DNA of 64,000 nucleotides from Arenicola marina. Taxonomy: Eukaryota; Annelida; Polychaeta; Arenicolidae. A program made the translations under genes and the position numbers. Positions 1 to 64,000 of this stretch are shown here, one piece after another (the stretch's first letter is position 1; the number at the start of each line of letters is the position of its first letter). The stretch lies in assembly GCA_964019135.1 (NCBI GenBank), contig OZ025250.1:46779174-46843173 (forward strand). Direction: 5' to 3'. The notes beneath the pieces were generated by a model, which was given only the letters and a program-made list of their open reading frames with translations, searched no databases and was not told the DNA's origin.

Positions 1-565
1 ATGTGGTGACAAAGGGTGAATGTAGCCTAAAGATATTTTTCATCGAAGAAAAAAAAAAAAACATAATTCAATGTGTAAACACACGCATTGTCGTCTAGAA
101 ATGGGTTTTCGGTGGTCTAGAGCTCACTTCCGTTAGCTTGTAAACACAGGTAAATCAATATGAAGTGATTTTCATGCATCGATTAATTCGTCTGTGAGAT
201 GTGCATATTCGGTGTTGCCAGAGTGAAAAGCGGCGTCTCTGATCAAAATGCCGTATTTTACAGCTGTGAACTGTTGTAATTCGTTAGCCATACCGGATCG
301 TGACCACACCAGGGGGTCATTTCACTGAAACCCCATAACTCTTAACGGTAAGATTAAAAAAATGACTTACCGGCCCGACGAAAAGCGAAAAATGGTGAAT
401 TTATTATAAATATATGTCAAACATGTTTTTGAATACTGAACGAAGTTGGCTGCAATAATCGATAATAACCAATAATCGCAGTATAACGCTTATTCCATTG
501 CTCGTCAAATTATATTCTGTCGTTAAATTAGCAAGTAGGAGATACGGTTACGAGCTGGTAAACTA
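1..565. other. unassigned sequence left of the 38-bp satellite
   Basis: AT-rich single-copy-looking DNA. I see no open reading frame of useful length, no splice-bounded exon and no recognisable mobile element. It ends where the first 38-bp satellite unit begins. Confidence 0.5.
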
Positions 566-569
566 TTAG

Positions 570-3500
570 TGGAACGATGGAGCCGCGGCACCAGCCTAGA
601 CACTTGGTGGAACGATGGAGCCGCTGCACCAGCCTAGACACTTGGTGGAACGATGGAGCCGCGGCACCAGCCTAGACACTTGGTGGAACGATGGAGCCGC
701 GGCACCAGCCTAGACACTTGGTGGAACGATGGAGCCGCGGCACCAGCCTAGACACTTGGTGGAACGATGGAGCCGCGGCACCAGCCTAGACACTTGGTGG
801 AACGATGGAGCCGCGGCACCAGCCTAGACACTTAGTGGAACGATGGAGCCGCTGCACCAACCTAGACACTTAGTGGAACGATGGAGCCGCTGCACCAGCC
901 TAGACACTTAGTGGAACGATGGAGCCGCGGCACCAGCCTAGACACTTAGTGGAACGATGGAGCCGCTGCACCAGCCTAGACACTTAGTGGAACGATGGAG
1001 CCGCTGCACCAGCCTAGACACTTAGCGGAACGATGGAGCCGCTGCACCAGCCTAGACACTTAGTGGAACGATGGAGCCGCTGCACCAGCCTAGACATCTA
1101 GTGGAACGATGGAGCCGCTGCACCAGCCTAGACACTTAGTGGAACGATGGAGCCGCGGCACCAGCCTAGACACTTAGTGGAACGATGGAGCCGCTGTGCC
1201 AGCCTAGACACTTAGTGGAACGATGGAGCCGCTGCACCAGCCTAGACACTTAGTGGAACGATGGAGCCGCTGCACCAGCCTAGACACTTAGTGGAACGAT
1301 GGAGCCGCTGCACCAACCTAGACACTTAGTGGAACGATGGAGCCGCTGTACCAGCCTAGACACTTAGTGGAACGATGGAGCCGCTGCACCAGCCTAGACA
1401 CTTAGTGGAACGATGGAGCCGCTGCACCAGCCTAGACACTTAGTGGAACGATGGAGCCGCTGCACCAGCCTAGACACTTAGTGGAACGATGGAGCCGCTG
1501 CACCAGCCTAGACACTTAGTGGAACGATGGAGCCGCTGCACCAGCCTAGACACTTAGTGGAACGATGGAGCCGCTGCACCAGCCTAGACACTTAGTGGAA
1601 CGATGGAGCCGCTGCACCAGCCTAGACACTTAGTGGAACGATGGAGCCGCTGTGCCAGCCTAGACACTTAGTGGAACGATGGAGCCGCTGCACCAGCCTA
1701 GACACTTAGTGGAACGATGGGGCCGCTGCACCAGCCTAGACACTTAGTGGAACGATGGAGCCGCTGCACCAGCCTAGACACTTAGTGGAACGATGGAGCC
1801 GCTGCACCAACCTAGACACTTAGTGGAACGATGGAGCCGCTGTGCCAACCTAGACACTTAGTGGAACGATGGAGCCGCTGCACCAGCCTAGACACTTAGT
1901 GGAACGATGGAGCCGCTGCACCAGCCTAGACACTTAGTGGAACGATGGAGCCGCTGCACCAGCCTAGACACTTAGTGGAACGATGGAGCCGCTGCACCAG
2001 CCTAGACACTTAGTGAAACGATAGAGCCGCTGCACCAGCCTAGACACTTAGTGGAACGATGGAGCCGCGGCACCAGCCTAGACACTTAGTGGAACGATGG
2101 AGCCGCGGCACCAGCCTAGACACTTAGTGGAACGATGGAGCCGCTGCACCAGCCTAGACACTTAGTGGAACGATGGAGCCGCTGCACCAACCTAGACACT
2201 TAGTGGAACGATGGAGCCGCTGCACCAGCTTAGACACTTAGTGGAACGATGGAGCCGCTGCACCAGCCTAGACACTTAGTGGAACGATGGAGCCGCTGCA
2301 CCAGCCTAGACACTTAGTGGAACGATGGAGCCGCTGCACCAGCCTAGACACTTAGTGGAACGATGGAGCCGCTGTACCAGCCTAGACACTTAGTGGAACG
2401 ATGGAGCCGCTGCACCAGCCTAGACACTTGGTGGAACGATGGAGCCGCTGCACCAGCCTAGACACTTAGTGGAACGATGGAGCCGCTGTACCAGCCTAGA
2501 CACTTAGTGGAACGATGGAGCCGCTGTACCAGCCTAGACACTTAGTGGAACGATGGAGCCGCTGCACCAGCCTAGACACTTAGTGGAACGATGGAGCCGC
2601 TGCACCAGCCTAGACACTTAGTGGAACGATGGAGCTGCTGCACCAACCTAGACACTTGGTGGAACGATGGAGCCGCTGCACCAGCCTAGACACTTAGTGG
2701 AACGATGGAGCCGCTGTACCAGCCTAGACACTTAGTGGAACGATGGAGCCGCTGCACCAGCCTAGACACTTAGTGGAACGATGGAGCCGCTGCACCAGCC
2801 TAGACACTTAGTGGAACGATGGAGCCGCTGCACCAACCTAGACACTTGGTGGAACGATGGAGCCGCTGCACCAGCCTAGACACTTAGTGGAACGATAGAG
2901 CCGCTGCACCAACCTAGACACTTGGTGGAACGATGGAGCCGCTGCACCAGCCTAGACACTTAGTGGAACGATGGAGCCGCTGTACCAGCCTAGACACTTA
3001 GTGGAACGATGGAGCCGCTGTACCAGCCTAGACACTTAGTGGAACGATGGAGCCGCTGCACCAGCCTAGACACTTAGTGGAACGATGGAGCCGCTGCACC
3101 AGCCTAGACACTTAGTGGAACGATGGAGCCGCTGCACCAACCTAGACACTTAGTGGAACGATGGAGCCGCTGTACCAGCCTAGACACTTAGTGGAACGAT
3201 GGAGCCGCTGCACCAGCCTAGACACTTAGTGGAACGATGGAGCCGCTGCACCAGCCTAGACACTTAGTGGAACGATGGAGCCGCTGCACCAGCCTAGACA
3301 CTTAGTGGAACGATGGAGCCGCTGCACCAGCCTAGACACTTAGTGGAACGATGGAGCCGCTGCACCAGCCTAGACACTTAGTGGAACGATGGAGCCGCTG
3401 CACCAGCCTAGACACTTAGTGGAACGATGGAGCCGCTGCACCAGCCTAGACACTTAGTGGAACGATGGAGCCGCTGCACCAGCCTAGACACTTAGTGGAA

Positions 3501-6079
3501 CGATGGAGCCGCTGCACCAGCCTAGACACTTAGTGGAACGATGGAGCCGCTGCACCAGCCTAGACACTTAGTGGAACGATGGAGCCGCTGCACCAACCTA
3601 GACACTTAGTGGAACGATGGAGCCGCTGTGCCAACCTAGACACTTAGTGGAACGATGGAGCCGCTGCACCAGCCTAGACACTTAGTGGAACGATGGAGCC
3701 GCTGCACCAGCCTAGACACTTAGTGGAACGATGGAGCCGCTGCACCAGCCTAGACACTTAGTGGAACGATAGAGCCGCTGCACCAGCCTAGACACTTAGT
3801 GGAACGATGGAGCCGCTGCACCAGCCTAGACACTTAGTGGAACGATGGAGCCGCTGCACCAGCCTAGACACTTAGTGGAACGATGGAGCCGCTGCACCAA
3901 CCTAGACACTTAGTGGAACGATGGAGCCGCTGTACCAGCCTAGACACTTAGTGGAACGATGGAGCCGCTGCACCAGCCTAGACACTTAGTGGAACGATGG
4001 AGCCGCTGCACCAGCCTAGACACTTAGTGGAACGATGGAGCCGCTGCACCAGCCTAGACACTTAGTGGAACGATGGAGCCGCTGCACCAGCCTAGACACT
4101 TAGTGGAACGATGGAGCCGCTGCACCAGCCTAGACACTTAGTGGAACGATGGAGCCGCTGCACCAGCCTAGACACTTAGTGGAACGATGGAGCCGCTGCA
4201 CCAGCCTAGACACTTAGTGGAACGATGGAGCCGCTGCACCAGCCTAGACACTTAGTGGAACGATGGAGCCGCTGCACCAGCCTAGACACTTAGTGGAACG
4301 ATGGAGCCGCTGCACCAGCCTAGACACTTAGTGGAACGATGGAGCCGCTGCACCAACCTAGACACTTAGTGGAACGATGGAGCCGCTGTGCCAACCTAGA
4401 CACTTAGTGGAACGATGGAGCCGCTGCACCAGCCTAGACACTTAGTGGAACGATGGAGCCGCTGCACCAGCCTAGACACTTAGTGGAACGATGGAGCCGC
4501 TGCACCAGCCTAGACACTTAGTGGAACGATGGAGCCGCTGCACCAGCCTAGACACTTAGTGGAACGATGGAGCCGCTGCACCAGCCTAGACACTTAGTGG
4601 AACGATGGAGCCGCTGCACCAGCCTAGACACTTAGTGGAACGATGGAGCCGCTGTACCAGCCTAGACACTTAGTGGAACGATGGAGCCGCTGCACCAACC
4701 TAGACACTTAGTGGAACGATGGAGCCGCTGCACCAGCTTAGACACTTAGTGGAACGATGGAGCCGCTGCACCAGCCTAGACACTTAGTGGAACGATAGAG
4801 CCGCTGCACCAGCCTAGACACTTAGTGGAACGATGGAGCCGCTGCACCAGCCTAGACACTTAGTGGAACGATGGAGCCGCTGCACCAGCCTAGACACTTA
4901 GTGGAACGATGGAGCCGCGGCACCAACCTAGACACTTAGTGGAACGATGGAGCCGCTGTACCAGCCTAGACACTTAGTGGAACGATGGAGCCGCTGCACC
5001 AGCCTAGACACTTAGTGGAACGATGGAGCCGCTTCACCAGCCTAGACACTTAGTGGAACGATGGAGCCGCTGCACCAGCCTAGACACTTAGTGGAACGAT
5101 GGAGCCGCTGCACCAGCCTAGACACTTAGTGGAACGATGGAGCCGCTGCACCAGCCTAGACACTTAGTGGAACGATGGAGCCGCTGCACCAGCCTAGACA
5201 CTTAGTGGAACGATGGAGCCGCTGCACCAGCCTAGACACTTAGTGGAACGATGGAGCCGCTGCACCAGCCTAGACACTTAGTGGAACGATGGAGCCGCTG
5301 CACCAGCCTAGACACTTAGTGGAACGATGGAGCCGCTGCACCAGCCTAGACACTTAGTGGAACGATGGAGCCGCTGCACCAACCTAGACACTTAGTGGAA
5401 CGATGGAGCCGCTGTGCCAACCTAGACACTTAGTGGAACGATGGAGCCGCTGCACCAGCCTAGACACTTAGTGGAACGATGGAGCCGCTGCACCAGCCTA
5501 GACACTTAGTGGAACGATGGAGCCGCTGCACCAGCCTAGACACTTAGTGGAACGATGGAGCCGCTGCACCAGCCTAGACACTTAGTGGAACGATGGAGCC
5601 GCTGCACCAGCCTAGACACTTAGTGGAACGATGGAGCCGCTGCACCAGCCTAGACACTTAGTGGAACGATGGAGCCGCTGTACCAGCCTAGACACTTAGT
5701 GGAACGATGGAGCCGCTGCACCAACCTAGACACTTAGTGGAACGATGGAGCCGCTGCACCAGCTTAGACACTTAGTGGAACGATGGAGCCGCTGCACCAG
5801 CCTAGACACTTAGTGGAACGATGGAGCCGCTGCACCAGCCTAGACACTTAGTGGAACGATGGAGCCGCTGCACCAGCTTAGACACTTAGTGCAACGTTGG
5901 AGCCGCTGCACCAGCCTAGACACTTAGTGGAACGATGGAGCCGCTGCACCAGCTTAGACACTTAGTGCAACGTTGGAGCCGCTGCACCAGCCTAGACACT
6001 TAGTGGAACGATGGAACCGCTGCACCAGCCTAGACACTTAGTGGAACGATGGAACCGCTGCACTAGCCTGGACACTTTT
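570..6079. repeat. 38-bp satellite array, about 145 copies
   Basis: The unit starts TGGAACGATGGAGCCGCTGC and ends with ...CCTAGACACTTAG. The first TGGAACG is at 570 and the last at 6042, which is exactly 144 x 38, so the array has no net length change. Units differ only by a few substitutions (GCGGC/GCTGC, CACC/TACC/TGCC, CAGCC/CAACC/CAGCTT, TTAG/TTGG). Variants cluster: GCGGC and TTGG are common at the left edge, and degenerate units with GCAACGTTGG lie at the right edge. Rare variants recur at fixed multiples of 38, showing block duplication inside the array. Each unit contains TAG, so it is not coding. Confidence 0.97.
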
Positions 6080-7198
6080 TGAAGCTGCAGAGAGGAAAGC
6101 CGTTAACGACGGACGAAAATATCCTTAATGTACAAGAAATAGAGAGCAAAATTTGCAATGAATGTACCATATGATCCTATTAATGTCTGAAGAAGAGGGA
6201 CGTGACAATTTGGAGAGGAAGGTTAATCGTCGTAATCGACAATCAAGGGTGTGATGCAATGCTATTTTTTGACCATGTGTGTGGCATGGCCCTCACACCC
6301 CCGTCAGGGTTGAGGTCGTGAGGGCCATGCGTCATGGCTAGGTTCATAGCAGCAACGGCAAGCCACCGCTTCACTGATTTATTTATATATACCGAAGCAA
6401 TTCGGTCGTATATCATGATGTTTAATTCAGGCTGTTTCTGGCTTTACAGTTTACTATGGCTTAGTATGCCAGTCTAGTTTAGAATAGTATCCTGAATAAT
6501 GTTGACCGTTATATTTGAACGATGTGTAGGATATATACCAATAGGAAAAATCACCCTTGGACCGGTCAACCAGTGACGCCATGGCACACGTGCTGCCACC
6601 TGGATTGTGTGGCCACAACTTGAAGTACAACGTTAGGCTTAATGACTACAATGGGAGCTTAGCGCTATGTACAGGGTGGACCGTGAAATCCCGCCTCACA
6701 TGCAGGGTGAATGCTAAGCCAAAAGGACATTAAAGTTCGCTTCACAGTGGTAAGCCAAGGCCAGCGGGAAGGCGGACTTGGGGGATGGTGCTTCTTGACA
6801 ACGATAGTCACGTTGTGATCTCGTTTTTTGTGTCTCGGGTTCTGTGGCAGCACGATAACATAATACACCGACCAACGCATGTTTATTAAAGCAATATGGC
6901 AGTGCCAGCCTTTGGGGCAGTGGATAGCGGCGGATCTATAATGTGTCAGGCGCTCTTTTTCACCGTTGCAAAGAGATAGAGCTGAAATTATTTATGAAAG
7001 CATTGCCAACGAACGCTGACACCTCCACCCCCCCCCCCTTCTCTGTCGGCTTAGGACGCCCCCCCCCCACCCACCTCCCTTCTACTTCAACCCATCCAAG
7101 GCAAGATTCACCCACAGTGAAGACCGCGAAAGAAGATTTTGACGCGTTGTTCGTATTTGCTGCAGTAACGCGCACGTGGTCATGCGAATAGAAGCAGA
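6080..7198. other. intergenic region between satellite and 32-bp array
   Basis: No gene can be supported. Short open frames at 6665-6880 and 6943-7191 lack family resemblance and overlap on opposite strands. Poly-C tracts lie near 7030-7070. A strong short hairpin lies at 6284-6330 (listed separately). Confidence 0.5.
6284..6330. other. perfect 13-bp inverted repeat (hairpin)
   Basis: GCATGGCCCTCAC at 6284-6296 is matched exactly by its reverse complement at 6318-6330, with a 21-nt loop. There is no T-run or gene end beside it, so a terminator role is not suggested. It could be the end of a small mobile element or chance. Confidence 0.6.
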
Positions 7199-7962
7199 GT
7201 CACCAATACAAAAGTTTGACCCACAGCAGGGTCAGCAATACAAGAGTTTGTCCCACAGCAGGGTCAGCGATACAAGAGTTTGACCCACAGCAGGGTCAGC
7301 GATACAAGAGTTTGACCCACAGCAGGGTCAGCGATACAAGAGTTTGACCCACAGCAGGGTCAGCGATACAAGAGTTTGACCCACAGCAGGGTCAGCAATA
7401 CAAGAGTTTGACCCACAGCAGGGTCAGCAATACAAGAGTTTGACCCACATCAGGGTCAGCAATACAAGAGTTTGACCTACAGCAGGGTCAGCGATATAAG
7501 AGTTTGACCCACAGCAGGGTCAGCAATACAAGAGTTTGACCACAGCAGGGTCAGCAATACAAGAGTTTGACCCACAGCAGGGTCAGCAATGCAAGAGTTT
7601 GAACCACAGCAGGGTCAGCAATACAGGAGTTTGACCCACAGCAGGGTCAGCAATGCAATAGTTTGACCCACAGCAGGGTCAGCAATGCAATAGTTTGACC
7701 CACAGCAGGGTCAGCAATACAAGAGTTTGACCCACAGCAGGGCCAGCAATACAAGAGTTTGACCCACAGCAGGGTCAGCAATACAATAATTTGACCCACA
7801 GCAGGGTCAGCAATGCAATAGTTTGACCCACAGTAGGGTCAGCAATACAAGAGTTTGGCCCACAGCAGGGTCAGCAATGCAATAGTTTGACCCACAACAG
7901 GGTCAGCAATACAAGAGTTTGGCCCACAGCAGGGTCAGCAATGCAATAGTTTGACCCAAGGT
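7199..7962. repeat. 32-bp minisatellite, about 24 copies
   Basis: The unit is about 32 bp and contains ACAGCAGGGTCAGCAATACA followed by AGAGTTTGACCC. Copies are well conserved, with GAT/AAT and ACAAGAG/GCAATAG variants. It ends about 250 bp upstream of the sulfotransferase start codon, so it lies in that gene's upstream region. Confidence 0.95.
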
Positions 7963-8209
7963 CAGACCCATGTGACAGGACCCATTGATGTTTGCCGGGA
8001 GAGGCCGCTCTGGTACAGAATGTGTAGTATATATGAAGGTCATTGTGCAATGGAGAACACATGTTGTAGCCGCTGTCGAGTAACAACTCAGCGAGATATC
8101 TGGCGCTGATCAACTGGCAAGGATTTTGCTGTGGTATAAGAGCAGCTTGTGGGTGGAGGCTGCAGGGGCACCAGAGACCGGCCATTAGGGACAGAGTGAC
8201 GCGGGCCGC
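7963..8209 (+). other. upstream region or 5' leader of the sulfotransferase gene
   Basis: This is non-repetitive sequence between the 32-bp array and the first in-frame ATG of the sulfotransferase. No TATA box or clear initiator stands out. It probably holds the promoter and 5' UTR, judged by position only. Confidence 0.35.
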
Positions 8210-10513
8210 ATGTTAGAGGTCCTGTCTGTCCGGGGGGTGGCAGGGGTGGGCGGTGGCCTTGCCGGCCTCACACTGCTGTCGTACCTTGTCTGGGTCTATC
8301 AGGATAACACCAGGACATTCATTGGGGTGATCCAGGATTTGGATGGCACCCCCGGGACAGGTGAGGGCACACGACATCTCCATGTTGTGTGGAAATATAT
8401 ATGTTGTATAGAAATCTACATGTTGTGTGGAAATATACATGTTGTATAGAAATATACACTTGTGGAAATATACATGTTGTGTGGAAATATACATGTTGTA
8501 TGGAAATATACATGTTGTATGGAAATATACATGTTGTGTGGAAATATACATGTTGTGTGGAAATATGCATGTTGTGTGGAAATATACATGTTGTGTGGAA
8601 ATATACATGTTGTTTGGAAATATACATGTTGTATGGAAATATACATGTTGTATAGTTAGTTGGTTGGTTATTCAGGACGCTTTAACCACTTTTGGTCATA
8701 TCGCGTCAATGGGAGAAGGAAGGGAGAGTGGAGCCATGTCCCCGGGAGTAACCCCCTACTCTTTACGAAGAAAGATGTGGGATCTTTATCTTGCGACCAC
8801 ACAGACATGGCCACAGCAGGGCCCGAACCACCGACCCACGTGCCGTTAAGCTCTCAGGTGATACATGTTGTATAGAAATATACATGTTGTATAGAAATAT
8901 ACATGTTGTATAGAAATATATATGTATAGAAATATATATGTATAGAGTATATTTCTATTTCTATACATGTATATTTTTATACATGCATAGAAATAGAAAT
9001 ATACATGTTGTATGGATTTATACATGTTGCATAGAAATATACATGTTGTATAGAAATATACATGTTGTGCGAACTATACGTATTGTATAGAAATATGCAT
9101 GTTGTATAGGAAAATACGTGTTGTATATAGAAATATCCATGTTTTATAGAAATATCCATGTTTTATAGAAATATACATATTGTATAGAAATATGCATGTT
9201 GTATAGAATTATTCATTATACATGTTGTATGGAATTATACATTAGACATGTTGTATGGAATTATACATTATATATGTTGTATGGAATTATGCATTATACA
9301 TGTTGTATCTACTTGCATACATGATATATACACGTAAATGATATACATAAATGTCCAGATGATATACATATAGGTTGATTATATATGCGTTTTATGTAAT
9401 TTAGGGAAGCGGGGATTGGCGTTAAACGTACTCTCGGCTTTCAGCTACACTGGTCCCAGTATATAGCCTTTAGTTCAAGATAATTGAATTACTACTTAAT
9501 ACGTGAAAGTCTCATGTTGATGCCTGAGGTTGTTGGTTTGTGTCCCTCCAGAACCGCGCCCTCCACGCCCCCTGGTGGCGACCCCCTGCAGCGCCACCTG
9601 GCGGGCGACACTCCTGGCCAGAGAATGTCGGCGACGCGGTTACTCAGGCCACGGGGCGCCGGTCAACACGCCCCACCTGCTGGTCGATGACCTTCACAAG
9701 GTCATCTACTGCTCCATTCCCAAGGTCGCCTGCAGCACCTTCAAGGCGGTGATGGCGAGCAGCGCCGCCAAGCGGCCGCTGGAGGCAGTACTGAACCGTT
9801 CCAGCGCCGACGGTAAGCTGCCCATGGTCCACGGAGGCCGCTTCCTGGCCCGGCGGGGAGTCCACAGGCTGGCCCGCTACAGCGCCCCCCAGCGGCGACA
9901 CCGCCTCGCCTCCTACTTCAAGTTCCTGGTGGTGAGACACCCGTTCGACCGACTGCTATCAGCCTACCGCGACAAGGTGGAGCACGCCAGACGCGCCAAC
10001 ACCACCTTCCCTTTCTTCCTCCAGAACAGGAACAAGATCCTGAAGCACTTCGGCGGGAGGTCCGAGGATCTCTACAAAGGCGACTTGTTCATGGCTAACT
10101 TCAGCGACTTCCTGTCCCTGGTGGCCGCGGGGTCCACATCCTGGTTCCGGAACCCCCACTGGGGCAGCTTCCGGTCTGCGTGTCGGCCGTGCGCAGTAGC
10201 CTACGACAGTGTGGTCCGTCTGGAGACCCTTAGCGGCGACCTGGAGGGGATCCTGACGCGACTCCCGGACGCCAGCGGACGCCCCTTCCACCTGCCGGCC
10301 ATTAACGTCAGGAGTCACGTGACGCGAGACCGGATGCGAGATCTCCGTGACCACTATCGCGGCGTCAGTCGTGACGTCATCGAGGGCTTGCTGAGGGTCT
10401 ATCGGAAGGACTTCGAGTTGTTTGGTTACCACTGGGATTCAGCGACAGCTGAGGGTGGCTGCTCTATGGAGACCGGGGGTCAGTCCCACAGCCAGGGACA
10501 GAGCTGTTGTTGA
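8210..10513 (+). CDS. carbohydrate sulfotransferase, HNK-1/chondroitin 4-O family (CHST8-14-like)
   Basis: Two exons, 8210-8360 and 9552-10513. They join in phase 1 across a GT..AG intron (donor CAG|GTGAGG, acceptor CCCTCCAG) to give 370 aa, close to the 350-380 aa usual for the family. The enzyme should transfer sulfate from PAPS to a sugar hydroxyl on a glycan in the Golgi. Exon 1 encodes a short cytosolic tail and a hydrophobic signal anchor (about residues 9-30), as in type II membrane proteins. Exon 2 holds the 5'-phosphosulfate loop IPKVACSTFK (about 106-115), the 3'-phosphate motif RHPFDRLLSAYRDK (179-192) and N-glycosylation sites at about 132, 200 and 233. It looks intact. The start has a weak Kozak context but is the only ATG before the anchor. 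The acceptor substrate, and so the exact CHST number, cannot be told. It converges with AGMO. Confidence 0.9.
8380..8656. repeat. 19-bp minisatellite in the sulfotransferase intron
   Basis: About 14 copies of GTGTGGAAATATACATGTT with G/A changes. It begins just after the exon 1 donor. Overlapping reading frames on both strands here arise only from the repeat. Confidence 0.93.
8657..8862 (-). mobile_element. SINE-like insertion within the 19-bp array
   Basis: About 205 bp of unrelated sequence splits the minisatellite, and repeat units resume directly after it. Read on the minus strand it has a GGTTCGGGCCC stretch resembling a tRNA B box near one end. It finishes with GAATAACCAACCAACTAACT, a short-period tail of the kind seen on SINEs. 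No convincing A box is seen at the proper distance and the flanks are repetitive, so a target duplication cannot be proved. Confidence 0.45.
8863..9312. repeat. decayed continuation of the 19-bp minisatellite
   Basis: AGAAATATACATGTTGTAT-type units continue with many substitutions and length changes, drifting to GGAATTATACATTATACATG. They are older and more diverged than the left part of the array. Confidence 0.85.
9313..9551 (+). other. 3' part of the sulfotransferase intron
   Basis: This non-repetitive stretch ends in the pyrimidine-rich acceptor TTTGTGTCCCTCCAG at 9551. The acceptor restores the reading frame of exon 1 (G|AA gives Glu). Nothing else is recognised. Confidence 0.7.
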
Positions 10514-10619
10514 CAGCCCCTGGAGATGAAGATTATTCGAAGGAAGTTGCCCTGTATAACTTCATTAAGAGACGAGATTTGTCCTTAGACATGACTTCAA
10601 AATTAAGGTTGGGACTCGG

Positions 10620-11105
10620 GCGTGACGCCTTCAGTAAGGGTTGAGAGTTGCCCTGAGCATGGCTTGTTCAGTCAGGGTTGAGTGTTGTCCTGGGCATGAC
10701 TTGTTCAGTCAGGGTTGAGTGTTGTCCTAAGCATGACTTGTTCAGTCAGGGTTGAGTGTTGTCCTGGGCATGACTTGTTCCGTCAGGGTTGAGAGTTGCC
10801 CTATGCATGATTTACTCAGTCATGGCCGAGAGTTGTCCTGGGCATGACTTGTTTATGAAGGGTTGAGAGTTGCTCTAGGCATGATTTGTTCAGTCAGGGC
10901 TGCGAGTTGCCATGGACATGACCTATTCATGAAGGGTTGAGAGTTGCTCTGAGCACGACTTATTCATGAAGGGTTGATAGTTGCCCTGGGCATGACTTGT
11001 TCCGTCAGGGCTGAGAGTTGCCCTCGACATGATTTGTTCAGTCAGGGCTGAGCGTTGCCCTAGGCATGACTTGTCTATGAGGGGTTGAGAGGTGCCCTGT
11101 GAAGG
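10620..11105. repeat. 37-bp minisatellite in the sulfotransferase 3' region
   Basis: About 12 imperfect copies of a unit holding GGGTTGAGAGTTGCCCTGGG and CATGACTTGTTCAGTCA. It begins about 110 bp after the stop codon and ends before the poly(A) signal, so it is probably transcribed as 3' UTR. Confidence 0.9.
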
Positions 11106-11348
11106 ATTAGTTCAACATCAGTGCGAGATTTTATGTTGAAATGTGTGTTTTACACCCTCAAAGATATATAGAACATATGCATCATAATTTTTAAGATACT
11201 TTTAATCTTGATTCTAAAATGTAACAAATCTAAGATGGCGCATGTAAGTATACTGCTTTAAACATTGCGATTCGATATATATTAGCTTCAGATGAGTGTT
11301 AAAACTGCGAAAAATTTAAAACAAAACTGTTGTCGTTCGTGTTGTGGA

Positions 11349-11354
11349 AATAAA
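11349..11354 (+). terminator. poly(A) signal AATAAA, sulfotransferase
   Basis: First clear AATAAA downstream of the sulfotransferase stop, followed by an A-rich then GT-containing stretch. It implies a 3' UTR of about 0.85 kb that includes the 37-bp array. Confidence 0.5.
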
Positions 11355-11417
11355 AAAAAGTTTCACCATGTTCGAAAATTAGATATCAAACGAACGCAGT
11401 GAAGTTATATTCAACCG

Positions 11418-11423
11418 TTTATT
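11418..11423 (-). terminator. poly(A) signal AATAAA, AGMO
   Basis: TTTATT on the plus strand, about 385 bp beyond the AGMO stop. With the opposing signal at 11349-11354 it sets a nearly touching pair of 3' ends. Confidence 0.45.
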
Positions 11424-11806
11424 CGAACATCGGTAGGAAACAATCAAAAGAAGATCCAAATGGAATATTGAACTCTATCATCACAACGTAAATCATCAAT
11501 GAAACGGCAAAAGAAATTAAATGCTTGTCTTCCATCCCCCAATCAGGCACAGTAATCAACGAGATGCTGTTCATTAACTAAGCGATGAGGACAATCTGGT
11601 TAAATTATAGATCTAAATTATTTTATGTGTAACTGACACAATCCATAAGAAACCATGAACCACTGATAAGTTGGGGTAAGACCTGTGCAATATTATCACA
11701 ACTAAACACTCTCCGTTCATATGCAGGATAATAAATACTACAGCACTGCGAACATCGCATCGGTGTGACGTCACGCGATCAGCGCGGGTGACGTCACTGG
11801 GTGTGT

Positions 11807-14800
11807 TTACTCGTCTTTGACGTGTTGTTTCTGTTTGAAGAAGTCCCGGTTGCTGTACCATAGCAGGGTGCCGCCCAGGTAGACACAGCGGAACATGGCT
11901 CGCTGGTAGGGGAAGGCCGACATGTAGTCAGAGATGTGGTACTCCAGCAGGAAGTAAGATATGCAGCGCACTGTCTCCAAGATGGGCACCCAGGTTCTGT
12001 GTGAGGAGTGAGAGGAGGTCAAAGGGCAAGGAAATGTAGGTCATGCTAATGCAGGCCAAAGTGAGGGGGTGCAGTTTGCATTGGGACGCACAGACGGGCT
12101 GGCTGGGGATGTTATATGCAAGGCTGACAGCTGGGTTTGCAGTAAAACCGCTTTAACCTCAGCTGTGGTGTCGCGTTCTTGTGAACGTTGTCTGTCACAC
12201 AAGACAACATCAGCTGCAAATGCAGGTGATGCAATATCTGGTGATTGTGCAGTTTCTGACCTCATCCCTATTATCGCTCAAGCTTATATAATAGGGATCT
12301 AATCTATCTTGTCTATGCGATAATAGGAATGCGGTCAGAAACTGCAAAATCACCCAATATCTATTTACTGTTCTATTTTGTCGTTTGTGTGTAAAATAAG
12401 TTGATACTTGTGAGTCGCAAGCTATTCGAGATAAACTGCAACCTGAATCATTGGAGTGGCTGGTGGTATCTAACCAATCTAAGTTAGCACGATGCTTACT
12501 TGTTTTCCTGGAGGTAGCCAATGTTGATCATGCCCAACATGAGGAAAATGCAGATACCGGCGCCAACATAAGCCGAATGCATCTGAAAGCGACATCAGGC
12601 CAAACAATAATAATATAATCTTTTTTTCATACCTTTCAGGCTATAGGCCCATGGTATTAGTTCAGTGCAAATGTGTAATAAATATGCGCTGGTACTTGAA
12701 CAAACTCACTTTCACATACTTGAAAGCAGTGTACGTATCAGCAGCGATGGACCAAATTTCAGACGAATTTTGAGAAGATAACATGGCAACATTTTTTCCG
12801 CGCGATCGATAGAAGGCAGTTCTGCTGAAAAAAGGCCCCATTTCTAATGTGGTTATGATGTCGACAGACACAGACAAAATGATGTTCAGCTTGAGTGGCC
12901 TTTATTCCTGCAGCGAGACTGCAGAATCAAGCTGAATGGGGGTGTGCTGCGCGCTGACACCGGGTACCACGTGTGGCTTACCTGAGCGATGGCGCTGAGC
13001 TTGGCGAACCAGGGGAAGAAGACGACAAGCTGGAGGCTGGGCGATAATGGGGGTGTGCTGCGCGCTGACACCGGGTACCACGTGTGGCTTACCTGAGCGA
13101 TGGCACTGAGCTTGGCGAACCAGGGGAAGAAGACGACAAGCTGGAGGCTGGGCGATAATGGGGGTGTGCTGCGCGCTGACGCCGGGTGTTACGTGTGGCT
13201 TACCTGAGCGATGGCGCTGAGCTTGGCGAACCAGGGGAAGAAGACGACAAGCTGGAGGCTGGGCGATAATGGGGGCATGCTGAGCGCTGACACTGGGTGC
13301 CACGTGTGGCTTACCTGAGCGATGGCGCTGAGCTTGGCGAACCAGGGGAAGAAGACGACAAGCTGGAGGCTGGGCGATAATCGGGGCATGCTGAGCGCTG
13401 ACACTGGGTGCCACGTGTGGCTTACCTGAGCGATGGCGCTGAGCTTGGCGAACCAGGGGAAGAAGACGACAAGCTGGAGGCTGGGCGATAATGGGGGTGT
13501 GCTGCGCGCTGACACCGGGTACCACGTGTGGCTTACCTGAGCGATGGCGCTGAGCTTGGCGAACCAGGGGAAGAAGACGACAAGCTGGAGGCCGCAGTAG
13601 TAGTTGACCCACATCGGAGCCTGCTTGTCGTAGAGGTCATCCTCCGGGAACTGACGGAACACGTAGCACACGTCACCCAATGAGATCACCGAGACAAACA
13701 CGTGGGCAGCGACAGAGTGACTAGTACTATTTATTACATAGTACCATTTACGCTTCGTCTTTTACACGTGAGACTGAGGAGTATGAACATTTCTGTCTAG
13801 AGTGTATATTGTGCAAACACACGACACCATCGGTTTTCGGCGAGTATCATAGTAATAGACACATCAGGTCTAAACGTTCTAAACTTTATTTGTTAATCTA
13901 CTGTGTTGATGGTAATAGTCATCATGTGATATTTCAGTGCCCCCCCCCAAAAAAAACAACAACAACATAACAATAACCCAAAAGAGGATAGATCGCAGTA
14001 TCCTTCAAGTATTGCTCTCTCACAAGGTGCTCCATTCTCCTTCGCCCCCTCCCCGCCGCCCCCCCCCCCCAAAGGCACGTGACACCCTCTCCCCCGTGAC
14101 GGATCCCGTAATCCATTTTCGCCACGTCTGGCACCGCCCCCCTTCCCCCCACTGCCATAAGGGCCTGTGGGTGTGACCCCCACCTACCTCGGGTATGTCC
14201 TCGTAGTACCCCAGCCTGGGTTTGCCTGGTGACCACCCAGGTCCCTTCACCACGGCCGACACCTTGTCCCCGAGGCTGTCATAACCCATCACGCTCTTGG
14301 CAATGGTCTTCAGATGGTGGAACTGCAGAAACACAGGGTGATGTCACTCAAAACAGGGTGACGTCACTCAACACAGTGTGACGTCACTCAACACAGTGTG
14401 ACGTCACTCAACAGTGTGACGTCACTCAACACAGTGTGACGTCACTCAACCCATCAGACCTTTGAGTTTGGCGTTTCCTGCCAAAGGAATCTTACAAATT
14501 TACAAATATTTACAATTTTTAATCGGACTAGCATGAAAAATGTGGTGCTGCCCCCTGTCGTCACCCATTGAAGAAAAATCCGAGATACCAATTTGTGATT
14601 TTTACGACTGGTCGGAATATGATAATAGCTGAAAATGCTTGTTCACATATTGTAGTAAAAACTCTTTAAGCAACAAGTAGATAACATACTATTTATACCC
14701 AGTTTATTAGGTTGCTATCAGGAACAGATGTCTCATCGGGAAATAAGTCACGTGATGATATGAGATAAAAGGCGTTATTTGGGCGTGAGTTCACTCACCT

Positions 14801-17800
14801 GGATGTAGACCAAATCCCATGACCTGATCGGGCTGACGAGACCGTACGAGAGCTTGACATCCGGGCGTTCACGCTCCCATGTACCTGCGTATGAAATTAC
14901 CGGATATGACGTCAGTGCATGACCACAGCGGACCCCCAGGGACGTGTCACACATTGTGTTAAAATCTATCAATTCTTCAAACTCGTTTTAGTTGTTGCTA
15001 AACAATTACAGACATTCAAAAGCCCCATATATAGGTTCATTCGTGTCTAGATGATTATCGTTCTCAATGGCAAGGTGTGCAAATACGTTACCTTTACATG
15101 TTTATAACCATCCATTACTTCACCACGATAAACCCGCCGTAGTCTTACCGAAGAGGACGTCCCAGATCATGAGGAACCCGCCGTAGTCTTACCAAAGAGG
15201 ACGTCCCAGATCATGAGGAACCCGCCGTAGTCTTACCGAAGAGGACGTCCCAGATCATGAGGAACCCGCCGTAGTCTTACCGAAGAGGACGTCCCAGATC
15301 ATGAGGAACCCGCCGTAGTCTTACCGAAGAGGACGTCCCAGATCATGAGGAACCCGCCGTAGTCTTACCGAAGAGGACGTCCCAGATCATGAGGAACCCG
15401 CCGTAATCTTACCGAAGAGGACGTCCCAGATCATGAGGAACCCGCCGTAGTCTTACCGAAGAGGACGTCCCAGATCATGAGGAACCCGCCGTAGTCTTAC
15501 AGAAGAGGACGTCCCAGATCATGAGGAACCCGCCGTAGTCTTACCGAAGAGGACGTCCCAGATCATGAGGAACCCGCCGTAGTCTTACCGAAGAGGACGT
15601 CCCAGATCATGAGGAACCCGCCGTAGTTCTTGTCGATGCAGTAACGGTTTCTGCCGTGGTGGACGCGGTGCAGACTGGGAGTGTTGAAGATGTACTCCAG
15701 GGGGCCGAGGCAAGGAATGGTCTGCAAGGAACACAGCCAACCACTTCACCCCTCCAGCACTCGCCACTCAAGTTTAGACAAGCCAGATGTCATCATATGA
15801 ACAGAGGAGCATCGTAACAGTTTGCCAAACAATCTACTCTGTTTCGGAGCCTCTACGATGCGGATGGCTCGCTAGGTGTTAGTGCCACCCCTTATATCAC
15901 GCCTACGTCACCCTGTTTATCTCAACATTTTATGTTTCATAAATCGTTGTAGAACATTGGGACACGTGACCTCTCGATGTATCGTGTCGTCCATTTTTGA
16001 AAGCTGGCAAAAAAAGGGGAAATAATACTTTGGGCTTAATCCCAAACATCTTGCAAACTTTAATTGTAGATAATAGAGTCAAGATACGATGAATGACGCT
16101 GATAGAGTTGCTGGTGATGTTAGGAGCATTGGCGAGATTAACATGTGGAGTAGCGGGCAAGGAGGTCGTGACTCCCAGCGACCACCCACTCACCGCGGTG
16201 TGGATCCAGATCTGGTAGACGTAGCCCAGCTGGTAGTGGGCGTAGAAGATGGAGGGCGGGATGACAAGGGCCCCGGGAAGGTAGAACAGCTGTCGAGAAA
16301 CAATGCGTGATCAAGAATATACACAGAGAGAGCCCTCTCCGGCAGTGGGAGCCACTCTATAGCAAGGCAACAGGCTGTGAGTATCACTATAATAGGGAAT
16401 ATAGCAAAATAATATAATCCGCATGTACAATGGGTGTGACATAATATCATGACGACGGAACCCAGGACATCCTCCACGCAAACACTTAACAGCTATAATA
16501 TATACCATCCGGGTACTAGTTATATTATTGAGTCATTGAAATGGACGTTTCTCTTACCAACGCCATCTGCCGGTTGAAGAATGCGACGCGTATGGCGGTG
16601 AAGAGACTGAATTCCTCCGGCGAGTGGTGGACTTGGTGGAAGGCCCAGATAAAGTTAATTTCTGCAAGGAAGGACGGAAGGATGAATTGGTGTTTTTCGC
16701 CACCTTTGTGCACACAATGGGATAAAGACGAAAGTGCAGCAAACCGCAACTTCAGATGCCGAAACGGTAGAAAGGCTACGGCTCCAGACTATCGCTGGCT
16801 TGATACGATACGGCATAAGGGAGATCATTTAACACGCACGATCATTTCAATCGAAGCGCTCGTTACAGACGACAAGACGCCGTACCCGGGGAAAGGAAGC
16901 GGACCTCACACAGTCACTCATTGTGGTGAAATTATCAAACAAAGGATGTCACCAAAAAGCCGTTATTTAATGTCCAAGGCGGATGGCTGGGCCTGCCTTG
17001 AGACGGACGGGTGGCGTCATACCGTGGGCGGCCCGGTGCCAGCAGTACTGGCCAAAGTCGGCCAGGATGAGGCCGATCCACCAGGTGAGACGGGAGTCCC
17101 AGGGAAGGTTGATGATGCGGTAGTTCTCCCAGAGATACTCGTACAACTTCAGCTCCACGTTACCCACGACACCCCTGTAACACGGAGAGACCACATCACG
17201 TCACACGGAGGCTATACTGTATAACAGCCCAGCGACACAGAGGCTTTGCTGCATAACACAGCCCTGTGACACAGGCTATACTGTATAACACCCCTGTAAC
17301 ACGGAGAGACCACATCACGTCACACGGAGGCTATACTGTATAACAGCCTTGTGACACAGAGGCTTTGCTGCATAACACAGCCCTGTGACACAGGCTATAC
17401 TGTATAACACCCCTGTAACACGGAGAGACCACATCACGTCACACGGAGGCTATACTGTATAACAGCCCAGCGACACAGAGGCTTTGCTGCATAACACAGC
17501 CCTGTGACACAGGCTATACTGTATAACACCCCTGTAACACGGAGAGACCACATCACGTTACACGGAGGCTATAACACCCCTGTAACACGGAGAGAAGACC
17601 ACATCACGTTACACGGAGGCTATAACACCCCTGTAACACGGAGAGAAGACCACATCACGTCACACGGAGGCTATAACAAGCCCTGTAACACGGAGAGAAA
17701 ACCACATCACGGAACACGGAGGCTATACTGTATAACAGCCTTGTGACACAGATGCTTTACTGTATAGCAACACAGCCCTGTGACACAGGCTATACTGTAT

Positions 17801-19809
17801 AACAGCCCTGTGACACAGAGTTTACTGTATAACAACACAGCCCTGTGGCACAGAGGCTTTCTGCATACCTTTGGCGTAGCGCACATGGGGTAATTTTAAT
17901 CCTTGGTACACGGGGGGATACCTTTGACGCTGCATACACTGGGGTACAGTATCGTGCAGGGGGTATCGTAATCTATTGTACAGGGGGGTAGCGTTAATCT
18001 ATAGTACAGGGGGTACCTTTAATCTGTAGCACAGGGGGGTACCTTAATCTGTAGCACAGGGGGGTACCTTTAATCTGTAGTACAGGGGGGTACCTTTAAT
18101 CTGTAGCACAGGGGGTAGCTTTAATCTGTAGTACAGGGGGTACCTTAATCTGCAGCACAGGGGGTATCTTTAATCTATAGTACAGGGGGGTACCTTTAAT
18201 CTGTAGCACAGGGGGTAGCTTTAATCTGTAGCACAGGGGGTAGCTTTAATCTGTAGTACAGGGGGTACCTTAATCTGCAGCACAGGGGGTATCTTTAATC
18301 TGTAGCACAGGGGGTAGCTTTAATCTGTAGTACAGGGGGTACCTTAATCTGCAGCACAGGGGGTATCTTTAATCTATAGTACAGGGGGGTACCTTTAATC
18401 TGTAGCACAGGGGGGTACCTTTAATCTGCAGCACAGGGGGTATCTTTAATCTCTAGCACAGGGGGGTACCTTTAATCTGTAGCACAGGGGGTATCTTTAA
18501 TCTCTAGTACAGGGGGGTACCTTTGATCTGTAGCACAAGGGGTATCTTTAATCTCTAGTACAGGGGGGTACCTTTAATCTGTAGTACAGGGGGGTACCTT
18601 TAATCTGCAGCACAGGGGGTATCTTTAATCTATAGTACAGGGGGGTACCTTTGATCTGTAGCACAAGGGGTATCTTTAATCTCTAGTACAGGGGGGTACC
18701 TTTAATCTGTAGCACAGGGGGGTACCTTTAATCTGCAGCACAGGGGGTACCTTTAATCTGTAGTACAGGGGGTACCTTAATCTGCAGCACAGGGGGTATC
18801 TTTAATCTCTAGTACAGGGGGGTACCTTTAATCTGTAGCACAGGGGGGTACCTTAATCTGTAGCACAGGGGGTACCTTTGATCTGTAGCGCAATGTTGGA
18901 CGGTAGGTACTCACACTGGGATGAAGAGGAGACAGAAGGTGGCGATGGAGGTGACCGTGTCGTTCCAGCGAGGCAACTTGCGGGCCATGATGAGCAGGAC
19001 GGCGAACTCAATGACCATGTACAGCGGCAGGAACATGATGACCTGGGGTCACAAACAACAACCGTCAGCATGGCAACGGTAAACAACAACCGTCAGCATG
19101 GCAACGGTAAACAACAACCGTCAGCATGGCAACGGTAAACAACAACCGTCAGCATGGCAGCGGTAAACATTTACATTTGGCCATGACAACGGTAACCCAC
19201 ACAGCTAAAACAACGCCATAACAACGGCAAGAGGTCAACCTGACCTTAGTACATGTCACAGGGAAACAACTCGCCAAGTTAATAGCGGCAATCAATACAA
19301 TTTTATACTTTAGGTCGTCCATTTCAATTCAAGGCGGCCAACAGCAATATTGTTTGACCAACCGCGTGACTTAAAAATGATAACAGAATACGTCCTTTTC
19401 GGTAACAAAGTTATCTTCACATGGTTAATCATATAATTAACATCCCATTGAGGTAGTCACAGTTTGCTTCGATTAGAGCCACTGAATTTACTTTCCTTCC
19501 ACCGAAAGCAATATTTCAGCCGCCAGAGCCCTTGGTAACGTCTGTTATGCCTATCACACTGAGAGCCATGTGACAGTGTTACCTCCCCCCGGGGTGGCGG
19601 TACTTTTGGAGAGAGGAGTCACTGACCTGCATCATGAAGCTGGGCACCTGGTCAACCTTCTCGAAAGTGGTTTCCGAGGGCGTGAAGAGGTAGAACATGA
19701 GTCGGACAGAGTGCCATATCTGCTGGCCGCGGGTCATGTCGAAGATACCCCCCATGGGGTCAGGGATAGTCGTGTTGTTGGCCGCCATGGCAACGGCGGA
19801 CATCGCCAT
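11807..19809 (-). CDS. AGMO: alkylglycerol monooxygenase (AGMO/TMEM195), 11 exons, complete
   Basis: Exons, high to low: 19627-19809, 18915-19042, 17023-17174, 16558-16661, 16194-16289, 15589-15721, 14799-14884, 14188-14322, 13537-13650, 12500-12582, 11807-11996. Every junction is GT..AG and phases agree throughout, giving 467 aa (human AGMO is 445). AGMO is an ER membrane, tetrahydrobiopterin-dependent diiron enzyme that cleaves the ether bond of alkylglycerols. The fatty-acid-hydroxylase histidine boxes are intact: HRAAH (150-154), HQVHH (163-167) and HRVHH (239-243). Family landmarks WENY (119-122), NLPWDS and GPGWSPGKPRLG (321-332) are present, with several hydrophobic segments. The start ATG (CACCATGG) has a good Kozak context and begins where family similarity begins. 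The frame stays open upstream to 20106, so a longer N-terminus is possible. The exon 9 acceptor is the least certain boundary. Introns are unusually rich in boundary-anchored minisatellites. Confidence 0.93.
12240..12354. other. long imperfect hairpin in AGMO intron 10
   Basis: A 38-nt arm at 12240-12277 pairs with 12317-12354 with three mismatches, leaving a 39-nt loop. The arms start GGTGATT and end ATTATCGC. It could be a small MITE or a microRNA-like precursor. No target duplication was established. Confidence 0.6.
12905..13590 (-). repeat. 111-bp array copying the end of AGMO exon 9 and its splice donor
   Basis: Six copies counting the original. The donor-side motif GGCTTACCTGAG recurs at 111-bp steps (12976, 13087, 13198, 13309, 13420, 13531). 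On the coding strand each copy carries the last 18 codons of exon 9 (LQLVVFFPWFAKLSAIAQ), the GTAAGC donor and about 57 bp of intron. Since 111 is 37 codons, the coding frame stays open through several units until an intron TAA near 13189. Copies lack the upstream part of exon 9 but keep a CTCCAG acceptor-like site before CTTGTC. Confidence 0.95.
13651..14187 (-). other. AGMO intron 8
   Basis: Intron between exons 8 and 9. It has poly-C and AAC-rich low-complexity stretches near 13937-13980 and 14040-14160. Open frames here are compositional and read off the exon strand. Confidence 0.7.
14339..14447. repeat. 20-bp array of CRE palindromes beside AGMO exon 8
   Basis: Six units of about 20 bp, each with TGACGTCACTCA (the first reads TGATGTCA). 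Perfect TGACGTCA palindromes are at 14359, 14379, 14399, 14417 and 14437. TGACGTCA is the classic CREB/ATF site. The array ends at the exon 8 acceptor, within about 20 bp of the exon. Confidence 0.9.
15131..15632 (-). repeat. 44-bp array copying the end of AGMO exon 6 and its splice donor
   Basis: A 44-bp unit recurs from about 15137 to the exon at 44-bp steps. On the coding strand each unit reads from GTAAGACTACGGCGGG to GGACGTCCTCTTCG, that is the last part of exon 6 followed by its own 5' splice site. There are 11 extra copies beyond the exon. The exon and intron ends share CGCCGTAGT, a likely microhomology that started the duplication. The unit is not a multiple of three, so use of a downstream donor would shift the frame and reach a stop. 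Confidence 0.95.
17169..17870 (-). repeat. 119-bp and shorter repeats copying the AGMO exon 3 acceptor
   Basis: ACACCCCTGTAACACGG recurs at 17169, 17288, 17407 and 17526 (119-bp steps), then in shorter units. On the coding strand each copy carries TCTCCGTGTTACAG|GGGTG, the acceptor used by exon 3, so several equivalent acceptors lie upstream of the exon. Inner pieces (CTGTATAACA, CAGCCCTGTGACACAGG) are shared between unit types. Confidence 0.92.
17880..18895. repeat. 26-bp minisatellite in AGMO intron 2
   Basis: About 38 copies of TTTAATCTGTAGCACAGGGG followed by GGTACC, with TAGTAC/TAGCAC and GGTAGC/GGTATC variants. It runs to within about 20 bp of the exon 2 donor. Read with the gene, units carry TGTGCTACAG, an acceptor-like string. 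Confidence 0.94.
19050..19165. repeat. 28-bp minisatellite beside AGMO exon 2 acceptor
   Basis: Four copies of a unit with ACAACCGTCAGCATGGCAAC then GGTAAACA. The array starts within about 10 bp of the exon 2 acceptor. Confidence 0.9.
19166..19626 (-). other. AGMO intron 1, remainder
   Basis: Non-repetitive intron sequence ending at the exon 1 donor CAG|GTCAGT (19626). Nothing else is recognised. Confidence 0.7.
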
Positions 19810-19827
19810 GGTGATGCTGGGTCTCCT

Positions 19828-20000
19828 GTGGGTGGCTCCTGCGGGGGTAGGGAGGGGTTCTCGTGCTCTGACCGCCCTCTTGTCCCTCTGTTGCTGGGGT
19901 TGCTGTGGGTGGCTCCTGGGGGGGGGTAGGGAGGGGTTCTCGTGCTCTGGCCGCCCTCTTGTCTCTCTGTTGGTGGGGATGCTGTGTCGGTGGCGACTCA
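19828..20000 (-). repeat. 77-bp duplication in the AGMO leader
   Basis: About 2.2 copies; GGTGGCTCCT recurs at 19831 and 19908. It lies directly upstream of the chosen AGMO start and is open in the AGMO frame, where it would read as Arg/Pro-rich sequence. It is treated here as 5' UTR. Confidence 0.85.
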
Positions 20001-21394
20001 CGGTCCTTATATTCCCGTCCTCCATGTATTGCGCAATACACCACACGCATGAGGCGAAGAAAACAGAAGAGCTGATACAATGAATAAATATAAAGGAATT
20101 GATCATGCAGGGTCAAAATAGAGGACGCAACATAACCGGAGGGTTTGGCATAACACGATGTCGAATCTGCGCCATGTCTATATCAGTCAGAAATGGGTGT
20201 AATGGTGGGTGTGTGTGTGTGTGTGGGGGGGGGGGGGGGTAGACGTTTTTTCGAACCTAAAGTACAACTCTCCTCCCCGCCCCCCCCCACCCCACACACA
20301 CACACTCTCCCACCGCTCCTGATTGGGATTATGCTTGGGGGGATACGGGGAGGGGATGGGTGAGGGCGATGGGGGGGGGGGGGGGGGCGGGGGGAGGTAT
20401 GGGTAGTGGTAAGGCCTTACATTAATATTAATTATAGAAGGAGTGCGGGGGGCGGGGTGCGAGGGGGGCGGGTATTCTGTGTTTCTTGTCCCGGGGATCT
20501 GATGACGGCAGGTAATGCTGTCGGTGCACCGCTGCCTGGTGGAATGTCCCGATCGGCCTACCATTCGCGGCGCACGATGGATTAGGAACATTGTTCAAAC
20601 TTGACCAACGAGTTTGAACGAGTACTTAAGGACGCTTGGACCAGTATGCGGTTACAGTCGAGATCGAGTTGGAAGAAGCGCTCAATGAACACCAACATTA
20701 GGTGGGTGTGCAAACTGACCAATGACTCGTATTCATTATTCCTTTTGTTGCAGATTTATATACGCTTTTAATGAGTCTATGACTCGCATTAAAGGTGCCG
20801 AGGGCCTGCCACAGCTGGAAGCGCTGTCCGGAGTTACACCTTATCCTGAACCTGAGAGCCGAAAGCCGCCAAATACGGCGAAGCGTGTTGTCAGAAGAAA
20901 CAAAGATCACACTTAGCCTGAATTCATCGGCCCGACAATCGACCTTGCCCCCCACCCGCCCCTCCCACGCCTAATCGCGCCATATCGACTTCCTCGACCC
21001 GCTTCTGATATCAACAATTTACAGCGATTGCGAAAACGGGGCCCTGGTTAAGAAATGAACTCATGTTTATTTTGGGTACATACATGCGATAGCCTTGTGG
21101 ATTACCAAGAAAACGAGACTCGTGTAAACAGTAGATAACTCTTATCCCGTTATAGCTCATCCCGGTCATTGCGAAGTGCCCGACCACTCCCCCCCCCCCC
21201 TCCCCCTCCCTCATCTGTTCCAGGGATATCGTCGCTGTTTTATCTATCGGGCGTTTTAAGAACAAATTCAACGAAACCAATCTAACTGAAGCGATCTCTG
21301 CCTCCCGCGCCCATCGAGGCGGATTTGTTTTATCTCCCGTCATGTTTTGCGTGAGTTTCCTCGGAAAGCAATCGCCGTGGCTCCTTGCGTCTTC
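20001..21394. other. AGMO upstream region, low complexity in part
   Basis: It contains a GTGAGT donor-like site near 20000 on the minus strand, which might end an upstream AGMO exon. There is a GT run and long G/C homopolymer tracts at 20210-20460, and a C-run near 21190. Open frames here are proline- or glycine-rich by composition. No gene is supported. Confidence 0.45.
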
Positions 21395-21574
21395 GTCACG
21401 TGACGCGGAATCCTGCTCTGTGATTGGCTGCCGTGATGGAGGCTGAGATGACGTTGTGGTACAGCGCACTGTGAGAGGCTTTGCGATGGATAGCGGGACC
21501 CCAGGTCTGGGGAGGAGAGAGGAGGGAGGGGGGTGTAGACGACCCCGGGCTGTGTGAGACGCCAGGCCGACAAG
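21395..21574 (+). promoter_or_regulatory. promoter-like stretch and possible first noncoding exon
   Basis: GTCACGTGAC (an E-box palindrome) at 21395-21404 and ATTGG (an inverted CCAAT box) at 21423-21427 precede a GC-rich stretch. That stretch ends in the strong donor ACAAG|GTGAGT (GT at 21575). The donor is also kept in the inverted copy near 41625. The only ATG in between (21486) opens a short frame that stops before the donor. It might be the first exon of the unrecognised gene whose last exon is at 24184. Inference only. Confidence 0.3.
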
Positions 21575-22424
21575 GTGAGTGCTATACACACTTGGCTCAT
21601 ACAACATCATGTCCTGAGAAACTTTTAAAATGTTGATTGATACCGATATAGATCTGTTACCTATCAGCTCTGAGTGTGATGTCACACATATAAGGTATGT
21701 AATAAATAAGAGGGAAAGTTGTTAAGCAACCTTTTGCAGGCACTTCCATGCGCACTAAAGCATCTATATCCTGACTTAGCATTCACAAAGCCAGACAATG
21801 TGTCCACGAAGTTTTACCCAAATACTCTAAAATTGTAAACTGCTTATATCGCCATGTTAAGACGTTGGTTTTTAAGAATAAACTCTCCACTCGGCAATAT
21901 TCAATGACGGCTGAACGTGGTAGTGGGGCGAGGTACCAAAACTAACTTAAAGCGTATTTAATAACATCGGGCATGAATGTTTTGTAAAATTTATATATAT
22001 ATAAGCTTTATTTATGTCAAGGGGTTTACAACATGGCATCAGATTTCGTTCGCCTTCGGAAGGAGATAGACGGCAAATGAAATCGTTGTTTAAGTTTAGT
22101 TATGGAGCTAGTGTTGTTAATGTTTAAGCATTCCAGGCCGTCTCCAAGATCTGATCCATGATAATCGTCGTTATAAAATTTAAATGCTGGCAAGATTGAT
22201 GGTCAGAAGTCTTCACGGTTTGCACAGTTGCAGCCATCACAAGCACCTACTCGATTTGTGAATGTATGTCATGTCTAAAATAGTGCAATAAACTAGCGCA
22301 CAATATCTGTACGTCACGCCGGGAAATGCGGCTGGGCGTCAAAACAGTCATGAGTGGCGTCTGCACACGGATGTTATATTATGCGTAACAGCGTGTCTCT
22401 CGCGAAGACGGCATCCACCTTGGG

Positions 22425-23575
22425 GATCTGGTCCCCGGTGACCTCAGCGAAGGCAACATCAAATGGGGATCTGGTCCCCGGTGACCTCAGCGAAGGCAGC
22501 ATCCAATGCTGATATGGTCCCCGGTGACCTCAGCGAAGGCAGCATCCAATGGAGATCTGGTCCCCGGTGACCTCAGCGAAGGCATCATCCAATGGGGATC
22601 TGGTCCCCGGTGACCTCAGCGAAGGCAGCATCCAATGGGGATCTCGTCCCCGGTGACCGCAGCGAAGGCAGCATCCAATGGGTATCTTTTCCAAGGCGAC
22701 TTCAGCGAAGGCAGCATTCAGTGGGGATCTGGTCCCCGGCGACCTCAGCGAAGGCAGCATCCAATGGGGATCTGGTCTCCGGTGACCTCAGCGAAGGCAG
22801 CATCCAATGGGGATCTGGTCCCCGGTGACCTCAGCGAAGGCAGCATCCAATGGGGATCTGGTCCCCGGTGACCTCAGCGAAGGCCACATCCAATGGGGAT
22901 CTGGTCCCCGGTGACCTCAGCGAAGGCAGCATCCAATGGGGATCTGGTCCCTGGTGACCTCAGCGAAGGCAGCATCCAATGGGGATCTGGTCCCCAGTGA
23001 CCTAAGCGAAGGCAGCGTCCAATGGGGATCTGGTCCCTGGCGATCTCAGCGAAGGCAGCATTCAGTGGGGATCTGGTCCCCGGCGACCTCAGCGAAGGCA
23101 GCATCCAATGGGGATCTGGTCTCCGGTGACCTCAGCGAAGGCAGCATCCAATGGGGATCTGGTCCCCGGTGACCTCAGCGAAGGCAGCATCCAATGGGGA
23201 TCTGGTCCCCGGTGACCTCAGCGAAGGCCACATCCAATGGGGATCTGGTCCCCGGTGACCTCAGCGAAGGCAGCATCCAATGGGGATCTGGTCCCTGGTG
23301 ACCTCAGCGAAGGCAGCATCCAATGGGGATCTGGTCCCCAGTGACCTAAGCGAAGGCAGCGTCCAATGGGGATCTGGTCCCTGGCGATCTCAGCGAAGGC
23401 AGCATCCAATGGGGATCTGGTCCCTGGTGACCTCAGCGAAGGCAGCATCCAATAGGGATCTGGTCCCCAGTGACCTAAGCGAAGGCAGCATCCAATGGGG
23501 ATCTGGTCCCTGGCGACCTCAGCGAAGGCAGCATCCAATGTGGATCTGGTCACCGGTGACCTCCAAGGCAGCCGA
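22425..23575. repeat. 43-bp minisatellite with 8-unit higher-order repeat
   Basis: About 27 copies of a unit with CTGGTCCCCGGTGACCTCAG and CGAAGGCAGCATCCAATGGGG. Translated shadows are identical or nearly so at 344-bp steps (22530, 22874, 23218), so blocks of eight units were duplicated. A shorter inverted version lies in the right arm at 35610-36060. Confidence 0.95.
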
Positions 23576-24183
23576 AAATTTCATCAGCGCATAATGTTCC
23601 TCCCAGAAATTGTCACGATGGACAGGGCCGAGCAGATCAATAAGAGTTGGCACTCCGAGAAGGGTCCCAGCAGCTAACTTTACCAGCTATGAAATTAGCA
23701 CCCCGGCCTATTCGAGATAATTGAGTGATAATTGATGTCACACAGTCATTAAATTAAGAATATTCTTTGAAACTTCATTTCATGTTAACTTTATTTGTCC
23801 TCTGGAAAAGAGAAATTCGACGGATAATTTGACACCTAAGCAAAACTAATAACAGAGCTGACAGGTAATTTATTTCTCAAAGTGTTCAAGATGAGCAAAG
23901 TGTGCAAGCGGTAAATCGTGAATACTTGGCCTACTTTGTAAGTATACAAACACCTTACCACAGCGGGAAAAGGAGCAGGATGCTCAAAAGAAAGAACAAT
24001 CGATAAACAGTTGGTGAAAATATGACTGAAACGGAATAATGTTCCTGCAGAATGCCAAACCGTGTCTCACTTTTTATCGAAAGTGCTCCATGAAGACGTT
24101 ATTCATAAACTTTGTCCTGTGACTTTGAGTGTTAGCCCATGGATTATTCCGTTTCCTCTTTTGTTAAATTTCGTTTTTTGCAG

Positions 24184-24285
24184 GACGTATTGGATATCAC
24201 AAAAGGTTGTAAGTCTACAGATGAAATTAAATCTCAACTGCCTGAAATAGCAAGTTTGATAGATGCTGCTTTCAAATATAATTAA
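24184..24285 (+). CDS. candidate last exon of an unrecognised gene (left copy)
   Basis: The acceptor TTTCGTTTTTTGCAG is followed by 33 codons starting DVLDITKGCKSTDEI and ending in TAA. The acceptor, frame and most residues recur in the inverted arm at 34734 (minus strand), where the end differs because the left arm carries about 150 bp absent there. Preservation of frame and splice site in both copies suggests real coding sequence. I do not recognise the family. The strong promoter-like donor at 21575 is a possible partner. Confidence 0.4.
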   Translation, partial: DVLDITKGCKSTDEIKSQLPEIASLIDAAFKYN

Positions 24286-24498
24286 ACTGATGATGTATCC
24301 TTCTTCTTAATTAATTTATGTGATACCATATTATTAGTCATAGTATTGCGAGTCGTGTTAAACAGCGCAATATAGCATTAATCTCTTTAAATTTAAAGAC
24401 GGCTACAATCGTGTAATCTGACCCAAACCACCCTGCGGGCCCCTTCAATAGACAATCGTTGCTATAGTGACAGTGCATAGAGGTAGGACAATAAAACC

Positions 24499-24517
24499 TG
24501 ACGTCACTCAACACAGT
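24499..24517 (+). promoter_or_regulatory. CRE-containing 19-mer shared with the AGMO intron array
   Basis: TGACGTCACTCAACACAGT is identical to the 14359 array unit. Its inverted partner is at 34565-34583. Confidence 0.6.
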
Positions 24518-24684
24518 ACTCTGGCTATTGGTTTAAACGGCCGCCCAGCAGCACGAGCCGCGTTTTCTGGAATACCGCGCCTTAGAAAAGAGTAAACTAC
24601 TTAAACACTGAGCTGACAACAGTGTGCTTACTCGATCATCGACACATGGGCATAAAATAGCAAAGACTGAAATAGTATTCTCAA

Positions 24685-24840
24685 ATGCCGGAAGATATGG
24701 AAGGATCTCAAAGCAACTTAGATGAAGAAGATGTTCCATTAATGGAGGAAGCCAAGCCTCAATGGACGGCCAAGGATACGGCCTATGGTCTAATGAAGTT
24801 CATTGATTGGTTAACCAGACGCGGGAAAGTTAGCAATTAA
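24685..24840 (+). CDS. 51-aa acidic small ORF (left copy)
   Basis: ATG to TAA; starts MPEDMEGSQSNLDEED and ends FIDWLTRRGKVSN. It is kept at the same length in the inverted arm (34242-34397, minus) with only a few residue changes and no indel. An acidic stretch followed by an amphipathic end loosely recalls the tail of pogo/Tigger-type transposases, but that is weak. It could be a small protein or an exon of the gene that includes 24184-24285. Confidence 0.35.
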   Translation: MPEDMEGSQSNLDEEDVPLMEEAKPQWTAKDTAYGLMKFIDWLTRRGKVSN

Positions 24841-25080
24841 ACCGGAACCTACATCTACGTTACATGGCGACACAATTACGGAATTTATTGTTTAGAGTTG
24901 ATCTCCGAGTTTGTAAGATTTTGTGACTAAAACGCGCTGCACTTACCAAACTATGAGCCACATGCTCTGCACAACCACCCAGATTGCATCAATGTGTACT
25001 CTTCTGTGGGTATATTATGTTAATTTCACGAATTAATTTACCCAGAAGCTGGTATTTAACTGGTCTAAAAACGGCAATTG

Positions 25081-25530
25081 ACAACTCCCCGGACACCTCC
25101 CCCCGGACAATTCCCCCCCAGACAATTCTTCCCTAGGACAAGTCCCCCCCGCACAACTCCCCCCCTTCCCCGGACAATTCCCCCCCGGACATTTCCCCCC
25201 TAGGACAAGTCCCCCCCGGACAACTCCCCCCGGACAATTCCCCCCCGGACAATTCCCCCCTAGGACAAGTCCCCCCCGGACAACTTCCCGCCCAGACAAT
25301 TCCCCCCGGACAATTCCCCCCTAGGACAACTTCCCCCCGGACAACTCCCCCCTACGAGACAACTTCCCCCCGGACAATTCCCCCCGGACAATTCCCCCCC
25401 AGTCAGTTCCGCCCCCGGACAACTCCCCCGCCCCCTCCCCCCAACTATAATCCCCCACCTGGAAAATGTTATCCTTGGGCCAGTCCCCCCCGGCAAGTTG
25501 CCCCCGGACAATACCCACCTGGACGATAAC
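25081..25530. repeat. outer 14-16-bp tandem repeats, left end
   Basis: Units of the type GGACAATTCCCCCC and GGACAAGTCCCCCCC, with CTAGGACAA variants. They mirror the array at the right end. Confidence 0.9.
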
Positions 25531-27356
25531 CACCCCCTGGAAACACACACCGACAGAAAGAACAACCCCTCCCCCCGTCTTCTTCTTCCGACGCGTAGGA
25601 ATACTTCGGCAGGACATCCGGGAGGGATAGACACTGGCAGTCATGGCAAAGTTTATGGTGGTTAATTATTTGAACACTTTCGACATGAACTGGAATATAT
25701 AGTCAATAGCTGCAATGTAAAAAAATACTTCAGTCTCATATGGGCACATCGAGAGAAATTCCAGATTTCTGCTCCGGGGATTGAGAGAAAAATGGCGAAA
25801 AAAGGGGTAAGGGGTCATTTGGGCGACACATATGTATATACCTATATACATTTAGTGCCCCCCCCCCCGCTTCACCGCCAATGGGGTGCGAGTGGTGCAT
25901 GAGAAAATATGTATTTCCTTCCACCTTGGCACGCAATGTGCGCAGCTATGGGACGAAAACAGTTAAATCACTCATGAGTGAGGTAACACCCATATAAAAA
26001 ATTATAGGCTTCTGCCCACGTTGTGACAAAAAGTCCTATGGTGAACCACATTTACTTCCGTCCAAACCAAACTGTATTCTATGTAACACATTTACTTACT
26101 AAAGTACCTAAAATGCATTCGGGGGTGGGGGGGGGGAGGGGGCTTTGCGGGGCACTATGTATAGCTAGGTAAACAAATACGTATCACACGAATAACACCT
26201 TTTCTTCTTTTCTTCTTCCCCCGGAGCAGAAATCTGCATTTTCTCTCGATGTCGTATGTACCCATTATCTCTATCGTCAAAAAAAGATAAGAATGCCGGT
26301 GTCTAGTTGGATGTCTTCTTAACCAAACATTTCTCTCGCGATGACAACAAAATGTCCTATTTTATATTCTCTGGCTCTCTCATATGACCACTATCGTATG
26401 GGCGGCATACCCGCACCATCACAAATGTAGTGCCCCCCAAGGCCTCTAGCATAAAGGAGCACGCGCCTGCTGTGACGTCCACTGCCCATTGTGGTGTGGG
26501 GCGGGGTGGGGTGGGGTGAGGTGGGGGGTGGGTGGGGGGGGGGGGGGGGTGCACGCTTCTGTTCGAAGCGCTATCGCGCCAAACACAATGCGTCTTAGTA
26601 AGGATAATGTATAATTAAACACCATAATTGGTCTTAGCAAGGACAGATTCGCGTGCGAATTTCATTTTGTCCGTTTTTACAGGCGCTCGGAGGTCTCGAG
26701 TATCAATACCCAGCAAGTTATGACCACTCAAAACCGACATGCGAGTTAACGCACATTCAAAGCAGTCCGAATTTTCCTGTGGGGGAATTGTCGGGGGGGC
26801 AAGCAATTGTCCGAAGGGAGGAGCGGGGTGTCGGGGTGAACGAGCGGGGAAGAATTGTCCTAGGTGTGGGGGGGTGGTATTGTCGGGGGGGGGGGGGTTG
26901 TCCTGCTCCCCGGCAAATCTTTTCTCTCCTGACAAGAGGAGTAAGACACCCCCCCCCCACGCCACCCCCCTACAATGCCCCCCCAGACAATCGAGGACTG
27001 CTCGACCCTGGAAACCCCCGACGCCCTTCCCCACCAGACAGGCCTGTCTCCAAAATACCCAGACCGGCACAGGAGTATAAATTATTCAGATATATTTGAT
27101 ATTAACTCGCACGTCGGTTTTGAATGGTCACAACTTTTTCGGTATTGATACTCGAAAACTGGGAGCCTGAAAAGACCCTGACAAACTTAATTTCGCCCGC
27201 GAATCTGTCCTATAGGAGGGTTTGTGTGACCGCGATAACATAGGCGTACACCACCCGCCCCACCCCTTCAGAGCCGCAAGGTTTCTCTAATACGTCTGCG
27301 CCATTGATGTAGTTCCAAATTCTAATGTTACAGAAGGCCCAGGGTTTATTGTGGGC

Positions 27357-27556
27357 NNNNNNNNNNNNNNNNNNNNNNNNNNNNNNNNNNNNNNNNNNNN
27401 NNNNNNNNNNNNNNNNNNNNNNNNNNNNNNNNNNNNNNNNNNNNNNNNNNNNNNNNNNNNNNNNNNNNNNNNNNNNNNNNNNNNNNNNNNNNNNNNNNNN
27501 NNNNNNNNNNNNNNNNNNNNNNNNNNNNNNNNNNNNNNNNNNNNNNNNNNNNNNNN
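27357..27556. other. 200-N assembly gap
   Basis: Exactly 200 unknown bases lie between the two palindrome arms, 40 bp beyond the left arm's inner end and directly next to the right arm's. A round number suggests a placeholder gap. Open frames crossing it are meaningless. Confidence 0.98.
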
Positions 27557-29219
27557 GGAACTACATCAATGGCGCAGACGTATTAGAGAAACCTTGCGGC
27601 TCTGAAGGGGTGGGGCGGGTGGTGTACGCCTATGTTATCGCGGTCACACAAACCCTCCTCCTATAGGACAGATTCGCGGGCGAAATTAAGTTTGTCAGCG
27701 TCTTTTCAGGCTCCCAGAGTTTTCGAGTATCAATACCGAAAAAGTTGTGACCATTCAAAGCCGACGTGCGAGTTAATATCAAATATATCTGAATAATTTA
27801 TACTCCTGTCCCGGTCTGGGTATTGTGGAGACAGGCCTGTCTGGTGGGGAAGGGCGTCGGGGGTTTCCAGGGTCGAGCAGTCCTCGATTGCCTGGGGGGT
27901 ATTGTCAGGGGGTGGCGTGGGGGGGGGGGTTGTCTTGCTCCTCTTGTCGGGAGAGGAAAGATTTGCCGGGGAGCAGGACAACCCCCCCTCCCAGACAATA
28001 CCACCTCCCCCCCCCGCACCTAGGACAATTCTTCCCCGCTCGTTCACCCCGACATCCCGCTCCTCCCTTCGGTTTTGAGTGGTCATAACTGGCTGGGTAT
28101 TGATACTCGAGACCTCCGAGCGCCTGTAAAAACGGACGAAATAAAATTCGCACGCGAATCTGTCCTTGCTAAGACCAATTATGGTGTTTAATTATACATT
28201 ATCTTTACTAAGACGCATTGTGTTTGGCGCGATAGCGCTTCGAACAGAAGCATGCACCCCCCCCCCACCCACCCCCCACCTCACCCCACCCCACCCCGCC
28301 CCACACCACAATGGGCAGTGGACGTCACAGCAGGCACGTGCTCGTTTATGCTAGAGGCCTTGGGGGGCACTACATTTATGATGGTGCGGGTATGCCGCAC
28401 ATACGATAGGGGTCATATGAGAGAGCCAGAGAATATAAAATAGGACATTTTGTTGTCATCGCGAGAAAAATGTTTGGTTAAGAAGGCATCCAACTAGACA
28501 CCGGCATTCTTTTCTTTTTTTGACGATAGAGATAATGGGTACATACGACATCGAGGGAAAATGCAGATTTCTGCTCCGGGGGAAGAAGAAAAGGTAAAAA
28601 AGGTGTTATTCGTGTGATACGTATTTGTTTACCTAGCTATACATAGTGCCCCGCACCCCCCTCCCCCCCCCCCCCTCCCCCGAATGCATTTTAGGTACTT
28701 TAGTAAGTAAATGTGTTACATAGAATACAGTTTGGTTTGGACGGAAGTAAATTTGGTTCACCATATGACTTTTTGTCACAACGTGGGCAGAAGCCTATAA
28801 TTTTTTATATGGGTGTTACCTCACTCACTCATGAGTTAACTGTTTTCGTTCCATAGCTGCGCACATTGCGTGCCAAGGTGGAAGGAAATACATATTTTCT
28901 CATGCACCATTCGCACCTCATTGGCGGTGAAGGTGGGGGGGTCACTAGATGTACATAGGTATATACATATGTGTCGCCCAAATGACCCCTTACCCCTTTT
29001 TTCGCCATTTTCTCTCAATCCCCGGAGCAGAAATCTGGGATTTCTCTCGATGTGCCCATCTGAGACTGAAGTATTTTTTTACATTGCAGCTATTGACTAT
29101 ATATTCCAGTTCATGTCGAAAGTGTTCAAATAATTAACCACCATAAACTTTGCCATGACTGCCAGTGTCTATCCCTCCCGGATGTCCTGCCGAAGTATTC
29201 CTACGCGTCGGAAGAAGAA

Positions 29220-29750
29220 GGGGGGGGGGGGGTTGTCCTTTCTGTCGGTGTGTGTTTCCAGGGGGTGGTTATCGTCCAGGGGGGTATTGTCCGGGGGCAA
29301 CTTGCCGGGGGGGACTGGCCCAAGGGTAACATTTTCCAGGTGGGGGATTTTAGTTGGGGGGAGGGGGGGGGTTGTCCGGGGGCGGAACTGACTGGGGGGA
29401 AATTGTCCGGGGGGAATTGTCCGGGGGGAAGTTGTCTCGTAGGGGGGAGTTGTCCGGGGGGAAGTTGTCCTAGGGGGAATTGTCCGGGGGGAATTGTCTG
29501 GGGGGGAAGTTGTCCGGGGGGGGACTTGTCCTAGGGGGGAATTGTCCGGGGGGGAATTGTCCGGGGGGAGTTGTCCGGGGGGGACTTGTCCTAGGGGAGA
29601 AATGTCCGGGGGGGAATTGTCCGGGGGGGGGAGTTGTCCCGGAAGGAGGGGGGGGGGCTTGTCCTAGGGGGGAATTGTCCGGGGGGGAATTGTCCGGGGG
29701 GGGGAATTGTCCGGGGGGGACTTGTCCTAGGGAAGAATTGTCCGGGGGGG
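29220..29750. repeat. outer 14-16-bp tandem repeats, right end
   Basis: GGGGGGAATTGTCCGG and GGGGACTTGTCCTAGG units, inverted relative to the left end and somewhat more numerous. Confidence 0.9.
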
Positions 29751-31103
29751 AATTGCCCCTCATCTTGGAGATTCGAGCTTACTCTCCCTAAATCTTCGTC
29801 AATCGCGATCCTGAGACGGGATTCCCCCCCCCCCCCTCCCCGCCTCCCAGTTTCGGCTAGCGATGCGAAGGACCCAATTCTTAGGTCTAAGTTTGTTGCT
29901 GGGCAATATATCCCAAAGGTCAAGGTCATCACCATAAAAAATGTATAGCGTATTGGGCTTGTACGCCGCATTTAAATTTTGCAAATCGCCAGACCGGTTT
30001 TTCTGCCAATATTTTGACATATAGTATGATGACCAGATGAGAACATTTTGGTGGGAATATCACCTCTCATTTTCCGAATGAAGGAAGTCCGACAAATGAC
30101 ACCTTGCGTACAATATCATTAGTATTAGGACGCGGAAGGCGTATATTGACTAAGGTCACGTATCCAAGGTCAAGCTCACAGCAAGGTCAATGTCGCGAAA
30201 CCTTGTTTTGTCGTAACTCCGTTAATATTTGCCATAGAGAGCTGCATTTGTTTTGTTTCAGATTTATAGTTGTTGGTCAGTCATATTTTACTGTGAAAAT
30301 GATTAAAGCTTGACAGCTTAATCTCTATGCCAAAACTTCGATTCGCTCAATAACGGATGGCACCAGGTGACGTTCCCTTCTGTTAAGCAGGGAACACAGG
30401 GTCTGTTTTGTTGCATCCGCCTCCGCGTTCGCGTCCGCCTTTTGCGAACACACGTGTTCGTCTTCTTGTCCGTCGCCCGGCCCACTTTTCTATGTGTGGA
30501 AACTGTTGTTCTAGGTCAGTTCAGGCTAGTAAGCACATGGAGCCGAATCAAACTACAGAACATCAAACTTTTTATCATTATATACAATCACTGAATATAC
30601 TGATCCTGGTTCAATTCTAAAAAAAAACAATTACAATCACAGCAAACTTGAAATATATCTAGCCCGGCGAATAGTTATCCCTCTATCCCTGCGGCAGACC
30701 ATGCTGGAGAAGGTACTCCGAGGCCACCTGGGGACTTGGAGTTCATTTTTACCTAACTAATTATAATTATTTCTGAAATGTTATGCCCCCAACCAACCTA
30801 TATGCCTCTCCATACCCAGTTAATATGCTCTACGTAACTTCGGTCCGGGATTGAATTTGACGGATTGCGAGACGGACGCGAGGCGGACGCAGAAGCGTGT
30901 CTTTGCGCCTTTAATTTATATTGGATACCTTTAATTAAGACGGACGACGGACGTGGAGGCCGAAGCTTGACCTTGCGTGTCTATTGTTTCCCAACCACAG
31001 CTCATGGTGGTGTACCGTTCGACCGCGCACCAAGGCCCAGGGTGCCCACCCTCACTTATGGGCCGTCAAATACTTCGGATACGAAGACACCCATATCGAT
31101 GTT

Positions 31104-31281
31104 CAGGGGCGGATCCAGAAAATCTGGATAGGGGGGCCGGTTTCAGGATTGGGTCCAGATAAGCTGGATAGGGGGGGGGGGGCGGTTTTGGTTTTCATAT
31201 GTGAAATGGTATAAATGATATAAATTTCGACCCTAAAAGGGGGCGAGGCCGGGTCGCCCCCCCCCCCTGAATTCACCCCTG
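31104..31281 (+). mobile_element. short nonautonomous DNA transposon, copy 1
   Basis: 178 bp. It begins CAGGGGCGGATCC and ends CACCCCTG, and is flanked on both sides by ATGTT (31099-31103 and 31282-31286), a 5-bp target duplication. It is similar throughout to the copy at 33698. The TIR and 5-bp duplication would suit a hAT5-like family; the superfamily is inferred. Confidence 0.85.
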
Positions 31282-31289
31282 ATGTTAAA

Positions 31290-31469
31290 AGTCATGTCGC
31301 GTCGCGTCATGTCGCGTTTGCAAACGCCGGCGGCAAGGTCGCCACAAAGCGTATCCTTTGACATGCGTTCACCCTGCATGCGATGAACGTCCCCAAACCA
31401 GCGAAGATGTCTGGGATTGATAAGAGCAAGAATGCTTGACAGGCTGGCCTTGGCCAGATACTTTGTCAT
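31290..31469 (-). pseudogene. LINE open reading frame fragment
   Basis: The translation LRWFGDVHRMQGERMSKDTL, followed by CGDLAAG and CKRDM, matches the familiar LRWxGHVxRM..R.PKxxLxGEL...CKRDM tail of non-LTR retrotransposon proteins. The Gly/Pro/Arg-rich piece usually found between GEL and CKRDM is missing. Only about 60 codons remain. The clade is not assigned. Confidence 0.7.
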
Positions 31470-32772
31470 TTGTAACCCCAGACACTTCTTCGCGCGTTAT
31501 GGCATATCTATCGCACATCTGCCGATGTGGATTGTTATTTTCTTAATAACTTTCCATCAGATAATTATGGCTGAAAGTGATTTTTCGTTCTTATGTTGAG
31601 AGCGGTATTCACACTTCCGGGTATATGAAATATTTGTAATATGGAATATGCAAAAGATGTATTTAGGTGCATTTTGGACCATGGTGTACCAGATAAAACT
31701 CTCCATATTGACTCTCCAAAGCAAAATACATTAGACGTTTACTTCATGAAACTGAACCTGTTGTTTAATATTGGTTTAGTACATGAACCTTCATGTTAAT
31801 TGTGTATATATGGAATTTGGGTAATACAGCTGGGTATATATTCGCCCCTGATAACTGACGAATGATGATTTTAGAGAATCAAGACTAAATTGAACTAAAT
31901 TTGTATTCGCTTAGTAAGGACGAAACCGTTGTCATACCGTTCAACGTTTTTCTCGTAGATATTTATGTGAACGAACTGTTACCATGCCAGCATTGTGTCA
32001 CAATAGGGCGGACGAATTTGAAGAACTAACGTTACATAAAAATCAAGTCTGTTTATTTCCGGGATCGTGAACTGCCAGGATGCTTATTTCGTGATGCGGG
32101 ATTGAGGAATTTTATTTCTGTTATCCGAGATGAGATACCCCTCTTACCCCCCTCCTATAAGATACCTATGGGAAACAAAATGAATTGGTGTTTACGCCGC
32201 TTTTGTGAACTGCCCGATGAAGGATGAATAAATAAAATAGCCGCCCCAGATTAGGTGCCTGGGTCCGTATCCGAACCTAGGATATTAGCGGGCGGATGAT
32301 TCATAGTGATAATCAGTATTCAATGAATGTCAAGCAGCTTTCATGACATAGCAATAGGCAAACCTTCCAAAACAGTCATTATAATGGATATCACGACTGA
32401 GTTTTTCACTTGTTTATTTCTAAATGCAAGGATCATATTTCACCAACTAATGCTATTTGGTCTTGGATGACCTGATATTATAAGTACAGTTGTGACAAAT
32501 GTATTTCTTCAGCTAGCTAAGGAATGCGACATCGATGACATCCTTGGTGGGACTTGCAGGTTTGATGTCGTTAAGCATGAATCTTTGGCCGGAGGAGGCG
32601 GATGGGACGTCTCTGGTCAAAATGTCGTAATGCGCAAATGCGAACGGCTTTTTATATTTTATTCGCCATTAACTCGAGATTTGACCAGTTTCCCAGCACC
32701 GATAAGTTCTCAAAACATTGATCCAGAAACTGTCACATAGCGTTTTTTTCCATATACTATTGAAGCCTACAG

Positions 32773-32884
32773 GCCTATATGTCTGTTGTACGGATGGGGT
32801 ACATGTGGTGGATGTGGCGGGGGCCGGGGTGGTGGCCACCCCCAACACGCCGCTGGAGGTGCAGGGGGAGAAGTGGCGGCCGAG
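32773..32884 (+). other. exon-like GC-rich block, gene unknown
   Basis: 112 bp framed by an acceptor (GAAGCCTACAG) and a donor (CCGAG|GTATGT), open in one frame with phases 1 and 2. It translates to GLYVCCTDGVHVVDVAGAG and then VVATPNTPLEVQGEKWRPR. Its GC content resembles the AGMO exons and contrasts with its AT-rich surroundings. No partner exon is found nearby. It may be an orphan exon of a larger or duplicated gene. Confidence 0.4.
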
Positions 32885-33697
32885 GTATGTGTCCGTCCTC
32901 CAAGACACGATCCTATATAGGAATATCTGTGTCTCCTCTTTCAAATACTGTGCCCCCTGGCCTCTCCCTGGCCTCTTATATATTACAATGCATCAAGTTT
33001 CGTAGTTTATGTGTTCTTTTGTTTATTTTAGCGACGATTATTATAAAGCGTGCAATAGTACGTGACGGGCACCTACGTCTCAGGCTTTTACCCCCCCCCC
33101 CCCCCACCCCTTCAAGCATTCCTGCACGCGCCCCTAATCCACGTCGGTATGAAACTTACACATTACATCGCAGAAAAATAATGTCGTGAGAGAACAATAG
33201 AGTGATGTCACTAGGGAATTTTACCAATTGATCAGCTCGCCAAAACAGTACAGTCGTGAAAAATAATGTACTGTTCAGGCAATAACATGACGTCATCGCA
33301 GTAGTTCGGGCATGTTCGATTTACATGAAACCGTCGGGAAACCGAAACCGTTTTTGAAATCGGTTTCAACAATTTGCCCACCTAAAGGCGAACGCATCGT
33401 TATATTTTTTTACAATTTCGGCATGTATTGGGCAGCGGTAGTTGTGCCAGCATAAATCTGCTGTTTGTCTTTACCTACGATTGGACTGTCCGTTAATAAA
33501 TTAGTCTCATGCTTGTACCCAGAAATTGCCTATTTTCACTTATGCCATAATTTCATAGGCATACTGACGCAATGCTGTAACCACCATATCTCTCTGCTAA
33601 GCTTGGTGATTCTGCTGTGGTCTCCGTTCTATTCATTCTGACATGCGACTTTCCCTCCGTGTCATTGGCACCAGTGAACGTTTCTTTGGTCATCGCT

Positions 33698-33872
33698 CAG
33701 GGGCGGATCCAGAAAATCTGGGTAAGGGGGCCGGTTTCAGGGTCGGATCCAGATATGCTTAATAGGGAGGGGGGCGGTTTTAGGTTTCATATGTTAAAGG
33801 GTATAAGTTATATAATTTCGGCCCTAAAAGGGGGGCCGGGGCCGGGTTTAGCCTCCCCCGGATCCGCCCCTG
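33698..33872 (+). mobile_element. short nonautonomous DNA transposon, copy 2
   Basis: 175 bp with perfect 13-bp terminal inverted repeats, CAGGGGCGGATCC and GGATCCGCCCCTG. It is flanked by TCGCT on both sides (33693-33697 and 33873-33877). Same family and orientation as 31104-31281. Noncoding. Confidence 0.9.
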
Positions 33873-34241
33873 TCGCTGTCCATCATTCACCGCCCCTCCG
33901 GCCAAAATGAAAGCAAATGGCAGACCAACACGCCTTCACTAAGAAGCTCCGGGTTAGTCTGCCATTTGGCGAAGTACTGTCCAAGCTTTATCTTGTCATC
34001 CTGTCCATTGAATGATTATTTCCGTTTTTGTTATTGCCTGCCTTGAAGTAAAGCTTGCAACGGGTGGTAGAAAAGTCGCTTGAATCTGAAGCTTGCAGTC
34101 TGGGTGGTTGTGCAGAGCATGTGGTTCATAGTTTGGTAAGTGCAGCGCGTTTTAGTCACAAAATCTTACAAACTCGGAGATCAACTCTAAACGATCAATT
34201 CCGTAATTATGTCGCCATGTGACGTAGATGTAGGTTCCGGT

Positions 34242-34397
34242 TTAATTGCTAACTTTCCCGCGGCTGGTTAACCAATCAATGAACTTCATTAGACCATAGG
34301 CCGTATCCTTGGCCGTCCATTGAGGCTTGGCTTCCTCCATTAATCGAAAATCTTCTTCATCTAAGTTGCTTTGAGATCCTTCCATATCTTCCGGCAT
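34242..34397 (-). CDS. 51-aa acidic small ORF (right copy)
   Basis: Counterpart of 24685-24840 with identical length. Differences include DVPLMEE to DFRLMEE and LTRRGK to LTSRGK. It is uninterrupted. Function unknown. Confidence 0.35.
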   Translation of the reverse strand: MPEDMEGSQSNLDEEDFRLMEEAKPQWTAKDTAYGLMKFIDWLTSRGKVSN

Positions 34398-34564
34398 TTG
34401 AGAATACTATTTCAGTATTTGCTATTTTATGCCCATGTGCCGATGATCGAGTAACCACACTGTTGTCAGCTCAGTGTTTAAGTAGTTTACTCTTTTCTAA
34501 GGCGCGGTATTCCAGAAAACGTGGCTCGTGCTGCTGGGCGGCCGTTTAAATCAATAGCCAGAGT

Positions 34565-34583
34565 ACTGTGTTGAGTGACGTCA
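34565..34583 (-). promoter_or_regulatory. CRE-containing 19-mer (right copy)
   Basis: Inverted copy of 24499-24517, with an intact TGACGTCA palindrome. Confidence 0.55.
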
Positions 34584-34596
34584 GGTTTTATTACCC

Positions 34597-34734
34597 CTAC
34601 GCAATGGCACTATAGCAACGATTGTCTATTGAAGGGGCCGCAGGGAAAGCAACATCTATCAAAATTGCTATTTCAGGCAGTTGAAATTCAATTTCATCTG
34701 TAGACTTACAACCGTTTGTGATATCCAATACGTC
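34597..34734 (-). CDS. candidate exon of the unrecognised gene (right copy)
   Basis: Follows a TTTTTTACAG acceptor and reads DVLDITNGCKSTDEI..., as in the left copy. It continues further (to ...CYSAIA) because about 150 bp present on the left is absent here. Family unknown. Confidence 0.35.
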   Translation of the reverse strand, partial: DVLDITNGCKSTDEIEFQLPEIAILIDVAFPAAPSIDNRCYSAIA

Positions 34735-35604
34735 CTGTAAAAAACGAAAGTTAACAAAAGAGGATACAGAATAATCCATGGGCAAACCCTCAATGTCACA
34801 GGACAAAGTTTATGAATAACGTCTTCATGGAACACTTAAAATAAAAAGTGAGAGAAGGTTTGGCATTCTGCAGGAACATTATTCTGTTTCAGTCATATTT
34901 TCGCCAACTGTTTATCGATTGTTTTTCCTTTTGAGCATCTTGCTGTTTTTCCCGCTGTGGTAAGGTGTTTGTGTTCTTAGAAATAAAATAGGCCAAGCAT
35001 TCACGTTTTCCCCCTTGCACACTTTGTTCATCTTGAATACTTTAAGAAATAAATTGTCAGTTCTGTTATGCTTAGGTGTCAAATTATCCGTCGAGTTTCT
35101 CTTTTCAAGAGGACAAATGAAGTTAACATGAAATGGAGTTTCAAAGAATATTCCTAATTTAATGGCTGTGTGACATCAATTATCAGTCAATTATCTCAAA
35201 TAGGCCGGGGTGCTAATTTCATAGCTGGTAAAGTTGGCTGCTGGGACCCTCCTCGGAGTGCCAACTCTTATTGATCTGCTCGGCCCTGTCAGTCGTGACA
35301 ATTTCTGGGAGTTGCAGTACGCCGATATAAATTCTGCATCAGCCCTGAAGTCGTCAGACTACCCTCTTTCGACGCTTCGGCATTCAGCGGCGCTGTTGCC
35401 ACTCTGCGGGATCATCCGGTGTTGTCCGCTGTCACCCGTGGACTATGACAACATTAGAGTCGCCGGGCCCCGTGGTCACCACTTGTGGTGGCGGATGTCT
35501 ATCTCGACACTGCTGTCGTCTGCGAGTTTCGCCTTCCAGTGGCTTGGTTGTCCTAGGGCGCTAATCTCGTCTGTGGACGCTGCTGGGAACAGTATCCGTT
35601 GATG

Positions 35605-36065
35605 AAACCGGTCACCGGTGACCAGATCCCCATTGGATGCTGCCTTCGCTGAGGTCACCCGGGACCAAATCCCCATTGGATGCCGCCTTCGCTGAGATCG
35701 CCGGGGACCAGATCCCCATTGGATGCTGCCTTCGCTGAGATCGCCGGGGACCAGATCCCCATTGGATGCTGCCTTCGCTGAGGTCACCGGGGACCAAATC
35801 CCCATTGGATGCTGCCTTCGTTGAGATCGCCGGGGACCAGATCCCCATTGGATGCTGCCTTCGCTGAGGTCACCGGTGACCAAATCCCCATTGGATGCTG
35901 CCTTCGCTGATGTCACCGGGGACCAGATCCCATTGGATGCTGCCTTCGCTGATGTCACCGGGGACCAGATCCCCATTGGATGCTGCCTTCGCTGAGGTCA
36001 CCAGACACCAGATTCCCATTTGATGCTGCCTTCGCTGAGATCGCTGGGGACAAGATCACCAAGGT
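35605..36065. repeat. 43-bp minisatellite, right arm copy
   Basis: About ten units, inverted relative to 22425-23575, containing CATTGGATGCTGCCTTCGCT. Copy number is about a third of that in the left arm. Confidence 0.92.
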
Positions 36066-38267
36066 CGATGCCGTCTTCGCGAGAGACACGCTGTTACGCA
36101 TAATATAACATCCGTGTGCAGACGCCACTCATAACTGTTTTGACGCCCAGCCGCAGTTCCCCGCGTGACATACAAGTATTGTGCGCTAGTTCATTGCACT
36201 ATTTTAGACACGCTGAGCAGTTTCCGTGCAATTAATTTTAGTGACAAGTACAGATAAGTTTTGCACCAAACACAGACCATACAATGAAGTAATTTTATCC
36301 GGACATGATTTTGACTAGAAACAACTGTTTGGATAGCTTCAAGTGGCAAATATGGCTGGAGTTGCCGAAGCTGCTTTGCCACGTCGTCATCGTGGGTCAG
36401 TACATGTTGAAATCGGTCATAGCTTGAAATACACTTATCATCGATAATATCATCAAAGCCTAAGACTTGTAGTTATAGATGGACCGCAGCAAAGAATCAA
36501 CCTGGCAGACAATGACATACATTCACAAATCGCGCAGGTGCTTGTGATGGCTGCAACAGCCCTGCTAAAAATGTCCGATAGAGTTTCTAAAGAACTCTAT
36601 AGAAACTCTATAGAGCATGCAGTGTTCTATAGCGTTTCTATAGATGTCTTTATAGTGTCTCTATAGGACACAAATATTCTATAGACTTTCTATAGAGCAT
36701 GCAGTGTTCTATAGTGTTTCTATAAATGTCTTTATAGTGTCTCTATAGGACACAAATATTCTATAGACTTTCTATAGAGTATGCAGTGTTCTATAGTGTT
36801 TCTATAGATGTCTTTATAGTGTCTCTATAGGACACAAATATTCTATAGACTTTCTATAGATCATGCAGTGTTCTATAGGTGTCTTTATAGTGTTGCTATA
36901 GGACAAATATTCTGTAGAACTGCTATAAAACACTGTTCTATATCATTTTTAAGATACGTAAATGGCGTCTCTATAGAAAATATTCAATAGAATCTGGTCG
37001 ATATCGATTCAGACACACTGGTGAATGAAATCCTAAGTAGAGAGACTTCGTATTTTGGGCAGATGAACAAATTTAAAATGGAAGATATGTCCCCAGTGGG
37101 CACATGCACCGCCGTCATAAACTTGTCGATAAAATATGACATCGAGAACCCGTCAGATGTTCGTCCATAATCCGTTATCATTAGATCGACACACCTTGGG
37201 TTGGTGCCTAATCATACATTTTTAGTGATTGGATTCAAATAGATGGCGCAGCTTTGACAGTTCACTGATTATTAAAGACCTCTAGTCTTTGTCTGAGGTG
37301 TCTATCACCCTATCACGGTATCGCGCGACTTCCTGATAACGTAAAATGCGAACACACAATAATTAAATATATATTCCTTCAGTTCCATACACTACATATA
37401 TTGTAACACCAAGTTTCAATTACCACTTTTGTGGCAACGTAGCTTTTTTATATCGGTGCTACAGCAGGTCTAAAAGTATAACACTAGTAGGCCCAGTATA
37501 ATTCCTTCTAGAACGGACAGCAACGTTGCGATTTGAGAGTGAGATTTGTAGTGTGCCACAGGCGCTCAGATCAGTTAACACGAAAACTACCTGTGCGGCG
37601 TGCCAAAACGTGCGAAGTACGCGAACCAGAGCATAACCGTGATTGTGCTGCCACCTTGCGGAGATATTGCTTGCAGATCATACTGCGCATGCGCCAAGTT
37701 TAAAAATATTGTCGAAAGGCAAACCGAATCCAAAGTTACATGTACATATGAACTCTAACTTCACGAATATTTGCTTACATATATAACTGAAAAGTATTTA
37801 TTGATAAATATCTCATTGTGTAGCACCTGAAGAAACCCAGGTTTAAACCATAAATTAAGGCCAGAAGAAGATTTTATAAATTGTGTTTCGTTTTCAAGAC
37901 TTGCCACTATTTATCTTGGCACTTGCTCATTCGCTCATAGATCTACACCCTGTACGCCTACACTGCAGGCTACACCTACTAGCCTACTGGCTCCCGGCTG
38001 GCTGTAGCCTACGCTATAGTCTACAGTAAGTATAGTACTGGCGTTGGCATGATGCAGACCATGGCATGGGACTTCTATTATGAACCAAGCACCTGTATGC
38101 AGTCGAGAAGTGGAAGTGACACAACTCACTTCTCCTGACTCTTAATTTGCAGGTAGGTAAAGCAACTAATTTTTTAAGTCAAGCTTGGGCCGGGGTAGTT
38201 GTGATCTCTAGCGTTGAAATTATTCTTATGCTGGAGATCGCAGCTAAGGCTGGGGCTAAAGTCATAT

Positions 38268-38345
38268 TTATACCGTAATTTCTGGCGTATAAGTCATAGC
38301 TTTTTTTCCTCGCTGCTAAGGAGTACGACTTATACACCGGTATAT
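38268..38345. mobile_element. small MITE-like fragment
   Basis: ACCGTAATTTCTGGCGTATA at one side and an inverted GACTTATACACCGGTAT at the other, with a TTTTTT stretch between. The GGCGTATAAGTC arm resembles a widespread small transposon end. It is nested in the 4.7-kb insertion. Confidence 0.4.
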
Positions 38346-39230
38346 GACAGTGTGTCTGCTGGAGCATTAGTGTGAAGAAATATTGTTTACATTATAAAAA
38401 AAAGAGATAAAATGGCAGCACAATCGTACGTTTTGATATCATAGTCTTATGTCACTTAAAATACATTATAGTTTTAGTGAAAACCTATACACGACGGCTA
38501 GATACAATTTATGACTGTGCTTAAGTCGGTTGTTCGAATTAGTGTACCACAATTCTTCTTTGAGTCAGTTCTTTTGGTTTATTTAACGTGAAACTGCAAC
38601 AATAAAAATGCAAATATAGACACATTAGGATATATCATGTAAGCCAACGTCCAACTGTTAGCTGAAATGACATTAGCAATTTGATGCAGTTTGACACAGC
38701 AGAATGTCAACAAATAACAAGATGACTATGCAGAACAAATAATCTCATTATACACAAATAAATAAGTATATATCGTTACTAAATGTTACCAAGATTCAAA
38801 CCAAAGACTAATTAATATACCTTCGATCCCGCAATCATGTCCAAATAGATACAACCTTCCAAAACTGCCGGCTTATCAACACTTCACCGAATTGAAACAA
38901 GCGGTTCTCTTCTCACTTCCGTTATGTAGGTCGCACTCTAGTAAATCAACTGCGACCTTAATTTATAACTTTTACAATGACTATAATATGACTATTGTTG
39001 AGTGATTACAGCAAATATGGGCAGAAAATTTACTCTACAGCATTTATGAATCTGATTTTGTCATAATTTGTTAATGAGTTAACTTTGCCGACATATGCAG
39101 TCAAACAGTTGTACTGACTAGTGTGTTTGTGCTTCACTCGACCAATTGTTTAGATATATATCTGTATGTAATAATCATGCAGACCAGTCATTGCATGCAG
39201 AGGAACAAATAAAAATTACAGCCCCTCAGA

Positions 39231-39302
39231 TCTGCTGACAGAACCCAACAGGTAACTAAACAATGCCTCCCTTATATTTACTTTAGGGGTTCTGTCAGCA
39301 GA
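39231..39302. other. perfect 16-bp hairpin
   Basis: TCTGCTGACAGAACCC (39231-39246) and its exact reverse complement (39287-39302) enclose a 40-nt loop. It lies in the middle of the AT-rich insertion. It may be a nested MITE end or a structured RNA. Confidence 0.6.
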
Positions 39303-40110
39303 TATAAGGTCTCTGGTAAAGATATGTAGATCACTTAAAATCTTCTAAGGGACAAAAATAGATATCAATTTTCAGTCTACCAAACAACATTCAGTTATGG
39401 AAGAATGTTTACTTGTCAGAGAATTGCTATACCGGGTGATGATATCACATGGACAAGTGTAGCTTTCCTGTGTACTACATCATCAAAATGTGCACCTTTC
39501 AGTCGTTTTTTTTACCTATAGCATATGCTGTAATTAACTTTTATTTTGAAATAGACAAGGTCAGGAGATAGTGTTCAGATTTTGTGAATACTTTCACATT
39601 TCAGTGCATCATAAAAAGCATCATGATTCGCAGCTGGCAAGGAAGAAACAAGAAGCTACAATAAGGAGACCATCAGAAGCTGCTGCGCATAGTAGGGAAT
39701 GATCCAGCAGAAGAAAATTGAGGGTGTATTTTATATAATCATAATGTTGTGACTAATTAATATGTGTGTAAGCTGTAAGTTGCTGAAGATTGTGAGAGTA
39801 ATATGATTAAGTAAATTGCAGAATCAATGCCACCAGAATTTGCAGTTGGGGACTATTCATTCATTCGAACACATTCCTGGTTTTAACTCTGTATGTAAGA
39901 TAAAGAATATCTGAGCAATTCCTATGTATTTGCATTTACGGTTTTTTATCTGGTTAATTACTAAAATTCATTGCATTAAGCTGCATCGGTTAGATACTAT
40001 TTGTGGGTATACATAAAGGTATATATGTCAGGAAAATATTGGATTTTCTTTCTAGGATGAATATGTACCGGTACTTTGAATTGTAGTGCACTGAAAATGC
40101 TGAATATTTT

Positions 40111-40395
40111 ATGTTGGGTAGGTCAATATTCTTAGAATGTTGTACAGTTTATATTATTGCATTATGTTATTATTCACATTCTGTACCTTGTTTTCATAAT
40201 ATATATTTGGAAATGTGGATAATCAATATTGGATTTCTTATTCTTGTCTTTTTTGCGATTCTTGTCTGCATAGTGGTATACCAACGAAACCGGTCTACTA
40301 CGCGAATTACACTTTACGCACATGAAGGACATATTTATGCAGTACCCGGTAATCCATATTTTTCGAGATACTCCGGCATGACCGGTGACCAGTGA
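40111..40395 (+). CDS. hypothetical 94-aa membrane protein
   Basis: The frame has hydrophobic segments at about residues 9-24 and 34-53. A basic, polar tail beginning YQRNRSTTRITLYAHEG follows. It is not repetitive, unlike most open frames here, and lies inside the 4.7-kb insertion. No homologue is recognised and no splice or promoter evidence exists, so it may be a chance frame. Confidence 0.25.
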   Translation: MLGRSIFLECCTVYIIALCYYSHSVPCFHNIYLEMWIINIGFLILVFFAILVCIVVYQRNRSTTRITLYAHEGHIYAVPGNPYFSRYSGMTGDQ

Positions 40396-41654
40396 CTGTG
40401 TCACACTCACAGGTGACAGATTAGCATTGGGTTAGGAAGAGATACCTACACATTGACTGACGACGTTACGAGAACCTACCTCACCTACAACAGTGGCTTC
40501 ACACACAGGATTACCAGATTCTGAGGTTCCCAATGATATAGTAAAAGGTATACTAATGAGATTCTCGGCTTAGTAGTATGCTTTTCACCCTACCATTGAT
40601 GTCAGTAGCCTATACCATTCAGTCCATTGACAACCTCAGTGCCAGTGGTATAGCCATAGGCGTAGACCAAGCTTTCGGGGACCTGAGTGGTGTACCTTTC
40701 AGCATACCATCGCATAGCATTGACGACCTCCGAGTCAGTGGTATGTCATTAGATTTATATAGACTTGTTCTAGAGCCTGTTCATAGACTTCTATAGATGT
40801 GCCCTTTAGCTTGTCTATAGCTTTCTATTGACTTGTATCATAGCATGTCTATAGATTTATATGGCTGTGTCCCATAGCATATCTAGATTTCTATAGCGGT
40901 GTCCTATAGCATGCGTGTCTATAGATTTCTATGGCATGTCTATAGATGGTGTCCTATAGCATGTCTATAGAGTTCTATGGATGCGTCCTATAGCATGTCT
41001 ATAGAGTTCTATAGATGCGTCCTATAGCATGTCTATAGAGTTCTATAGATGCGTTCTATAGCATGTCTATAGAGTTCTATAGATGCGTCCTATAGCATGT
41101 CCATAGAGTTCTATGGCATGTCTATAGAGTTTTATAGATACGTCCTATAGCATGTCTATAGAGTTCTATAGATAAGTCCTATAGGCAGCCTATAGAGTTT
41201 TGTCCTAAACTTCTATAGGATACTTCTTTAGAAATATTCTATAGAAACTCCATAGAATATTTTTTATAGAAACTCTATAGAACATTTTTAGCAGGGAGTG
41301 CAAACCGTGAAGACTTCTGACCATCAATCTTGCCAGTCTTTAAATTTTAGAACGACGATTACCATGGATCATATCTTGGAGACGGCGTGTAATGCGTAAA
41401 CATTAACAACACTAGCTCCATAACTAAACTTAAACACCGAAATAGATAAAGCTTATATAGCTTTTGCCTGCAAAAGGTTGCTCAACAACACTCCCTCTTA
41501 TTTAGTACATACCTTACATGTGTGACATTACAATCAGAGCTGATAGGTAACAGATCTATATCGTTATTAATCAACATTTTAAAAGTTTCTCAGGAAATGA
41601 TGCTGTATGAACCAAGTGTGTGTAGCACTCACCGTGTCCGCCTGGCGTCTCTCA

Positions 41655-44600
41655 CAGCCGGGGTTCCTCTACACCCTCCTCCATCCTCTCCCCTCCCCAG
41701 AGCCGGGGATCCGCTACACCCCCTCCCTCCTCTCCCCTCCCCAGAGCCGGGGATCCGCTACACCCCCTCCCTCCGCTCCCCTCCCCAGAGCCGGGGATCC
41801 GCTACACCCCCTCCCTCCTCTCCCCTCCCCAGAGCCGGGGATCCGCTACACCCCCTCCCTCCTCTCCCCTCCCCAGAGCCGGGGATCCGCTACACCCGCT
41901 CCCTCCTCTCACCTCCCCAGAGTCGGGGATCCGCTACACCCCCTCCCTCCTCTCCCCTCCACAGAGCCGGGGATCCGCTACACCCCCTCCCTCCTCTCCC
42001 CTCCCCAGAGCCGGGGATCCGCTACACCCCCTCCCTCCACTTCCCTCTCCAGAGCCGGGGATCCGCTACACCCCCTCCCTCCTCTCCCCTCCCCAGAGCC
42101 GGGGATCCGCTACACCCCCTCCCTCCTCTGCCCTCTCCAGAGCCGGGGATCCGCTACACCCCCTCCCTCCTCTCCCCTCCCCAGAGCCGGGGATCCTCTA
42201 CACCCCCTCCCTCCTCTCCCCTCCCTAGAGCCGGGGATCCGCTACACACCCTCCCTCCTCTCCCCTCCCCAGTGCCGGGGATCCGCTACACCCCCTCCCT
42301 CCTCTCCCCTCCCCAGAGCCGGGGATCCGCTACACCCCCTCCCTCCTCTCCCCTCCCCAATGCCGGGGATCCGCTACAAACCCTCCCTCCTATCCCCTCC
42401 CCAAAGCCGGGGATCCGCCACACCCCCTCCCTCCTCTCCCCTCCCCAGAGCCGGGGTTCCTCTATACCATCCTCCCTCCTCTCCCCTCCCCAGAGCCGGG
42501 GATCCGCCACACCCCCTCCCTCTTCTCACCTCCCCAGAGCCGGGGATCTGCTACACCCCTCTCCCTCCTCTCCCCTCCCCAGAGCCGGAGATCCGCCACA
42601 CCCCCTCCCTCCTAACCCCTCCCCAGAGCCGGGGATCCACTACACCCCCCTCCCACCTCTCCCCTCCCCAGAGCTGGGGATCCGCTACACCCCCTCCCTC
42701 CTCTCCACTCCCCAGAGCCGGGGATCCGCCACACCCCCTCCCTCCTCTCCCCTCCCCAGAGCCGGGGATCCGCTACACCCCCTCTCTCCTCTCCCCTCCC
42801 CAGAGCCGGGGATCCACAACACCCCCCTCCCACCTCTCCCCTCCCCAGAGCCGGGGATCCTCTACACCCCCTCCCTCCTCTCCCCTCCCCAGAGCCGGGG
42901 ATCCGCTACACCCCTCCCTCCTCTCCCCTCCCCAGAGCCGGGGATCCGCTACACCCCCTCCCTCCTTTCCCCTCCCTCCTCTCCCCTCCCTCCTCTCCCC
43001 TGCCCGCTACACCCCCTCCCTCCTCTCCCCTCCCCAGAGACGGGGATCCGCTACACCCCCTCCCTCCTCTCCCCTCCCCAGAGCCGGGGATCCGCTACAC
43101 CCCCTCCCTCCTCTCGACTCCCCAGAGCCGGAGATCCGCTACACCCCCCTCCCTCCTTTCCCCTCCCCAGAGCCGGGGATCCGCTACACCCCCTCCCTCC
43201 TCTCCCCTCCCCAGAGCCGGGGATCCTCTACACCCCCTCCCACCTCTCCCCTCCCCAGAGCCGGGGATCCGCTGCACCCCCTCCCTCCTCTCCCCTCCCC
43301 AGAGCCGGGGATCCGCTACACCCCCTCCCTCCTCTCCCCTCCCCAGCCCCGGGGATCCGCTACACCCCCTCCCTCCTCTCCCCTCCCCAGAGCCGTGGAT
43401 CCGCTACACCCCCTCCTTCCTCTCCCCTCCCCGGAGCCGGGGATCCACCACACCCCGCTCCCTCCTCTCCCCTCCCCACAGCCGTGGATCCGCTACACCC
43501 CCTCCCTCCTCTCCCCTCCCCAGAGCCGGGGATCCGCTACACCCTGCTCCCTCCTCTCCCCTCCCCAGAGCCGGGGATCCGCTACACCCCCTCCCTCCTC
43601 TCCCCTCCCCAGAGCCGGGGATCCGCTACACCCCCTCCCTCCTCTCCCCTCCCCAGCCCCGGGGATCCGCTACACCCCCTCCCTCCTCTCCCCTCCCCAG
43701 AGCCGGGGATCCGCTACACCCCCCTCCCTCCTTTCCCCTCCCCAGAAGCGGGGATCCTCTATACCATCCTCCCTCCTCTCCCCTCCCCAGAGCCGGGGAT
43801 CCGCTACACCCCCTCGCTCCTCTCCCCTCCCCAGAGCCGGGGATCTTCTATACCATCCTCCCTCCCCTCCCCTCCCCAGAGCCGGGGATCCGCTACACCC
43901 CCTCCCTCCTCTCCCCTCCACAGCCCCGGGGATCCGCTACACCCCCTCCCTCCTCTCCCCTCCCCAGAGCCGGGGATCCGCTACACCCCCTCCCTCCTCT
44001 CCCCTCCCCAGAGCCGGGGATCCGCTACACCCCCTCCCTCCTCTCCCCTCCCCAGTCCCGGGGATCCGCTACACCCCCTCCCTCCTCTCCCCTCCACAGA
44101 GCCGGGGATCCGCTACACCCCCCTCCCTCCTTTCCCCTCCCCAGAAGCGGGGATCCTCTATACCATCCTCCCTCCTCTCCCCTCCCCAGAGCCGGAGATC
44201 CGCTACACCCCCTCCCACCTCTCACCTCCCTAGAGCCGGGGATCCGCTACACCCCCTCCCTCCCCTCCCCTCCCCAGAGCCAGGGATCCGCTACACCCCC
44301 TCCCTCCTCTCCCCTCCCCAGAGCCGGGGATCCGCTACACCCCCTCCCTCCTCTCCCCTCCCCAATGCCGGGGATCCGCTACAAACCCTCCCTCCTATCC
44401 CCTCCCCAAAGCCGGGGATCCGCCACACCCCCTCCCTCCTCTCCCCTCCCCAGAGCCGGGGTTCCTCTATACCATCCTCCCTCCTCTCCCCTCCCCAGAG
44501 CCGGGGATCCGCCACACCCCCTCCCTCTTCTCACCTCCCCAGAGCCGGGGATCTGCTACACCCCTCTCCCTCCTCTCCCCTCCCCAGAGCCGGAGATCCG

Positions 44601-47600
44601 CCACACCCCCTCCCTCCTAACCCCTCCCCAGAGCCGGGGATCCACTACACCCCCCTCCCACCTCTCCCCTCCCCAGAGCTGGGGATCCGCTACACCCCCT
44701 CCCTCCTCTCCACTCCCCAGAGCCGGGGATCCGCCACACCCCCTCCCTCCTCTCCCCTCCCCAGAGCCGGGGATCCGCTACACCCCCTCTCTCCTCTCCC
44801 CTCCCCAGAGCCGGGGATCCACAACACCCCCCTCCCACCTCTCCCCTCCCCAGAGCCGGGGATCCTCTACACCCCCTCCCTCCTCTCCCCTCCCCAGAGC
44901 CGGGGATCCGCTACACCCCTCCCTCCTCTCCCCTCCCCAGAGCCGGGGATCCGCTACACCCCCTCCCTCCTTTCCCCTCCCTCCTCTCCCCTCCCTCCTC
45001 TCCCCTGCCCGCTACACCCCCTCCCTCCTCTCCCCTCCCCAGAGACGGGGATCCGCTACACCCCCTCCCTCCTCTCCCCTCCCCAGAGCCGGGGATCCGC
45101 TACACCCCCTCCCTCCTCTCGACTCCCCAGAGCCGGAGATCCGCTACACCCCCCTCCCTCCTTTCCCCTCCCCAGAGCCGGGGATCCGCTACACCCCCTC
45201 CCTCCTCTCCCCTCCCCAGAGCCGGGGATCCTCTACACCCCCTCCCACCTCTCCCCTCCCCAGAGCCGGGGATCCGCTGCACCCCCTCCCTCCTCTCCCC
45301 TCCCCAGAGCCGGGGATCCGCTACACCCCCTCCCTCCTCTCCCCTCCCCAGCCCCGGGGATCCGCTACACCCCCTCCCTCCTCTCCCCTCCCCAGAGCCG
45401 TGGATCCGCTACACCCCCTCCTTCCTCTCCCCTCCCCGGAGCCGGGGATCCACCACACCCCGCTCCCTCCTCTCCCCTCCCCACAGCCGTGGATCCGCTA
45501 CACCCCCTCCCTCCTCTCCCCTCCCCAGAGCCGGGGATCCGCTACACCCTGCTCCCTCCTCTCCCCTCCCCAGAGCCGGGGATCCGCTACACCCCCTCCC
45601 TCCTCTCCCCTCCCCAGAGCCGGGGATCCGCTACACCCCCTCCCTCCTCTCCCCTCCCCAGCCCCGGGGATCCGCTACACCCCCTCCCTCCTCTCCCCTC
45701 CCCAGAGCCGGGGATCCGCTACACCCCCCTCCCTCCTTTCCCCTCCCCAGAAGCGGGGATCCTCTATACCATCCTCCCTCCTCTCCCCTCCCCAGAGCCG
45801 GGGATCCGCTACACCCCCTCGCTCCTCTCCCCTCCCCAGAGCCGGGGATCTTCTATACCATCCTCCCTCCCCTCCCCTCCCCAGAGCCGGGGATCCGCTA
45901 CACCCCCTCCCTCCTCTCCCCTCCACAGCCCCGGGGATCCGCTACACCCCCTCCCTCCTCTCCCCTCCCCAGAGCCGGGGATCCGCTACACCCCCTCCCT
46001 CCTCTCCCCTCCCCAGAGCCGGGGATCCGCTACACCCCCTCCCTCCTCTCCCCTCCCCAGTCCCGGGGATCCGCTACACCCCCTCCCTCCTCTCCCCTCC
46101 ACAGAGCCGGGGATCCGCTACACCCCCCTCCCTCCTTTCCCCTCCCCAGAAGCGGGGATCCTCTATACCATCCTCCCTCCTCTCCCCTCCCCAGAGCCGG
46201 AGATCCGCTACACCCCCTCCCACCTCTCACCTCCCTAGAGCCGGGGATCCGCTACACCCCCTCCCTCCCCTCCCCTCCCCAGAGCCAGGGATCCGCTACA
46301 CCCCCTCCCTCCTCTCCCCTCCCCAGAGCCGGGGATCCGCTACACCCCCTCCCTCCTCTTCCCTCCTCTCCACTCCCCAGAGCCGGGGATCCGCTACACC
46401 CCGCTCCCACCTCTACCCTGCCGAGAGCCGGGGATCCGCTACACCCCCTCCCTCCTCTCCCCTCTCCAGAGCCGGGGATCTGCTACACCCCCTCCCTCCT
46501 CTCCTCTCCCCAGCCCCGGGGATCCGCTACACGACCTCCCTCCTCTCCCCTCCCCAGAGCCGGGGATCCGCTACACCCCCCTCCCTCCTCTCCTCTCCCC
46601 AGAGCCGGGGACCCGCCACACCCCCTCCCTCCTCTCCCCTCCCCAGAGCCGGGGATCCGCTACACCCCCTCCCTCCTCTCCCCTCCCCAGAGCCGGGGAT
46701 CCACTACACCCCCCTCCCACCTCTCCCCTCCCCAGAGCCGGGGATCCTCTACACCCCCTCCCTCCTCTCCCCTCCCCAGAGCCTGGGATCCGCTACACCC
46801 CTCCCTCCTCTCCCCTCCCCAGAGCCGGGATCCGCTACACCCCCTCCCTCCTCTGCCCTCCCCAGAGCCGGGGATCCGCTACACCCCCTCCCTCCTCTCC
46901 TCTCCCCAGAGCCGGGGACCCGCCACACCCCCTCCCTCCTCTCCCCTCCCCAGAGCCGGGGATCCGCTACACCCCCTCCCTCCTCTCCCCTCCCCAGAGC
47001 CGGGGATCCACTACACCCCCCTCCCACCTCTCCTCTCCCCAGAGCCGGGGACCCGCCACACCCCCTCCCTCCTCTCCCCTCCCCAGAGCCGGGGATCCGC
47101 TACACCCCCTCCCTCCTCTCCCCTCCCCAGAGCCGGGATCCACTACACCCCCCTCCCACCTCTCCCCTCCCAGAGCCGGGGATCCTCTACACCCCCTCCC
47201 TCCTCTCCCCTCCCCAGAGCCGGGGATCCGCTACACCCCTCCCTCCTCTCCCCTCCCCAGAGCCGGGGATCCGCTACACCCCCTCCCTCCTCTCCCCTGC
47301 CCAGAGCCGGGGATCCGCTACACCCCCTCCCTCCTCTCCACTCCCCAGAGCCGGAGATCCGCTACACCCCCCTCCCTCCTTTCCCCTCCCCAGAGCCGGG
47401 GATCCGCTACACACCCTCCCTCCTCTCCCCTCCCCAGAGCCGGGGATCCTCTACACCCCCTCCCACCTCTCCCCTCCCCAGAGCCGGGGATCCGCTACAC
47501 CCCCTCCCTCCTCTCCCCTCCCCAGAGCCGGGGATCCGCTACACCCCCTCCCTCCTCTCCCCTCCCCAGCCCCGGGGATCCGCTACACCCCCCTCCCTCC

Positions 47601-50600
47601 TCTCCCCTCCCCAGAGCCGTGGATCCGCTACACCCCCTCCTTCCTCTCCCCTCCCCGGAGCCGGGGATCCACCACACCCCGCTCCCTCCTCTCCCCTCCC
47701 CAGAGCCGTGGATCCGCTACACCCCCCTCCCTCCTCTCCCCTCCCCAGAGCCGGGGATCCGCTACACCTCCTCCCTCCTCTCCCCTCCCCAGAGCCGGAG
47801 ATCCGCTACACCCCCTCCCTCCTCTCCCCTCCCCAGAGCCGGGGATCCGCTACACCCTGCTCCCTCCTCTCCCCTCCCCAGAGCCGGGATCCGCTACACC
47901 CCCTCCCTCCTCTCCCCTCCCCAGAGCCGGGGATCCGCTACACCCCCTCCCTCCTCTCCCCTCCCCAGCCCCGCGGATCCGCTACACCCCCTCCTTCCTC
48001 TCCCCTCCCCAGAGCCGGGGATCCGCTACACCCCCCTCCCTCCTTTCCCCTCCCCAGAAGCGGGGATCCTCTATACCATCCTCCCTCCTCTCCCTCCCCA
48101 GAGCCGGGATCCGCTACACCCCCTCCCTCCTCTCCCTTCCCCAGAGCCGGGGATCTTCTATGCCATCCTCCCTCCCCTCCCCTCCCCAGAGCCGGGGATC
48201 CGCTACACCCCCTCCCTCCTCTCCCCTCCCCAGCCCCGGGGATCCGCTACACCCCCTCCCTCCTCTCCCCTCCCCAGAGCCGGGATCCGCTACACCCCCT
48301 CCCTCCTCTCCCCTCCCCAGAGCCGGGGATCCGCTACACCCCCTCCCTCCTCTCCCCTCCCAGCCCCGGGGATCCGCTACACCCCCTCCCTCCCCTCCCC
48401 TCCACAGAGCCGGGGATCCGCTACACCCCCCTCCCTCCTTTCCCCTCCGCAGAAGCGGGGATCCTCTATACCATCCTCCCTCCTCTCCCCTCCCCAGAGC
48501 CGGGGATCCGCTACACCCCCTCCCTCCCCTCCTCTCCCCAGAGCCGGGGATCCGCCACACCCCCTCCCTCCTCTCGCCTCCCCAGAGCCGGGGATCCGCT
48601 ACACCCCTCCCTCCTCTCCCCTCTCGAGAGCCGGGATCCGCTACACCCCCACCCTCCTTTCCCCTCCCCACAGCCGGGGATCCTCTACACCCCCTCCCTC
48701 CTCTCCCCTCCCCAGAGCCGGGGATCCGCTACACCCCTCCCTCCTCTCCCCTCCCCAGAGCCGGGGATCCGCTACAACCCCCTCCCTCCTCTCCCCTCCC
48801 CAGAGCCGGGGATCCGCTACACCCCCTCCCTCCTCTCCACTCCCCAGAGCCGGAGATCCGCTACTCCCCCCTGCCTCCTTTCCCCTCCTCAGAGCCGGGG
48901 ATCCGCTACACCCCCTCCCTCCTCTCCCCTCCCCAGAGCCGGGGATCCTCTACACCCCTCCCACCTCTCCCCTCCCCAGAGCCGGGGATGCGCTACACCC
49001 CCTCCCTCCTCTCCCCTCCCAGAGCCGGGGATCCGCTACACCCCCTCCCTCCTCTCCCCTCCCCAGAGCCGTGGATCCGCTACACCCCCTCCTTCCTCTC
49101 CCCTCCCCGGAGCCGGGGATCCACCACACCCCGCTCCCTCCTCTCCCCTCCCCAGAGCCGTGGATCCGCTACACCCCCTCCCTCCTCTCCCCTCCCCAGA
49201 GCCGGGGATCCGCTACACCTCCTCCCTCCTCTCCCCTCCCAGAGCCGGGGATCCGCTACACCCCCTCCCTCCTCTCCCCTCCCCAGAGCCGGGGATCCGC
49301 TACACCCTGCTCCCTCCTCTCCCCTCCCCAGAGCCGGGGATGCGCTACACCCCCTCCCTCCTCTCCCCTCCCCAGAGCCGGGGATCCGCTACACCCCCTC
49401 CCTCCTCTCCCCTCCCCAGCCCCGGGGATCCGCTACACCCCCTCCTTCCTCTCCCCTCCCCAGAGCCGCGGATCCGCTACACCCCCCTCCCTCCTTTCCC
49501 CTCCCCAGAAGCGGGGATCCTCTATACCATCCTCCCTCCTCTCCCCTCCCCAGAGCCGGGGATCCGCTACACCCCCTCGCTCCTCTCCCCTCCCCAGAGC
49601 CGGGGATCTTCTATACCAACCTCCCTCCCCTCCCCTCCCCAGAGCCGGGGATCCGCTACACCCCCTCCCTCCTCTCCCCTCCCCAGCCCCGGGGATCCGC
49701 TACACCCCCTCCCTCCTCTCCCCTCCCCAGAGCCGGGGATCCGCTACACCCCCTCCCTCCTCTCCCCTCCCAAGAGCCGGGGATCCGCTACACCCCCTCC
49801 CTCCTCTCCCCTCCCCAGCCCCGGGGATCCGCTACACCCCCTCCCTCCTCTCCCCTCCACAGAGCCGCGGATCCGCTACACCCCCCTCCCTCCTTTCCCC
49901 TCCACAGAAGCGGGGATCCTCTATACCATCCTCCCTCCTCTCCCCTCCCCAGAGCCGGAGATCCGCTACACCCCCTCCCACCTCTCACCTCCCTAGAGCC
50001 GGGGATCCGCTACACCCCCTCCCTCCTCTCCCCTCCCCAGAGCCAGGGATCCGCTACACCCCCTCCCTCCTCTCCCTTCCCCAGAGCCGGGGATCCGCTA
50101 CACCCCCTCCCTCCTCTCCCCTCCCCAGAGCCGGGAATCCGCCACACCCCCTCCCTCCTCTCCACTCCCCAGAGCCGGGGATCCGCTACACCCCCTCCCA
50201 CCTCTCTCCTCCCCAGAGCCGGGGATCCGCTACACCCCGCTCCCACCTCTCCCCTCCCCAGAGCCGGGGATCCGCTACACCCCCTCCCTCCTCTTCCCTC
50301 CCCAGAAGCGGGGATCCGCTACACCCTCTCCCTCCTCTCCCCCTCCCTAGAGCCGGGATCCGCTACACCCCCCTCCCTCCTCTCCCCTCCCCAGAGCCGG
50401 AGATCCGCTACACCCCCTCCCTCCTCTCCACTCCCCAGAGCCGGGGATCCGCTACACCCCGCTTCCTCCTCTCCCCTCCTAGAGCCGGGGATCCGCTACA
50501 CCCCCTCCCTCCTCTCCCCTCTCCAGAGCCGGGGATCCGCTACACCCCCTCCCTCCTCTCCCCTCCCCAGAGCCGGGGATCCGCTACACCCCCCTCCCTC

Positions 50601-53600
50601 CTCTCCCCTCCCCAGAGCCGGGGATCCGCTACACCCCCTCCCTCCTCTCCCCTCCCCAGAGCCGGGGATCCGCTACACCCCCTCCCTCCTCTCCCCTCCC
50701 CAGAGCCGGGGATCCGCTACACCCCCCTCCCTCCTCTCCCCTCCCCAGAGCCGGAGATCCGCTACACCCCCTCCCTCCTCTCCCCTCCCTAGAGCCGGGG
50801 ATCCGCTACACCCCCTCCCTCCTCTCCCCTCCCCAGAGCCGGGAATCCGCCACACCCCCTCCCTCCTCTCCACTCCCCAGAGCCGGGGATCCGCTACACC
50901 CCGCTCCCACCTCTACCCTGCCGAGAGCCGGGGATCCGCTACACCCCCTCCCTCCTCTCCCCTCCCCAGAGCCGGGGATCTGCTACACCCCCTCCCTCGT
51001 CTCCCCTCCCCAGCCCCGGGGATCCGATACACCCCCTCCCTCCTCTCCCCTCCCCAGAGCCGGGGATCCGCTACACCCCCCTCCCTCCTTTCCCCTCCCT
51101 AGAAGCGGGGATCCTCTATACCATCCTCCCTCCTCTCCCCTCCCCAGAGCCGGGGATCCGCTACACCCCCTCCCTCCTCTCCCCTCCCCAGAGCCGGGGA
51201 TCCTCTATACCATCCTCCCTCCTCTCCCCTCCCCAGAGCCGGAGATCCGCTACACCCCTTCCCACCTCTCACCTCCCTAGAGCCGGGGATCCGCTACACC
51301 CCCTCCCTCCTCTCCCCTCCCCAGAGCCAGGGATCCGCTACACCCCCTCCCTCCTCTCCCCTCCCCAGAGCCGGGGATCCGCTACACCCCGCTCCAACCT
51401 CTACCCTGCCGAGAGCCGGGGATCCGCTACACCCCCTCCCTCCTCTCCCCTCCCCAGAGCCGGGGATCCGCTACACCCCCTCCCACCTCTCTCCTCCCCA
51501 GAGCCGGGGATCCGCTACACCCCGCTCCCACCTCTCCCCTCCCCAGAGCCGGGGATCCGCTACACCCCCTCCCTCCTCTCCCCTCCCCAAAAGCGGGGAT
51601 CCGCTACACCCCCTCCCTCCTCTCCACTCCCCAGAGCCGGGGATCCGCTACACCCCCTCCCTCCTCTCCCCTCCCCAGAGCCGGGGATCCGCTACACCCC
51701 CTCCCTCCTCTCCACTCCCCAGAGCCGGGGATCCGCTACACCCCCTCCCTTCTCTCCCCTCCCCAGAGCCGGGGATCCGCTACACCCCCTCCCTCCTCTC
51801 CCCTCCCCAGAGCCGGGGATCCGCTACACCCCCTCCCTCCTCTCCCCTCCCCAGGGCCGGGGATCCGCTACATCCCCTCCCTCCTCTCCCCTCCCCAGAG
51901 CCGGGGATCCGCTACACCCCCTCCCTCCTCTCCCCTCCCCAGAGCCGGGGATCCGCTACACACCCTCCCTCCTCTCCCCTCCCCAGAGCCGGGGATCCGC
52001 TACACCCCCTCCCTCCTCTCCCCTCCCCAGAGCCGGGGATCTGCTACACCCTCCTCCCTCCTCTCCCCTCCCCAGGGCCGGGGATCCGCTACACCCCCTC
52101 CCTCCTCTCCCCTCCCCAGAGCCGGGGATCCGCTACACCCTCCTCCCTCCCCTCCCCTCCCCAGAGCCGGGGATCCGCTACACACCCTCCCACCTCTCCC
52201 CTCCCCAGAGCCGGGGATCCGCTACACCCCCTCCCTCCTCTCCCCTCCCCAGAGCCGGGGATCCACTACACCCCCTCCCTCCTCTCCCCTCCCCAGGGCC
52301 TGGGATCCGCTACACCCCCTCCCACCTCTCCCCTCCCCAGAGCCGGGGATCCGCTACACCCCCTCCCTCCTCTCCCCTCCCCAGAGCCGGGGATCCGCTA
52401 CACCCCCTCCCTCCTCTCCCCTCCCCAGAGCCGGGGATCCGCTACACCCTCTCCCACCTCTCCCCTCCCCAGAGCCGGGGATCCGCTACACCCCTCCCTC
52501 CTCTGCCCTCCCCAGAGCCGGGGATCCGCTACACCCCCTCCCACCTCTCCCCTCCCCAGAGCCGGGGATCCACTACACCCCCTCCCTCCTCTCCCCTCCC
52601 CAGAAGCGGGGATCCGCTACACCCCCTCCCTCCTCTCCCCTCCCCAGAGCCGGGGATCCGCTACACCCCCTCCCACCTCTCCCCTCCCTAGAGCCGGGGA
52701 TCCACTACACCCCCTCCCTCCTCTCCCCTCCCCAGGGCCGGGGATCCGCTACACCCCCTCCCTCCTCTCCCCTCCCCAGAGCCGGGGATCCGCTACACCC
52801 CCTCCCTCCTCTCCCCTCCCCAGAGCCGGGGATCCGCTACACACCCTCCCTCCTCTCCCCTCCCCAGAGCCGGGGATCCGCTACACCCCCTCCCTCCTCT
52901 CCCCTCCCCAGAGCCGGGGATCTGCTACACCCTCCTCCCTCCTCTCCCCTCCCCAGGGCCGGGGATCCGCTACACCCCCTCCCTCCTCTCCCCTCCCCAG
53001 AGCCGGGGATCCGCTACACCCTCCTCCCTCCTCTCCCCTCCCCAGAGCCGGGGATCCGCTACACCCCCTCCCACCTCTCCCCTCCCCAGAGCCGGGAATC
53101 CGCTACACCCCCTCCCTCCTCTCCCCTCCCCAGAGCCGGGGATCCACTACACCCCCTCCCTCCTCTCCCCTCCCCAGGGCCTGGGATCCGCTACACCCCC
53201 TCCCACCTCTCCCCTCCCCAGAGCCGGGGATCCGCTACACCCCCTCCCTCCTCTCCCCTCCCCAGAGCCGGGGATCCGCTACACCCCCTCCCTCCTCTCC
53301 CCTCCCCAGAGCCGGGGATCCGCTACACCCTCTCCCACCTCTCCCCTCCCTAGAGCCGGGGATCCGCTACACCCCCTCCCTCCTCTGCCCTCCCCAGAGC
53401 CGGGGATCCGCTACACCCCCTCCCACCTCTCCCCTCCCCAGAGCCGGGGATCCACTACACCCCCTCCCTCCTCTCCCCTCCCCAGAAGCGGGGATCCGCT
53501 ACACCCCCTCCCTCCTCTCCCCTCCCCAGAGCCGGGGATCCGCTACACCCGCTCCCACCTCTCCCCTCCCTAGAGCCGGGGATCCACTACACCCCCTCCC

Positions 53601-56600
53601 TCCTCTCACCTCCCCAGAAGCGGGGATCCGCTACACCCCCTCCCTCCTCTCCCCTCCCCAGAGCCGGGGATCCGCTACACCCCCTCCCACCTCTCCCCTC
53701 CCCAGAGCCGGGGATCCGCTACACCCCCTCCCACCTCTCCCCTCCCCAGAGCCGGAGATCCGCTACACCCCCTCCCTCCTCTCCACTCCCCAGAGCCGGG
53801 GATCCGCTACACCCCCTCCCTCCTCTCCCCTCCCCAGAGCCGGGGATCCGCTACACCCCCTCCCTCCTCTCCACTCCCCAGAGCCGGGGATCCGCTACAC
53901 CCCCTCCCTTCTCTCCGCTCCCCAGAGCCGGGGATCCGCTACACCCCCTCCCTCCTCTCCCCTCCCCAGAGCCGGGGATCCGCTACACCCCCTCCCTCCT
54001 CTCCCCTCCCCAGGGCCGGGGATCCGCTACACCCCCTCCCTTCTCTCCCCTCCCCAGAGCCGGGGATCCGCTACACCCCCTCCCTCCTCTCCCCTCCCCA
54101 GAGCCGGGGATCCGCTACACCCCCTCCCTCCTCTCCCCTCCCCAGAGCCGGGGATCCGCTACACCCCCTCCCTCCTCTCCCCTCCCCAGAGCCGGAGATC
54201 CGCTACACCCTCCTCCCTCCTCTCCCCTCCCCAGGGCCGGGGATCCGCTACACCCCCTCCCTCCTCTCCTCTCCCCAGAGCCGGGGATCCGCTACACCCT
54301 CCTCCCTCCTCTCCCCTCCCCAGAGCCGGGGATCCGCTACACCCCCTCCCTCCTTTCCCCTCCCCAGAGCCGGGGATCCACTACACCCCCTCCCTCCTCT
54401 CCCCTCCCCAGAGCCGGGGATCCGCTACACCCCCTCCCACCTCTCCCCTCCCTAGAGCCGGGGATCCACTACACCCCCTCCCTCCTCTCACCTCCCCAGA
54501 AGCGGGGATCCGCTACACCCCCTCCCTCCTCTCCCCTCCCCAGAGCCGGGGATCCGCTACACCCCCTCCCACCTCTCCCCTCCCCAGAGCCGGGGATCCG
54601 CTACACCCCCTCCCTCCTCTGCCCTCCCCAGAGCCGGGGATCCGCTACAGCCCCTCCCACCTCTCCCCTCCCCAGAGCCGGGGATCCGCTACACCCCCTC
54701 CCTCCTCTCCCCTCCCCAGAGCCGGGGATCCGCTACACCCCCTCCCTCCTCTCCACTCCCCAGAGCCGGGGATCCGCTACACCCCCTCCCTTCTCTCCGC
54801 TCCCCAGAGCCGGGGATCCGCTACACCCCCTCCCTCCTCTCCCCTCCCCAGAGCCGGGGATCCACTACACCCCCTCCCTCCTCTCCCCTCCCCAGGGCCT
54901 GGGATCCGCTACACCCCCTCCCACCTCTCCCCTCCCCAGAGCCGGGGATCCGCTACACCCCCTCCCTCCTCTCCCCTCCCCAGAGCCGGGGATCCGCTAC
55001 ACCCCCTCCCTCCTCTCCCCTCCCCAGAGCCGGGGATCCGCTACACCCTCTCCCACCTCTCCACTCCCCAGAGCCGGGGATCCGCTACACCCCCTCCCTC
55101 CTCTGCCCTCCCCAGAGCCGGGGATCCGCTACACCCCCTCCCACCTCTCCCCTCCCCAGAGCCGGGGATCCACTACACCCCCTCCCTCCTCTCCCCTCCC
55201 CAGAAGCGGGGATCCGCTACACCCCCTCCCTCCTCTCCCCTCCCCAGAGCCGGGGATCCGCTACACCCCCTCCCACCTCTCCCCTCCCTAGAGCCGGGGA
55301 TCCACTACACCCCCTCCCTCCTCTCACCTCCCCAGAAGCGGGGATCCGCTACACCCCTCCCCCTCCTCTCCCCTCCCCAGAGCCGGGGATCCGCTACACC
55401 CCCTCCCACCTCTCCCCTCCCCAGAGCCGGGGATCCGTTACACCCCCTCCCACCTCTCCCCTCCCCAGAGCCGGAGATCCGCTACACCCCCTCCCTACTC
55501 TCCACTCCCCAGAGCCGGGGATCCGCTACACCCCCTCCCTCCTCTCCCCTCCCCAGAGCCGGGGATCCGCTACACCCCCTCCCTCCTCTCCACTCCCCAG
55601 AGCCGGGGATCCGCTACACCCCCTCCCTTCTCTCCGCTCCCCAGAGCAGGGGATCCGCTACACCCCCTCCCTCCTCTCCCCTCCCCAGAGCCGGGGATCC
55701 GCTACACCCCCTCCCTCCTCTCCCCTCCCCAGGGCCGGGGATCCGCTACACCCCCTCCCTTCTCTCCCCTCCCCAGAGCCGGGGATCCGCTACACCCCCT
55801 CCCTCCTCTCCCCTCCCCAGAGCCGGGGATCCGCTACACCCCCTCCCTCCTCTCCCCACCCCAGAGCCGGGGATCCGCTACACCCCCTCCCTCCTCTCCC
55901 CTCCCCAGAGCCGGAGATCCGCTACACCCTCCTCCCTCCTCTCCCCTCCCCAGGGCCGGGGATCCGCTACACCCCCTCCCTCCTCTCCCCTCCCCAGAGC
56001 CGGGGATCCGCTACACCCTCCTCCCTCCTCTCCCCTCCCCAGAGCCGGGGATCCGCTACACTCCCTCCCTCCTTTCCCCTCCCCAGAGCCGGGGATCCAC
56101 TACACCCCCTCCCTCCTCTCCCCTCCCCAGAGCCGGGGATCCGCTACACCCCCTCCCACCTCTCCCCTCCCTAGAGCCGGGGATCCACTACACCCCCTCC
56201 CTCCTCTCACCTCCCCAGAAGCGGGGATCCGCTACACCCCCTCCCTCCTCTCCCCTCCCCAGAGCCGGGGATCCGCTACACCCCCTCCCACCTCTCCCCT
56301 CCCCAGAGCCGGGGATCCGCTACACCCCCTCCCACCTCTCCCCTCCCCAGAGCCGGAGATCCGCTACACCCCCTCCCTCCTCTCCACTCCCCAGAGCCGG
56401 GGATCCGCTACACCCCCTCCCTCCTCTCCCCTCCCCAGAGCCGGGGATCCGCTGCACCCCCTCCCTCCTCTCCACTCCCCAGAGCCGGGGATCCGCTGCA
56501 CCCCCTCCCTTCTCTCCGCTCCCCAGAGCCGGGGATCCGCTACACCCCCTCCCTCCTCTCCCCTCCCCAGAGCCGGGGATCCGCTACACCCTCCTCCCTC

Positions 56601-59600
56601 CTCTCCCCTCCCCAGAGCCGGGGATCCGCTACACCCCCTCCCATCTCTTCCCTCCCCAGAGCCGGGGATCCGCTACACCCCCTCCCTCCTCTCCCCTCCC
56701 CAGAGCCGGGGATCCACTACACCCCCTCCCTCCTCTCCCCTCCCCAGGGCCTGGGATCCGCTACACCCCCTCCCACCTCTCCCCTCCCCAGAGCCGGGGA
56801 TCCGCTACACCCCCTCCCTCCTCTCCCCTCCCCAGAGCCGGGGATCCGCTACACCCCCTCCCTCCTCTCCCCTCCCCAGAGCCGGGGATCCGCTACACCC
56901 TCTCCCACCTCTCCCCTCCCCAGAGCCGGGGATCCGCTACACCCCCTCCCTCCTCTGCCCTCCCCAGAGCCGGGGATCCGCTACACCCCCTCCCACCTCT
57001 CCCCTCCCCAGAGCCGGGGATCCACTACACCCCCTCCCTCCTCTCCCCACCCCAGAGCCGGGGATCCGCTACACCCCCTCCCTCCTCTCCCCTCCCCAGA
57101 GCCGGAGATCCGCTACACCCTCCTCCCTCCTCTCCCCTCCCCAGGGCCGGGGATCCGCTACACCCCCTCCCTCCTCTCCCCTCCCCAGAGCCGGGGATCC
57201 GCTACACCCTCCTCCCTCCTCTCCCCTCCCCAGAGCCGGGGATCCGCTACACTCCCTCCCTCCTTTCCCCTCCCCAGAGCCGGGGATCCACTACACCCCC
57301 TCCCTCCTCTCCCCTCCCCAGAGCCGGGGATCCGCTACACCCCCTCCCACCTCTCCCCTCCCTAGAGCCGGGGATCCACTACACCCCCTCCCTCCTCTCA
57401 CCTCCCCAGAAGCGGGGATCCGCTACACCCCCTCCCTCCTCTCCCCTCCCCAGAGCCGGGGATCCGCTACACCCCCTCCCACCTCTCCCCTCCCCAGAGC
57501 CGGGGATCCGCTACACCCCCTCCCACCTCTCCCCTCCCCAGAGCCGGAGATCCGCTACACCCCCTCCCTCCTCTCCACTCCCCAGAGCCGGGGATCCGCT
57601 ACACCCCCTCCCTCCTCTCCCCTCCCCAGAGCCGGGGATCCGCTGCACCCCCTCCCTCCTCTCCACTCCCCAAGAGCCGGGGATCCGCTGCACCCCCTCC
57701 CTTCTCTCCGCTCCCCAGAGCCGGGGATCCGCTACACCCCCTCCCTCCTCTCCCCTCCCCAGAGCCGGGGATCCGCTACACCCTCCTCCCTCCTCTCCCC
57801 TCCCCAGAGCCGGGGATCCGCTACACCCCCTCCCATCTCTTCCCTCCCCAGAGCCGGGGATCCGCTACACCCCCTCCCTCCTCTCCCCTCCCCAGAGCCG
57901 GGGATCCACTACACCCCCTCCCTCCTCTCCCCTCCCCAGGGCCTGGGATCCGCTACACCCCCTCCCACCTCTCCCCTCCCCAGAGCCGGGGATCCGCTAC
58001 ACCCCCTCCCTCCTCTCCCCTCCCCAGAGCCGGGGATCCGCTACACCCCCTCCCTCCTCTCCCCTCCCCAGAGCCGGGGATCCGCTACACCCTCTCCCAC
58101 CTCTCCCCTCCCCAGAGCCGGGGATCCGCTACACCCCCTCCCTCCTCTGCCCTCCCCAGAGCCGGGGATCCGCTACACCCCCTCCCACCTCTCCCCTCCC
58201 CAGAGCCGGGGATCCACTACACCCCCTCCCTCCTCTCCCCTCCCCAGAAGCGGGGATCCGCTACACCCCCTCCCTCCTCTCCCCTCTCCAGAGCCGGGGA
58301 TCCGCTACACCCCCTCCCACCTCTCCCCTCCCTAGAGCCGGGGATCCACTACACCCCCTCCCTCCTCTCACCTCCCCAGAAGCGGGGATCCGCTACACCA
58401 CCTCCCTCCTCTCCCCTCCCCAGAGCCGGGGATCCGCTACACCCCCTCCCACCTCTCCCCTCCCCAGAGCTGGGGATCCGCTACACCCCCTCCCACCTCT
58501 CCCCTCCCCAGAGCCGGAGATCCGCTACACCCCCTCCCTCCTCTCCACTCCCCAGAGCCGGGGATCCGCTACACCCCCTCCCTCCTCTCCCCTCCCCAGA
58601 GCCGGGGATCCGCTACACCCCCTCCCTCCTCTCCACTCCCCAGAGCCGGGGATCCGCTACACCCCCTCCCTTCTCTCCGCTCCCCAGAGCCGGGGATCCG
58701 CTACACCCCCTCCCTCCTCTCCCCTCCCCAGAGCCGGGGATCCGCTACACCCCCTCCCTCCTCTGCCCTCCCCAGGGCCGGGGATCCGCTACACCCCCTC
58801 CCTTCTCTCCCCTCCCCAGAGCCGGGGATCCGCTACACCACCTCCCTCCTCTCCCCTCCCCAGAGACGGGGATCCGCTACACCTCCTCCCTCCTCTCCCC
58901 TCCCCAGAGCCGGGGATCCGCTACACCCCCTCCCTCCTCTCCCCTCCCCAGAGCCGGGGATCCGCTACACCCTCCTCCCTCCTCTCCCCTCCGCAGGGCC
59001 GGGGATCCGCTACACCCCCTCCCTCCTCTCCCCTCCCCAGAGCCGGGGATCCACTACACCCTCCTCCCTCCTCTCCCCTCCCCAGAGCCGGGGATCCGCT
59101 ACACCCCCTCCCTCCTTTCCCCTCCCCAGAGCCGGGGATCCACTACACCCCCTCCCTCCTCTCCTCTCCCCAGAGACGGGGATCCGCTACACCCCCTCCC
59201 ACCTCTCCCCTCCCTAGAGCCGGGGATCCACTACATCCCCTCCCTCCTCTCACCTCCCCAGAAGCGGGGATCCGCTACACCCCCTCCCTCCTCTCCCCTC
59301 CCCAGAGCCGGGGATCCGCTACACCCCCTCCCACCTCTCCCATCCCCAGAGCCGGGGATCCGCTACACCCCCTCCCACCTCTCCCCTCCCCAGAGCCGGA
59401 GATCCGCTACACCCCCTCCCTCCTCTCCACTCCCCAGAGCCGGGGATCCGCTACACCCCCTCCCTCCTCTCCCCTCCCCAGAGCCGGGGATCCGCTACAC
59501 CCCCTCCCTCCTCTCCATTCCCCAGAGCCGGGGATCCGCTGCACCCCCTCCCTTCTCTCCGCTCCCCAGAGCCGGGGATCCGCTACACCCCCTCCCTCCT

Positions 59601-62600
59601 CTCCCCTCCCCAGAGCCGGGGATCCGCTACACCCCCTCCCTCCTCTCCCCTCCCCAGGGCCGGGGATCCGCTACACCCCCTCCCTTCTCTCCCCTCCCCA
59701 GAGCCGGGGATCCGCTACACCCCCTCCCTCCTCTCCCCTCCCCAGAGCCGGGGATCCGCTACACCCTCTCCCTCCTCTCCCCTCCCCAGAGCCGGGGATC
59801 CGCTACACCCCCTCCCTCCTCTCCCCTCCCCAGAGCCGGGGATCCGCTACACCCTCCTCCCTCCTCTCCCCTCCCCAGGGCCGGGGATCCGCTACACCCC
59901 CTCCCTCCTCTCCCCTCCCCAGAGCCGGGGATCCGCTACACCCTCCTCCCTCCTCTCCCCTCCACAGAGCCGGGGATCCGCTACACCCCCTCCCTCCTTT
60001 CCCCTCCCCAGAGCCGGGGATCCACTACACCCCCTCCCTCCTCTCCCCTCCCCAGAGCCGGGGATCCGCTACACCCCCTCCCACCTCTCCCCTCCCCAGA
60101 GCTGGGGATCCGCTACACCCCCTCCCACCTCTCCCCTCCCCAGAGCCGGAGATCCGCTACACCCCCTCCCTCCTCTCCACTCCCCAGAGCCGGGGATCCG
60201 CTACACCCCCTCCCTCCTCTCCCCTCCCCAGAGCCGGGGATCCGCTACACCCCCTCCCTCCTCTCCACTCCCCAGAGCCGGGGATCCGCTACACCCCCTC
60301 CCTTCTCTCCGCTCCCCAGAGCCGGGGATCCGCTACACCCCCTCCCTCCTCTCCCCTCCCCAGAGCCGGGGATCCGCTACACCCCCTCCCTCCTCTCCCC
60401 TCCCCAGAGCCGGGGATCCGCTACACCTCCTCCCTCCTCTCCCCTCCCCAGAGCCGGGGATCCGCTACACCCCCTCCCTCCTCTCCCCTCCCCAGAGCCG
60501 GGGATCCGCTACACCCTCCTCCCTCCTCTCCCCTCCCCAGGGCCGGGGATCCGCTACACCCCCTCCCTCCTCTCCCCTCCCCAGAGCCGGGGATCCGCTA
60601 CACCCTCCTCCCTCCTCTCCCCTCCCCAGAGCCGGGGATCCGCTACACCCCCTCCCTCCTTTCCCCTCCCCAGAGCCGGGGATCCACTACACCCCCTCCC
60701 TCCTCTCCCCTCCCCAGAGCCGGGGATCCGCTACACCCCCTCCCACCTCTCCCCTCCCTAGAGCCGGGGATCCACTACACCCCCTCCCTCCTCTCACCTC
60801 CCCAGAAGCGGGGATCCGCTACACCCCCTCCCTCCTCTCCCCTCCCCAGAGCCGGGGATCCGCTACACCCCCTCCCTCCTCTCCCCTCCCCAGAGCCGGG
60901 GATCCGCTACACCCCCTCCCACCTCTCCCCTCCCCAGAGCCGGAGATCCGCTACACCCCCTCCCTCCTCTCCACTCCCCAGAGCCGGGGATCCGCTACAC
61001 CCCCTCCCTCCTCTCCCCTCCCCAGAGCCGGGGATCCGCTACACCCCCTCCCTCCTCTCCCCTCCCCAGAGCCGGGGATCCGCTACACCCTCCTCCCTCC
61101 TCTCCCCTCCACAGAGCCGGGGATCCGCTACACCCCCTCCCTCCTTTCCCCTCCCCAGAGCCGGGGATCCACTACACCCCCTCCCTCCTCTCCCCTCCCC
61201 AGAGCCGGGGATCCGCTACACCCCCTCCCACCTCTCCCCTCCCCAGAGCTGGGGATCCGCTACACCCCCTCCCACCTCTCCCCTCCCCAGAGCCGGAGAT
61301 CCGCTACACCCCCTCCCTCCTCTCCACTCCCCAGAGCCGGGGATCCGCTACACCCCCTCCCTCCTCTCCCCTCCCCAGAGCCGGGGATCCGCTACACCCC
61401 CTCCCTCCTCTCCACTCCCCAGAGCCGGGGATCCGCTACACCCCCTCCCTTCTCTCCGCTCCCCAGAGCCGGGGATCCGCTACACCCCCTCCCTCCTCTC
61501 CCCTCCCCAGAGCCGGGGATCCGCTACACCCCCTCCCTCCTCTCCCCTCCCCAGAGCCGGGGATCCGCTACACCTCCTCCCTCCTCTCCCCTCCCCAGAG
61601 CCGGGATCCGCTACACCCCCTCCCTCCTCTCCCCTCCCCAGAGCCGGGGATCCGCTACACCCTCCTCCCTCCTCTCCCCTCCCCAGGGCCGGGGATCCGC
61701 TACACCCCCTCCCTCCTCTCCCCTCCCCAGAGCCGGGGATCCGCTACACCCTCCTCCCTCCTCTCCCCTCCCCAGAGCCGGGGATCCGCTACACCCCCTC
61801 CCTCCTTTCCCCTCCCCAGAGCCGGGGATCCACTACACCCCCTCCCTCCTCTCCCCTCCCCAGAGCCGGGGATCCGCTACACCCCCTCCCACCTCTCCCC
61901 TCCCTAGAGCCGGGGATCCACTACACCCCCTCCCTCCTCTCACCTCCCCAGAAGCGGGGATCCGCTACACCCCCTCCCTCCTCTCCCCTCCCCAGAGCCG
62001 GGGATCCGCTACACCCCCTCCCTCCTCTCCCCTCCCCAGAGCCGGGGATCCGCTACACCCCCTCCCACCTCTCCCCTCCCCAGAGCCGGAGATCCGCTAC
62101 ACCCCCTCCCTCCTCTCCACTCCCCAGAGCCGGGGATCCGCTACACCCCCTCCCTCCTCTCCCCTCCCCAGAGCCGGGGATCCGCTACACCCCCTCCCTC
62201 CTCTCCACTCCCCAGAGCCGGGGATCCGCTGCACCCCCTCCCTTCTCTCCGCTCCCCAGAGCCGGGGATCCACTACACCCCCTCCCTCCTCTCCCCTCCC
62301 CAGAGCCGGGGATCCGCTACACCCCCTCCCTCCTCTCCACTCCCCAGAGCCGGGGATCCGCTGCACCCCCTCCCTTCTCTCCGCTCCCCAGAGCCGGGGA
62401 TCCACCACACCCCGCTCCCTCCTCTCACCTCCCCAGAAGCGGGGATCCGCTACACCCCCTCCCTCCTCTCACCTCCCCAGAAGCGGGGATCCGCTACACC
62501 CTCTCCCTCCTCTCCCCTCCCCAGAGCCGGGGATCCGCTACACCCCCTCCCTCCTCTCCCCTCCCCAGAGCCGGGGATCCACCACACCCCCTCTCTCTTC

Positions 62601-63047
62601 TCCCCTCCCCAGAGCCGGCGATCCACTACACCCCCTCCCTCCTCTCCCCTCCCCAGAGCCGGCGATCAGGCTGCACCCCCTCCCTCCTCTCCCCTCCCCA
62701 GAGCCGGGGATCCGCTACACCCCCTCCCTCCTCTCCCCTCCCCAGAGCCGGGGATCCGCTACACCCCCTCCCTCCTCTCCCCTCCCCAGAGCCGGGGATC
62801 CACTACACCCCCTCCCTCCTCTCCCCTCCCCAGAGCCGGCGATCAGGCTACACCCCCTCCCTCCTCTCCCCTCCCCAGAGCCGGGGATCCGCTACAACCC
62901 CTCCCTCCTCTCCCCTCCCCAGAGCCCGGGATCCACTACACCCCCTCCCTCCTCTCCCCTCCCCAGAGCCGGCGATCAGGCTACACCCCCTCCCTCCTCT
63001 CCCCTCCCCAGAGCCGGGGATCCACTACACCCCCCTCCCTCCTCTCC
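41655..63047. repeat. giant 44-bp minisatellite, about 486 copies
   Basis: The unit is about 44 bp: AGAGCCGGGGATCCGCTACA, then CCCCCTCCCTCCTCTCC, then CCTCCCC. The left third (to about 51.1 kb) is more varied, with truncated and shifted units. The right part is more uniform, with blocks of units about 0.8-1.2 kb long recurring (marked by CCCTTCTCTCCGCTCC). The last 400 bp have GGCGATCAGG variants. Most units have no stop in any plus frame, which produces open frames up to 2245 codons in overlapping frames. The minus strand of each unit has G-runs of 4, 4, 2, 3 and 5. Each plus unit ends in a pyrimidine tract plus AG. Confidence 0.98.
42281..46358. repeat. 2005-bp tandem duplication within the giant array
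   Basis: Positions 42281-44353 recur at 44286-46358 with a constant 2005-bp shift. Rare unit variants and the encoded shadow peptides are identical in order (for example 42286/44291, 42612/44617, 43095/45100, 43670/45675). I found no difference in the stretches compared. Recent unequal exchange or an assembly duplication are both possible. Confidence 0.92.
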
Positions 63048-63777
63048 CCACTGGGCCTGTTTATCGCAGTGTTCCCCTCCCTGTTTCCAGCACCCTTGAC
63101 TATGGCACAGAAAACCCTCGCTCTTCAAGCAAATAGGATAGTTGCCTTGATATTGCAAGTTGCAAGGCAGGTAAATTTGTTTGGTATTGAGACCTATTGG
63201 AGGCTTTTTGATAAAATGGTTATTCCTGTATTAACATATGGTAGTGAAATATGGGGAAATTTTACTCATGATTGTATTCAACAGGTTCAAACCAGATTTT
63301 GCAAGCACATCCTGCCGTTACCCAGTCAAACTGTCAATGTAGCTGCCATGGGGGAATGTGGAAGAAGGCCCATCAAAGTATTGTGGTGTAAATTGTTAAG
63401 AATGGATGACTCCAGATTACCGAAAGCTTGTTATGAGATGTTGTATAACCTTAATAAGGCTGGAAGAATTACATGGGGAACCGGCGTTAAAACACTCTCT
63501 ATAGACAAGGCTTTGGTATTAGTTGGGTAACTCAGGAGGTGGGATCTGTTGAAAAGAGAAAACAGGTGTTGCAAATATTGTGCTAAAATCGGTGAAATTG
63601 CTGTTGAAGATGAATACCATTTTGTTATGATTTGTCCCCTATATTCGGTGCCTAGAAGAAAATTACTTGCACAAAATCTCATCAAATATCCCACGAGTAC
63701 CAACTTTATTAATATTATGTGTAACCTGGATCAAATTGTAATTAAAATTAAAGTACCTCAATAAACTATTATACAGT
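63048..63777 (+). pseudogene. 3' end of a non-LTR retrotransposon (LINE)
   Basis: The frame from about 63069 has LTYGSEIWGNF, then QTRFCKHIL and GECGRRPI, matching the C-terminal region that follows the reverse transcriptase in many animal LINEs. A stop at 63528-63530 ends it. The same frame resumes with ENRCCKYCAKIGEIAVEDEY and HFVMICPLY, the usual CxxC...H...C knuckle. Roughly 100 residues normally found between these parts are missing. The 5' part of the element is absent: the satellite abuts it. It ends with AATAAA and a repeated ACTATTATACAGT tail. Confidence 0.85.
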
Positions 63778-63789
63778 AAACTATTATAC

Positions 63790-64000
63790 AGTCTGTCAGA
63801 CGCGGCCGCTCCCGGCGTCTGTCAGACGCGGCCGCTCTCGCTGTCTGTCAGACGCGGCCGCTCTCGGTGTCTGTCAGACACGGCCGCTCTCGGTGTCTGT
63901 CAGACACGGCCGCCCTCGCTGTCTGTAAGATTCGGCCGCTCCCTGCGTCTGTCAGACGCGGCCGCCCTCGGTGTCTGTCAGACTTGGCCGCCCTCGGTGT
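63790..64000. repeat. 26-bp repeat with GCGGCCGC sites, continues past the window
   Basis: Eight units of TCTGTCAGACGCGGCCGCTC followed by TCGGTG, with changes in the CG-rich core. It begins right after the LINE tail. Confidence 0.93.

Follow-up and report, generated by a model that had tools for sequence, protein, structure and literature searches.

Mirages, minisatellites that run across exon–intron boundaries, were reportedly first described by Canestro et al. in 2002. In the available text of PMC3087553 and PMC3902484 they are known from the amphioxus Adh, globin and troponin C genes, with mirage-like repeats in PGBD5; splicing is given there as normal, and copy number as unstable at Adh and at a globin gene. 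The annelid arrays analysed here resemble them in several respects: the unit is composed of an exon edge, a splice site and intron and spans the boundary, both donor and acceptor sides are affected, units are locus-specific and measure some tens of bp up to about 150 bp, and splice signals are kept in many copies. They differ in their annelid host, the published cases lying in cephalochordates, and in abundance. Against a handful of reported amphioxus loci, eight of our 11 genes, counting AGMO, hold at least one junction array, with up to 47.6 copies (MTR intron 6).

A human counterpart lies in the interferon-induced 6-16 gene, which is IFI6/G1P3. Its minisatellite with multiple splice donors, likened here by the title listed in PMC2572611, also contains a donor, but is a single human locus. 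The available part of PMC4974935 describes tandem duplication across an exon–intron boundary of potato RdRp, which, like the annelid arrays, yields extra splice sites; unlike in that case of intron gain, the introns here are of an ordinary kind and, with their arrays collapsed, of typical length; no new intron is shown. The earthworm metallothionein gene (PMC12783039) likewise comes from an annelid and carries arrays of the minisatellite class in an intron; duplications of its fourth exon are missing from the final transcript, but a splice site inside the unit is not described in the accessible portion of that paper. In the titles and abstract openings covered by the literature searches, no splice-site-spanning arrays of annelids were found, PMC12783039 being the nearest. 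As far as the literature was searched, we are dealing with a known structure in a lineage new for mirages.

The affiliation of the host was established from its mitochondrial genome (contig C762, 15,942 bp), in which a single strand carries the protein genes and nearly all the tRNA calls; two opposite-strand ARAGORN calls, one in the non-coding region and one in an rRNA gap, are probably spurious. The order reads cox1-N-cox2-D-atp8-Y-G-cox3-Q-nad6-cob-W-atp6-R-noncoding-H-nad5-F-E-P-T-nad4L-nad4, followed by C-M-rrnS-V-rrnL-L1-A-S2-L2-nad1-I-K-nad3-S1-nad2. Here cox1 was located by family search, the other protein genes by eye from translations and the tRNAs by ARAGORN, while atp8 and the rRNAs were deduced from gaps. 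According to the available part of PMC4866719, leeches and other clitellates have all their mitochondrial genes on one strand, the control region between trnR and trnH, and the rRNAs between trnM and trnL1, separated by trnV; the same text gives this clitellate protein gene order as common to many Pleistoannelida. The order found is therefore of the clitellate/pleistoannelid type, which places the host among the annelids, perhaps among the clitellates, and not among the cephalochordates. A search for the fluorescent-protein family, intended to reveal amphioxus, gave no hit here and none in the control genomes either, and so has no bearing on the host.

The window, that is, the whole stretch of 64,000 nt analysed from one contig (46779174-46843173) of an 867-Mb assembly with 762 contigs, contains an AGMO-like gene (Table 1). 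In the joined exon model the start codon is at 19809 and the final codon ends at 11807 on the minus strand, and the exon-proximal splice sites give in-frame exon joining. The protein matches Pfam FA_hydroxylase with 97.1 bits (cut-off 31). Its match to AGMP_C, which is the C-terminal domain of alkylglycerol monooxygenase, reaches 25.2 bits, slightly below the cut-off of 28.3. Adjoining AGMO is a sulfotransferase family gene (9551-10504), a single long open frame with a Pfam Sulfotransfer_2 score of 135.4 bits (cut-off 22). Two AGMO introns near the 3' end also hold dispersed repeats: one in intron 10 (12240-12356), palindromic and MITE-like, matching several places and both strands at once, and one in intron 9 (12606-12787) with many copies at about 78% identity.

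Table 1 The AGMO-like gene, tandem arrays in and beside it, and junction arrays of the probe genes
Feature	Position	Strand	Remarks
AGMO-like gene (alkylglycerol monooxygenase), 11 exons	11807-19809	-	One open frame across exons, GT-AG introns; Pfam
AGMO exons 1-6	19809-19627, 19042-18915, 17174-17023, 16661-16558, 16289-16194, 15721-15589	-	
AGMO exons 7-11	14884-14799, 14322-14188, 13650-13537, 12582-12500, 11996-11807	-	
44-bp x 11.3 array across exon 6 donor	15131-15627	-	39 bp exon and donor repeated; TRF
111-bp x 5.9 array across exon 9 donor	12935-13592	-	Includes 56 bp of exon; TRF
119-bp x 3.4 array, end includes exon 3 acceptor	17169-17573	-	Only 6 bp of exon included; TRF
Adjoining 51-bp and 67-bp arrays, intron 2 interior	17522-17727, 17715-17858	-	Related units; TRF
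25-bp x 37 array, intron 2	17957-18889	-	25 bp off exon 2 donor; TRF
28-bp x 4.2 array, intron 1	19053-19169	-	10 bp off exon 2 acceptor; TRF
20-bp x 6.2 array, intron 7	14330-14450	-	7 bp off exon 8 acceptor; TRF
79-bp x 2.2 array	19815-19986	-	5 bp upstream of AGMO ATG; TRF
MTR junction arrays			Introns 6, 9, 14 (donor); 17, 29 (acceptor)
ACO1 junction arrays			Introns 16, 19 (donor); 1, 3 (acceptor)
CPSb junction arrays			Introns 4, 7, 8 (donor); 14 (acceptor)
MMUT junction array			Intron 9 (acceptor)
VARS junction arrays			Introns 4, 5, 22 (donor)
PYG junction arrays			Introns 5, 8, 12 (acceptor)
NNT junction arrays			Introns 7, 13 (donor)

A sequence-only reading of this gene had placed the exon 6 donor, the exon 9 donor and the exon 3 acceptor inside repeat units, and TRF together with the gene model put all three there. 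It had also noted arrays starting within about 20 bp of exons 2 and 8, for which we obtained distances of 7, 10 and 25 bp. Its count of at least six array-bearing introns was too high: TRF returned arrays in five (1, 2, 6, 7 and 9), and none in introns 3, 4, 5, 8 and 10 at a score of at least 40. The GT is kept in 10 of 10 aligned intronic copies of the exon 6 array and in five of five of the exon 9 array. The coding frame runs through several copies of the 111-bp exon 9 unit, so that later donors could add 37 residues per copy in frame. As for the claim that chance is unlikely to have produced so many, six of the eight intronic arrays in AGMO either run across a splice site or begin or end no more than 30 bp away from one, against 3.2 expected under uniform seeding within the arrays' own introns (p 0.04, borderline before allowing for the gene having been picked), whereas the number with a splice site inside, 3/8 against 1.9, is not significant. 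AGMO alone is borderline, and the wider enrichment rests on other genes.

Elsewhere in the window, 41656-63049 is occupied by about 484 tandem copies, 21 kb in all, of a 44-bp unit which is pyrimidine-rich and ends in CAG like an acceptor; its plus-strand frames are long and open, and no adjoining exon was identified. The same 43-bp unit recurs in opposite orientations at 22421-23563 and 35610-36061. Both arrays end at a short frame that looks like an exon (...AFAEVTGDQIPKVDAVFARDTL and a close variant), an arrangement such as an inverted copy of a single junction array would show. Two further arrays, at 25087-25429 and 29363-29755, have mutually reverse-complementary units of the CCCCGGACAATTCCC type and are perhaps part of a larger inverted duplication.

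Further genes were sampled with nine E. coli proteins as probes, so that they were not picked by their repeats. All nine have animal orthologues. They led to ten genes, MTR, GLDC, ACO1, MMUT, CPSa, CPSb, VARS, PYG, NNT and ME, which we take to deserve the names of their E. coli orthologues. Gene models were produced by a purpose-written spliced protein-to-genome aligner; cheap introns gave tiny false exons inside arrays and were replaced by a higher intron cost and the merging of exons shorter than 20 bp. With AGMO, the sample comprises 11 genes of the genome and 199 introns, 197 of them usable after omission of NNT intron 9 and ME intron 9 (gaps in the protein alignment). VARS intron 8 and ME intron 8, shorter than 150 bp, were left out of the word-versus-interior and GC-matched tests, in which 195 introns remain. 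The acceptor array of ACO1 intron 19 is probably a wrong exon call; it was left out of the own-intron seeding test, the copy and skew analysis and the position profile, and kept in the coverage ratios and in the total of 26 junction arrays. All array sequences derive from one assembly. Donors carry C at intron position +3 in 38 of 169 introns, although the aligner scoring penalised C there, and among the same 169 the donor words GTCAGT and GTGAGT occur 25 times each.

Arrays are present in 71 of the 197 introns (36%) and make up 31% of the sampled intron bases (TRF, 11 genes); the available part of PMC12130307 gives minisatellites as 2.65% of one earthworm genome, a whole-genome figure as against our intron figure. 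Altogether, 26 junction arrays (one doubtful) were identified in 25 introns, leaving 172 of 197 without one; GLDC, CPSa and ME yielded none by TRF in all usable introns. In the ten probe genes, arrays enclose 23 of 374 splice sites (one doubtful), 13/187 donors and 10/187 acceptors. Introns with arrays, each array being reduced to a single unit, have a median length of 422 bp and array-free ones of 424.5 bp, which makes the arrays additions to ordinary introns. Junction arrays are thus real and general among the genes sampled.

Copying of exon edges was also followed without TRF, by searching the adjoining intron for the 16 exon-edge bases with up to two mismatches. At 17 of 197 donors the downstream intron contains a copy of the final 16 exon bases, and at eight of 197 acceptors the upstream intron contains one of the first 16, altogether 25/394. 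The intron on the wrong side gave 0/183 and 0/183 (0/366), and introns of other genes 0/394. Exon-edge words found in their own adjoining intron and in neither control mean that exon edges are truly copied into the neighbouring intron. The printed unit sequences differ between loci, and this together with the empty other-gene control bears out the earlier statement that units are locally derived and that one spreading repeat does not explain them.

Enrichment at splice sites was assessed in eight probe genes, the null model being a single seed unit dropped with equal probability anywhere on their own collapsed introns. Of the 72 arrays, 19 enclose a splice site, as against 12.6 expected (p 0.03); when arrays lying no more than 30 bp from a splice site are counted too, the number is 34, as against 23.0 expected (p 0.003). 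Arrays scoring at least 500 enclose a splice site in 14 of 34 cases (6.5 expected, p 0.002), the smaller ones in 5/38 (6.1 expected). Array edges are thus enriched at splice sites in genes other than AGMO, within the ten such genes sampled. In all ten, the ratio of junction to interior coverage is 1.68 (1.03–2.55) for all 84 arrays. With the score cut-off of 500, which was set after the data were seen, it rises to 2.79 (1.51–4.82) for the 40 long arrays, covering ten donors and eight acceptors (one doubtful) of 187 each at an interior coverage of 0.017, and falls to 0.69 (0.16–1.42) for the 44 short ones scoring 100–500. The position profile of long arrays, which is unusable on the exon side of acceptors as collapse retains the first unit, peaks near both junctions and is highest at the donor, with 5.5% coverage as against about 2% beyond 120 bp.

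Exon GC is 0.54–0.62 by gene, array-free intron GC 0.40–0.45, and the share of intron words repeated in their own intron climbs from about 3–4% at low GC to 22–29% in windows of at least 60% GC. Without GC matching, exon-edge words are repeated at donors 1.57–2.05 times as often as in intron interiors, three of five intervals excluding 1. After matching, the donor ratio is 0.84–1.08 (five settings, every interval including 1) and the acceptor ratio 0.16–0.44 (five settings, every interval below 1). Removal of the complexity filter leads to the same picture in the GC-matched comparison, with 20–22 donors seen against 19.1–21.1 expected and 9–11 acceptors against 19.7–21.0, of 195 each. The acceptor depletion comes from centred words, which under-count arrays holding little exon, and by TRF counts acceptors are not depleted in the ten probe genes. 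In 17 of 23 cases a long interior array has a higher GC than the remainder of its intron (p 0.002); for short ones the figure is 20 of 43, which is no difference. The GC of long arrays may therefore partly result from growth, and GC matching may over-correct.

Decoy splice sites were compared copy by copy. In 15 donor arrays the intronic donor copies keep GT in 96% as against 91% for other dinucleotides, with 98% of 46 aligned intronic copies in MTR intron 6, 97% of 33 aligned copies in MTR intron 9 and 28 of 28 in VARS intron 4. One mutated copy in MTR intron 6 had raised the suspicion that decoy donors are selectively lost, but this was discarded. Acceptor arrays (n=10) keep AG in 82% as against 85% elsewhere, and it is mostly or wholly lost in MTR intron 29 (0.38 kept of 8) and ACO1 intron 3 (0.00 of 3). 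Units show no in-frame bias, eight of 25 being a multiple of three, which is the chance level. In seven of 15 donor arrays, splicing from the next donor would run into a stop in each frame that the exon leaves open; in the remaining eight it would leave one frame or more open. The exon-proximal donor is presumably the site used.

These results are probably best accounted for by composition-driven minisatellite growth, tolerated at donors since the exon-proximal site still works. Arrays arise or expand more readily in GC-rich DNA, as a matter of correlation, and exon edges, being GC-rich, would often be struck. The unit would then take in a piece of exon end, the splice site and some intron, which is a mirage, and growth to tens of copies may proceed through unequal exchange or slippage. 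A duplication across the donor would disturb neither the reading frame nor the exon-proximal donor and downstream acceptor, and so would be tolerated even with tens of decoy donors in the intron. A duplication across the acceptor would put decoys ahead of the true acceptor and may be removed more often, in line with the depletion given by one of the two measures. Within 27,208 bp of 210 called coding exons there is no array lying wholly inside an exon (TRF period at least 15, score at least 50), as expected from frame loss, and exon edges therefore look like anchors. We regard composition plus tolerance as the most likely explanation, although not a proven one.

The sequence-only reading had proposed that a junction-specific mutational process, such as slippage, R-loop formation or repair tied to splicing or to the exon–intron transition, seeds the arrays. 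The pattern it set out from is general in the sampled genes: coverage by long arrays is highest close to both junctions and 2.8 times (1.5–4.8) as high at splice sites as in interiors, the repeat boundary falls, by eye, exactly at the donor GTAAG in AGMO intron 6, MTR intron 14 and VARS intron 4, and a like structure has been published in amphioxus, a distant animal. The process itself is not needed, however, as the excess is confined to long arrays and is absent from the short ones (0.69), which are nearest to fresh seeds; with the donors equal to GC-matched interior and the acceptors depleted, a dedicated seeding at junctions is not required. R-loops predict a G-rich sense strand, and no clear G-skew was observed: 54 of 92 arrays are G-skewed on that strand (39/66 interior, 15/26 junction), as against 62 of 126 array-free introns. 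The array load is also uneven, with many arrays in PYG (8/16 introns), AGMO, CPSb and MTR (17/30), and few or none in GLDC (3/21), ME (2/11) and CPSa (0/17), and it does not plainly track the GC of array-free intron sequence by gene; such unevenness points to a driver that is regional as much as local. We consider a junction-specific process rather unlikely.

Mere chance combined with selection by the reader, that is, a minisatellite-rich genome with no excess whatever at exon edges, would agree with the borderline result for AGMO alone (p 0.04 unselected) and with the unmatched word-based donor ratio, which without the complexity filter is 1.38–1.61 with three of four intervals extending below 1. 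The eight other genes (34/72 against 23.0; 14/34 against 6.5 for long arrays) already disfavour it, and it appears improbable. Least probable, and hardly to be expected, is that arrays are kept for a benefit to splicing or expression, for example because many donors raise U1 capture or because intron length matters: the better retention of decoy donors (96% against 91%) would fit but is small and may reflect homogenisation, AG has gone from most or all aligned copies in the acceptor arrays of MTR intron 29 and ACO1 intron 3, and the great majority of introns, 172/197, lack a junction array.

Overall, mirages are not a lancelet oddity: most of the genes sampled in a distant phylum carry them. 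It is possible, but in our opinion unlikely, that a mutational process tied to the splice junctions of expressed genes builds them independently in annelids and cephalochordates, continually copying exon ends into introns genome-wide; if this were true, a junction-tied process would steadily supply new splice sites, introns and variants in protein length. Exons with junction arrays may trip up gene predictors and short-read assemblies. The arrays also offer raw material for testing intron gain via tandem duplication, and a natural experiment on 5' splice-site choice, with dozens of near-identical donors among which coding constraint limits the choices.
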